Origin: Kiritimatiellales bacterium
GTDB lineage: Bacteria > Verrucomicrobiota > Kiritimatiellia > Kiritimatiellales > Pontiellaceae
NCBI GenBank assembly: GCA_003230915.1
Contig: QIHI01000015.1
Coordinates: 1-45,078 of the forward strand
DNA length: 45,078 nt
Direction of reading: 5' to 3'
Part shown: piece after piece, positions 1 to 45,078 of the stretch
Position numbering within the stretch: the stretch's first letter is position 1
Layout: the number at the start of each line of letters is the position of its first letter
Position numbers and translations under genes: made by a program
Notes under the pieces: model-generated
Database searches by the model: none
The model's input: the letters and a program-made list of their open reading frames with translations, nothing else
What the model was told of the DNA's origin: nothing

Positions 1-421
1 CATGCCGTTCGACCAACTCATGGATGCGGTTTCCTCCGGCGAAGCCGATGCCGGGGTGGTCATCCACGAAGGCCGCTTTGTTTTTGAAGAGCAGGGGTTT
101 CAGTGTCTGGTCGACCTCGGAGACTGGTGGGAAGGCGAAACCGGCTTACCGATCCCGCTCGGTTGCATCGCCGCTAAAAAAAGCCTCGGCGCCGAGCGCA
201 TCGCCGAATTTGAAGCACGGCTAAAACAATCCATCCAAACCGCGTTCGACGATCCGGACTCCACAACCGACTATGTGCGACAACACGCGCAGGAACTCGC
301 GAGCGATGTCACCCGCGAACACATCAAAACCTACGTCAACGACTTTACCCTCGACCTCGGTACCGAAGGCCGCGCGGCCATTGACCGATTACAACAGATG
401 ATGCTAAAAATCGAGATGTAG
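1..421 (+). CDS. mqnD: 1,4-dihydroxy-6-naphthoate synthase (MqnD), C-terminal part; 5' end outside window
   Basis: ORF open to the left edge; 'GEADAGVVIHEGRFVFEEQGF...DLGDWWEGETGLPIPLGCIAAKK' is characteristic of MqnD; other futalosine-pathway genes lie downstream. Confidence 0.85.
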   Translation, partial: MPFDQLMDAVSSGEADAGVVIHEGRFVFEEQGFQCLVDLGDWWEGETGLPIPLGCIAAKKSLGAERIAEFEARLKQSIQTAFDDPDSTTDYVRQHAQELASDVTREHIKTYVNDFTLDLGTEGRAAIDRLQQMMLKIEM

Positions 422-486
422 AGTAGGAAGCGGAGGAATTGGGAAGGGAGAAAATAGTGAATCACGAAGATATTCTAACCGCCAAA

Positions 487-508
487 CATTAATTTATAGG
501 ACTGACCC
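487..508 (+). repeat. Copy 1 of RAYT-associated repeat (CATTAATTTATAGGACTGACCC)
   Basis: Identical to 6004-6025 and to the reverse complement of 4935-4956. Confidence 0.9.
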
Positions 509-599
509 TTTTGTCATTTTTCATATTTGGGTAGAGATAGCCAGTTTTTAAAAACCAGAAAATGGTATTTCACCATTTTTCACGCAAAGTTTATCCAAC

Positions 600-728
600 T
601 TAACCCGTGGTCTGAAATCCCCGAACCACTTCTGAAATTTCCAGTCCTCCGATCAAAAGTTCGTGAACGAATTCTTTGGCAAGTGGTGCGGCAGCGTCCG
701 CATGGCTAATAAAAATATCTTTTTGCAT
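600..728 (-). pseudogene. Truncated TIR-domain protein (42 aa remnant)
   Basis: Minus-strand reading from CAT at 726-728: MQKDIFISHADAAAPLAKEFVHELLIGGLEISEVVRGFQTTG*. 'DIFISHA' plus 'LAKEFVHELLIGGLEIS' resembles a TIR N-terminus; AAAAGGA upstream could be an RBS; ORF stops far short of a full domain. Confidence 0.6.
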
Positions 729-789
729 AGTGTATATTCCTTTTAATAGGGGTGATTTTATTGGGTAGATAATTCAGAAGAGGGAGTCG

Positions 790-2259
790 TTACGCTTTTG
801 ATCCTGATGGTTTATTATCGTTTCGAGCATCTATAAGATATACATACTTATCATTCGTTAATCCTAACTCTCGTAGTACACGTTGAAGTTTAACTAGCTC
901 CTCATCGGTAAAGTACATGATAACCTTAAATGAGATTTTGGCATCACTAGCCTTTTCGTAAATAGCAGTTTGATTTTCCAGATTACGCTTTAGGGCTGAG
1001 TTGCTAGCTAACTTAAATTCAACGAGCACCTTGTCCTTTGCTCCGTTGGTGATTTTAAAGTCTACAGGCCCCCTTCCGTCATCGGCTTCGCGTGTAATGT
1101 CAGAACTCGCTTCAACCCATGTAAGCCTAAATGCGATTTGAAGATCAGACTCGCGTTTAACCGGTTTCCCTTTGATGTAAAATAATTTGTGTCCGCCTTT
1201 ATTTTCGATCACATCTTTCAGGAACTCAATCCGTTTGGCTGTTTCTTCCTCTGAGTTTTGCGGTGGAATATCATAAAACTTACTCGTGGTTGATAGGAGT
1301 TGAACCAGTTTGTTTACGAGATTAATGTATACTTCATTTGAATTTCCCACCTTCAATTTGCTGTTATCAAATGCTTCTTTCCTCCCGGCCTCTTTTAGTT
1401 TGATAAAGTAATCAATTGTATCTGGGAACTGCCTAAGGGTTCTGGAAATTGCTTTTTCTCGATCTTCTTTAGTGGGTTTGTCGTCTTTGGGTAATTGGGA
1501 GTAAAAATAATCGTTAACTAATTCTCGAAGTTGCCCATTTGGAATGGCATCGGGGATGCTTTCAAATTTATTCCACAAATCCTTTTTGTTTATCCACGTA
1601 TCATCTTTTGTGAGCATGTCAATGGGAGTGAGAATGAGATGCTTTCCCTTATAAATTGGTAAAAGGTAGGACTTGGGCATCCAACGTTTAAATTGGTAAT
1701 TGAAAATTGATTTTGGGACGCTAATTGAAGAGCATTTGTCAGCAGGAATGTGCTCTTTTGCAAATGCTTCAGTATACAATAGTAGGTAATCTTTTATCAG
1801 ATTTGTCGTGAAATCGCTTATTGTATCGCGGCCAACCCGATCCTTGATAAGACATAATTTTTCAAGATGGTGACCTTTCGTAATGGTCTCCTCACCAAAT
1901 GATTTAAATATATCTTCAAATCCACTGTTTAATGCTTTCGCAAAGTTGCCAGCTAGCCCGCGACCTGAATGACCATCTATGCAAAACCCAAAACAATTTT
2001 CTTTAACTTCAGGAAAAAAATACCACGCTTGGAGCATTGCTTTGGAGACATGCCCTTCAAGCGACCTTTCTCTAAGAAATAGTAGATATTCAATGATGCC
2101 GTCATGAAGTTTTTTATAGTCCTCATTTTCACTGGCAAATAGAAGGAATGGGTCAATGAATAATGGAAGGTCGATATCTAAGGCGATGTTAAATGCGCCG
2201 TATGTAGATAGTGTTTCCTCAGGAACATTGAAGAAGTCAGTGAAATAAATATCGGCCAT
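790..2259 (-). CDS. Uncharacterised protein with C-terminal PD-(D/E)XK nuclease-like motif; putative defence-associated
   Basis: 489 aa ORF; C-terminal 'DGRGPVDFKITNGAKDKVLVEFKLASNS' fits D-x(n)-E-x-K; conserved-looking tail 'YLIDARNDNKPSGSKA'; 25 bp downstream of the helicase gene on the same strand. Confidence 0.75.
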   Translation of the reverse strand: MADIYFTDFFNVPEETLSTYGAFNIALDIDLPLFIDPFLLFASENEDYKKLHDGIIEYLLFLRERSLEGHVSKAMLQAWYFFPEVKENCFGFCIDGHSGRGLAGNFAKALNSGFEDIFKSFGEETITKGHHLEKLCLIKDRVGRDTISDFTTNLIKDYLLLYTEAFAKEHIPADKCSSISVPKSIFNYQFKRWMPKSYLLPIYKGKHLILTPIDMLTKDDTWINKKDLWNKFESIPDAIPNGQLRELVNDYFYSQLPKDDKPTKEDREKAISRTLRQFPDTIDYFIKLKEAGRKEAFDNSKLKVGNSNEVYINLVNKLVQLLSTTSKFYDIPPQNSEEETAKRIEFLKDVIENKGGHKLFYIKGKPVKRESDLQIAFRLTWVEASSDITREADDGRGPVDFKITNGAKDKVLVEFKLASNSALKRNLENQTAIYEKASDAKISFKVIMYFTDEELVKLQRVLRELGLTNDKYVYLIDARNDNKPSGSKA

Positions 2260-2284
2260 TTTAATCCTATTAATTGAATACTAC

Positions 2285-4792
2285 TTATTTCGTTATGGGT
2301 ACGCAGTATGTTGAAATGAATGATTCAGACGTGAGCCCGAGCCTGGATATTTCCTTCGCTAGGGTATTCTTATCGCTCGCTAAAAGGGGGAGCTCAACCA
2401 GTGCTTTGTAAAAGGTATTTAGGTTGCTCAGTAACATTTCAATACCTGAAGGCATGAGAACTTTAGTTTCGCTGTTATAGTGAGCGTCAGCATCAGTAAT
2501 ATTCATTTTGGAAACGGTTAAAGGGATAATCGTATAAATATCTGGATATGTTTTTTTAAACCATTCTATGCTATTGGCTAGCTGGCCAGAATCCTTTTTA
2601 TGAAGCGTATTTTCATTCTGAGTTTTGGCTTCGATCACGAATGCATAGCGTCCCCATAGCCAAAGACAGTCTGGGCCATTTCCATATTCTTTTTCCGGGC
2701 GAGATCCTGTTGCTCCCAGTGGCGTTGCTAATTCCTTAAGGCTTTCCTCAAATTGTTTAACAGTTTGGCGAAAATCAAGTTGCCTGTTTTGTTCGCTTAA
2801 AAAGGCGAGTGCTCCGGTTTGATCGACGAACTCAGACAACCATGCAAGCATCTTGTCAAGTGACTTAACTGAAAAATCATCTATTGGTTGAGGTGGTATG
2901 ATGGGGGGGCAGAATGCATCGCGATTTTTAGCGAAAGCAGTTGTCTGAATTTTAAATGATTCTGATTGTGAAGTCTCAAATGTGTATGAGGCCATTAACT
3001 GTAGATATGCGCCATAAGTTCGATCATCTAGATCACACTTATTCATCTCCGTGCTCAGAATCTTTGTTGCGAGAACAGGATTGTTTCCAATTGCTGCCAG
3101 AAATGCATTTCGTTCGGCGCTGGCCAAAATGAGATTTTCATCTATTGATTCTGATATAGTGGCTGTGCCTGATTCGCGTACCCTTTGATTATAATATTGC
3201 TTCCATCCATCATTTCTTTGTAGGCATTGGTCAATTAGACCTATCAGTGCATTTTCTGAGTTATCTTCCTTTGCTGCAAGCTTCGCTAACTCTATTGCAA
3301 GTGCTAGCTGAGCTCGGGTTTCTGGATTCATAGATTTTTGTACATTTACTTTTGCGACAAACGATGCAATTTCTCCCCCTGCCAATAAAACAACAGCATA
3401 GTCAGCATGAGAACGGACAGCTCGTCCCATTCCTTGCTCGATCCTATAAACAAGGCGATGGCAAACGCCTGAAGAGTGCGTGTTTAGACTTGTGTCGTGA
3501 GAGTCGATGATACCTTCGCCTATAGGCAATCCATCAATGACCAGAATCCGGCAAGCGTCATCAGGCAAATCGACTCCATCATATCGCTGCGTTAGGACTA
3601 CAAAGTTATTCCCAGAATTAGTATTTCTTAAGTTTTCGACAGCCTCATGTATTTCATTGGAAAGATGTACCGTTGCTCCATACTCTTCCCACTCTCTTGC
3701 CATGCGTTCACTTGGAGACAAAACGACTACATTGTTCGATTTTCTAAGGTTTGCGCATAGCTGCATTACCCATTCTCTTTTGTAGTAATCTGGATTGATC
3801 AAAGAGGGAGCAACTACCATTCTTTCGCCCATCCCTCGATCTGTTTCAGGAACGATTGCCTTTTTTGCGCCCTCTGGGGTGCAGCCTAAATCTCGAACTA
3901 AAACTGAGTCATCGGCCAGAGTTGCTGACATAAACAGTCTGTGTTTGGCAGATGTATAAGCTGAAAATTGTTCAATGGGTAAAATTTGAGGAATAATCTC
4001 AATTCCTTGAATGGAAATTACGCACCGGCACCATTTGAGTGTTTCAAGAAGGAGTGGAATTACAAATTGGTGTTCCGAGTCTTTAGCATGTTTGGCTATA
4101 ATAGGAAGAAGTTCGGCTGAAAGTGATTTCCAACTCCAAAATGGAATTTCAATTGATTGGTGAGGATTTCCTTCCCAAATTTGCACCCAAACAGCAGGTT
4201 TGTATTCTTCGCAAATGGGAGTCAGTTTTGCCAGTAACTCATTTAAGAATTCACTCATGGTAATGCGTAATGTAAAAGCCTCTCGTATTTTCTCAAGACC
4301 CGCATGGGCATCGTCCAGAACAATGGCGCAAGGGCGCAACATAACATCCTGACGGTCAAATGTGGTTTTGGCGTTGAATAATTTATCATATGTACAAATG
4401 CAAATAGCATCGGCACTCAAGCATTCATGATGAGGGTGCCTTTCTCCACCTCGATATATATGAGCAGGGATGCCTAGCTTTGACGCTTCGGTGTGAACTT
4501 GTGTGCATAGTTGTTTTGTAGGGCAGAAAAAAACAACTGGTTCTTGTTTTTCGTGCATATGAGAAGCTAGGTACAGCAAGCCAACCGTGGTCTTACCTGC
4601 TCCAGTGCTAAGCTTGAGTATTGAATCCTGCTGAGATCGCAGGTCGGTAAGCTGTTGAATTGCAGAAAGTTGACTTGGTCTCAACTCAATGTGAGATGTT
4701 TTCCGATCCAAAGTCTCAAAAAAACTGAGAATATCTGATGCGTCCGGCGCATCCTCTTTTTGTAATAATCCTGTAAAATCAATCATATGCAC
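2285..4792 (-). CDS. Superfamily 2 helicase with C-terminal PD-(D/E)XK-like nuclease domain
   Basis: Motif I LSTGAGKT, motif II LDDAH, motif III MSATL, motif VI QGMGRAVRS; C-terminal 'NGPDCLWLWGRYAFVIEAKTQ...GQLANSIEWFK' fits GPD-x(n)-EAK with downstream Q. Confidence 0.85.
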   Translation of the reverse strand: MHMIDFTGLLQKEDAPDASDILSFFETLDRKTSHIELRPSQLSAIQQLTDLRSQQDSILKLSTGAGKTTVGLLYLASHMHEKQEPVVFFCPTKQLCTQVHTEASKLGIPAHIYRGGERHPHHECLSADAICICTYDKLFNAKTTFDRQDVMLRPCAIVLDDAHAGLEKIREAFTLRITMSEFLNELLAKLTPICEEYKPAVWVQIWEGNPHQSIEIPFWSWKSLSAELLPIIAKHAKDSEHQFVIPLLLETLKWCRCVISIQGIEIIPQILPIEQFSAYTSAKHRLFMSATLADDSVLVRDLGCTPEGAKKAIVPETDRGMGERMVVAPSLINPDYYKREWVMQLCANLRKSNNVVVLSPSERMAREWEEYGATVHLSNEIHEAVENLRNTNSGNNFVVLTQRYDGVDLPDDACRILVIDGLPIGEGIIDSHDTSLNTHSSGVCHRLVYRIEQGMGRAVRSHADYAVVLLAGGEIASFVAKVNVQKSMNPETRAQLALAIELAKLAAKEDNSENALIGLIDQCLQRNDGWKQYYNQRVRESGTATISESIDENLILASAERNAFLAAIGNNPVLATKILSTEMNKCDLDDRTYGAYLQLMASYTFETSQSESFKIQTTAFAKNRDAFCPPIIPPQPIDDFSVKSLDKMLAWLSEFVDQTGALAFLSEQNRQLDFRQTVKQFEESLKELATPLGATGSRPEKEYGNGPDCLWLWGRYAFVIEAKTQNENTLHKKDSGQLANSIEWFKKTYPDIYTIIPLTVSKMNITDADAHYNSETKVLMPSGIEMLLSNLNTFYKALVELPLLASDKNTLAKEISRLGLTSESFISTYCVPITK

Positions 4793-4933
4793 ATCCCTAT
4801 ATATACTTACGATTCTCTAGATATATTTACGGAAAAGCAATCTGCGACATTAATAAATATCCCTGAGCATCGTCGCACTTATTGTAAGTAGAGTAAAAAA
4901 AGAGGGCGCTAATTTTTTCAAAAAAAGGAAAAA

Positions 4934-4956
4934 GGGGTCAGTCCTATAAATTAATG
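4934..4956 (-). repeat. Copy 3 of RAYT-associated repeat, inverted (GGGGTCAGTCCTATAAATTAATG)
   Basis: Exact reverse complement of 6004-6026 (23 bp). Confidence 0.9.
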
Positions 4957-4999
4957 ATCTACTCTTGCCCTCCCGTCACTTTTTGAGTAGGTTTTTTCT

Positions 5000-6016
5000 A
5001 TGCCAAGAAAAGCTCGAATAGAATACGTGGGAGCGGTCTACCATGTGATGTGCCGAGGAAATCATCAGCAGAAGGTTTTCCGGGATGGTCGCGATAATCG
5101 TCAGTTTCTGGATGCTTTGGGAGAGGTGTGCATACGTTGCGGTTGGGTGGTTCATGCTTATGTGCTGATGGGGAATCACTATCATCTTTTGCTGGAGACC
5201 CCGTCTGCTAATCTTGTGGTGGGTATGCAATGGCTTCAAGGCACTTATACGAAGCGATTCAATGTGCGGCACAAGGAGAGGGGGCATTTATTTCAAGGGC
5301 GTTATAAAGCTCTGCTGGTGGATGGATCAATCGGCGATTATTTTTCTACGGTGGGAAATTATATTCATCTTAATCCGGCGAGGGTGAAGGGATCTGATTT
5401 TGAACAGTTAAAGCTCGGGGAGTATGTGTGGAGCAGCTTTCCAGCCTATCTCAAGTTGGTCGAACGACCTGAGTGGCTGCATGTCGACCGCGTGCTGGGC
5501 GGGTTAGGATGGATGGATTCTCGTGAAGGTCGGACGCAGTACGGGGACTATATGGACATGCGCATGCTGGAGATGCGGCATAGTTCTGAGCCGTGGAAAA
5601 TCGATGCCCGTTGGAAAAATATTCGGCAGGGATGGTGTTTAGGGGAGGCTTCTTTTCGTGAGGAAATGTTGGAACGGCTGGATGATCGCCTGAAGGACAA
5701 GCGTAGAGAATCGTTTAGCGGTGGGGGTGTGGAGCGGCATGATGAGGTGGAGGCGGAGCGATTGGTTAAGGAGGGAATGCAGACCCTCTTTTTGACCGCC
5801 GATGATTTGGAACGGTTGATTAAAAGCGCCCCTGCCAAATATGCTATTGCCTGGCTTGTGCGCAGGAAGACCTCGGTGCGGACGCGTTGGATAAAGGATC
5901 GTTTGAACATGGGATCGGCAACTAATTTCGCCTACTATATAAACCGGATTGAATCCTCGGCTAGAGATGGGTGGGGATATGATGAATTTCAGAAGGTAAA
6001 AAACATTAATTTATAG
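5000..6016 (+). mobile_element. REP-associated tyrosine transposase (RAYT, Y1_Tnp/IS200-like HUH family)
   Basis: 'MPRKARIEYVGAVYHVMCRGN', HUH motif 'GNHYHLLLET', 'RGHLFQGRYKA', 'GNYIHLNPARVKG' with candidate catalytic Tyr; flanked by 23-bp inverted repeats. Confidence 0.95.
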
Positions 6017-6026
6017 GACTGACCCC
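6004..6026 (+). repeat. Copy 2 of RAYT-associated repeat (CATTAATTTATAGGACTGACCCC)
   Basis: Direct copy of 487-508, inverted copy of 4934-4956; contains the RAYT stop codon. Confidence 0.9.
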
Positions 6027-6041
6027 TATTGGGGCGATTAG

Positions 6042-7421
6042 ATGATTGGAATTTTATTTGCAACAGAGGTGGAGGCGCAGCCTTTTATTGATCGAGGTGT
6101 CCCAGAGGGAACCGTAGTGTCTATTTCAGGGATGGGATTGGAGGCGGCTCGCATTGCCACGGAAAAGCTGGTGAAAGAGGATAAGTGCACGACAATTATT
6201 AATGCGGGCGTGTGCGGGGCGCTGATCAATCGTCTTGAGCGGGGTGCGGTCTATCGGGTTTCAATGGTCAGCACGGAACATCTTAAGGCGGGTGTAAATG
6301 TCGGTATTGGCCTTGGGCTGAAACGACTGGTGACGGTGGACGAACCGGTTTTCGAACCGAAGCGAAGAAAGGAACTCTCCAAGTATGGCGAGCTTGTTGA
6401 TATGGAAGGCTACGCCGTCGCCCGCGTCTGCGAAACACACGATATTCCCTGCATCCTGATCAAGGGTGTGACCGACTTTGGAGATGGAGCCGGAAAAGAA
6501 GATATCCAAAAACACATTGCTCCTGTTTCCGAAACGGTGGCGGAAGCGGTTCTCCTGTGTCTAGAAAAACCAAATGAATCAAGGAATAAAGAATCGGGCT
6601 TCTGGAAAAAAATCCATTCCTTCACGAAGGTGGAGCATACGATCTTCAGCTTGCCGCTACTTTTTGCTGGAGCGTGGCTTGGGGCGGGGGGCATGCCCAC
6701 GCTTAAGGCTTTGTTGCTGATTGCGCTGGTCGGCCTTGGTGCGCGAACCTTCGGTATGGCGGTGAACCGTATTCTCGACCGGAACATCGATGCCAAAAAT
6801 CCGCGCACAAAAAATCGTGAATTAGCCTCTGGGACACTTTCCATGACGCAGGGCTACGGTGTGGCACTAGCGGGGGCGGCACTCTACTTTGTTGGCTGTG
6901 CCTTGCTGGGATCCATCGTGCTAAAAATTTCGTTAATCCCTCTTATTCCGTTGGCCCTCTATTCCTTGCTCAAGCGCTTCACTCCGCTCTGCCACTATGG
7001 AATCGGAGTGGCTCTGGCTCTCGCACCACTCGGGGCGTTCATCGCGGTCACCAATAGCGTGGCCTTTACGCCCGAGGTTGTGCTGCTGGCCCTCTTTACC
7101 TTTGGCTGGATCAGCGGGTTCGACATTATCTATGCGCTGATGGATATCGACTTTGACCGCGAAAATAAGATTTGCAGTATCCCGGCATCACTCGGTTCTT
7201 CCCGGGCGCAACTGGTGGCAGCCATAACACATCTGGTCTCGTTCGCGGCCCTAGTCCTGCTGTGGATGTCCGTCGGTAGTATGCTTTCTTTCATCGCATT
7301 GCTGGTATCTGCCACCGCATTCGGTGCGGGCTACTTGCAGAGGATACCGGTGCATGTTAGGTTTTTCCCGATCTCCGCGATCGCTGGCATTGCCGGTGCA
7401 TTGGTTGTATTGCTGGGATAG
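6042..7421 (+). CDS. Fusion: futalosine hydrolase-like nucleosidase (MqnB-like) + UbiA-family prenyltransferase (MqnP-like)
   Basis: N-terminal nucleosidase motifs 'VDMEGYAVARVCETHDIPCILIKGVTDFGDG'; C-terminal UbiA motifs 'NRILDRNIDAKNPRTKNRELASG' and 'DIIYALMDIDFDREN'; one uninterrupted ORF. Confidence 0.85.
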   Translation: MIGILFATEVEAQPFIDRGVPEGTVVSISGMGLEAARIATEKLVKEDKCTTIINAGVCGALINRLERGAVYRVSMVSTEHLKAGVNVGIGLGLKRLVTVDEPVFEPKRRKELSKYGELVDMEGYAVARVCETHDIPCILIKGVTDFGDGAGKEDIQKHIAPVSETVAEAVLLCLEKPNESRNKESGFWKKIHSFTKVEHTIFSLPLLFAGAWLGAGGMPTLKALLLIALVGLGARTFGMAVNRILDRNIDAKNPRTKNRELASGTLSMTQGYGVALAGAALYFVGCALLGSIVLKISLIPLIPLALYSLLKRFTPLCHYGIGVALALAPLGAFIAVTNSVAFTPEVVLLALFTFGWISGFDIIYALMDIDFDRENKICSIPASLGSSRAQLVAAITHLVSFAALVLLWMSVGSMLSFIALLVSATAFGAGYLQRIPVHVRFFPISAIAGIAGALVVLLG

Positions 7422-7460
7422 GCACAATCATTCTGCTTATAGTGAAACAAGAGGGTACTC

Positions 7461-8021
7461 ATGAATTTAGTGGTGGCAATGACAGGCGCATCAGGCTCGT
7501 TGGCGACGAAGCTGTTGCTGGAGAAATCGCAGTGGCCAGTAACGTTGGTGGCCAGCAAGATGGGCCGCGTGGTCTACGAACAGGAGGCCGGCCCATTCAA
7601 GGAGTTGGAGGTGCTGGCCGATACGATCTGGAAGGATGGTGATTTGACGGCAACGATTGCCTCCGGTTCGGTTCCGACGGCGGGGATGGTGATTTTGCCG
7701 TGCTCGGCCAATACGCTGGCGAAGGTCGGGGCGGGCATTGCCGACTCGCTGGTAACCCGCGCGGCACACTGTCAGTTGAAAGAGGGGCGGAAGGTGGTGC
7801 TCTGTGTGCGCGAAGCACCCTGGACGCTACTCAATGCCCAGAGTGCGGTGAGCGTTGCGGCAGCAGGTGGAACCATCATGCCGATTTCTCCGCCCTTCTA
7901 CATGGCGAAGGGGCGCGATCCTAACGAAGTTTCGATCATCGAAATGCTTGGATATTATGTCGACCACGTGCTCTCTCTCTTCGGGCAGACTGCACCTAAA
8001 ACATGGGAGGATCTACGATGA
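7461..8021 (+). CDS. ubiX: UbiX-like flavin prenyltransferase
   Basis: 'MNLVVAMTGASGSLATKLLLEK...VILPCSANTLAKVGAGIADSLVTRAAHCQLKEGRKVVLCVREAPW'. Confidence 0.9.
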   Translation: MNLVVAMTGASGSLATKLLLEKSQWPVTLVASKMGRVVYEQEAGPFKELEVLADTIWKDGDLTATIASGSVPTAGMVILPCSANTLAKVGAGIADSLVTRAAHCQLKEGRKVVLCVREAPWTLLNAQSAVSVAAAGGTIMPISPPFYMAKGRDPNEVSIIEMLGYYVDHVLSLFGQTAPKTWEDLR

Positions 8022-9790
8022 GTTATAGCAACCTTAGAGAGTTTATCGATGCGCTGGAAAAGCGCGGCAATTTAGTGCGTGTAAAAACCGAGATTGATTC
8101 AGATCAAGAGATCACGATTATTCAGCACAAGGTATTGGCGGCGGGTGGTCCGGCGCTGTTGTTTGAAAATGTGAAGGGTTCGCCGTACCGCCTGGTGAGT
8201 AATCTTTACGGAACACCCGAACGCGTCCAGATGGTTTTTGGCCGTAATCCGCGCGAAATCGGTGAGGAGCTGGCCAGCATGAAGGACGAGCTGATGCCGC
8301 CGACGCCATCCAAACTTTGGGGCCGTCGTAGCACGATTAAAAAGGCACTGGATATGCGGATGAAAACCGTTCGCTCCGGCCCCGTGCTAGAAACGGTACA
8401 CGAACCTGCCAACCTAATGCAGTTGCCGGTATTGAAGTGTTGGCCGCTCGATGGAGGTAACTTCTTCACCCTACCGTTAGTACACACGACCGATCCAAAA
8501 ACCGGGGGGGGGAACTTGGGCATGTATCGTATGCAACGCTACGACGATTCGTCGACCGGCATGCATTGGCAGATCGAAAAGGGCGGCGGTTTCCATTTTC
8601 AACAGGCCACCGCACTCGGACAGTCGCTCCCGCTTAGTGTTGCACTCGGCGGGCCGCCTGCCCTGACGTTTGCGGCGATCACACCGCTACCGGAAGGCGT
8701 AGACGAACGCATGTTTGCCGCATTGATTCTCGGTAAGCCTTTGGAGGTGTTGCACCGCAAGACCACGGGGCACAAGGTTTCCTCTCAGGTTGAATTTTTG
8801 ATCGAAGGCAGCGTGACGGCGGGCGACGACCGCCTCGAAGGACCTTTTGGCGATCACCTCGGCCACTATTCGCATTCGTCTGATTTTCCCGTATTTAGGG
8901 TGGATCGTGTGCTGGCACGGAAGGATGCAATCTATCCGGCGACCATCGTCGGTAAGCCACCGCAGGAGGATTTTTATATTGGGAATGCGTTGCAAGAATT
9001 GTGTGTGCCGTTCCTGAAAATGATGAAGCATGCCATAGTCGATCTATGGTCGTATGCCGAGTCCGGTTTCCATCCGCTCGCAGCGATGGCCGTGAAACAG
9101 CGCTATGGCCGGGAGGCACTTAAGCACGCCTTCGGGATTCTCGGCGAAGGACAGCTTTCACTGACCAAGGTGCTGATGGTTCTGGACGACGACGTCAACG
9201 TCCGTGACTTTTACGCCGTGAGCCGTGCGTTGCGCGAGCATCTCGACCCGCTCGATGGCGTGCATCTGTTTGCCCCGACCGCGCAGGATACACTCGACTT
9301 TACTGGCCCAGCCATCAACTTTGGAAGCCGCCTTCTATTACTGGCCAATAAGGGTCAGAATTCGCCATTGCGCCCGGCTCCGCCGCCGCCACCAAAGCCG
9401 TCGGAGGTGCATCCCGGCATCCGCGATATTCGCGCGTTTGGCGAAGGCGTTTTAATGGCGCAGGTGGCTAAAGGGTGGAATCGTGAGGAAATCCAAAAAT
9501 CGCTCGAAGGCCATCCGGTAGCGAAACAATATATCCTGCATGTAGCGGTTTCCGAAGACGTTGATATCCACGACGATATGATGGCACTGTGGGGCTGGTT
9601 CACGCGCTTCGATCCCTACATGGATATTCATCCGGCCAAACGGGAGTTACAGGGCAATAAGCTGGTCATGCACTTCCCGTTGCTGATCGATGCCACTTGG
9701 AAAGAGGGCTACCGCCTACCGCTCGAATTCGATTCCGATATTGAGCAGCGCGTTAACGATAATTGGGACAGCTACGGAATCAATCTATGA
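8018..9790 (+). CDS. UbiD-family decarboxylase (likely MqnL-type)
   Basis: 'NLREFIDALEKRGNLVRV', 'GGPALLFENVKG', 'EGPFGDHLGHYSHSSDFPVFRV'; ATGA overlap with the ubiX-like gene. Confidence 0.9.
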   Translation: MSYSNLREFIDALEKRGNLVRVKTEIDSDQEITIIQHKVLAAGGPALLFENVKGSPYRLVSNLYGTPERVQMVFGRNPREIGEELASMKDELMPPTPSKLWGRRSTIKKALDMRMKTVRSGPVLETVHEPANLMQLPVLKCWPLDGGNFFTLPLVHTTDPKTGGGNLGMYRMQRYDDSSTGMHWQIEKGGGFHFQQATALGQSLPLSVALGGPPALTFAAITPLPEGVDERMFAALILGKPLEVLHRKTTGHKVSSQVEFLIEGSVTAGDDRLEGPFGDHLGHYSHSSDFPVFRVDRVLARKDAIYPATIVGKPPQEDFYIGNALQELCVPFLKMMKHAIVDLWSYAESGFHPLAAMAVKQRYGREALKHAFGILGEGQLSLTKVLMVLDDDVNVRDFYAVSRALREHLDPLDGVHLFAPTAQDTLDFTGPAINFGSRLLLLANKGQNSPLRPAPPPPPKPSEVHPGIRDIRAFGEGVLMAQVAKGWNREEIQKSLEGHPVAKQYILHVAVSEDVDIHDDMMALWGWFTRFDPYMDIHPAKRELQGNKLVMHFPLLIDATWKEGYRLPLEFDSDIEQRVNDNWDSYGINL

Positions 9791-10509
9791 CTCAAGAACG
9801 AGACACGCTGATTTCCGCAGAGGAAAACCGTGAAATGTTCGACCGTATCGCGAAAAACTATGACGTGGCGAACCACGCGATTTCGATGGGGATGGATAAA
9901 GGATGGCGGCAAAAAACCATCGCATTGCTTTGCCCATTCCGAGGTGGGCGCTACCTCGATATCGGTACGGGCACGGGCGATCTGGTATTCGAGATTTTGA
10001 ACCAATCCCGCAACGTACTGATCGACGGGATCGACCCTGCCGAACAAATGCTCGCCGTGGCTAGGAATAAGGCTGCAACGTTGGGCGTGGGCGATGCGGT
10101 CTCATTTTTGACCGCCGACGCCTTAGACCTGCCGATGGAGAGCAAAACCTTTGATGGCATTGTTTCAGGGTTTTGCTTTCGTAATATCGAACAACGTCAA
10201 AAGGCTTTAGGAGAAATGCTCCGGGTACTCAAGCCGGGTGGAAAGCTGGTGATCCTTGAGGCGACCTATCCCGCCAGCCCATTCGTTCGGTTGGGCTATC
10301 GGATTTATACACCGCTGGTTCCGCTTATGGGTAAAATCCTCGGCGGCGGTGCAGCCTATAAATATCTCGTCGACTCGATCGAGGATTTTCCCAAGCCGAA
10401 GGCTGTTATGGAGATGTTCAATGAGGCGGGTTTTACGGAGATTGCCTGCAAGTCGTTGACGTTCGGAACAGTCTCGATCTTTTCAGGAGTGCGCCCTGCA
10501 GCAGATTAA
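9787..10509 (+). CDS. ubiE: Demethylmenaquinone methyltransferase (UbiE/MenG)
   Basis: 'MFDRIAKNYDVANHAISMGMDKGWRQ', 'YLDIGTGTGDL', 'GFCFRNIEQRQKALGEMLRVLKPGGKLVILE'; ATGA overlap upstream. Confidence 0.93.
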   Translation: MTQERDTLISAEENREMFDRIAKNYDVANHAISMGMDKGWRQKTIALLCPFRGGRYLDIGTGTGDLVFEILNQSRNVLIDGIDPAEQMLAVARNKAATLGVGDAVSFLTADALDLPMESKTFDGIVSGFCFRNIEQRQKALGEMLRVLKPGGKLVILEATYPASPFVRLGYRIYTPLVPLMGKILGGGAAYKYLVDSIEDFPKPKAVMEMFNEAGFTEIACKSLTFGTVSIFSGVRPAAD

Positions 10510-11246
10510 TGGCAGAAAAGAACGAATTTATTTTTGCGGGAGCACCCTACAGCAACTCAGCGCCGTTGGTTGATAAATTGATGGAAACCGACCCGCGTGT
10601 GCGAGTGATGAACGACCATCCAGCGAACCTCGTGGTCGACTTGAATACGGGTAAAGCCGATGTGGCATTAATCCCAGTGGCTCATCTTTTTAGTCACCCC
10701 GAATTGACGATGATCGAGGGACTGGGTGTCGCGGCCGACGGGCCGGTAAAAAGCGTCTTGCTCAAGTGCAATGTTCCCGTCGAAGAAATTAAAACTGTTA
10801 AACTCGATCCCGCTTCGGCTACCTCCAACGCATTGGCCGAGCTGTTGCTAGCGAAACACTTTGACCGTTCTGTGAAAAGGGTGGACGAGAAAGGTGCAGA
10901 TGCAGAAGTAGTGATTGGTGATCGTGCGCTCTTTTCTGATCCCGCGCTGGCAGGAGATATTGACCTCGCCGCAGCGTGGAAGGCGATGACCAACTTGCCG
11001 TTCGTCTTTGCGGTATGGGCCGTACGGAAGGATTTTAAAAACATTGAGGCCATCAGCAAAATTGCTCATAAAGCGTGCAAGGAAGGAATACAATCTCTTG
11101 AACAAATTGCAGAGCGCTATGCCGGCGAAGTGGGACATACTCAAGCTTTCTGGATGGACTATCTCTCCAACTCTATCCACTACTCACTCGATGACCGTGA
11201 TATGGCCGGGATGAATCGATTTCGGGAACTTATTTCCGGCGCTTAA
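10509..11246 (+). CDS. mqnA: Chorismate dehydratase (MqnA)
   Basis: 'GAPYSNSAPLVDKL...HPANLVVDLNTGKADVALIPVAHLF...IGDRALFSDPALAGDIDLAAAWKAMTNLPFVFAVWAV'; TAATG overlap with ubiE. Confidence 0.88.
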   Translation: MAEKNEFIFAGAPYSNSAPLVDKLMETDPRVRVMNDHPANLVVDLNTGKADVALIPVAHLFSHPELTMIEGLGVAADGPVKSVLLKCNVPVEEIKTVKLDPASATSNALAELLLAKHFDRSVKRVDEKGADAEVVIGDRALFSDPALAGDIDLAAAWKAMTNLPFVFAVWAVRKDFKNIEAISKIAHKACKEGIQSLEQIAERYAGEVGHTQAFWMDYLSNSIHYSLDDRDMAGMNRFRELISGA

Positions 11247-11755
11247 CCCAGAGCCATTCCGAGCGCCAAAATGATGATCATAGTGAGGGTGACGCCGACC
11301 TTGAGAAAGATGACTCCAAGGCGGGCGAGGACAGCACCAGTTGCAACATGGGTGGCGTGGTCGAGATTTTTCATTTTGGTGTGTTCAACCCAGAATGCGC
11401 AGCCAAAGCTTCCCAGCAGCATGCCGATCAAACTTCCGAGGATGGGCACGGGGATGAACCCGCCGAGGAGCATTCCAAGGAATCCACCGCCGAGTGCAGC
11501 CCAACCGCTAGCTTTGGACCCACCTCGCTTTTGCACCCCCCAGACCGTAGCGAATGCTTCAAGGAGTTCAACCGCAATGCAGAGGACGAGAAAAAGAACA
11601 AGAGTTCCGATACTGGGAAATTCAGGCCAATAAAACCAAGTGGCCAATCCAGTGGCTGCTAGAACGAGCCACGTTCCTGAAAGCGATAGGCAGGAAAGAA
11701 TAAAACCCAGTAGGCACAACACAGCAATCAACAGATAGACCGCAACGGCTTCCAT
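11243..11755 (-). CDS. DUF456 family membrane protein
   Basis: Gly-rich hydrophobic segments 'GWAALGGGFLGMLLGGFIPVPILGSLIGMLLGSFGCAFWVEHTK'. Confidence 0.8.
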   Translation of the reverse strand: MEAVAVYLLIAVLCLLGFILSCLSLSGTWLVLAATGLATWFYWPEFPSIGTLVLFLVLCIAVELLEAFATVWGVQKRGGSKASGWAALGGGFLGMLLGGFIPVPILGSLIGMLLGSFGCAFWVEHTKMKNLDHATHVATGAVLARLGVIFLKVGVTLTMIIILALGMALG

Positions 11756-11758
11756 CGA

Positions 11759-13216
11759 TTAGTCCTGAGCCGCAATCCATTGTGTCAGCAGACGCGCTCC
11801 GAAAAGGGTGGCGCCAGGGGCTTGGTGCGGCTTAGGCGACTCGTGCCAGGCGGTGCCCGCAATATCAAGGTGCGCCCACGGAATACCTTCAGGAACGAAT
11901 TCCTGCAGGAAGGCGGCGGCGGTTGCTGTACCGGCACCGCCGGTCTTACCGAGATTGGAGAGGTCGGCAAAGTCGGATTTCATTTCGTCGGTATAGTCCT
12001 TGTAGAGCGGAAGCTGCCAGAGGCGTTCGCCGGCGGTTGTACCAGCAGAAATCAGGTTTTCGATCAGCTTACCGTCGTTGCCGAGCACTGCGGCGGCGGA
12101 CGATCCGAGTGCGACAATCACGGCTCCAGTGAGGGTGGCAAGATCGACGATGGCGGCGGGCTTGAGTTCAGCGGCAAGGCCGAGGGCATCGGCCAGCACT
12201 AGACGGCCTTCGGCATCGGTGTTGAGCACTTCGATGGTTTTTCCGTTATAGGCTTTGATGATATCGCCGGGCCGGGTGGCTTTGGAGCCGGGCATATTTT
12301 CAGCCGCACCGAGAATGCCAACGACGGGGGTCTTGAGATTCATTCGGGCGATCATCTGCATGGCGGTAAGCACCGCCATGCCGCCGCATTTGTCGTAGCG
12401 CATCCAGCCCATGCCTTTGCCGGGCTTGAGCGAGATTCCGCCGGAATCGAAGGTGACGGTTTTCCCGACGAGCACAATGGGTTTGGCTTTCTTATCGGTG
12501 CCAGCGTGTTTGAGGATGATCATTTTGGCCTCCTGCGCGCTACCTTCGGCGACGGAGAGAATGCCGCCGCAGCCTTTCTTAGAGAGTTCGGCTTTGCCGA
12601 GTATTTGGCAGGAGAGGCCGTTTTCTTTGGCCATTTTTTTTGCCCAGCTCGCGATCTTTGCGGGTGGGGCGGCATTGCCTGGAAGGTTGGCCAGATCGGC
12701 GGTGGAAAGCAGGGATGCGCCTTGCGCCTCTGCGGCTTTGATGGCGGCGCGGTTTTTCACGATACCGGCAAAGACGAGGGTAGTGCTGGGCTTTTTCTTG
12801 TGATCCGATTTGAAGGTGGAGAAGGTGTAGGTTCCCCAGCAAGCGCCGCGACCGGCGAGTAGTTGGTAGTCGGCTTCGGACACACTCTTGAGTTTGATAC
12901 CGGAGGCCATGGCGTAGGATTTAATGCCCGCACCGTAACCGGATCGAACGGCTGCCCCAGCGGCTTGTTCGAGCAGGCCGTTGTGGAAATCCTTGGTTTC
13001 GCCAAGGCCGGTAAGGATCAGTTGTTTCCCGTTGGTGGGGAAGATCGCAACCTGTCCGGCTTGCCCCTTGAAAGCAGAGGTTTTAAGGAGCGTGGAAATC
13101 TGTTTTTTGAGTGTGGCATGGCCGGCGGGAAGCAGGTTTTCTGCCCCCTGGAAGAATACGATGAGGGCTTCTTTTTTCTGTTCGGCAAACGGGGTGCTGG
13201 AGGCTGAAATCTTCAT
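11759..13216 (-). CDS. pepA: Leucyl aminopeptidase (M17)
   Basis: 'VLVGKTVTFDSGGISLKPGKGM', 'NTDAEGRLVLADAL'; internal start at 13216 (MKISASSTPF) preferred over the ORF start at 13303. Confidence 0.93.
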   Translation of the reverse strand: MKISASSTPFAEQKKEALIVFFQGAENLLPAGHATLKKQISTLLKTSAFKGQAGQVAIFPTNGKQLILTGLGETKDFHNGLLEQAAGAAVRSGYGAGIKSYAMASGIKLKSVSEADYQLLAGRGACWGTYTFSTFKSDHKKKPSTTLVFAGIVKNRAAIKAAEAQGASLLSTADLANLPGNAAPPAKIASWAKKMAKENGLSCQILGKAELSKKGCGGILSVAEGSAQEAKMIILKHAGTDKKAKPIVLVGKTVTFDSGGISLKPGKGMGWMRYDKCGGMAVLTAMQMIARMNLKTPVVGILGAAENMPGSKATRPGDIIKAYNGKTIEVLNTDAEGRLVLADALGLAAELKPAAIVDLATLTGAVIVALGSSAAAVLGNDGKLIENLISAGTTAGERLWQLPLYKDYTDEMKSDFADLSNLGKTGGAGTATAAAFLQEFVPEGIPWAHLDIAGTAWHESPKPHQAPGATLFGARLLTQWIAAQD

Positions 13217-13217
13217 C

Positions 13218-13541
13218 TTATTTAAGTCCTTTTGGGAGTTTGGCCTTTGGATTTGCGGGGCGGCCATTAACGGCGAAACCGGAAAGAGCGATGGCTTCTT
13301 CAATATTCATGGTGCGGATGGTGCTGCTTTGGTACTTCACGATGAAGGTATGCTCTCCGAGATCGAACGAGCTGGAGACAACCCCCGGAATGCCCTTGAG
13401 CTTGTTTTGGAGGTATGCACCGGCGGCGGGGCTGGCCATTTCAGGGACGGAATATTTGGACACCTGAACTTCTTGCCGGAAGCAACCGCTGGAGAACGAC
13501 AGTAGGATGGCGGCCAATGCAATGGGGCAGAGTTTCTTCAT
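13218..13541 (-). CDS. Small predicted lipoprotein with HMA-like sequence
   Basis: Lipobox-like 'LLSFSSGC'; 'LKGIPGVVSSSFDLGEHTFIVKYQSS' resembles heavy-metal-associated fold spacing. Confidence 0.6.
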   Translation of the reverse strand: MKKLCPIALAAILLSFSSGCFRQEVQVSKYSVPEMASPAAGAYLQNKLKGIPGVVSSSFDLGEHTFIVKYQSSTIRTMNIEEAIALSGFAVNGRPANPKAKLPKGLK

Positions 13542-13576
13542 TCAGGCTTCTCCTTCGTGGGGTGAATAGCGAGCCA

Positions 13577-15736
13577 CTATAGTTCATGCATAAGTTGGTA
13601 GCTATAGATTTTTTCCCATTTTGGCGGGATGCGGAAGCCTTCCTGCATGAGGTAGCGATACTCCTGAACCTTGCCCACAAGATCGGGAAAAATTTCGTCG
13701 AACAAGTAGGTGAACTCGGCATAATGGGCATCGGCCTCCGTAAACTTTCCCTGTTGTTGGAGGGCGAGACCGAGCGCAATCATGGCGCCGGGGCTGTCGG
13801 GATATTCCTCGCGAAAATCGGAGAGCAGCTCTTCGGCTTGGGCATACTGTTGTTGAAGAAGAAAGATGTTCGCGGTCATCAGTCGAGCCCGCGCCGCACG
13901 CTCGGGATAACACCTGATGAGCCTCAAGCCAGTCTCAATGATTTGTCCTCCGTCCTGCCTGGAATAGGCCGCGTTAAGTTGTGCTTCGAGGGTGATGAAA
14001 GGCGGCGGGCGGTGTAGTTGCCTATACGTGAGGTGAACGCTTAAAATGGCTAGGGCGGTAAAAGCGATCACGACAAAGTCGAACCCATCGAGGCGGGTTT
14101 TTCGCAACAGCTTAACCAAGATGCCAGAGACGCGGCCTTTGGCTTGGTAGCGGTAGCTATGGGTTTCTTGCAGATCCATGATGTAGGCCGATGTGACCGA
14201 GTCAATCGGCAACGTGCCATGCTTTTTGAGAGAAAGGGTATGCCACTCGACGAAACCTTGGAGGGTAATTCGGGAAAAGTCGCGGAGCAGCGTGCCGCGT
14301 GGGTCGGCAACTTTGAGTGTTTCGAGCACGAGCAGTTGTTGAAGTAGCGGAAACGAATGGCTGTCGAGCGCGGATTTCCGCCAGGAAAGAATACTCACTC
14401 CGCCCGGAAGGGAGCCGGATTCCCTGATCCGTTCGAGCACTGCGCTCCGGTGGCGAACCGGGAGTTTTTTCCAGAGTAGCGGTACGAAGGCCGGAAAGCC
14501 GGATAGTTGCTCGATCCGCCCTCGGACGAGGGCGTTGCTGAACCGAGTTTCCTCTTCATCCCAGAACTGGGTCAACAGATTGTGTTCAAGCGTGTCGCGC
14601 TCCTTTTCGAACCACGGTGGTTGACCAGCAGTGTCCGGTGAAGCCAGCCGAAGCTGGTCGAGTGCCTCGATCTCGGTCAGCAAAAGGGTGGCGAGGTCGG
14701 CGGTAGCCAGACCGGATTGGTAAGATTCCGGTGCGAGTGGTTCATCGCTATTTTGCCAACAGTGCAAACCCCGCCGTTTTGGGTCGAAGTGGTGCAGTAG
14801 CCATTGCAGGTGCCGCCGGAGGGGTTGGAGGATATCGGTCAAAAATTTTGGATCCTTGCGAACGTGCCATACCTTTTCAGCGGCCTTGGCGATCAACGGC
14901 TTGGGCGCCTCCAGTACGGAAAAGGTCTCGTGCGGTGAATAGGCCACCGGAATTGCACCGGAGCTACCTTGGAGTTTGAGGGCACTGCGAACAAGATCCT
15001 CCGCCACGTCAATATCGATATGCCGCCAGGCGAGGACGAGCGGATAGAGTTCGTTCATGTTAAACTGCGGTTTGTCCACGGCGGGTGATTGGCTCCATAG
15101 ACCGCGGATCGTTCCTTCCGGCTGGCGCAGTGCCCGCATCATGCATTCGGTGCTGATGACGGCCAGTGCGTCGTGACGGTTCATCTGCTCAAAAAGTTGA
15201 GAGGCTCCCACTCGGCGCTGAAGTTCTTCGGCTAAAGCAGCCTCCAGATCGCGTTCCAGATAGTCTTCCGCCAGAACCAGGGCATCCTCGAAAATACGTG
15301 CCTTGGCGATGAGGCAGAAATGGTCGCCACGGACGGCGAGAAGGACGGGGGAGGCATCGCTCTCCAGCCACTGCACCCCATCGGTTTTCACGAGCGGTTC
15401 CTCGGTGAGGAGTACGGGCGCGGAAATATTGGAAAATCGTCCCCAAAGGACACCGGCTTCCGGCACGATAACCTCGGAGCTGAAGGTGCGCTTTTTTTGG
15501 GAGAAGCACCCACAGAAACCGTTGAAGAAAATATTGATGCGGCTGTTTTGCGGAATAGGAATCTGGAGCGCCCATTCCGGCGATTCGAGGTTGGGGGCAA
15601 TGCGGCCGACGGGTTCAAGAGCCTGGAAAAAATACCCCGCGTTTTTCTCGCGGAACGTGGTTCCACATCCGCGCGATTCGAAAGTCCATCCAGCAATCCA
15701 AGGATGCGCAGGGTATGATCGGAAAATGAAACTCAT
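13577..15736 (-). CDS. Six-hairpin glycosidase-like (GH63-type) protein with C-terminal TM segment and TPR region
   Basis: 'GLATADLATLLLTEIEAL', 'FPAFVPLLWKKLP', 'YRGTLPIDSVTSAYIM'-type toroid features; TM 'FDFVVIAFTALAILSVHL'; TPR-like 'AQAEELLSDFREEYPDSPGAMIALGLALQQQGKFTEADAHYAE'. Confidence 0.6.
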   Translation of the reverse strand: MSFIFRSYPAHPWIAGWTFESRGCGTTFREKNAGYFFQALEPVGRIAPNLESPEWALQIPIPQNSRINIFFNGFCGCFSQKKRTFSSEVIVPEAGVLWGRFSNISAPVLLTEEPLVKTDGVQWLESDASPVLLAVRGDHFCLIAKARIFEDALVLAEDYLERDLEAALAEELQRRVGASQLFEQMNRHDALAVISTECMMRALRQPEGTIRGLWSQSPAVDKPQFNMNELYPLVLAWRHIDIDVAEDLVRSALKLQGSSGAIPVAYSPHETFSVLEAPKPLIAKAAEKVWHVRKDPKFLTDILQPLRRHLQWLLHHFDPKRRGLHCWQNSDEPLAPESYQSGLATADLATLLLTEIEALDQLRLASPDTAGQPPWFEKERDTLEHNLLTQFWDEEETRFSNALVRGRIEQLSGFPAFVPLLWKKLPVRHRSAVLERIRESGSLPGGVSILSWRKSALDSHSFPLLQQLLVLETLKVADPRGTLLRDFSRITLQGFVEWHTLSLKKHGTLPIDSVTSAYIMDLQETHSYRYQAKGRVSGILVKLLRKTRLDGFDFVVIAFTALAILSVHLTYRQLHRPPPFITLEAQLNAAYSRQDGGQIIETGLRLIRCYPERAARARLMTANIFLLQQQYAQAEELLSDFREEYPDSPGAMIALGLALQQQGKFTEADAHYAEFTYLFDEIFPDLVGKVQEYRYLMQEGFRIPPKWEKIYSYQLMHEL

Positions 15737-15868
15737 CGGGAAATAGTGTTTGCTTCATTCCAAATCTTCAAGCGAAATAAGTTTGAAGGTTCGATCTAGG
15801 GATTCTGTCCGTGTGTGCAACTGACCTATAGGCACTGCTCGCGCCGCGCTAAGACATCGAAAGGTACG

Positions 15869-15922
15869 GATGCCGAAGGCTACCGCGCCGAATTAGTCCA
15901 GTTGATGGAAAAAGTAGAATGA
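15869..15922 (+). pseudogene. Possible C-terminal remnant of a VWA/DUF3520-type protein
   Basis: Plus-strand reading 'DAEGYRAELVQLMEKVE*' resembles the extreme C-terminus of YfbK-like VWA proteins; no intact upstream frame. Confidence 0.3.
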
Positions 15923-16058
15923 CTTATATTTTGAATCGCCGTAGAATTATTGAATTCAACGGGGTGTACACGGTTTTTTTGGAATTCCCGCGTTTTTTTA
16001 ATGGTCTTGGGGGGGTGTGTATACAAAATCTGAATAAAATATTGCGAGACCCCTCCCT

Positions 16059-16074
16059 ATACCATATCTTGTGG
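16059..16074 (+). promoter_or_regulatory. NrdR box 1 (ATACCATATCTTGTGG)
   Basis: Resembles NrdR consensus acaCwATATaTwGtgt; upstream of nrdA. Confidence 0.65.
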
Positions 16075-16089
16075 TTATATGTAGAACAT

Positions 16090-16105
16090 AGACGATATAT
16101 TGTGT
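16090..16105 (+). promoter_or_regulatory. NrdR box 2 (AGACGATATATTGTGT)
   Basis: Closer match to the NrdR consensus; 31 bp from box 1, the usual spacing of paired NrdR boxes. Confidence 0.7.
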
Positions 16106-16195
16106 TTTATAGCGTTATTTTACGACGGATAAATAATGATTCCTAAAGGATTTAGTCGATTAATCAACTTTCAGTGAGCAAAGGCGGGCTTTCAA

Positions 16196-18469
16196 ATGAG
16201 TAGAGAATTGTGGGTGACCAAGCGGAATGGAGAACGGGCAACGATGGATCTGGAAAAGATCCATAAGGTGGTGACTTGGGCGGCGGAAGGATTGGAGAAT
16301 GTTTCGGTTTCGCAGGTCGAACTCAAATCGCAAATCCAGATGTACGATGGCATCCGTACGGAAGACATCCACGAGACCATCATTAAGGCCGCCGCCGACT
16401 TGATCTCCGAAGAGACACCTGACTATCAATACCACGCGGCCCGCTTGGCCATTTTCCATTTACGTAAAAAGGCCTATGGGCAGTTCGAACCGCCGGCATT
16501 GTATGACCACGTGAAAAAGCTGGTCGGAATGGAACGCTACGATGCTGCTTTGCTCAAGGACTATTCCAAGGAAGAGTTCAAAACGATGGACACGTTCGTC
16601 GAACACGGACGCGACCTGGGGTTCAGCTATGCGGCCGTGAAGCAGCTGGAGGGAAAATATCTGGTACAGGATCGGGTGGCGGGAAAAATCTATGAGAGCG
16701 CGCAGTTTCTCTATATCCTCGTGGCGGCCTGCCTTTTTGCGCACTATCCGAAGGCGACGCGGCTGGGGTATATCGAGCGGTTCTACAACGCGATTTCCAC
16801 CTTTAAAATTTCTCTCCCGACCCCAATTATGTCCGGCATTCGGACGCCGACTCGACAGTTTTCATCGTGTGTGCTGATTGAATGCGGCGATAGCCTGGAT
16901 TCGGTGAATGCAACCTCCAGCGCCATCATAAAGTATGTCAGCCAGCGCGCCGGCATCGGCATCAATGCAGGTCGCCTCCGTGCGCTGGGTAGCCCGATCC
17001 GCAACGGCGAAGCTTTCCACACTGGCTGCATTCCATTCTACAAACATTTTCAGACCGCCGTGAAGAGCTGCTCGCAGGGAGGGGTGCGCGGCGGGGCCGC
17101 CACGTTGTTCTATCCCATCTGGCATTTGGAGGTGGAAGATCTGCTGGTCTTAAAAAATAACCGAGGCGTTGAGGAAAACCGGGTACGGCACCTCGACTAT
17201 GGGGTGCAGTTCAATAAGCTGATGTACCAGCGGATGCTGAAGAATGAAAATATTACCCTGTTCAGTCCAAGCGACGTCCCTGGCCTATACGATGCTTTTT
17301 TTGCCGATCAAGCCGAGTTTGAGCGGCTGTATGTGAACTATGAATCGGACGCATCGGTTCGCCAAAGGCAGCTTCCTGCTTTGGATCTCTTTACATTATT
17401 TGCGAAGGAACGGGCCAGTACAGGCCGTATTTATCTGCAAAACGTTGACCATTGTAATACCCACAGCCCGTTCGATCCCGCCGTTGCACCGGTTCGTCAG
17501 AGTAATCTATGCCTAGAAATCGCGTTGCCGACCAAGCCGCTGAATAACGTGAACGACGCGGAGGGGGAGATTGCGCTCTGTACGCTTTCGGCGATCAATT
17601 TAGGCACATTGAATTCGCTGGACGAGCTTGAAGAGCTGGCTGACCTCACCGTGCGGGCGCTCGATAGTCTACTCGATTATCAAGACTATCCCTTGCCCGC
17701 CGCACAGAAAGCTTCCATGGATCGCCGCACACTCGGAATCGGCGTGATCAACTTCGCCTACTACCTCGCGAAAAATGGCGTTCGCTATTCCGATGGATCG
17801 GCCAAGGCCTTGACGCACCGTACCTTCGAGGCACTGCAATACAACCTGTTGAAAGCCTCGGTCGGGTTGGCCAAGGAGTTTGGAGCCTGCCCGAAATTTA
17901 ATGAAACCACCTACGCCAAAGGCATCCTGCCGACGGACTCCTACAAGAAAGAACTCGATGAGGTGTGTAACGAACCACTGGCCTGCGACTGGAAGACCTT
18001 ACGAAAGGATATTCAAACGCACGGACTGCGCAATTCGACGCTTACCGCGCTGATGCCCTCGGAAACCTCGTCGCAAATTTCAAACGCCACCAACGGGATC
18101 GAGCCACCGCGCGGGCTGATCAGTATCAAGTCGAGCAAGGACGGCGTGCTGAAACAGGTGGTGCCGGAGTTCGAACGGCTCAAGGATCAATACGAGCTGC
18201 TTTGGGATATTCCCAGCAACCAAGGTTATCTGGAGCTGGTGGGCATCATGCAAAAGTTTATCGATCAAACCATCTCGGCGAATACAAACTATGATCCCTC
18301 CCGCTACCCCGAAGGCAAGGTTCCGGTGAAGCAGATCCTCAAGGATATGCTCACCGCTTATAAATTGGGGGTCAAAACGCTCTATTACCATAACACCCGA
18401 GATGGGGCGTCGGATCAGCAGATGGATATAACGGAAGAAGATTGCGCCGGTGGCGCCTGCAAAATATAG
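16196..18469 (+). CDS. nrdA: Class Ia ribonucleoside-diphosphate reductase alpha subunit
   Basis: ATP-cone N-terminus '[22 protein letters not shown]'; '[10 protein letters not shown]', '[14 protein letters not shown]', '[20 protein letters not shown]', C-terminal CAGGACKI. Confidence 0.97.
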
Positions 18470-18491
18470 CAACGAAAAAAGAGAGAGTACG

Positions 18492-19622
18492 ATGGCATTT
18501 TCAACGTTCAGACAGAAAAAAAACAACCCGCTCACGGAGCCCATGTTTCTTGGGAACAGCGTCAATGTATCCCGGTTTGATCAACAGCGGCATCCGGTGT
18601 TTGAAAGCATTATCGAAAAGCAGCTCTCTTTCTTCTGGCGGCCGGAAGAAGTGGATATTTCGAAAGACCGCGCGGATTGGCAATCGCTCACTGCCTGCGA
18701 GCAGCATATTTTTATTTCAAATCTCAAGTATCAAACCCTGCTGGATTCAGTGGCGGCCCGTAGCGTAAACGTTTGCCTGCTTCCTTTGGTTTCATTGCCC
18801 GAGCTTGAGACTTGGGTAGAAACCTGGGCATTTGCCGAAACCATTCACTCTCGCTCTTATACCCACATTCTGCGGAACCTGTTTTCTGATCCTAGTGAGG
18901 TGTTCGACGACATCATGGTGAATAAAAACATCGTCGACCGCGCCCGCGATATTACCCGCCATTTTGATGAGCTTATTCTCATGTCCCATATCTATTTCTC
19001 GCAGGGGGAAGGCGAACTGATTGTGGAGGGACGCACCCTGAACGTGACCCGTCGGGAAATGAAGAAGCGGCTGTATCTCGCCATCTGCGCCATCAATTCG
19101 CTCGAAGCCATCCGGTTCTACGTCTCCTTCGCCTGTTCCTTCGCCTTCTCCGAGCGCAAGCTGCTGGAGGGCAATGCCAAGATCATTAAACTGATCGCTC
19201 GCGACGAAGCCCTGCACCTGACCGGAACACAACATATTCTCAACCTTTGGGCCAACGGTCAGGACGATCCCGAAATGGCAGAAATTGCAGCCGAGCTCCA
19301 CAAAGACGGCTTGGAGCTATTTCTGGATGTGGTGGAGCAGGAAAAAGTCTGGGCCGACTATCTTTTTAAGGACGGATCGATGATTGGCATGAATGCCGCC
19401 ATTCTGAAGCAATACATTGAATATATCAGCAACCAGCGCCTACTTGCCATCGGCTACGAGGCACCTTTTGAAACCAAAAGTAACCCCTTGCCATGGATGA
19501 ACTCCTATCTGGTAAGCGACAATGTGCAAGTGGCGCCGCAGGAGGCTGAAATTTCGTCCTATTTGGTCGGGCAGGTCGACTCTTCCGTAGATAGCAGCGA
19601 CTTTGCTGAATTTGAGCTATGA
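18492..19622 (+). CDS. nrdB: Ribonucleoside-diphosphate reductase beta subunit
   Basis: '[15 protein letters not shown]', '[14 protein letters not shown]', '[14 protein letters not shown]'; start at [10 protein letters not shown] preferred. Confidence 0.97.
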
Positions 19623-19623
19623 T

Positions 19624-19890
19624 ATGGCCTATCAGATCTACATAGACGAAATCCTGAAAGCCTTTGATTTTAACGAGGCCGACGATCCGAACATCCTTGA
19701 TTTTCTGGAGAAAGAAGGGGTTGAAATGCACAGCCACTGCCGCGCGGGATTCTGTGGAACCTGCCGGGTCAATCTGATTCGCGGGGAGGTCTATTATTCC
19801 GGCGGCCTGCCATTGGCCTGCCTCCGCGAAGGAGAAATCCTTCCCTGTTGCTGCGTGCCCACTTCGGATATCGAAATCAAAACGTACTGA
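19624..19890 (+). CDS. yfaE: 2Fe-2S ferredoxin (YfaE-like)
   Basis: 'HSHCRAGFCGTCRVNLIRGEVYY...PLACLREGEILPCCCVP' cysteine pattern; directly after nrdB. Confidence 0.93.
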   Translation: MAYQIYIDEILKAFDFNEADDPNILDFLEKEGVEMHSHCRAGFCGTCRVNLIRGEVYYSGGLPLACLREGEILPCCCVPTSDIEIKTY

Positions 19891-19959
19891 GTCGGGCTAC
19901 TCTCGACACCACAAGGCTTTTATGTACACTCTCTTTCCAAGGATTGGAGACGAGGCATC

Positions 19960-20739
19960 ATGAGAGTTTTAATGGTAGGAGATATTGTCGGAAAGCCGGG
20001 GCGCACGGCCTTTCTGCAGGTGGTGAATCGGTTGAAGGCGGAGGATCGGATCGATTTCGTGATCGCCAACGGCGAGAATTCGGCGGCCGGCCGCGGGCCA
20101 ACGCTGGAGATGGCACAATCGATTTTGAATATGGGTGCGGACGTCGTCACGCTTGGCGACCACACGTGGGACTCCAAGGAAATGGTGGCGGGCATCGACC
20201 TCGAACCTCGCATCATTCGTCCGTCCAACTTCTCGAAAGGGGCTCCCGGCAAGGGATGGGTACGGGTCGATACCCCCGAGGGCGAGTTGGTGGTTATCCA
20301 ATTGATCGGCCGCGTCTTTATGCAGCCCAACTATGACTGCCCCTTTCAAGAAGCTGACAAACTGCTCAACGGGAACCTCAATTTTGGTAAAGTCATCTTC
20401 GTGGATATGCATGGAGAGGCCTCCTCCGAGCGCATGGCGATGGGGCGCTATCTCGATGGCCGTGTCTCTGCGGTGGTTGGAACGCATACCCACTGCCAAA
20501 CTTCCGACGAACGGATCTTCCCCGGCGGAACCGCCTATCTCACCGATCTTGGAATGACCGGCCCGCAGGACTCCATCCTCGGCCGTGAGGTAGAGCCCGT
20601 CGTCAAAAAATTCCTCACTGGCGTCCCGCACAAGTTTGATGTCGCCAAAAACAACCCCACACTCGAAGGAGCCGTTATCGATGTAGATATGAAAACGGGA
20701 AAGGCCCATTCGATCGAGCGTATTCGCATTGCCCTGTGA
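19960..20739 (+). CDS. YmdB-family metallophosphoesterase (TIGR00282-type)
   Basis: 'MRVLMVGDIVGKPGR', 'FVIANGENSAAGRG', 'VVTLGDHTWDSKE', 'VVGTHTHCQTSDERIFPGGTAYLTDLGMTGP'. Confidence 0.93.
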   Translation: MRVLMVGDIVGKPGRTAFLQVVNRLKAEDRIDFVIANGENSAAGRGPTLEMAQSILNMGADVVTLGDHTWDSKEMVAGIDLEPRIIRPSNFSKGAPGKGWVRVDTPEGELVVIQLIGRVFMQPNYDCPFQEADKLLNGNLNFGKVIFVDMHGEASSERMAMGRYLDGRVSAVVGTHTHCQTSDERIFPGGTAYLTDLGMTGPQDSILGREVEPVVKKFLTGVPHKFDVAKNNPTLEGAVIDVDMKTGKAHSIERIRIAL

Positions 20740-22067
20740 ATGCTGAACGAAAAATCTATTCCGTTGCAGAGGTAAACCGCAAGGCGCGGAGGGCGCTGGA
20801 GTCGAGCCTAGGCGAGCTGTGGGTAGAGGGCGAACTCTCCCGCGTCGTGATCCATTCGAGCGGCCACTGGTATTTCACGCTTAAGGACGAAAGTGCCGCA
20901 GTGTCGTGCGCGATGTTTTTACAAGACAATGTACGAGTGGTGTTCAAACCGAAGGATGGGATGAAGGTGCAGATGCTCGTGCGTCCAAGCCTGTATGAGG
21001 CCAACGGTCGCTACCAATTGATCGCCTCCGAAATGGAGGAGGACGGCAAAGGCAATCTTCAGGAACAGTTTGAAAAACTCAAGGCGAAGCTGGCGGCGGA
21101 GGGATTGTTCGATGAGGCACGTAAGAAACCGCTCCCGCTTCTTCCTCGAAAAATCGGTGTGGTGACTTCCCCGACGGGGGCGGCGATCCGCGACATTATC
21201 AACGTACTGACCCGCCGCTTTCCAAATATTGAGATTCTTCTTGCCCCAGCCAAGGTGCAAGGTGCAGGTGCGGAACAAAGTCTTGCTAAGGCGATTAACT
21301 TTCTCAACACGCGGGGGGGCATTGACCTCATGATTGTCGGGCGCGGGGGCGGTAGCATCGAGGATCTTTGGGCATTTAATGAAGAGGTGGTGGCGCGGGC
21401 GATTTCCGAGTCAAAGATTCCAGTGATTTCGGCGGTGGGCCACGAAATTGATTTTACGATTTCCGACTTCGTGGCCGATGTGCGCGCACCAACACCCTCG
21501 GCCGCCGCCGAGCTGGCGGTACGTGAAAAATCCATGTTCGAGGATGAGCTTGCGCTATACGATAGACGCTTGAGGCAGAGCCTCAAAACAAGAGCGCAAG
21601 ATGGCCGCCTGCGGCTCAATCGCGCGGCGCACAGCTATGTTTTTCGTGAGCCTGCAACCCTCGTTCGGCAGTATCGACTGAACATTCAGACCTTGGAAAC
21701 GCGCATGGGCAATTTGCTCAAAATGGATGCGCAGGGATCCCTCCAGAAGCTGGAAAGTTTCAATGCACGGATGACGCATTTGCTGCAATCGGCCGTGCAA
21801 CAGGCGCATCAGCATGTGGATGAGATAGGGATGGTGATGCAGCACCGGATGGAGTCGAAGCTCGAGCGCGACCGGCAAAAACTCCGGCGGTTGGAAAGCC
21901 AGTTGCGGATGCTCAATCCGCTGGCGGTGCTGGGGCGCGGCTATAGTCTCACGCGCAAGGCAGATGGCTCGGTGGTTCGCAGCATGAAATCGGTGGAGGT
22001 GGGCGACACCATTATCACCCAGCTTGCGGACGGGAAAGTGGTTTCAAATATTACGGGAAAAGAGTAG
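20736..22067 (+). CDS. xseA: Exodeoxyribonuclease VII large subunit (GTG start, overlapping upstream stop)
   Basis: 'GELSRVVIHSSGHWYFTLKDESAAVSCAMF', 'IGVVTSPTGAAIRDI', 'GRGGGSIEDLWAFNEEVVARAI', 'SAVGHEIDFTISDFVADVRAPTPSAAAEL'. Confidence 0.97.
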   Translation: MNAERKIYSVAEVNRKARRALESSLGELWVEGELSRVVIHSSGHWYFTLKDESAAVSCAMFLQDNVRVVFKPKDGMKVQMLVRPSLYEANGRYQLIASEMEEDGKGNLQEQFEKLKAKLAAEGLFDEARKKPLPLLPRKIGVVTSPTGAAIRDIINVLTRRFPNIEILLAPAKVQGAGAEQSLAKAINFLNTRGGIDLMIVGRGGGSIEDLWAFNEEVVARAISESKIPVISAVGHEIDFTISDFVADVRAPTPSAAAELAVREKSMFEDELALYDRRLRQSLKTRAQDGRLRLNRAAHSYVFREPATLVRQYRLNIQTLETRMGNLLKMDAQGSLQKLESFNARMTHLLQSAVQQAHQHVDEIGMVMQHRMESKLERDRQKLRRLESQLRMLNPLAVLGRGYSLTRKADGSVVRSMKSVEVGDTIITQLADGKVVSNITGKE

Positions 22068-22092
22068 ACAGGCGCTCTATGGGAGATTGGAT

Positions 22093-22332
22093 ATGGTAGA
22101 AAAGAAAAGCGCAGATTTTGAACCGTCACTCGGGCGGCTGGAGGAGTTGGTCGAGGAGATGGAGGGGGGCGCGTTGAGCCTTGAGGGCATGATCAAACAT
22201 TTCGAGGAGGGAACGAAGCTTGTAGGTCTTTGCACAAAAAAACTCAACGAAGTGGAGCAGAAAATCGAGAAGTTGGTGAAGAAGGATGGCGAGTTGAAGG
22301 AAGTGCCATTCGAAACGAAAGAGGTGGAGTAG
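22093..22332 (+). CDS. xseB: Exodeoxyribonuclease VII small subunit
   Basis: 'FEPSLGRLEELVEEMEGGALSLEGMIKHFEEGTKLVGLCTKKLNEVEQKIEKL'; start at 22093 preferred. Confidence 0.95.
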   Translation: MVEKKSADFEPSLGRLEELVEEMEGGALSLEGMIKHFEEGTKLVGLCTKKLNEVEQKIEKLVKKDGELKEVPFETKEVE

Positions 22333-22337
22333 TGACG

Positions 22338-23438
22338 ATGAATCGGAAATGGATTCTCATCTCCTTTTGCGGGGCGATGGTGCTGAGCGCCTTGATTTCG
22401 TCGTTGCGTTTTCAGGGAACGAAGCCGGTTGATCCGGGACACGTTGATATGCCCGAAAAGGGTTTCTCGCCGCGCCAGCTTCTGGCTTCCGGTAGCAATC
22501 CCGTCCGCGAGTTCAGCGATGCGATCGCGGATGTGGTGGAGAAGGTGATGCCGTCGGTGGTGGTGGTTCGGACGGAATCGGTTCAGTACAAGGTTCAGAC
22601 GGATCTATTCGGCTTTCCCACGTTCAGGGTCCAGCAGCAGCTGGCAGGCGAAGGTTCAGGCGTGATTATCGATGAGCGCGGCTATGTACTGACGAGTTGG
22701 CATGTGCTGGAGGGTGCGCGAGAGATCGAAGTGGTGCTCAGTAATGGGGAAAAGCAAGCGGCTAAGTTGGTCGGCCACGACCGAACCACTGATTTGGCTA
22801 TGCTGAAAATCAAATCCAACGGTAAGAGCTTCCCCGCGGTGGAGTTTGGAGATTCAGATGCGGTGCGGGTTGGGGAGGTTGTGATTGCCATCGGTTCGCC
22901 CTTCAGCTTACAAAGCTCAGTAACGGTTGGACATGTCAGCCAAAAAGGTCGGCGGGTCAAGATTTTGCCGTACGAAGATTTTATTCAAACGGATGCGGCG
23001 ATCAATGAAGGCAATAGTGGTGGTCCACTGATCAACGCCGATGGCCGGTTGATCGGGATCAATGCGGCGATCAAGACCGATGCCGTGGAACGAGGGGTGG
23101 GCATTGCCTTTGCCGTACCCTCCAACCTGGCGATGGTTATTGCAAAGTCGTTGAAAGAAAAAGGCATGCACGAATGGCCGTGGGTAGGTGCCTTCTTTAG
23201 GGGTGAGGGAGCTTTGATCGAGCAGGTTTGGCGCGATACGTCAGCCGCTGAGGCAGGGATGCTGCAGGGCGATGAGGTTCTTGAGGTAGATGGGATTCCA
23301 GTCCAGAACGAATACGATGTCTACCGGATCATCTTCAACCACTCGGTGGGGGAAATATTGCGTTTTACCGTGCTGCGCGATAAAAAAAAGCAGCTCGAAT
23401 TCGAACTGCTTTTGCAGGAGTTTCCGCGGCAACCTTAG
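22338..23438 (+). CDS. HtrA/DegP-like serine protease with one PDZ domain
   Basis: 'GSGVIIDERGYVLTSWHVLEGA', 'DLAMLKI', 'DAAINEGNSGGPLINADGRLIGIN'; PDZ-like 'AEAGMLQGDEVLEVDGIPVQNEYDV'. Confidence 0.93.
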   Translation: MNRKWILISFCGAMVLSALISSLRFQGTKPVDPGHVDMPEKGFSPRQLLASGSNPVREFSDAIADVVEKVMPSVVVVRTESVQYKVQTDLFGFPTFRVQQQLAGEGSGVIIDERGYVLTSWHVLEGAREIEVVLSNGEKQAAKLVGHDRTTDLAMLKIKSNGKSFPAVEFGDSDAVRVGEVVIAIGSPFSLQSSVTVGHVSQKGRRVKILPYEDFIQTDAAINEGNSGGPLINADGRLIGINAAIKTDAVERGVGIAFAVPSNLAMVIAKSLKEKGMHEWPWVGAFFRGEGALIEQVWRDTSAAEAGMLQGDEVLEVDGIPVQNEYDVYRIIFNHSVGEILRFTVLRDKKKQLEFELLLQEFPRQP

Positions 23439-24652
23439 AAGTCTTCGCGTAGGCCGCGGATGACGGCTTGGTCGAACCCGAGCGGTTCAAGCAGTTCACT
23501 CACCAGCCATTGCGGCGGGTTGTTGCCATTCTCATTCTGAATGCAGTGATCGGTGTAGGCCTTCCACGCATCGCGATGGGCGAGCAGGGGAGGGAGGAAT
23601 CCTTTGGCACTACCCCCGTTCACGATGGTGCTTGAGATCGCCTTTTGCGCGTCGGCTGATCGAACATAGCGCGCCAGCTGCTCTTCGGGAATATCTGGCC
23701 GAGTCGCCAAGGCTTTTCGTAGCATCCACACTTGTTCTTCAGTGAGTTTGACTGGATAGCTGAAGGTGCGGTAATCCGCTGCTGCTTCCGAAAATCCATT
23801 CTGCTCGAAAAAGGCGATGCGCTTGTTGGTCTTGGCTGCGGGATCGCTCCAGGCTTGCCCGAGGTAGACGAGTTCTGTCAGTCCGGATGAGAAGCCGGCC
23901 ATCCAACCGAGGCGACCGTTCTCGATATCCTGCGGTAGGGTGAAGACGCTGTGCCCGATCATGATCCGGTGTGCGCCGTCGTTGGACTCGAGCACCTCGA
24001 CATAAATCTTGGTGCGGGCATTGAGATAGTCACTTTGGGCGCGCCGTGGATAGAGCGCGTTGTCATAGACCGGCCAAGCTAGCGCCATGACCTTGAGGGC
24101 CAGACTGTTTTCCGGGGTGGTGGAATAGCCATTCGCCACGTCCGGTTCCAACACAATGCTCTTGTGCGAAAACTTAGGCAACATGAGGGCAGTCTGATTT
24201 CCATCCACCGGAAAGGAGCCCGGTTCGATTCCAGCGGCGAGTTGCAGGAAGGAGTAGGCGGTCAGGTCGCTCTGCCCGTGGAAGGTCTGGCCTGCCTTGG
24301 CCGACACGGTCTGGCCATCTTTGACCAGAGTAGCCGAGAGGGCGGAGGAGGGGCTGAACAGGTTGACGAGTATGAAGTCGTCCTTTCCAAAGATTGCGCG
24401 ATCAACCGCCAGCCGGTCGGACGTGGTTTTTGAATAGTCTGCGTTCTGTGCCTGAAGATAGAGCCACGGGCGGCTGGCACCACCGCTGAAGTGGTTCGGC
24501 TCGATGTAGACATTGAGCTGCTCCACCACGTTGAGCGCGAGAACCACCACGAGGGTGATCAATACGATCACCGTGCAGAGCACCATGTCCGAGAAGGACT
24601 CGTAGACCCCCTCAGATCCGGTGGGATTTTCTTGTCGGGTTGCCGCTCTCAT
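23435..24652 (-). CDS. MotB/ExbD-like single-TM protein with large C-terminal domain of unknown type
   Basis: N-terminal 'YESFSDMVLCTVIVLITLVVVLALNVVEQLNVYIE'; last codon/first codon adjoin the MotA-like gene on the same strand. Confidence 0.55.
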   Translation of the reverse strand: MRAATRQENPTGSEGVYESFSDMVLCTVIVLITLVVVLALNVVEQLNVYIEPNHFSGGASRPWLYLQAQNADYSKTTSDRLAVDRAIFGKDDFILVNLFSPSSALSATLVKDGQTVSAKAGQTFHGQSDLTAYSFLQLAAGIEPGSFPVDGNQTALMLPKFSHKSIVLEPDVANGYSTTPENSLALKVMALAWPVYDNALYPRRAQSDYLNARTKIYVEVLESNDGAHRIMIGHSVFTLPQDIENGRLGWMAGFSSGLTELVYLGQAWSDPAAKTNKRIAFFEQNGFSEAAADYRTFSYPVKLTEEQVWMLRKALATRPDIPEEQLARYVRSADAQKAISSTIVNGGSAKGFLPPLLAHRDAWKAYTDHCIQNENGNNPPQWLVSELLEPLGFDQAVIRGLREDF

Positions 24653-25998
24653 TATGCCACCTTCTCGCTGGTCTTGGCGGATTTTCCATCTACGAAATGC
24701 TGGATCGAGCTAGCGGCCAAGGAGAGCTGCCCGGCGATTTCCGTGGCTTCCGTATCGAGCTTGGCCTTGGCCATGGTAATCATTTCCCCGGTCGCCTGGC
24801 TGATGGCGGCGTGGAGTTCGCCCACGGCGTCGTTGAGTTCGGAGCTGGTGCCGTCGATCGACAGTTTAAAGTCGGCCAGTGATCCCGCGACGGCTTCGCT
24901 GGCTTGTTGGACGGAGGTGCCGAGTCCATCGAAGGATTCGGTTATCCCCTCGCCCGATTTCCCGATGGTTTCGTTCAGGCCGCCAAAGGCTTCCTGCAGG
25001 CTCTCGCCGGATTTTTCGATCGAGGTGTTGATGGAGCCGATCGCTTCGTGGACTTCGCCGCCCGCCGCAATAATGGTTTCGTTGAACGAGCCGAAAGAGG
25101 CTCCGATTTCAGAACCGTAGGAACTCATCTGCTCGGTCATACCGCCGATGCACTCCTTCGTGGCGGTCATGGCGTGTGCGCCGGCTTCTTCCAAGGCGTG
25201 TCCAAAGCTCTTCATGGTGGTCTCGAAGGAGGCGGCGATACGGGTGGTGATGGAATCGATTTCCTGTTGCATGTGGTCGAAGCTGGAGATGACTTTGGAA
25301 ATCTGTTCGTTGAGTTCCTCTTCCTTGCTTTCCAGTTTGGCGGTCAGGTTGTTTTCGGCATATTCCGTCGCTTCGGCACAGAGTTCGGAAAGTGTGTTGA
25401 GCTGGGAAACAGCCACCGCGCGGAGAATCAACCCGCCGAGGGCGCCGAAGAAGGTAGTATAGAACGCGGTGCCCATGCCGGCCACCGTGGCTTTAAGCGC
25501 ATCCATCATGATGGCACGTGAAAGACCGATGTTTTCGACCATGCCGCCGAGTCCGGAGATTGCCATGATCAGGCCGATGATTGTGCCGAGCAGCCCCATT
25601 GAAATAAGGAGTGCGGCCATGATGGAAATAGAGCGTACGCGGGAGTTGTGTCCGGCGTGGTAGGTATCGATCGCCGTGTGGACGTTGACTTCTTCTCCCT
25701 TTTTCTTTTTGTCGGATAGCGTATTGAAGATCGCGGCCAGACCGGATTTCCCGCTACTGGGGATCTTGCCGGTTGCGGTGACCGTATTGAGCACGTCCCA
25801 TTCCGCGTGCAACTGCAGGGCTGCGCGGAACGAAGCCGCCAAGCCACCGAGGAACAGGATGGCGATCACATAGCTCATGCCGGTGTCGTCCGCCCGGAAT
25901 CCGGCTAGAATATGGTTGCGGGTCACAATACCCATGATGAGCGACAGGCCGCCGGCCCAGATGCCCCAAGATACGATTGGCTGAACTTTAGTTTTCAT
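24652..25998 (-). CDS. MotA/TolQ/ExbB-type proton channel protein with long repetitive C-terminal tail
   Basis: 'MAALLISMGLLGTIIGLIMAISGL', 'GMGTAFYTTFFGALGGLILR'; start at MKTKVQP (25998) preferred over ORF start 26058. Confidence 0.8.
   Translation of the reverse strand: MKTKVQPIVSWGIWAGGLSLIMGIVTRNHILAGFRADDTGMSYVIAILFLGGLAASFRAALQLHAEWDVLNTVTATGKIPSSGKSGLAAIFNTLSDKKKKGEEVNVHTAIDTYHAGHNSRVRSISIMAALLISMGLLGTIIGLIMAISGLGGMVENIGLSRAIMMDALKATVAGMGTAFYTTFFGALGGLILRAVAVSQLNTLSELCAEATEYAENNLTAKLESKEEELNEQISKVISSFDHMQQEIDSITTRIAASFETTMKSFGHALEEAGAHAMTATKECIGGMTEQMSSYGSEIGASFGSFNETIIAAGGEVHEAIGSINTSIEKSGESLQEAFGGLNETIGKSGEGITESFDGLGTSVQQASEAVAGSLADFKLSIDGTSSELNDAVGELHAAISQATGEMITMAKAKLDTEATEIAGQLSLAASSIQHFVDGKSAKTSEKVA
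24772..25149 (-). repeat. Seven tandem 54-bp (18-residue) repeats in the tail of the MotA-like gene
   Basis: IGGMTEQMSSYGSEIGAS / FGSFNETIIAAGGEVHEA / IGSINTSIEKSGESLQEA / FGGLNETIGKSGEGITES / FDGLGTSVQQASEAVAGS / LADFKLSIDGTSSELNDA / VGELHAAISQATGEMITM. Confidence 0.8.
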
Positions 25999-26238
25999 CG
26001 AATTTTTCCCCTTTTTCTGGATTATTTTCATTTTTATCAAATATTTACGCATATACAACGCGGTGAATAAAGCAGGTTATATGCCAGATGTGGTTTGACG
26101 GGCCTTGGGTCTTACTTTGGTAAGGTGAGGCGGAAAGTTTTTTTAAAACTGTGAAATACATCGGCAGGTTTAAAGCCTCTCAGCTTCTGCTTTCCAAACA
26201 AGGGGAAAAAGGTAGAGTACGCCCCTTTCAAGAAGAGG

Positions 26239-27516
26239 ATGATGAGCATGAGTAAGAAAAACAGTCGGCTTGTGGCCGCGGAAATTGTTAGCCAGTGGCT
26301 CATCGACCGCCGCTTTCCGGATCGCCCATTATCGAAGGTCGAGCACGACAACGCTTTCATTATGGAAGTCGTTAATGGTGTGGTGCGTAATCGTAGCATT
26401 CTCCAGTGGCTGGAACGGGGCATGGTTCCTAAGGAGCCGGAACCCTTCTTCAAGGCCGTGCTATACGTCGGACTCTACCAACTCCTCTTCATGGACAACG
26501 TCGAGGAATACGCCGCCATCAACGAAACGGTCGAGGCTGCTAAAGGCCGCCCCGGTGGCCACGGTAATGCCAATATGATCAATGCCGTGCTCCGCCGCGC
26601 CCAGCGCGAAGCCGACCAGATTTTCCACAAACTCAAGCGGCAGCCCGATGATATTCGCCTCTCGCACCCCGATTTCCTGCTCCAGCGCTGGAGCCGCCAA
26701 TACGGTGAAATCGAAACGCGCAAGCTCGCCGAGTGGAACAACCAGCCGGCCGAAACCATCCTGCGCGTTGAACAGGGCGTAATCTCGCCGGACGACTTTT
26801 TGGCCAAAATGGCCGAAGCCGATATCGAACCTACAATTCACCCCTTCAGCGACCGCGAAAAATTCTACATCCTTCCGCGTGGCCTCGCCGTACATAAATT
26901 GCCCGGCTATGCAGAGGGCTGGTTCACCGTCCAGGATCCTGCCACCTCCGTCCCCATCGATCTGCTCCGCCCGTTCCCCGGCGAATCCGTGCTCGACGCC
27001 TGCGCCGCCCCCGGCGGAAAGACCGCTATGATTGCTTCGCGTATGAAAGGCGAGGGCGAGCTTGTTGCCATGGATCTGCACGATGACCGCATTGCCGTAC
27101 TTCAGGAAAACATGAACCGCCTCAACCTCGGCTGGGTCGAACTCGTCCAAGGCGATGCCCGCGACCCGAAAAAGGCGCTTGGCGATCGCACGTTCGACGC
27201 CATCCTGCTCGATGTTCCCTGTCTCAATACCGGTGTCCTGCGCCGACGTATCGATGCCCGATGGCGGGTCAACACCAACCGCATTAAAGCCATCGTCGAA
27301 GTCCAATACGGCATCCTCTCCGCCGCTGCCGAACGACTCAAGGAAAACGGACGGATCGTCTATAGCACCTGCAGTCTCGAACCCGAGGAAAACGAAGATC
27401 TCATCGCCCGTTGGGTCCGCGAGCATCCCGGCTTCAGCAAAGTTAAAGCAAAGAAAACCTTCCCGCCCAAGGCCGGCACTGACGGGGTCTTCGCCGCCGT
27501 CATCCGCCGCGACTGA
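26239..27516 (+). CDS. rsmB: 16S rRNA (cytosine-C5) methyltransferase, RsmB/NOP2/Sun family
   Basis: NusB-like N-terminus; 'GWFTVQDPATSVPIDLL', 'VLDACAAPGGKTAMIAS', 'LLDVPCLNTGVLRRRIDARWR', 'GRIVYSTCSLEPEENE'. Confidence 0.95.
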   Translation: MMSMSKKNSRLVAAEIVSQWLIDRRFPDRPLSKVEHDNAFIMEVVNGVVRNRSILQWLERGMVPKEPEPFFKAVLYVGLYQLLFMDNVEEYAAINETVEAAKGRPGGHGNANMINAVLRRAQREADQIFHKLKRQPDDIRLSHPDFLLQRWSRQYGEIETRKLAEWNNQPAETILRVEQGVISPDDFLAKMAEADIEPTIHPFSDREKFYILPRGLAVHKLPGYAEGWFTVQDPATSVPIDLLRPFPGESVLDACAAPGGKTAMIASRMKGEGELVAMDLHDDRIAVLQENMNRLNLGWVELVQGDARDPKKALGDRTFDAILLDVPCLNTGVLRRRIDARWRVNTNRIKAIVEVQYGILSAAAERLKENGRIVYSTCSLEPEENEDLIARWVREHPGFSKVKAKKTFPPKAGTDGVFAAVIRRD

Positions 27517-27524
27517 GCGGCAGT

Positions 27525-27550
27525 GCCCCTTCTTGCTCTGCGGAAGGGGC
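27525..27550 (+). terminator. Hairpin GCCCCTTC-N10-GAAGGGGC downstream of rsmB; possible terminator
   Basis: 8-bp perfect stem, 9 bp after the rsmB stop; no U-tract follows, so weak. Confidence 0.35.
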
Positions 27551-27874
27551 TATAGCCGAGCTTGTGAAGTAGCTCCGTGCAGCTTGCCTTATGCCGATGC
27601 TCCTTTCTTTCGTTTTGGTCGATGGAGAAAAGATCTATTCTAGCATGAGGCTCTTCATTCTTCAATGTTGGGCCGTTTGATTTATAGTCTATCCTGAAAT
27701 TTTCGGTTGACAAAAATTGAGCGGTTTGATCGATTGAAATGATTCAGGTGAATTGTAATAAATGAGAAGGCTGGTGAGCGGGGGGCTTCCTGTCTTACCG
27801 AGGTGCTGGGGGAAAAGAGCTTTTTGAAAGAGGGATTATTTGTTTTTTTAATGCAAAATAATGAGGGAAAGAAA

Positions 27875-29389
27875 ATGATGGGAAACAGATGGGGATCTTT
27901 TCGCACATTGGCTGTTGCGGGATTGGTGGCAGGGACATCTATGATGGCACTTGCGGTGGATGAAGCATCGGACGAAAACTGGCAGATGGGCGATCCAATC
28001 GTTACCTATTGGGCCGGGGCTATGCCAATGACCGATGCGGCTGCCAAACAACTGGCGGACGGAGGCTGGAATCTGGCTTGGGTTTCCGAACGAGGGCTGG
28101 AAGATGGAGCCAGTATCATCGACTATTATATTTCACAGCTGGATATTCTGCACGGTTACGGGATACGGGGAATTATCGGCCTGTCAAAATATTTGTCGCG
28201 GGATGAAAAGGCACCCCAAACTTTGGATAATCCCGAGCTGAAAGCGGAACTGGATGCCATTATTGACGGGGTAAAAAATCATCCGGCGATGTATGCGTAT
28301 ACGTTCCGGGATGAACCCACCACTCGGCTGTTTAAGAATACTGCTCGGATCAAGGAATACACGGAAGCGAGAGATCCGGCGCATTTGGTCTATGTGAATC
28401 TTTATCCAATGAATATTGGCGGTAAACGGCTGGGAGTTAAGGGGGAGGCCGGTCTTGAGGCGGGGCGTCAATATCTGCAGCAGTTTGTCGATATCTGTAA
28501 ACCGAAGATGATGAGCTATGACCACTATCACTTCACGATTCGGGGCGATGGTCTGGATTATTTCCTAAATCTGAAAATGATGCGGGAAGCATCTCTCAAG
28601 GCAAATATCCCGTTTATAAATATTGTGCAGGCATGCAGCTGGACAGCGGATATGCGGATCCCCACTGGGGAAGAAATGCGCTGGCTGACCTACACTTCTT
28701 TGGCGTACGGTGCGCAGGGGATATCACACTATATCTACAGTCACCCCGGACATGACGGCGGAATGGCATATGTGAGAGAAGCCGCTGATGTGTCTGGAAA
28801 GTCCGGTGTTGTGACGGTGGGGGAGCCGACTCCGCTCTATTTCTACATGCGCGAGCTGAACCGGGAATTTTTTACGGTTGCCAAAGAGCTTCAGCCGTTG
28901 AACTCGCTGGCGGTTCATCATGTCGGGATTCTTCCGAAAGGGGCAACGGTTCTCCCGAAAAACGCGCGGTTCTTGTTTAACCCTTCGGTCCCCTCGGAAG
29001 AGTTTCCCGTAGAATCGGTCGAGAAACTTACTAAAGCAGAGCTGGCCGACCGATTTGCTCAGGGCAGAGAAACAGGTACCCGACTGAAAGGGTTTGCCAT
29101 CGGAATTTTCGGACAAGAGAAGATTCCGACCCATGCACTGGTGGTCAATCTCGACTACCGTGCATGGAGCGGTAAAGGGCATAAGCGGCGGGATGAATTC
29201 TTGAAGCCTGTCAAACGTGAAATCGTCGGATCCGACCCATTAGAAGTTTTTGACGCCAAGGCCGGAAAATGGAATGCTGTCGGCAGTAATCGAGTCGCGT
29301 TATCCCTGCCTCCCGGCGGCGGAATGTTGGTTCGAATTGCACAGCCAGACAACGTGCTTTCAGGCGGTAAAACTCAAAAGGAAAATTGA
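27875..29389 (+). CDS. Secreted TIM-barrel glycoside hydrolase-like protein
   Basis: Signal-peptide-like 'FRTLAVAGLVAGTSMMALA'; 'MYAYTFRDEPTT', 'MMSYDHYHFT', 'LTYTSLAYGAQGISHYIYSH' typical of GH-A-like barrels. Confidence 0.6.
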   Translation: MMGNRWGSFRTLAVAGLVAGTSMMALAVDEASDENWQMGDPIVTYWAGAMPMTDAAAKQLADGGWNLAWVSERGLEDGASIIDYYISQLDILHGYGIRGIIGLSKYLSRDEKAPQTLDNPELKAELDAIIDGVKNHPAMYAYTFRDEPTTRLFKNTARIKEYTEARDPAHLVYVNLYPMNIGGKRLGVKGEAGLEAGRQYLQQFVDICKPKMMSYDHYHFTIRGDGLDYFLNLKMMREASLKANIPFINIVQACSWTADMRIPTGEEMRWLTYTSLAYGAQGISHYIYSHPGHDGGMAYVREAADVSGKSGVVTVGEPTPLYFYMRELNREFFTVAKELQPLNSLAVHHVGILPKGATVLPKNARFLFNPSVPSEEFPVESVEKLTKAELADRFAQGRETGTRLKGFAIGIFGQEKIPTHALVVNLDYRAWSGKGHKRRDEFLKPVKREIVGSDPLEVFDAKAGKWNAVGSNRVALSLPPGGGMLVRIAQPDNVLSGGKTQKEN

Positions 29390-29619
29390 AATCCTTAAAC
29401 GGCTCGGAACATTCACACCCTACCTCAGGTCGGGAGATTTCGGCGTCCCAGATGAATTTTTCGACTCAGAGGAAAACAAAGGGATGGGAGCATGGCTCGG
29501 AAGCCTTTCGCCAGCAGATGGTTGAAAGGCTGGAGTCAAGAGATTTGTTTGGTCCCAAACCCGTTTACGATGAAGTCCAAAAACGAGGGTTAACGGTCGG
29601 TCGATTTGCAGTTAGATAA
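29386..29619 (+). pseudogene. RAYT transposase C-terminal relic
   Basis: 'KGWEHGSEAFRQQMVERLESRDLF' parallels 'QGWCLGEASFREEMLERLDDRLKD' of the intact RAYT at 5000-6016; no N-terminal HUH domain present. Confidence 0.55.
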
Positions 29620-29694
29620 GGGTTGAAGAGCAGATATTTTTTTGGCTATATCGGGATCTGGAAAAATGAAAGCGCAAAAAAGGAACTATAGAAA

Positions 29695-30606
29695 ATGGCT
29701 ACAAAAAAGCGTATAGGAATGATCGGGCTGGATACTTCGCATATTGAGGTTTTTGCAAAGATGTTGAATAACCCGGATGATCCGAATTATATTCCGGACT
29801 GGAAAATTTCGGCGGGTTGGCCGGGCGGGTCGCCGGACTTTGATCTCAGCATCTCCCGCGTAGACCAGTATACAAGTTTGTTGCGGGATGAATGCGAGGC
29901 GAAGATTCTGGAGACGCCCGAGGCCGTTGCCGAGCAAAGCGATTTGATCTTTATCTTAACCATTGACGGGCGCGTACATTTAGATCTGTTTAAGCGGGTT
30001 GTTCCATACGGCAAGCCGGTTTTCATTGACAAGCCGTTGGCTGCTGGGTTGGCGGATGCGGAGGAAATTTTCAGACTGGCCGAGGAGCACGGTGTTCCAG
30101 TGATGAGCTGTTCATCACTTCGCTATGCAGATAACCTTCAGGCGGCACTAGATGGCGGGAATGGGCAAGGTTCCATCACGGGGTGCGATGTGTTCGGCCC
30201 TCTTGAGATCATGCCTCCTTTGCCGGGAATCTACTGGTACGGGGTACACTCCGTTGAAATTTTGGTGACTGCAATGGGCTCTGGCTGTTGCCGGGTGAAT
30301 GTGATCAAGAACGCGGATAATGATGCGATCATTTGCGAGTGGAAAGACGGTCGGATGGGGGTGATTCGCGGCGTGCGGAAGAGTCATACACAGTTTGGAA
30401 TAACCCTGCACCGTGAATCAGGTGCTCAGGCGTTGGATCTTCAGGCCAATGACCGCCCCTATTATGCCGGCTTGCTGGACAAGATTCTAGACAACCTGCC
30501 GGAAGGTCGCTCGCCGGTTTCGAATGCACAGATGCTGGAGGTGATTCGTATTATGGACGCTGCCAACGAAAGCCGCGAAAGCGGCCGGCCGGTGGAGATG
30601 TCGTGA
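29695..30606 (+). CDS. Gfo/Idh/MocA family oxidoreductase
   Basis: 'RIGMIGLDTSHIEVFAKML', 'VPYGKPVFIDKPLAAGLADAEEIFRLAEEHGVPVMSCSSLRYA'. Confidence 0.85.
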   Translation: MATKKRIGMIGLDTSHIEVFAKMLNNPDDPNYIPDWKISAGWPGGSPDFDLSISRVDQYTSLLRDECEAKILETPEAVAEQSDLIFILTIDGRVHLDLFKRVVPYGKPVFIDKPLAAGLADAEEIFRLAEEHGVPVMSCSSLRYADNLQAALDGGNGQGSITGCDVFGPLEIMPPLPGIYWYGVHSVEILVTAMGSGCCRVNVIKNADNDAIICEWKDGRMGVIRGVRKSHTQFGITLHRESGAQALDLQANDRPYYAGLLDKILDNLPEGRSPVSNAQMLEVIRIMDAANESRESGRPVEMS

Positions 30607-31111
30607 AAGGGGTGCCCGTGCAGTCAGTAAAAACAGGGAAGAGGCAAAAGATCATTGATTGCCATGCACATGTATTTATGTCGCCTAAAATCAGGTTGAG
30701 TTCCCGGGCGACCACGCTTCTGTCGATGGAGCAGCAGATTGCGCTTATGGATGCCAAGGGGATTGACCAGACCGTCATTCTTCCGATCAATAATGCCGAG
30801 TCCCCCACGGAGCATCAAAGTGCGGCAGAGATTATTTTCATCTGTGAAAAATATCCGGGACGGTTCATTCCATTTTGCAACATTGATCCCCGGCATACGG
30901 ATGCCGTCGGATTCGCCGGAGGCGCAAAGTTCGATTTCATCCTTGGGGAATACAAGGCGCTTGGGTCTAAAGGGCTGGACTATTCTCAACGAGGAATGAC
31001 ATGCAGCATATTGAGTGGCTGACCGCCGCGAGAGATGACGGGAATATAAGTGAACAGGCTTTTCAGAAAATCATGTGGGAAAATGTTAATGAGGCTTTGG
31101 AATTAAGCTGA
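30603..31111 (+). pseudogene. Amidohydrolase-2 family gene with internal deletion/frameshift
   Basis: N-terminus 'KIIDCHAHVFMSP...FCNIDPRH...LGEYKALGSKGLDYSQRG' stops at 31022; a second frame (31001-31111) encodes 'MQHIEWLTAARDDGNISEQAFQKIMWENVNEALELS', a typical C-terminal end. Confidence 0.65.
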
Positions 31112-31125
31112 AACAGGAGTTTATT

Positions 31126-32430
31126 TTGAATAAATTAGCGATACTTGGTGGTTCAAAGGCGGTTGTGGAAGATTCACAGCATGAGGAAATGTTTTGCTGG
31201 CCCATTGTCACCGAAGAGGACGAACAGGCTGTGCTGGAGGTGCTGCGTGCCCGCAGTATGTCGGGCTTGGATATCACCAAAAAATTTGAAACGGAGTTTG
31301 CTGAATGGGTGGGTGTGAAGCATGCCCTCGGCCACTGCAACGGAACCGCATCTCTTAAGGGAGCTATGTGGGCCTGCGGAGTCGGGGCGGGCGATGAGGT
31401 GATCTGTCCGAGCATGACCTACTGGGCCAGCATTGTGCAGGCTCTATCGTTCGGCGCATCGGTGAACTTTGCCGATATTGATCCCGACACGCTTTGTATT
31501 GATCCGAATGATATTGAGCATCGTATCGGCCCCAAAACTAAACTGATTGTCGTGGTTCACTACGCGGGGCACCCGTGTGATATGGATCCGATCATGGAGA
31601 TCGCCCGCAGGCACAACATCAAGGTGCTTGAGGATGTCTCCCACGCACAAGGATCCCTCTACAAGGGGCGCATGACCGGTACACTCGGCGATATCGCCGG
31701 CATGAGCATGATGACCGGGAAAAGTTTTGCGATCGGAGAAGCTGGGATGATGGTTACCAACGACCGCCTGCTCTACGAGCGTTGTATTGTCTACGGACAC
31801 TATGCGCGCACCGGTGCGCCTAGCAATTACAACCCGGTCGACAAGCAGGTACACGACGAGACGCTCAGCCGGTTTGCCGGGGTTGCGCTGGGCGGAGCCA
31901 AGCACCGCATGAACCAGACTTGTGCGGCCATGGGGCGGGTGCAGCTCAAGTACTATCCGGAGCGCATTGCTGAAATCCAGAAGGCCATGAGCCGCTTCTG
32001 GAATCTTTTGGAGGATGTTCCCGGCATTCGTCCGCATCGTCCGCCACTGGATTCAGGCTCTACAATGGGCGGCGGCTATTTCCCGCGCGGCCTTTATTGT
32101 GCGGAAGAGCTGGGAGGCCTCTCCTGTGAGAAATTCTGTGAAGCCGTCCGAGCCGAAGGCGTTACTGCCTGTAACCCCGGAGCCAATGCGCCGCTTCATC
32201 TGCACCCAGCATTCCATGAGGCAGATCTTTTTAATCAGGGTCAGCCGACCGTGATCGCTTTCGGCCAGCGCGACGTGCGGCAAGGGCCGGGTTCGCTACC
32301 CGTGACAGAACGAATCAACGAGATCGCATTCGGTGTGCCGTGGTTCAAGCATGATGATCTGGAAATGATTGAACAGATTGCCAGTGCCTATCGGAAGGTT
32401 GCGCTACAGGCGGAGGCATTACAATTATAG
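31126..32430 (+). CDS. DegT/DnrJ/EryC1/StrS aminotransferase
   Basis: 'WPIVTEEDEQAVLEVLRARSMSG', 'HALGHCNGTASLKGAMWACGVGAGDEVICPSMTYWASI', 'EDVSHAQGSLYKGRMTGTLGDIAGMSMMTGKSFAIGEAGMM' (PLP Lys). TTG start with AGGAG upstream. Confidence 0.92.
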   Translation: MNKLAILGGSKAVVEDSQHEEMFCWPIVTEEDEQAVLEVLRARSMSGLDITKKFETEFAEWVGVKHALGHCNGTASLKGAMWACGVGAGDEVICPSMTYWASIVQALSFGASVNFADIDPDTLCIDPNDIEHRIGPKTKLIVVVHYAGHPCDMDPIMEIARRHNIKVLEDVSHAQGSLYKGRMTGTLGDIAGMSMMTGKSFAIGEAGMMVTNDRLLYERCIVYGHYARTGAPSNYNPVDKQVHDETLSRFAGVALGGAKHRMNQTCAAMGRVQLKYYPERIAEIQKAMSRFWNLLEDVPGIRPHRPPLDSGSTMGGGYFPRGLYCAEELGGLSCEKFCEAVRAEGVTACNPGANAPLHLHPAFHEADLFNQGQPTVIAFGQRDVRQGPGSLPVTERINEIAFGVPWFKHDDLEMIEQIASAYRKVALQAEALQL

Positions 32431-32495
32431 ACAGAATACTAGAGATTTATTTTTGAGTGTGGATAGACAAAATTTTCAGAATAAAAGAAGATAAA

Positions 32496-32842
32496 ATGTT
32501 AGCAATGGATGGAGGAAAACTCGTTAGAACGGAGCCGCCGCCGATCCGCAGGCTATTTGTGGAAGAGGAAAAGCAGGTTGTAATGGATCTCTTTGACGAG
32601 GCAATGGAAAAAGGGCATCTCATGCATGGGGTATAACGAGCCGTAAGAGGAAGGGTATTGCAAAGAATTTGCTGAATTCCTCGGTGGGGAGTATGCCGAT
32701 GGACAAGCAGTATGAATTGGTCAATGTCGATAAGGTGGACGATATGTATTTCAATTGCGCCTTGCACGAGGATTTCACCGGTACGGGAGCGGATGACCTG
32801 ATGGCGGCTTTGAAGAAAGTTGAATCAGTCTATCTAAGGTGA
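32496..32842 (+). pseudogene. Second DegT-family aminotransferase, collapsed to N- and C-terminal ends
   Basis: 'MLAMDGGKLVRTEPPPIRRLFVEEEKQVVMDLFDEAMEKGHLMHGV*', then 'YCKEFAEFLGGEYADGQAV*', then 'MDKQYELVNVDKVDDMYFNCALHEDFTGTGADDLMAALKKVESVYLR*' in shifted frames. Confidence 0.65.
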
Positions 32843-33020
32843 TAGGGGTTCAGGAATGGATGACAAGGGGCAGTATCTGCCCCCTGACTCCTTGCTTTCT
32901 CCTCTGATAGGGAAGATGTCTCTTCACCGAAAAATAAGAGAGAATCCTTGAATAATTATAGAAAAAAGATTAGTCCAGAGTCGTAGATGTCGAAGTTTCC
33001 ACCTTGAAAGGATATAAGGT

Positions 33021-35111
33021 ATGCAGAGTATTGATTGGACGATCGTTATTGTATTTATCGTAGCCCTTACCGGCTTGGCTTTTTATGCCAAACGTTTTAA
33101 CCGAGGGGTGGCCGATTTTCTGGCCGCCAACCGTTGTGCCGGCCGCTATCTGTTGAGTGTATCGCAGGGCATTGCCGGCATTGGCGCCATTAGTTTTGTG
33201 GCGGAGTTCCAGCGGTACTATGCCGCTGGTTTTTCGGGCATCTGGTGGCTTCTGGTTTTCTATCCGATCAACCTCTTCCTTGCGCTTACAGGTTGGATCG
33301 CCTATCGCTATCGCGAAACGCGCGCGTTGACCATGGCTCAATTCTTTGAAGTGCGCTACAGCCGTAATTTCAGAGTCTTTGCCGGCATCCTCGCCTGGGT
33401 GTCGGGGGTTATCAATATGGGGATTTTTCCTGCGGTCACGGCTCGGCTTTTCATCTATTTCTGCGGGCTTCCCGCAACCTTTTCGTTTCTCGGATTCGAC
33501 GGCATATCCACCTTTGTGGTCATCATGCTTATTGAACTAGCTTTTGCCCTTCTGTTCACCTTCTTGGGCGGCATGATTGCTGTGATGGTCACCGACTTTG
33601 TTCAGGGCATGTTTTGCAACATCGTGTTTCTCATCGTTCTTATCTTTATTTTGACAGTATTCAAGTGGGACGTCCTTGTTGAAGCGGTGCAGATGGCTCC
33701 GGCGGGAGCCTCCATGCTTAACCCGTTCAATACGAGTAAGGCTGAAGGGTTTAATACGACCTTCTTTTTGATGTTTATCTTCATCAGTATATACAGTTTT
33801 CGAGCCTGGCAAGGTACACAGGGCTACAACGCTTCCGCACGGAACGCCCATGAAGCAAAAATGTCTGGTATCATCTCGCAGTGGCGTGCTCAGATTTTGT
33901 TGCTTCTTCTCGCCATGATCCCAATCGGGGCCTACGCGCTGATGCATCATGTCGATTTCTCCGCTCAGGCGGCGGCAGTTCAGCATACGGTCGACGCCAT
34001 CGGAAATGAAACCATCCAAAATCAGATGCTCGTGCCGGTTGCGCTGGCAAAAATGTTGCCTGTCGGTCTGTTGGGTCTTGTCGTGGCGGTCTTCTTTGCC
34101 GCCCAGGTCAGCACGGACGACACCTATCTGCACTCCTGGGGTAGCATCTTCGTGCAGGATGTGATTCTTCCGTTCCGTAAGAAAGGGTTCACACCTAAAC
34201 AGCACACGTTGATCTTGCGCCTCTCGATCCTCTTTGTGGCCGTCTTCATTTTCTTCTTCAGCCTATTGTTTCAGCAGAATGATTATATTCTCATGTTCAT
34301 GTTCCTGACGGGCGCCATCTATCTGGGCGGAGCCGGCGCGGTGATTGTGGGCGGCCTCTACTGGAAAAGGGGAACCACTGCCGCCGCCTGGACCGCCATG
34401 GTTTCCGGCTGTATTTTGGCGGTAGGCGGACTGCTTATGCGCACCATCTGGGTGAAGATCGTGCCGGATCTAATGAAACGATTCCCGGAGAGTACCTTCC
34501 TCGCTGAACACAGCGAAAAATTCCCTTTCGACGGGATACAAATCACATTCTTTGCTGGACTTTTTGCACTGATAGCCTATCTGTTGGTCTCGTTGTGGGG
34601 CTGGCTAGTGCAGCGGAAGCCAGCATTCAATATGAACCGTATGTTGCATCGCGGAAAATATGCAATTACGGGAGAACACGGAGAGGATGTGGTTCTGCCA
34701 CCGACGGGCTGGAAGTCACTGTTGCCCTCCAAGGAGTTCACGGGTTGGGATAAGTTTCTGTACTACACACTGACGGCTTGGAACTTGCTGATTACCGCTG
34801 TCGTGATCAGTGTCACAGCGGTTCATTTTATTTGGGGAACGACTGACGAATTCTGGATCAAATTCTGGGGCATATGGGTCGGCCTGATTGTTGTATTGGG
34901 TACGGTTACCACCATCTGGTTTGTGATCGGGGGAACCCTTGATATGAAACAAATGTTTGCCGACCTACGAAAGATCGACCGAAACACCGATGATGATGGT
35001 CGTGTCGTCGGCCACCATAGTCTGGCGGATGAAACGCTGGAGGTGGACAACTCGGAGATTCTCGCTGAGCTTAAAGCCGATGCAAAACCTGAAACAGAGA
35101 AAAAAAGGTAG
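33021..35111 (+). CDS. Sodium:solute symporter (SSS) family transporter
   Basis: ~13 hydrophobic segments; 'NRCAGRYLLSVSQGIAGIGAISFVAEFQRYYAAGFSG', 'GGMIAVMVTDFVQGMFCNIVFL', 'FFAAQVSTDDTYLHSWGSIFVQDV'. Confidence 0.88.
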   Translation: MQSIDWTIVIVFIVALTGLAFYAKRFNRGVADFLAANRCAGRYLLSVSQGIAGIGAISFVAEFQRYYAAGFSGIWWLLVFYPINLFLALTGWIAYRYRETRALTMAQFFEVRYSRNFRVFAGILAWVSGVINMGIFPAVTARLFIYFCGLPATFSFLGFDGISTFVVIMLIELAFALLFTFLGGMIAVMVTDFVQGMFCNIVFLIVLIFILTVFKWDVLVEAVQMAPAGASMLNPFNTSKAEGFNTTFFLMFIFISIYSFRAWQGTQGYNASARNAHEAKMSGIISQWRAQILLLLLAMIPIGAYALMHHVDFSAQAAAVQHTVDAIGNETIQNQMLVPVALAKMLPVGLLGLVVAVFFAAQVSTDDTYLHSWGSIFVQDVILPFRKKGFTPKQHTLILRLSILFVAVFIFFFSLLFQQNDYILMFMFLTGAIYLGGAGAVIVGGLYWKRGTTAAAWTAMVSGCILAVGGLLMRTIWVKIVPDLMKRFPESTFLAEHSEKFPFDGIQITFFAGLFALIAYLLVSLWGWLVQRKPAFNMNRMLHRGKYAITGEHGEDVVLPPTGWKSLLPSKEFTGWDKFLYYTLTAWNLLITAVVISVTAVHFIWGTTDEFWIKFWGIWVGLIVVLGTVTTIWFVIGGTLDMKQMFADLRKIDRNTDDDGRVVGHHSLADETLEVDNSEILAELKADAKPETEKKR

Positions 35112-35216
35112 CTCGGTAAAGACAGTATCCACGGTATGAATCCCCCGTTTCGGGTGTGATGAAACTGTAGCAATGGTTGGGCTGGTTCTTCGTGATAATC
35201 CAATGCAAAGGATGAT

Positions 35217-37106
35217 ATGAAACGATTGTTCAAGAAAAACAAAAAATCGGGCAAAGGGATGTCCAGTGCGGTGTTGCTGAGCGTCGCGATCCACGCCGTA
35301 CTCTTTCTTCTTGCCGGAATGCTGGTGGTCTTCACGGTGGTGAAGAAAGAGGAGAAAAAATTCGAGCCGCCTCAGGTGGTCGAGCGGCCGAGAATGAAGC
35401 TTAAGAAACCGAAGGTGAAGGTGAAGAAAACCTCGAAACCCAAGCCGACCACGCGCATCGTCACCAAGGTCAACCGAGCCAGTATGCCCGATATTCAGAT
35501 TCCGGAAATGTCAGGTATGAGTGAGGGGTTTGGCGGGGGTCTTGGCGGCTTCGAACTCTCGCTCGATCTCGGCGAACCTACTCTCTTTGGTGGCAGTCAA
35601 AGCATCGGAAATGACTTCGTCGGTATATTCTACGACCTCAAGCGTAATCGCACTGGAGGAACCATTTCCTATAGTCCGGAGGCATTTTCCGACCGGGTAA
35701 TAAAATTCATCAAGAGTGGATGGAGTTCGGGCCAGTTGGCGCGCTACTACCGTTCGGCGAACGAGCTTTACGCCACCTGCTTCATGGTTCCGCCGGTATT
35801 TTCGCTACTCGCTCCCGAAGCTTTCGGTGAACCCGATACGGTCGGTGCCTTATGGCTGGCGCACTACAAGGGGGAGCTGGTGTGCCCAGTATCACATACG
35901 AACGGAATCACCTTCCGCTTCCGGGGCGTGGCCGACAACATTTTGGTTGTCCGCGTGGACAATGAGGTTGTGCTTTCCGGATGCACCGCTGGTGGGGGGT
36001 TGGGAGAAGTCATCAATCAAGCGGCTTGGCTTGGCAACCTTTCGGCAGATTCGAGAAAGTACTACATGGGCTCCGATCTGGCCGTAGTCGGCGATTGGAT
36101 CAGGCTCGAACCCGGTGCTCCAAAAAAGATGGAGGTGCTTATGGGCGAAATTCCAGGGGGGGCGTTTTTCGCGATGCTCGCCGTTGAGGAGCAGGGGGTG
36201 GAATACCCGAAAGGACCGCAGGGGAATCCCATTCTGCCCATGTTCAAGACGGTCGAGCCACCGCTCGACCAGATTGAAACCATCTATGCGGATCTGATTC
36301 CCGGCCAGCTGTCCGTCACCAATGGCCCAGTTTTTTGCGACTACGACTCGGCGAGCGAGGGGGTTTCTGTCAAGGAGGAGCCTATTGAACCCCTTGTGTT
36401 TGCCGACGCCCTCGAGAACGAGGTTCGAATGTGGACACTGGTGTCCGGTAAGACCATGAATGCCGAACTTGCGACCATGATCAGCGGAAAGGCAGTGTTG
36501 AAGGATGAGCGAGGGAAGATGCGCAAAATTCCGCTCGATCAGCTTTCCGAGGGGGATAGGATATACATCGAGTTGGCTCAGCCACCGAAATTCGACATTA
36601 ATTTTTCCAAGAAAAGCGTACAGAAGACCTATGTCCCGAGCCCCTACAGCGATCAAGTTCCGCCAAGGCATCTCGACTATACTTTCAGTACCCGAGTCAA
36701 GCAGGCATCAACCGGGGAATACAACCGCGAACTGAAGGTCGAGTTTTTTGCGATCGGCAGGGAGATCGATGGCGACAATTATATCCTTTTGGATCGGCAA
36801 GAAAGTCGCTTTGTACCGATCAAGGAAAATGGCCGCTCCCACGAGTTTTCCGGGAAAGCCGTCATGGTGCGGGAGAAAACTATTAATGCCGGAGGATCCA
36901 TTGCCAACCAGAGGCGGGGAGATAAGTATGGCGGTTATCTAGTGGCGATCACGGACGAGCGCGGGTACATCATCGATGCGGTATCTCCGTACAAGTGGAT
37001 GCCCGATATTATCGGCGAATTGAGACGGCTTCCGGTCGGCAAGCATTTCGACAAGACGGGGGCTCGGGTACATCCGCCCCGCCCGAAAAATTATGGCCAG
37101 TATTAA
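35217..37106 (+). CDS. TonB-like N-terminal anchored protein with PA14-like and SHD1-like regions
   Basis: TM 'SSAVLLSVAIHAVLFLLAGMLVVFTVV', Lys/Pro-rich linker; PA14-like 'GIFYDLKRNRTG...GELVCPVSHTNGITFRFRGVADNILVVRVDNEVVLSG'; SHD1-like 'RMWTLVSGKTMNAELATMISGKAVLKDERGKMRKIPLDQLSEGDRIYIE'. Confidence 0.6.
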   Translation: MKRLFKKNKKSGKGMSSAVLLSVAIHAVLFLLAGMLVVFTVVKKEEKKFEPPQVVERPRMKLKKPKVKVKKTSKPKPTTRIVTKVNRASMPDIQIPEMSGMSEGFGGGLGGFELSLDLGEPTLFGGSQSIGNDFVGIFYDLKRNRTGGTISYSPEAFSDRVIKFIKSGWSSGQLARYYRSANELYATCFMVPPVFSLLAPEAFGEPDTVGALWLAHYKGELVCPVSHTNGITFRFRGVADNILVVRVDNEVVLSGCTAGGGLGEVINQAAWLGNLSADSRKYYMGSDLAVVGDWIRLEPGAPKKMEVLMGEIPGGAFFAMLAVEEQGVEYPKGPQGNPILPMFKTVEPPLDQIETIYADLIPGQLSVTNGPVFCDYDSASEGVSVKEEPIEPLVFADALENEVRMWTLVSGKTMNAELATMISGKAVLKDERGKMRKIPLDQLSEGDRIYIELAQPPKFDINFSKKSVQKTYVPSPYSDQVPPRHLDYTFSTRVKQASTGEYNRELKVEFFAIGREIDGDNYILLDRQESRFVPIKENGRSHEFSGKAVMVREKTINAGGSIANQRRGDKYGGYLVAITDERGYIIDAVSPYKWMPDIIGELRRLPVGKHFDKTGARVHPPRPKNYGQY

Positions 37107-37121
37107 AGGAAAGAGGCTGAT

Positions 37122-38444
37122 ATGAAACCGAAAAAAAGGTTTTTCACCAATCATTCAAAGTCGAGCGCCATGGTGATCAGTTTGGCGGTGCATGCCATTT
37201 TGGCGGTGGTTGCCCTGTCGTTTGTGGCGGTAACGGTCATCACGAAGGGCGAACAGAACTTTGAGGCAAAGCAGGTCGTCCGCCCGCGGATGGCTCCCAA
37301 GAAGCTACAGGTTCCGGTCACCATCAAGAAAAAGCAGCGCAAGCCGAAGATGCGCCAGCGTATTGTCGTGAAACATCAGGTGAATCGGAGCATGCCCGAC
37401 ATCAAGATGCCGGAAATCAGCGGGATTAAGGGCGGACTGGGGGGAGCGGGCAACGCAGGATTTGGTGATACCTCCAGCATTGGTTTCAACATGCCTGAAA
37501 TCAACATATTCGGGGTTCGTAGCAAGGGGGAAAAGATCCTCTTTGCACTTGATACGGACGACTACATCATGCGCGACGAGGTCGGCGGCAAGCGTGCCTA
37601 CGCAATCATCAAGCAGGAGCTGATCAAGGTGGTTGAGGAGCTTGACCCCACGACGTTATTCAATCTGGTGGTATTCGACCACGGCGGAGCCACCGCCCTC
37701 TTCCCGAAACTGGTTCCGGCCACCCGCGAGAACGTGACGAAACTGGAAAAATGGCTCGAGCCGCTGAATGCCGTCACCAAGGCTAATCTAGGAAACACCG
37801 GAACATATGGCCGCAGGACGCTCGGTAAAGGGGGGAAGGAAATACAAATGACGGCTGGCATGAATGCCGGGCTCGAGCAAGGCGGCCCGTATCATTGGTA
37901 CCGTCCTGCCGCCATGGCGATGGTAGATCAGGCGGACACGGTTTTCATCCTTTCAGGGTGGTGGGGCTCTCTGCGAAAAGCCACTGGGTCGGCGCCGGAC
38001 TGGCCGAAGAACAAGAAGGAGAATTATTATAAATTCCTCAAGAAAGCCAAGGAGGATTTCAAGGAAGAGAATAGGCGACGGGCGGCCAAGGGGGAACCGG
38101 AACGGATTATAAGGGACGATAATTTGATTTTTGCAGCCTATTATCCGGAACAACAGGTCAAGTATTGGCGAGGAAACCCGTCATATTACTACTATACTTG
38201 GAAGGATTACTTAGAGGCGCTTAAGCTCGTCCGTAAGGAGCATGCGCCGAAGCTTCCGGCGAAAAGCGGTTTCCCGACGAACAAGAATGACAAGTTTTCC
38301 CTCAACGTGATCTTTTTCGCCCCCGAGGAACAAGCGGGGCCTGTGGGGTACTACGAAATGCTGGCCAACCGTTGCAACGGGGATTTCCGTGTCATCAAAG
38401 GCCTCAAAGCCATCGAGAACTCCGCTTCCAAGGGCGAGAATTAA
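37122..38444 (+). CDS. TonB-like N-terminal anchored protein with VWA-like domain
   Basis: N-terminal module shared with the upstream gene ('QVV.RPRM..KK', 'VNR.SMPDI..PE.SG'); VWA-like 'GEKILFALDTDDYIMRDEVGGKRAYAIIKQELIKVVEELDPTTLFNLVVFDHGG'. Confidence 0.6.
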   Translation: MKPKKRFFTNHSKSSAMVISLAVHAILAVVALSFVAVTVITKGEQNFEAKQVVRPRMAPKKLQVPVTIKKKQRKPKMRQRIVVKHQVNRSMPDIKMPEISGIKGGLGGAGNAGFGDTSSIGFNMPEINIFGVRSKGEKILFALDTDDYIMRDEVGGKRAYAIIKQELIKVVEELDPTTLFNLVVFDHGGATALFPKLVPATRENVTKLEKWLEPLNAVTKANLGNTGTYGRRTLGKGGKEIQMTAGMNAGLEQGGPYHWYRPAAMAMVDQADTVFILSGWWGSLRKATGSAPDWPKNKKENYYKFLKKAKEDFKEENRRRAAKGEPERIIRDDNLIFAAYYPEQQVKYWRGNPSYYYYTWKDYLEALKLVRKEHAPKLPAKSGFPTNKNDKFSLNVIFFAPEEQAGPVGYYEMLANRCNGDFRVIKGLKAIENSASKGEN

Positions 38445-38448
38445 GGCG

Positions 38449-40860
38449 ATGGCAGAAGGGTCATTGAAATCTCATGCGACGAAAAGACGTTCGTTATCGA
38501 TGGGTCAAAATCAACCGATAGCCTTAGAATGGATCTGGCCAGCTGTAAAAAAACAGGTCAATCAATATGTGCAATTTCATCATGCTTTCCCGTTGGATGC
38601 GGTTGACCTAGATGCTCGTTTACGGATCAGTTGCGAAGGGAATTTCACAGCATATATCAACGGTGAATTTGTGGTGACAGGGCAGTTTGGGGATTATCCC
38701 GATCGCCCAACGTTCTCGGAGGTGAGAGTCGGCGAGTTTCTGCAGGAGGGAAAAAATGTTCTGTCGGTCGTCGGATATCACTTCGGGATAGAACACTTTT
38801 CACATATCAGCAGCGATCCTGCTTTGGCGTATTGTCTTTGCTGTGGAACGGAAGTTGTTGCTAGCGGGCGGGAAACTCGGTGGCGTCTTCATGGTGGATA
38901 CCGCAGTGGCGAGATGGCGCAGATCACAACCCAGATGGGGTTTGTTTTTGAGTACGATGCACAAAAAATTGATGGCTGGATTGAATCGGATTATGTGTGC
39001 AGCCCAGATTGGAAACGGATTGCTCGAAGTGATTTTGTCAATCGAGCGGTAGCGATTGAAAGACCCTTGCCAATCCTTGAATTGAAGGCACCGACTTCGA
39101 TGAGGATTATCGCTCAAGGGAAGTTTGTGCGAGATGGCTCGGCAAAGGATAAAACATTTGCCGAGCTCATGCAGAGCGATTTCCTTTCTTTCAGCTTAAC
39201 GGCCGATATTTTTCAAGAGTCGACCAGCCAGTCAGTTGAAATCAAGGGTGAAGTGCTCAAGGAGAACGGAGCCTATTTAATCATTGATATGGGCCGAGAA
39301 GAGTGCGGTTTTTTGACGCTGGATGTTGAAGGACCGCAGGGGACGGTTATCGATATAGCTGTCGGCGAGCATCTCGAAGATCTGCGTGTGCGGGCAAGTG
39401 TCGGCGGGCGAAATTTTGCTTCGAGATATATTTGCGGAGAGAGCCGGCAACACTTCACTCATTACAACAACCGCTACGCAGGCCGCTTCCTTGAGCTTCA
39501 CATAAGCCCTTCACGCGGCCCGATAAAAATAAACTATGCTGGAATAATTCCTGTGGAGTATCCCGTATCAGTGGAGGGTGGGTTCAATTCATTGGATTCT
39601 CTGATGAACAGAATCTATGATGTTTCCTGCCGTACGTTGCATCTTTGCATGCACGAACACTATGAGGATTGCCCCTGGCGTGAACAGGGTCTATATGCCA
39701 ATGATGCGCGGATTCAGGCTTTGGTAGGTTATTACGCATTTGGGGAATATGATTTTCCGAGAGTGTCGTTTGATTTGCTGGGTAGAAGTCATCGGGAGGA
39801 TAACTATTTGACGTTGACAGCTCCATCAAGAGCCGTCGATTTCACGATCCCTTCTTTTACGATGCTTTGGTTCGTTGCCATGGATGATCTGCTTTTATTT
39901 AGCGGGAATCGTGAATTCTCCGAAAGTTATCTACCTCAAATTCAGACGATGCTGGACTCTTATATTGCAAGTTGCACGGAGGGCTTGTTGCCTTGTCCGA
40001 AGGGGAAGGCCTATTGGCATTTCTACGACTGGGCGGACGGCCTAGAAGGGGTTGAGGGCGGTGAGTGGGAAACGGTGGAGTCTTTGCGTTTTGATGCCCC
40101 GCTAAACCTCTTTTTTGTGATGGCGTTGCAATCAGTCGCCAGAATGTGTCGCGGTCTTGGCAGAAATGATCTTGGCGAAAAATATCGGGAGCAGGCTGAG
40201 GTGACCTGCCGGGCAATCGATCGGAAATTCTGGGTTGAATCCGAACAGGCTTACCAGACCTATCTGGGTGGACAGGGAGTGGACAACCATTTTTGCGAAC
40301 TGGTTCAGGCACAGGCGATATTGACCGGAACAGCCGGTAAGGGGAGATCTGGGATTCTTCGCCGGAAGCTAACAGACGAAGGGAACGGGTGGGTCGCGGC
40401 AACGCTTTCACAGTCATTTTATAAGTATGAGGCGTTGTGCGGCGATTCCGACAACTATGCTTCATGGGTATTTGCGGATATTGAAAAAACGTGGTCCAAG
40501 ATGCTTTCCAATGGGGCAACCAGTTTCTGGGAAACGATCAAGGGACACGCTGATTTTGATCATGCTGGAAGCCTATGCCATGGTTGGTCTGCAAGCCCAG
40601 CCTATTTCTATCAAACCTATTTGCTCGGTATTAAACCGTTGGATAATGGATTTAAGCGGTTCAGCGTGGCTCCAGTTGTAAATAGAATCGATCAGGCCGA
40701 AGGCACTGTGATGACACCTGTCGGAGCCATTAAAGTTCGGCGGAAGAACAGCGAAACTAAAACAGAGGTGGAAGTATCTTATCCCGAAGAGCTTGAGCCG
40801 ATTGTAGACTTGGATGACCCGCGGGTTGAATGGGTTTTCAATCCAACCGATCGATTCTGA
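38449..40860 (+). CDS. Alpha-L-rhamnosidase-like protein (GH78-type)
   Basis: 'HYEDCPWREQGLYANDARIQALVGYYAFGEYDFPR', C-terminal 'LCHGWSASPAYFYQTYLLGIKPLDNGFKRFSVAP'. Confidence 0.8.
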   Translation: MAEGSLKSHATKRRSLSMGQNQPIALEWIWPAVKKQVNQYVQFHHAFPLDAVDLDARLRISCEGNFTAYINGEFVVTGQFGDYPDRPTFSEVRVGEFLQEGKNVLSVVGYHFGIEHFSHISSDPALAYCLCCGTEVVASGRETRWRLHGGYRSGEMAQITTQMGFVFEYDAQKIDGWIESDYVCSPDWKRIARSDFVNRAVAIERPLPILELKAPTSMRIIAQGKFVRDGSAKDKTFAELMQSDFLSFSLTADIFQESTSQSVEIKGEVLKENGAYLIIDMGREECGFLTLDVEGPQGTVIDIAVGEHLEDLRVRASVGGRNFASRYICGESRQHFTHYNNRYAGRFLELHISPSRGPIKINYAGIIPVEYPVSVEGGFNSLDSLMNRIYDVSCRTLHLCMHEHYEDCPWREQGLYANDARIQALVGYYAFGEYDFPRVSFDLLGRSHREDNYLTLTAPSRAVDFTIPSFTMLWFVAMDDLLLFSGNREFSESYLPQIQTMLDSYIASCTEGLLPCPKGKAYWHFYDWADGLEGVEGGEWETVESLRFDAPLNLFFVMALQSVARMCRGLGRNDLGEKYREQAEVTCRAIDRKFWVESEQAYQTYLGGQGVDNHFCELVQAQAILTGTAGKGRSGILRRKLTDEGNGWVAATLSQSFYKYEALCGDSDNYASWVFADIEKTWSKMLSNGATSFWETIKGHADFDHAGSLCHGWSASPAYFYQTYLLGIKPLDNGFKRFSVAPVVNRIDQAEGTVMTPVGAIKVRRKNSETKTEVEVSYPEELEPIVDLDDPRVEWVFNPTDRF

Positions 40861-40870
40861 TGGGGCAGGA

Positions 40871-40981
40871 TCATTTTTTCTGTTCGATAAACTGGGTGCG
40901 GAAGCGGTTGGGCGAGATGCTGCAGAGTTTGCGTTAGACCCGCCATAAAGCAGAAGGGGTCGAGAAGCCGCTAGACTTCAG
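40871..40981 (-). pseudogene. AraC-family transcriptional regulator C-terminal HTH remnant
   Basis: Minus-strand frame 'LKSSGFSTPSALWRV*RKLCSISPNRFRTQFIEQKK*' matches the second AraC HTH pattern GFs....L.R.FR...G.SP..FR with one in-frame stop. Confidence 0.5.
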
Positions 40982-41115
40982 TGTTCGGCATGATATTATG
41001 CATGTGTAGAAACATACAGCATGGTGCAGAATGGCTCGGTAATTTTCAGACCGCTCCATTTACTTTTTTCCAACTCAGGTGCTGTATTTAACATTTTGGA
41101 AGACAAACCACGGGA

Positions 41116-42162
41116 ATGTTCATGGGCAGACAGGTACAGGTTGGCATCATTGGGTTCGGGTTCATGGGAACCACCCATTTTGATATTTATAAAAACAGTG
41201 AAAAATCAAAGGTTGTTGCGATGGCGGATGTGGATCTGGCCAAACGTGCAGGAGACATCAGTACGGTGTTTGCCAACATTGGTGACGGGGACAATTCGAA
41301 GCCGGTCGATCTGGCAGGAATCAAAACATACGCCGATGGCATGGATTTGATCAACGATCCGAATGTTGAGATGGTCGATATTTGTGTTCCGGTCTATCTC
41401 CACAAACAGTATGCGCTGGCTGCGATTTCCGCCGGAAAAAATGTCATGTGCGAAAAGCCGCTGGCTCGCACCAGTGCCGAGGCACAGGAAATCGCCGATG
41501 CGGCGGAGCGGGCCGGTGTGAAGCTCATGGCGGGCATGTGCATCCGCTTCTGGCCGGAATATAAGCACGCGCTGGAAACCGTGAAGTCCGGTACGGCCGG
41601 TAGAATCATTAGCGCCGCCTTCAAGCGGGTATCGCCGGACATGAACAACATCGGCTGGGAAAACTGGTTTATGAACGCCGACCTCAGTGGCGGTGCACTG
41701 CTGGATCTCCACCTGCACGACGTGGATTTTATCCTTCAACTGATCGGCATGCCGAAGGCGGTGACCGCGTTTGGCACCACGGTTCATAGCGACCACGGAA
41801 TCGACCATGTGATGGCTCGCTATGATTACGGCAACGGAACGCTCGTTACGGCCGAGGGCGGCTGGTCGCCGGCCAAAGGCACCCCATTTGAAATGAGCTT
41901 CCAGATTGTCTGCGAAAAGATGACGTTGCGCTTCGCCTCCGCCGATGGCTACAGCCTGATTCATGAAGATGGAACGGTGGAAAAGCCGGAGCCTTCCGAA
42001 GCGGCAATGCCGACTGGCTGGCACGTTGAATTGGACTACCTACTCGACTGCATTATCAATGATGTAAAGCTCGACATGCCGCTGAACGAGGTGGTTGAAG
42101 CCATCCGGCTGGTCGAGGCAGAGCAGCAATCCATTGACCAAAACAAGACCGTGGAGATTTAG
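41116..42162 (+). CDS. Gfo/Idh/MocA family oxidoreductase
   Basis: 'VGIIGFGFMGTTHFDIYKN', 'GKNVMCEKPLARTSAEAQEIADAAERAGVKLMAGMCIRFWPEY', 'GGALLDLHLHDVDFILQLIG'. Confidence 0.93.
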   Translation: MFMGRQVQVGIIGFGFMGTTHFDIYKNSEKSKVVAMADVDLAKRAGDISTVFANIGDGDNSKPVDLAGIKTYADGMDLINDPNVEMVDICVPVYLHKQYALAAISAGKNVMCEKPLARTSAEAQEIADAAERAGVKLMAGMCIRFWPEYKHALETVKSGTAGRIISAAFKRVSPDMNNIGWENWFMNADLSGGALLDLHLHDVDFILQLIGMPKAVTAFGTTVHSDHGIDHVMARYDYGNGTLVTAEGGWSPAKGTPFEMSFQIVCEKMTLRFASADGYSLIHEDGTVEKPEPSEAAMPTGWHVELDYLLDCIINDVKLDMPLNEVVEAIRLVEAEQQSIDQNKTVEI

Positions 42163-42177
42163 AAAAAGGATAGGACG

Positions 42178-43038
42178 ATGTACAAAGCGATCAATTATTG
42201 GGTGCTCGGTGGATTCGACGGAGAAAAAGGGCCGTACGCCGCGATTGAGGATGCCGCCAAATGGGGGCTAGATGGGTTGGAAATGACCGTTGGAGACTGT
42301 TTGCCCATTGATATCACGGAGGAGGAGTGCAGAAAAATAAAAGCCATTGCCGCAGAGGCTGGCATGGGTCTTAAAACGCTGGCCTCTGGGTTTTATTGGG
42401 GAAGCTCGTTGGGTTCGCCGGACGAAACGGAGCGTCAGGCCACCCTCGACTTTACTAAAAAATATATTCAAATCGCCGCGTGGCTGGGCGCCGAAACGAT
42501 TCTGATTGTTCCCGGAGCGGTCGATGTGGCATGGGATCCATCCCGCCCCATTGTCCCGTATCAACAGGTCTGGGATCTTTCCGTGAAATCGCTCAAAGAG
42601 GTGCTTCCATTAGCCGAAAAATTGAGGGTGAACATTGCCCTGGAAAACGTCTGGAACAAGTTCCTGATCTCGCCGATGGAAATGAAAATGTACGTCGACC
42701 AGTTCGGTAGCGACCGGATCGGAGTCTACTTCGACACCGGCAACTGCATGATTGCCGGCTATCCAGAGCATTGGATCGAGATTCTTGGAAAACGCATCAA
42801 GGCGGTTCACCTGAAAAACTTCCAACGCGACGATTCCGGCGGTTTACTGCACGGTTTTGGCGACGATCTGATGGCTGGCGATCTCGATTTCCCCGCCGTC
42901 AAAGCCGCGCTCGAAGCACATATTCCCGATGTGCCGATAACCGCCGAAATGATCCCTTTCTGCCGCCTGCCGGATCTGGTTCTGCCCGACGCAGCATTGG
43001 CCGCAGACACCGCAAAGAAACTATTGGCCGCAATCTAG
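42178..43038 (+). CDS. Sugar phosphate isomerase/epimerase (TIM barrel)
   Basis: 'AAWLGAETILIVPG', 'NIALENVWNKFLISPMEMKMYVDQFGSDRIGVYFDTGNCMIAGYPEHWIEILGKRIKAVHLKNFQRD'. Confidence 0.92.
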   Translation: MYKAINYWVLGGFDGEKGPYAAIEDAAKWGLDGLEMTVGDCLPIDITEEECRKIKAIAAEAGMGLKTLASGFYWGSSLGSPDETERQATLDFTKKYIQIAAWLGAETILIVPGAVDVAWDPSRPIVPYQQVWDLSVKSLKEVLPLAEKLRVNIALENVWNKFLISPMEMKMYVDQFGSDRIGVYFDTGNCMIAGYPEHWIEILGKRIKAVHLKNFQRDDSGGLLHGFGDDLMAGDLDFPAVKAALEAHIPDVPITAEMIPFCRLPDLVLPDAALAADTAKKLLAAI

Positions 43039-43045
43039 GTTTCCG

Positions 43046-44101
43046 ATGGAGAAACCCCCTCAGCTCGCACGACTTTTGAGCCGTGATGTCAGCCGAATTC
43101 GCATTGCCGTGGTCGGGCTAGGAAAAATGGGTGCGTACCATTTGCAGGCCATCCAGCGGCTTGCGAGCGGGGAGTCCGAGAAATATTACAAGGCCGGGCT
43201 CGATATCCAGATCGAAAAACTGGAATTGTGTGGGCTGTGCGATCCGGATCCGAGCAAAGCCAGGAGCATTGCACCGAACATCCCTGCCTTCACCGACTGG
43301 GCGAATCTACTGGCGGATTGCAGTCCGGATCTAGCGGTGATTGCATCGCCAACCTCGACTCATTTCGACCTAGCTATGCAGACCCTTGAATCCGGCGTGC
43401 ATACCTTTGTGGAAAAGCCGCTGGTGACAACGCTGAAGGAGTTTAATCCGCTGGTCAAAACTGCCGTAGCGCAGGGCTGCCGCCTCATGTCAGGACACAT
43501 TGAGCGCTACAACCCCGTCGCCATGAAACTACGTTCCATGCTTGCCTCGGCAGAGATTTGCGCCGAGAGCTACCGCTTCCAGCGTAGCCAACTCCACGTT
43601 GCGCGTATCTCGGACGATATTGTCACCGATAAGATTATCCACGATCTAGATCTGGCTCAGTACTTTTTTGGTACCATTACAAATTTTGAGCTGCTGGACT
43701 CCAAGCGTGCCGAGGGGCAGGTGCAGGAAGCCGCCGTGCAACTCCACCATGCCAATGGTGTGGAGGGAACGCTCTTTGTTTCCTGGCTACTGCCGGACAT
43801 TCAGCCCCGGCGCGAAGTCCGCATCGCCTGCAAGGACGGAAGCCGAGTTGTCGGGGATTTTTCTGGGAAAGAGCTGTGGATCGATGGGCAGTCGGTCTCC
43901 TGCGCTGTACCTTCATGGGTCAAGCCCGACAACAATCAAATCAAGGATGAACTGGCCGATTTTATAGCCAGCTGCATGGTTCTCGACCCGAAGCTCCCTG
44001 CTGTTCAGCCGTTGCTTCAAACTCGAGAGATCGAAACATCTACTGCTATCATCGAGGCCTTGATCAAGAGGGCGGCGGAGGGTGCTCATGACAGAATTTA
44101 A
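43046..44101 (+). CDS. Gfo/Idh/MocA family oxidoreductase
   Basis: 'IAVVGLGKMGAYHLQAIQRL', 'GVHTFVEKPLVTTLKEFNPLVKTAVAQGCRLMSGHIERYNPV', 'DKIIHDLDLAQYFFG'. Confidence 0.92.
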   Translation: MEKPPQLARLLSRDVSRIRIAVVGLGKMGAYHLQAIQRLASGESEKYYKAGLDIQIEKLELCGLCDPDPSKARSIAPNIPAFTDWANLLADCSPDLAVIASPTSTHFDLAMQTLESGVHTFVEKPLVTTLKEFNPLVKTAVAQGCRLMSGHIERYNPVAMKLRSMLASAEICAESYRFQRSQLHVARISDDIVTDKIIHDLDLAQYFFGTITNFELLDSKRAEGQVQEAAVQLHHANGVEGTLFVSWLLPDIQPRREVRIACKDGSRVVGDFSGKELWIDGQSVSCAVPSWVKPDNNQIKDELADFIASCMVLDPKLPAVQPLLQTREIETSTAIIEALIKRAAEGAHDRI

Positions 44102-44963
44102 AATTGGCGTGATAAGCGATTCTTTTCGCCTACCGCTCCGTGAATCGGTTGTGCTGGCCAAAGAGCTTGGCGCGGCGGGAATCAGCTTTTATGCGGCAAC
44201 GCCGGAGTTTTCCGATATGGAACCTTGTGGCTTTAAACGGTACTGCGCGGATCTTGGTATCAGTATCGCATCGTTGGTTGGCGAACTTGGAGGACACGGT
44301 TGGCAGAACGAAGAAGAGAACCGAACCAAAATTTTGAAGCTCAAGGAGATGGTTTTGCTGGCCTCCGATCTTGGGACGGAAATCATCACAACGCACATCG
44401 GTGTGATTCCCGAAGACCGAAACAGCATCCGCTATGGCATCATGCAGTCCGCGTGCCGTGAACTTGGCCGCTATGCTGCCGACCACGGCGTTTGCTTCGG
44501 AATCGAAACCGGGCCGGAGCCCGCCGTAACGCTTCGGGCATTTCTTGACGATCTGGATCAGCCCGGAATCGGCGTTAACCTCGACCCAGCTAACCTCGTG
44601 ATGGTTGTGCGTGACGACCCAGTTCAAGCAGTGCATACGCTTGCTCCGTATATTGTTTCAACCCACGCCAAAGATGGTCGTAATCTTCAACCATGCGATC
44701 CGCAGACGGTCTATGACGCCTTTGCCGTAGGTGGGTTTGATCAGCTCGTTACTCGCACCGGGCCGCTCTTCGAAGAACTACCGCTGGGGGAAGGGGATGT
44801 CCCATGGGATAAATATCTGAAAGCCCTGCGCGACTGCGGATTCGATGGCTGGCTGACTATCGAGCGCGAAACGGGTGAAAACCCTGCCGGTGATATCGCC
44901 ACCGCCGTTCAGTTTTTGCGCAAGCAACTCCATCAAATTTCAGTGAAATCAGAGAAAGCTTAA
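44082..44963 (+). CDS. Sugar phosphate isomerase/epimerase (TIM barrel)
   Basis: 'LASDLGTEIITTHIGVIPED', 'CFGIETGPEPAVTLRAFLDDLDQPGIGVNLDPANLVM', 'VSTHAKDGRNL', 'GFDGWLTIERETGENPAGDI'; overlaps upstream gene by 20 bp. Start may instead be at 44088. Confidence 0.92.
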   Translation: MLMTEFKIGVISDSFRLPLRESVVLAKELGAAGISFYAATPEFSDMEPCGFKRYCADLGISIASLVGELGGHGWQNEEENRTKILKLKEMVLLASDLGTEIITTHIGVIPEDRNSIRYGIMQSACRELGRYAADHGVCFGIETGPEPAVTLRAFLDDLDQPGIGVNLDPANLVMVVRDDPVQAVHTLAPYIVSTHAKDGRNLQPCDPQTVYDAFAVGGFDQLVTRTGPLFEELPLGEGDVPWDKYLKALRDCGFDGWLTIERETGENPAGDIATAVQFLRKQLHQISVKSEKA

Positions 44964-44987
44964 CAGAAAGAAAAGGAGAATTATATT

Positions 44988-45078
44988 ATGCGTGCAATCA
45001 GTCAGGTGGCCCCATCGTGGTGGGACTACACCACATTGGATCGTGAAATTCTAGACGAGGCCGCCCGTCTCACCGTCA
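44988..45078 (+). CDS. 5' end of an ORF running off the window ('MRAISQVAPSWWDYTTLDREILDEAARLTV...'), possibly glucosamine-6-phosphate isomerase-like
   Basis: ATG with AAAGGAGA RBS after the upstream gene; 30 codons only, product uncertain. Confidence 0.5.
   Translation, partial: MRAISQVAPSWWDYTTLDREILDEAARLTV

What the first reader, a model, noticed from the sequence alone, without database searches (positions are those of the whole stretch)
484..6026. RAYT-bounded ~5.5 kb cargo island splits a menaquinone operon
Three copies of one repeat bracket the segment: + at 487-508, inverted at 4934-4956, + at 6004-6026. The RAYT gene sits between copies 3 and 2; the helicase/nuclease/TIR cargo sits between copies 1 and 3. 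mqnD ends at 421 and the mqnB-mqnP fusion starts at 6042, so the insert lies between two co-oriented futalosine-pathway genes, with the cargo on the opposite strand and visibly more AT-rich. RAYTs normally act on short REP/IR elements; a RAYT unit delimiting multi-gene cargo is unusual. Copy 1 also shares the two inner bases of copy 2 (AA before CATTAAT), so it could be the right end of a lost second RAYT, giving a composite-like arrangement; two bases is weak support.
Basis: partly seen in the sequence, partly recalled or inferred. Interest (0 to 1): 0.72.

Follow-up and report, generated by a model that had tools for sequence, protein, structure and literature searches.

The report
Defence-gene mosaic beside an old transposase
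A foreign pair of likely anti-phage genes sits between two menaquinone genes beside an old transposase unit; the repeats are real, but they belong to the transposase unit rather than being the ends of the foreign DNA, and the site looks like a recurrent rearrangement hotspot.

Summary
The three repeats are real and far beyond chance, and the mqnD to mqnB-mqnP gap is empty (about 8-120 bp) in most Pontiella-genus relatives, so DNA was inserted. The reading as a RAYT-delimited cargo island is only partly right. (1) The transposase is a TIRYT (a Y1 transposase with terminal inverted repeats), not a REP-type RAYT. Its unit is only 4934-6026. (2) Copy 1 is a stray right end whose tip faces the cargo, as does the tip of copy 2, so the cargo lies outside any correctly oriented unit. 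(3) Lineage-native DNA separates cargo from repeats: dispersed repeats (516-561, 593-639) on the left and a tRNA-Ser 3' flank with half a terminator (4841-4921) on the right. The foreign part is about 640-4840: a truncated TIR-domain-like ORF, a nuclease-like gene and a PDC-S28 helicase. (4) Two relatives carry remnants of the unit at the same site, so it predates the cargo; there the gap holds other genes (G003) or is broken apart (G008). Best explanation: an old TIRtron acts as a breakpoint hotspot, and a tRNA-Ser-flanked defence fragment was joined to it. In passing: these elements carry nested partial-end arrays that repeat a locus-specific outer flank.

The parts
2..421 (+). mqnD, 3' part (contig begins inside the gene)
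   Evidence: Pfam VitK2_biosynth E 2.9e-38; 5' part on contig C70
422..486 (+). mqnD 3' flank shared with G003 and G008
   Evidence: alignment; 0 of 2000 shuffles reach the G003 score, 0.0015 of shuffles reach the G008 score
484..509 (+). copy 1: stray right-end TIR, tip facing the cargo
   Evidence: 25/25 identical to 6001-6025; inner bases match right ends of relatives
516..561 (.). intergenic sequence also present in sister genome G008
   Evidence: 91% over 46 nt at G008:C12
593..639 (.). dispersed REP-like repeat of the lineage; cuts the TIR-domain-like ORF
   Evidence: 87-95% at four G008 loci
600..728 (-). truncated 42-aa TIR-domain-like ORF remnant (MQKDIFISHA...)
   Evidence: by inspection; no Pfam or PADLOC hit
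790..2259 (-). defence-associated nuclease-like protein (PDC-M36A-like N-terminal part; PD-(D/E)XK-like C-terminal part by inspection)
   Evidence: PADLOC PDC-M36A E 2.4e-20 over aa 6-232 only; invariant D400, E414, K416 in alignment A2; plasmid relatives 41-50% identical
2285..4792 (-). PDC-S28 DEAD/DEAH helicase, candidate anti-phage gene
   Evidence: PADLOC PDC-S28 E 3e-248; solved homologues 10uj, 9yhn, 9ykj; 240 plasmid records; absent from 42 other genomes of the order
4841..4921 (.). tRNA-Ser 3' flank ending in the first half of its terminator hairpin; no tRNA present
   Evidence: matches the flank beside tRNA-Ser(tga) in G021, G004, G003, G008 and tRNA-Ser(gct) in G010
4934..4956 (-). 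copy 2: left TIR of the TIRtron
   Evidence: a 92-bp partial left-end copy (1 mismatch) lies at C52
5000..6016 (+). TIRYT transposase, 338 aa, NHYH and YIHLNP motifs intact
   Evidence: Pfam Y1_Tnp E 1.9e-13; motifs invariant in alignment A3
6004..6026 (+). copy 3: right TIR, overlapping the TIRYT stop codon (KNINL*)
   Evidence: sequence; same overlap in relatives
6042..7421 (+). mqnB-mqnP fusion
   Evidence: Pfam PNP_UDP_1 and UbiA, NCBIfam UbiA-like; 66-81% identical orthologues in most genus members

Best explanation
The segment is a mosaic, not a cargo transposon. An old TIRtron (TIRYT gene with GGGGTCAG-type terminal inverted repeats) settled between mqnD and mqnB-mqnP in the ancestor of G000, G003 and G008 (shown by shared remnants), together with a stray TIR end beside mqnD (shown in G000 and G008). 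The site then behaved as a breakpoint hotspot. In this genome a fragment of a horizontally acquired defence island (truncated TIR-domain ORF, nuclease, PDC-S28 helicase), still attached to a tRNA-Ser 3' flank, was joined to the left end of the TIRtron. The join was most likely made by recombination through a TIRtron copy that sat in a tRNA-Ser terminator, or by a one-ended TIRYT event (inferred). The TIRYT is not shown to have carried the genes. The helicase and nuclease probably act against phages or plasmids (inferred from family membership).
For: Empty site in 21 of 23 other genus genomes that have both genes on one contig, and small inserts (about 360 and 690 bp) in the other two. G003 and G008 carry a decayed TIRYT 3' end plus right TIR just before mqnB-mqnP, and G008 has a TIR about 70 bp after mqnD as in G000. 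The three genomes group in the mqnB-mqnP tree, weakly (0.56 and 0.79), and share the mqnD 3' flank. Neither relative has the helicase. G003 has instead a GATase1-like gene and NAGLU, itself an accessory gene. In G008 the two genes are apart, joined to trmO-like and mutM-like regions that lie far from the mqn locus in relatives. TIR tips face the cargo. Native strips on both sides of the cargo, one of them a tRNA-Ser 3' flank cut in mid-terminator. Cargo genes are plasmid-borne elsewhere.
Against: The reciprocal junction (the own tRNA-Ser(tga) with the other half of the terminator) was not found in the 61% of the own genome examined. The left boundary near 640 rests on short matches. All three interrupted genomes are drafts and contigs end near the site in two of them. 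The lineage-native strips could have travelled with the cargo from another Pontiella locus. The tree support is weak.
Confidence: 0.6

Rival explanations
1. Composite TIRtron transposon: two TIRYT units in the same orientation flanked the defence genes and moved as one from the left end of a first unit to the right end of the second; the first unit has since been lost except for its right end (copy 1).
For: Right-end remnant, cargo, full unit occurs here and again in G028 at another locus; in G003 a full unit and a remnant bracket other genes. A third TIR copy more than 1 kb from the gene was seen at only 4 of the 21 units with identifiable TIRs. The TIRYT catalytic motifs are intact.
Against: No left end beside mqnD. 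TIR tips flanking the cargo face inward. Native repeats and a tRNA-Ser flank lie between TIRs and cargo. Units are shared with cargo-less relatives.
Confidence: 0.15
2. The defence fragment entered the gap by its own means or by illegitimate recombination, and the TIR copies are innocent bystanders in a repeat-rich intergenic patch.
For: The gap attracts many unrelated repeats: GCAACGAAT hairpins in about ten relatives and another Y1 transposase in G027; native repeats in the window.
Against: The tRNA-Ser flank joins the TIRtron left end about 10 nt from the TIR, and both G008 breakpoints also carry TIR or TIRYT remnants, which ties the breakpoints to the TIRtron.
Confidence: 0.17
3. Assembly artefact: contigs misjoined at a TIR or at the 92-bp left-end repeat shared with contig C52.
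For: Draft MAG; C52 holds a 92-bp copy of the left end with one mismatch.
Against: The contig leaves mqnD and returns to mqnB-mqnP, its normal neighbour; a random misjoin would not. Exact shared stretches are short (66 nt from the TIR tip to the mismatch).
Confidence: 0.06

Closest known systems
TIRtron / TIRYT (Di Nocera et al. 2013, PMC3733652; largely TnpA-Y1 subclass 2.1 of Quentin et al. 2018, PMC6006769)
   Same: Long Y1 transposase with NHYH and Y[IV]HLNP, flanked by TIRs with the GGGGWSAS motif (GGGGTCAG), right TIR overlapping the gene's 3' end, TIRs also found alone or clustered
   Different: Foreign genes lie beside it; ends carry nested partial copies repeating a locus-specific outer flank, a regularity I did not find described in the two papers consulted
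REP-associated RAYT / REPtron (Nunvar et al. 2010, PMC2817692)
   Same: Y1 catalytic domain; gene flanked by inverted repeats
   Different: No hairpin and no GTAG/GTGG tag at the ends; NCBIfam RAYT model below its cut-off
tRNA-associated defence islands
   Same: Candidate anti-phage genes next to a tRNA-Ser 3' flank
   Different: The tRNA itself is absent and the flank is cut in its terminator and joined to a TIRtron
PADLOC candidate PDC-S28
   Same: Helicase matches the model over nearly its full length
   Different: Neighbour genes differ from the plasmid examples viewed

Membership tests
TIRYT / TIRtron | Y1 transposase with HUH and Y---NP motif of subclass 2.1 (NH[YF]H, Y[IV]HLNP) | tested here: met
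   NHYH at aa 59-62 and YIHLNP at 121-126, conserved in the 5 aligned members; Y1_Tnp E 1.9e-13
TIRYT / TIRtron | Flanking TIRs with GGGGWSAS | tested here: met
   GGGGTCAG tips at 4934 and 6026, inverted; inverted TIRs around the gene in 21 of 25 units examined, window included
TIRYT / TIRtron | C-terminal helix-turn-helix extension | tested here: inconclusive
   No Pfam HTH hit at E 1 in five members; long conserved C-terminal part present
REP-associated RAYT | REP hairpins tagged GTAG/GTGG flanking the gene | tested here: not met
   TIR regions do not fold better than shuffles (z 1.67, -0.60, 0.31); no match to one tagged-palindrome pattern near the gene
REP-associated RAYT | NCBIfam NF047646 cut-off | tested here: not met
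   42.4 bits against a cut-off of 80
Composite transposon carrying the cargo | Outward-facing ends enclose the cargo | tested here: not met
   Orientations +, -, +: tips of copies 1 and 2 face the cargo
Composite transposon carrying the cargo | Foreign DNA runs up to the ends | tested here: not met
   Native strips 516-561, 593-639 and 4841-4921 lie between
Composite transposon carrying the cargo | Movement of the whole unit | not testable with these tools
   No second genome with the same segment
PDC-S28 candidate defence gene | Full-length match to the model | tested here: met
   aa 3-833 on model 1-827 of 831, E 3.2e-248
PDC-M36A candidate defence gene | Full-length match to the model | tested here: not met
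   only aa 6-232 on model 8-225 of 457

The most novel reading that the evidence does not exclude
TIRYTs cut at a fixed position a few bases outside their TIR and copy one end with a variable inner break. This leaves nested arrays of partial ends and scattered solo ends such as copy 1, and these solo ends serve as breakpoints that join distant loci and trap foreign genes, here a tRNA-Ser-flanked defence fragment.
Probability: 0.25. Interest if true: 0.6.

Novelty: new member of a known kind. Interest (0 to 1): 0.4.

Why it matters
TIRtrons were described in 2013 and I found only two papers using the term TIRYT, neither with a worked-out mechanism for them. A set of related genomes in which one TIRtron site has had three different fates makes their role in genome rearrangement testable. 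The end arrays with a fixed outer flank give a concrete prediction for where the enzyme cuts. For defence biology it is a warning: flanking repeats that look like transposon ends need orientation and boundary checks before genes are called cargo.

Tried and rejected
Named organism by helicase scan of genome contigs: no hit; viral contigs: no hit; relatives were named through mqnB-mqnP. RAYT as REP transposase: rejected. Cargo pair as a conserved two-gene system: in the six plasmid neighbourhoods viewed no such pair was seen, so not supported. Solved structure for the nuclease: none convincing. Rfam element in the strips: none. Own tRNA-Ser(tga) with reciprocal junction: not found in the part of the genome examined. 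Direct repeats at the cargo edges as a target-site duplication: none evident. G008 gap as simple insertion: less likely because trmO-like and mutM-like genes lie far from the mqn locus in relatives.

Full report
Observation. The window belongs to a genus whose closest named members are Pontiella species (Kiritimatiellales), as shown by the titles of mqnB-mqnP relatives. mqnD and the mqnB-mqnP fusion are identified by Pfam and NCBIfam.

Empty site. mqnB-mqnP was found in 26 of 28 genus genomes. Of 23 other genomes with both genes on one contig, 21 have a gap of roughly 8-120 bp, G014 about 360 bp and G027 about 690 bp with another small Y1 transposase. A second collection, overlapping with the first, agrees. 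Only G000, G003 and G008 are disturbed on a larger scale.

What the transposase unit is. The protein has NHYH and YIHLNP, a length of 338 aa and inverted repeats tipped GGGGTCAG. These are the features given for TIRYTs and TIRtrons: consensus GGGGWSAS (PMC3733652), which Quentin et al. equate largely with their subclass 2.1 (PMC6006769). It fails the REP-type tests: NCBIfam RAYT score 42 against 80, no hairpins. In relatives the unit has the left TIR about 60 bp before the gene and the right TIR overlapping or just after its end. So the unit here is 4934-6026.

Orientation. TIR tips should face away from the unit. Copies 2 and 3 do so for the transposase. Copy 1 is of the right-end type (AAACATTAAT, as in the right ends of relatives) and its tip points at the cargo. 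The cargo therefore lies between the outside faces of copies 1 and 2 and is not enclosed by a correct pair.

Boundaries. Right of copy 1, 516-561 matches one G008 intergenic site at 91% and 593-639 matches four G008 sites at 87-95%. The second strip cuts the 42-aa TIR-domain-like ORF (600-728), so that gene is a remnant. Left of copy 2, 4841-4921 matches the flank immediately 3' of tRNA-Ser(tga) in four genomes and of tRNA-Ser(gct) in a fifth. The alignment shows the tRNA terminator GGGCGCTAATTTTTTCAA-TTAGCGCCC broken in its loop, where the window runs into the A-rich stretch before TIR copy 2. The foreign part is thus about 640-4840. The own tRNA-Ser(tga) was not found in the 61% of the genome that could be read, so the reciprocal junction is untested.

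Age. Before mqnB-mqnP, G003 has 50 codons of a decayed TIRYT plus a right TIR, G008 has 95 codons plus a degenerate TIR, and G000 has the full unit. After mqnD, G000 and G008 both have a TIR at about 65-70 bp, preceded by a flank that G003 shares; the bases just inside that TIR are right-type in G000 and left-type in G008, so common descent of this stray end is likely but not certain. The three genomes group together in the mqnB-mqnP tree with modest support. G003 and G008 lack the helicase. So the unit is older than the cargo.

Hotspot. In G003 the gap holds a GATase1-like gene and NAGLU, a duplicated 3' piece of mqnD and a second, full TIRtron; NAGLU has a close relative (68%) in only one other genus member. 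In G008 mqnD and mqnB-mqnP are on separate contigs next to a trmO-like and a mutM-like gene, with TIR or TIRYT remnants at both breaks; those genes are far from the mqn locus in G021 and G024. Three genomes with the unit show three different large changes; 23 without it show none.

Cargo. The helicase is PADLOC PDC-S28 over its full length with solved homologues; relatives sit on 240 plasmid records. The second protein matches PDC-M36A only in its N-terminal half and has an invariant D, E-x-K pattern in its C-terminal part, which I read as PD-(D/E)XK by inspection. Relatives lie on rhizobial, Roseomonas and Paenarthrobacter plasmids, in one case next to a methyltransferase, a helicase and a GIY-YIG nuclease. 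A defence role is inferred.

Mechanism. Shown: order, orientation, shared remnants, native strips, different contents at one site. Inferred: a defence fragment attached to a tRNA-Ser flank was joined to the TIRtron left end, by recombination between TIRtron copies or by a one-ended TIRYT event. That mqnD and mqnB-mqnP remain on either side argues for insertion here, and against a random misassembly.

End arrays. Among 62 TIRtron ends, 8 of 29 right ends and 11 of 33 left ends repeat the last 3 nt of the TIR plus their own 6-nt outer flank within 160 nt; with flanks swapped between loci the expectation is 0.0 and 0.6. Units have a fixed outer and a variable inner boundary. A 92-bp left-end copy of the window's own unit lies at C52. 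Clusters of TIRs were reported before (PMC3733652); the fixed-flank regularity I did not find there.

Noticed in passing
L044, L045, L058, L063, L069, L070, L083, L104, L105 and others (TIRtron ends): Nested partial copies of TIRtron ends, each repeating the same locus-specific outer flank; outer boundary fixed, inner boundary variable (8 of 29 right and 11 of 33 left ends; swapped-flank control 0.0 and 0.6).
   Followed up: partly
L002:620-711 (G000:C52): 92-bp left-end fragment of the window's own TIRtron, one mismatch, without the rest of the gene.
   Followed up: partly
L083:5652-9495 (G028): Another right-end TIR array, one gene, then left-end array and full TIRtron: same layout as the window at a different locus.
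   Followed up: partly
mqnD-mqnB/mqnP gap in L012, L017, L020, L023, L025, L027, L028, L030 and others: A small inverted-repeat element (GCAACGAAT or GCAACGGAT arms) sits in the gap of about ten relatives; G027 (L024) has a different short Y1 transposase with GGAGGGACG repeats there.
   Followed up: no
L038:9441-9627 (G003:C261): A roughly 180-bp element with GGCACTAAGTTAAG inverted ends lies between the right TIR of the TIRtron and a duplicated mqnD 3' fragment.
   Followed up: no
L212:138-332 (G021:C1): 3' end of a tyrosine recombinase resembling integron integrases lies next to tRNA-Ser(tga), whose 3' flank matches 4841-4921 of the window.
   Followed up: no
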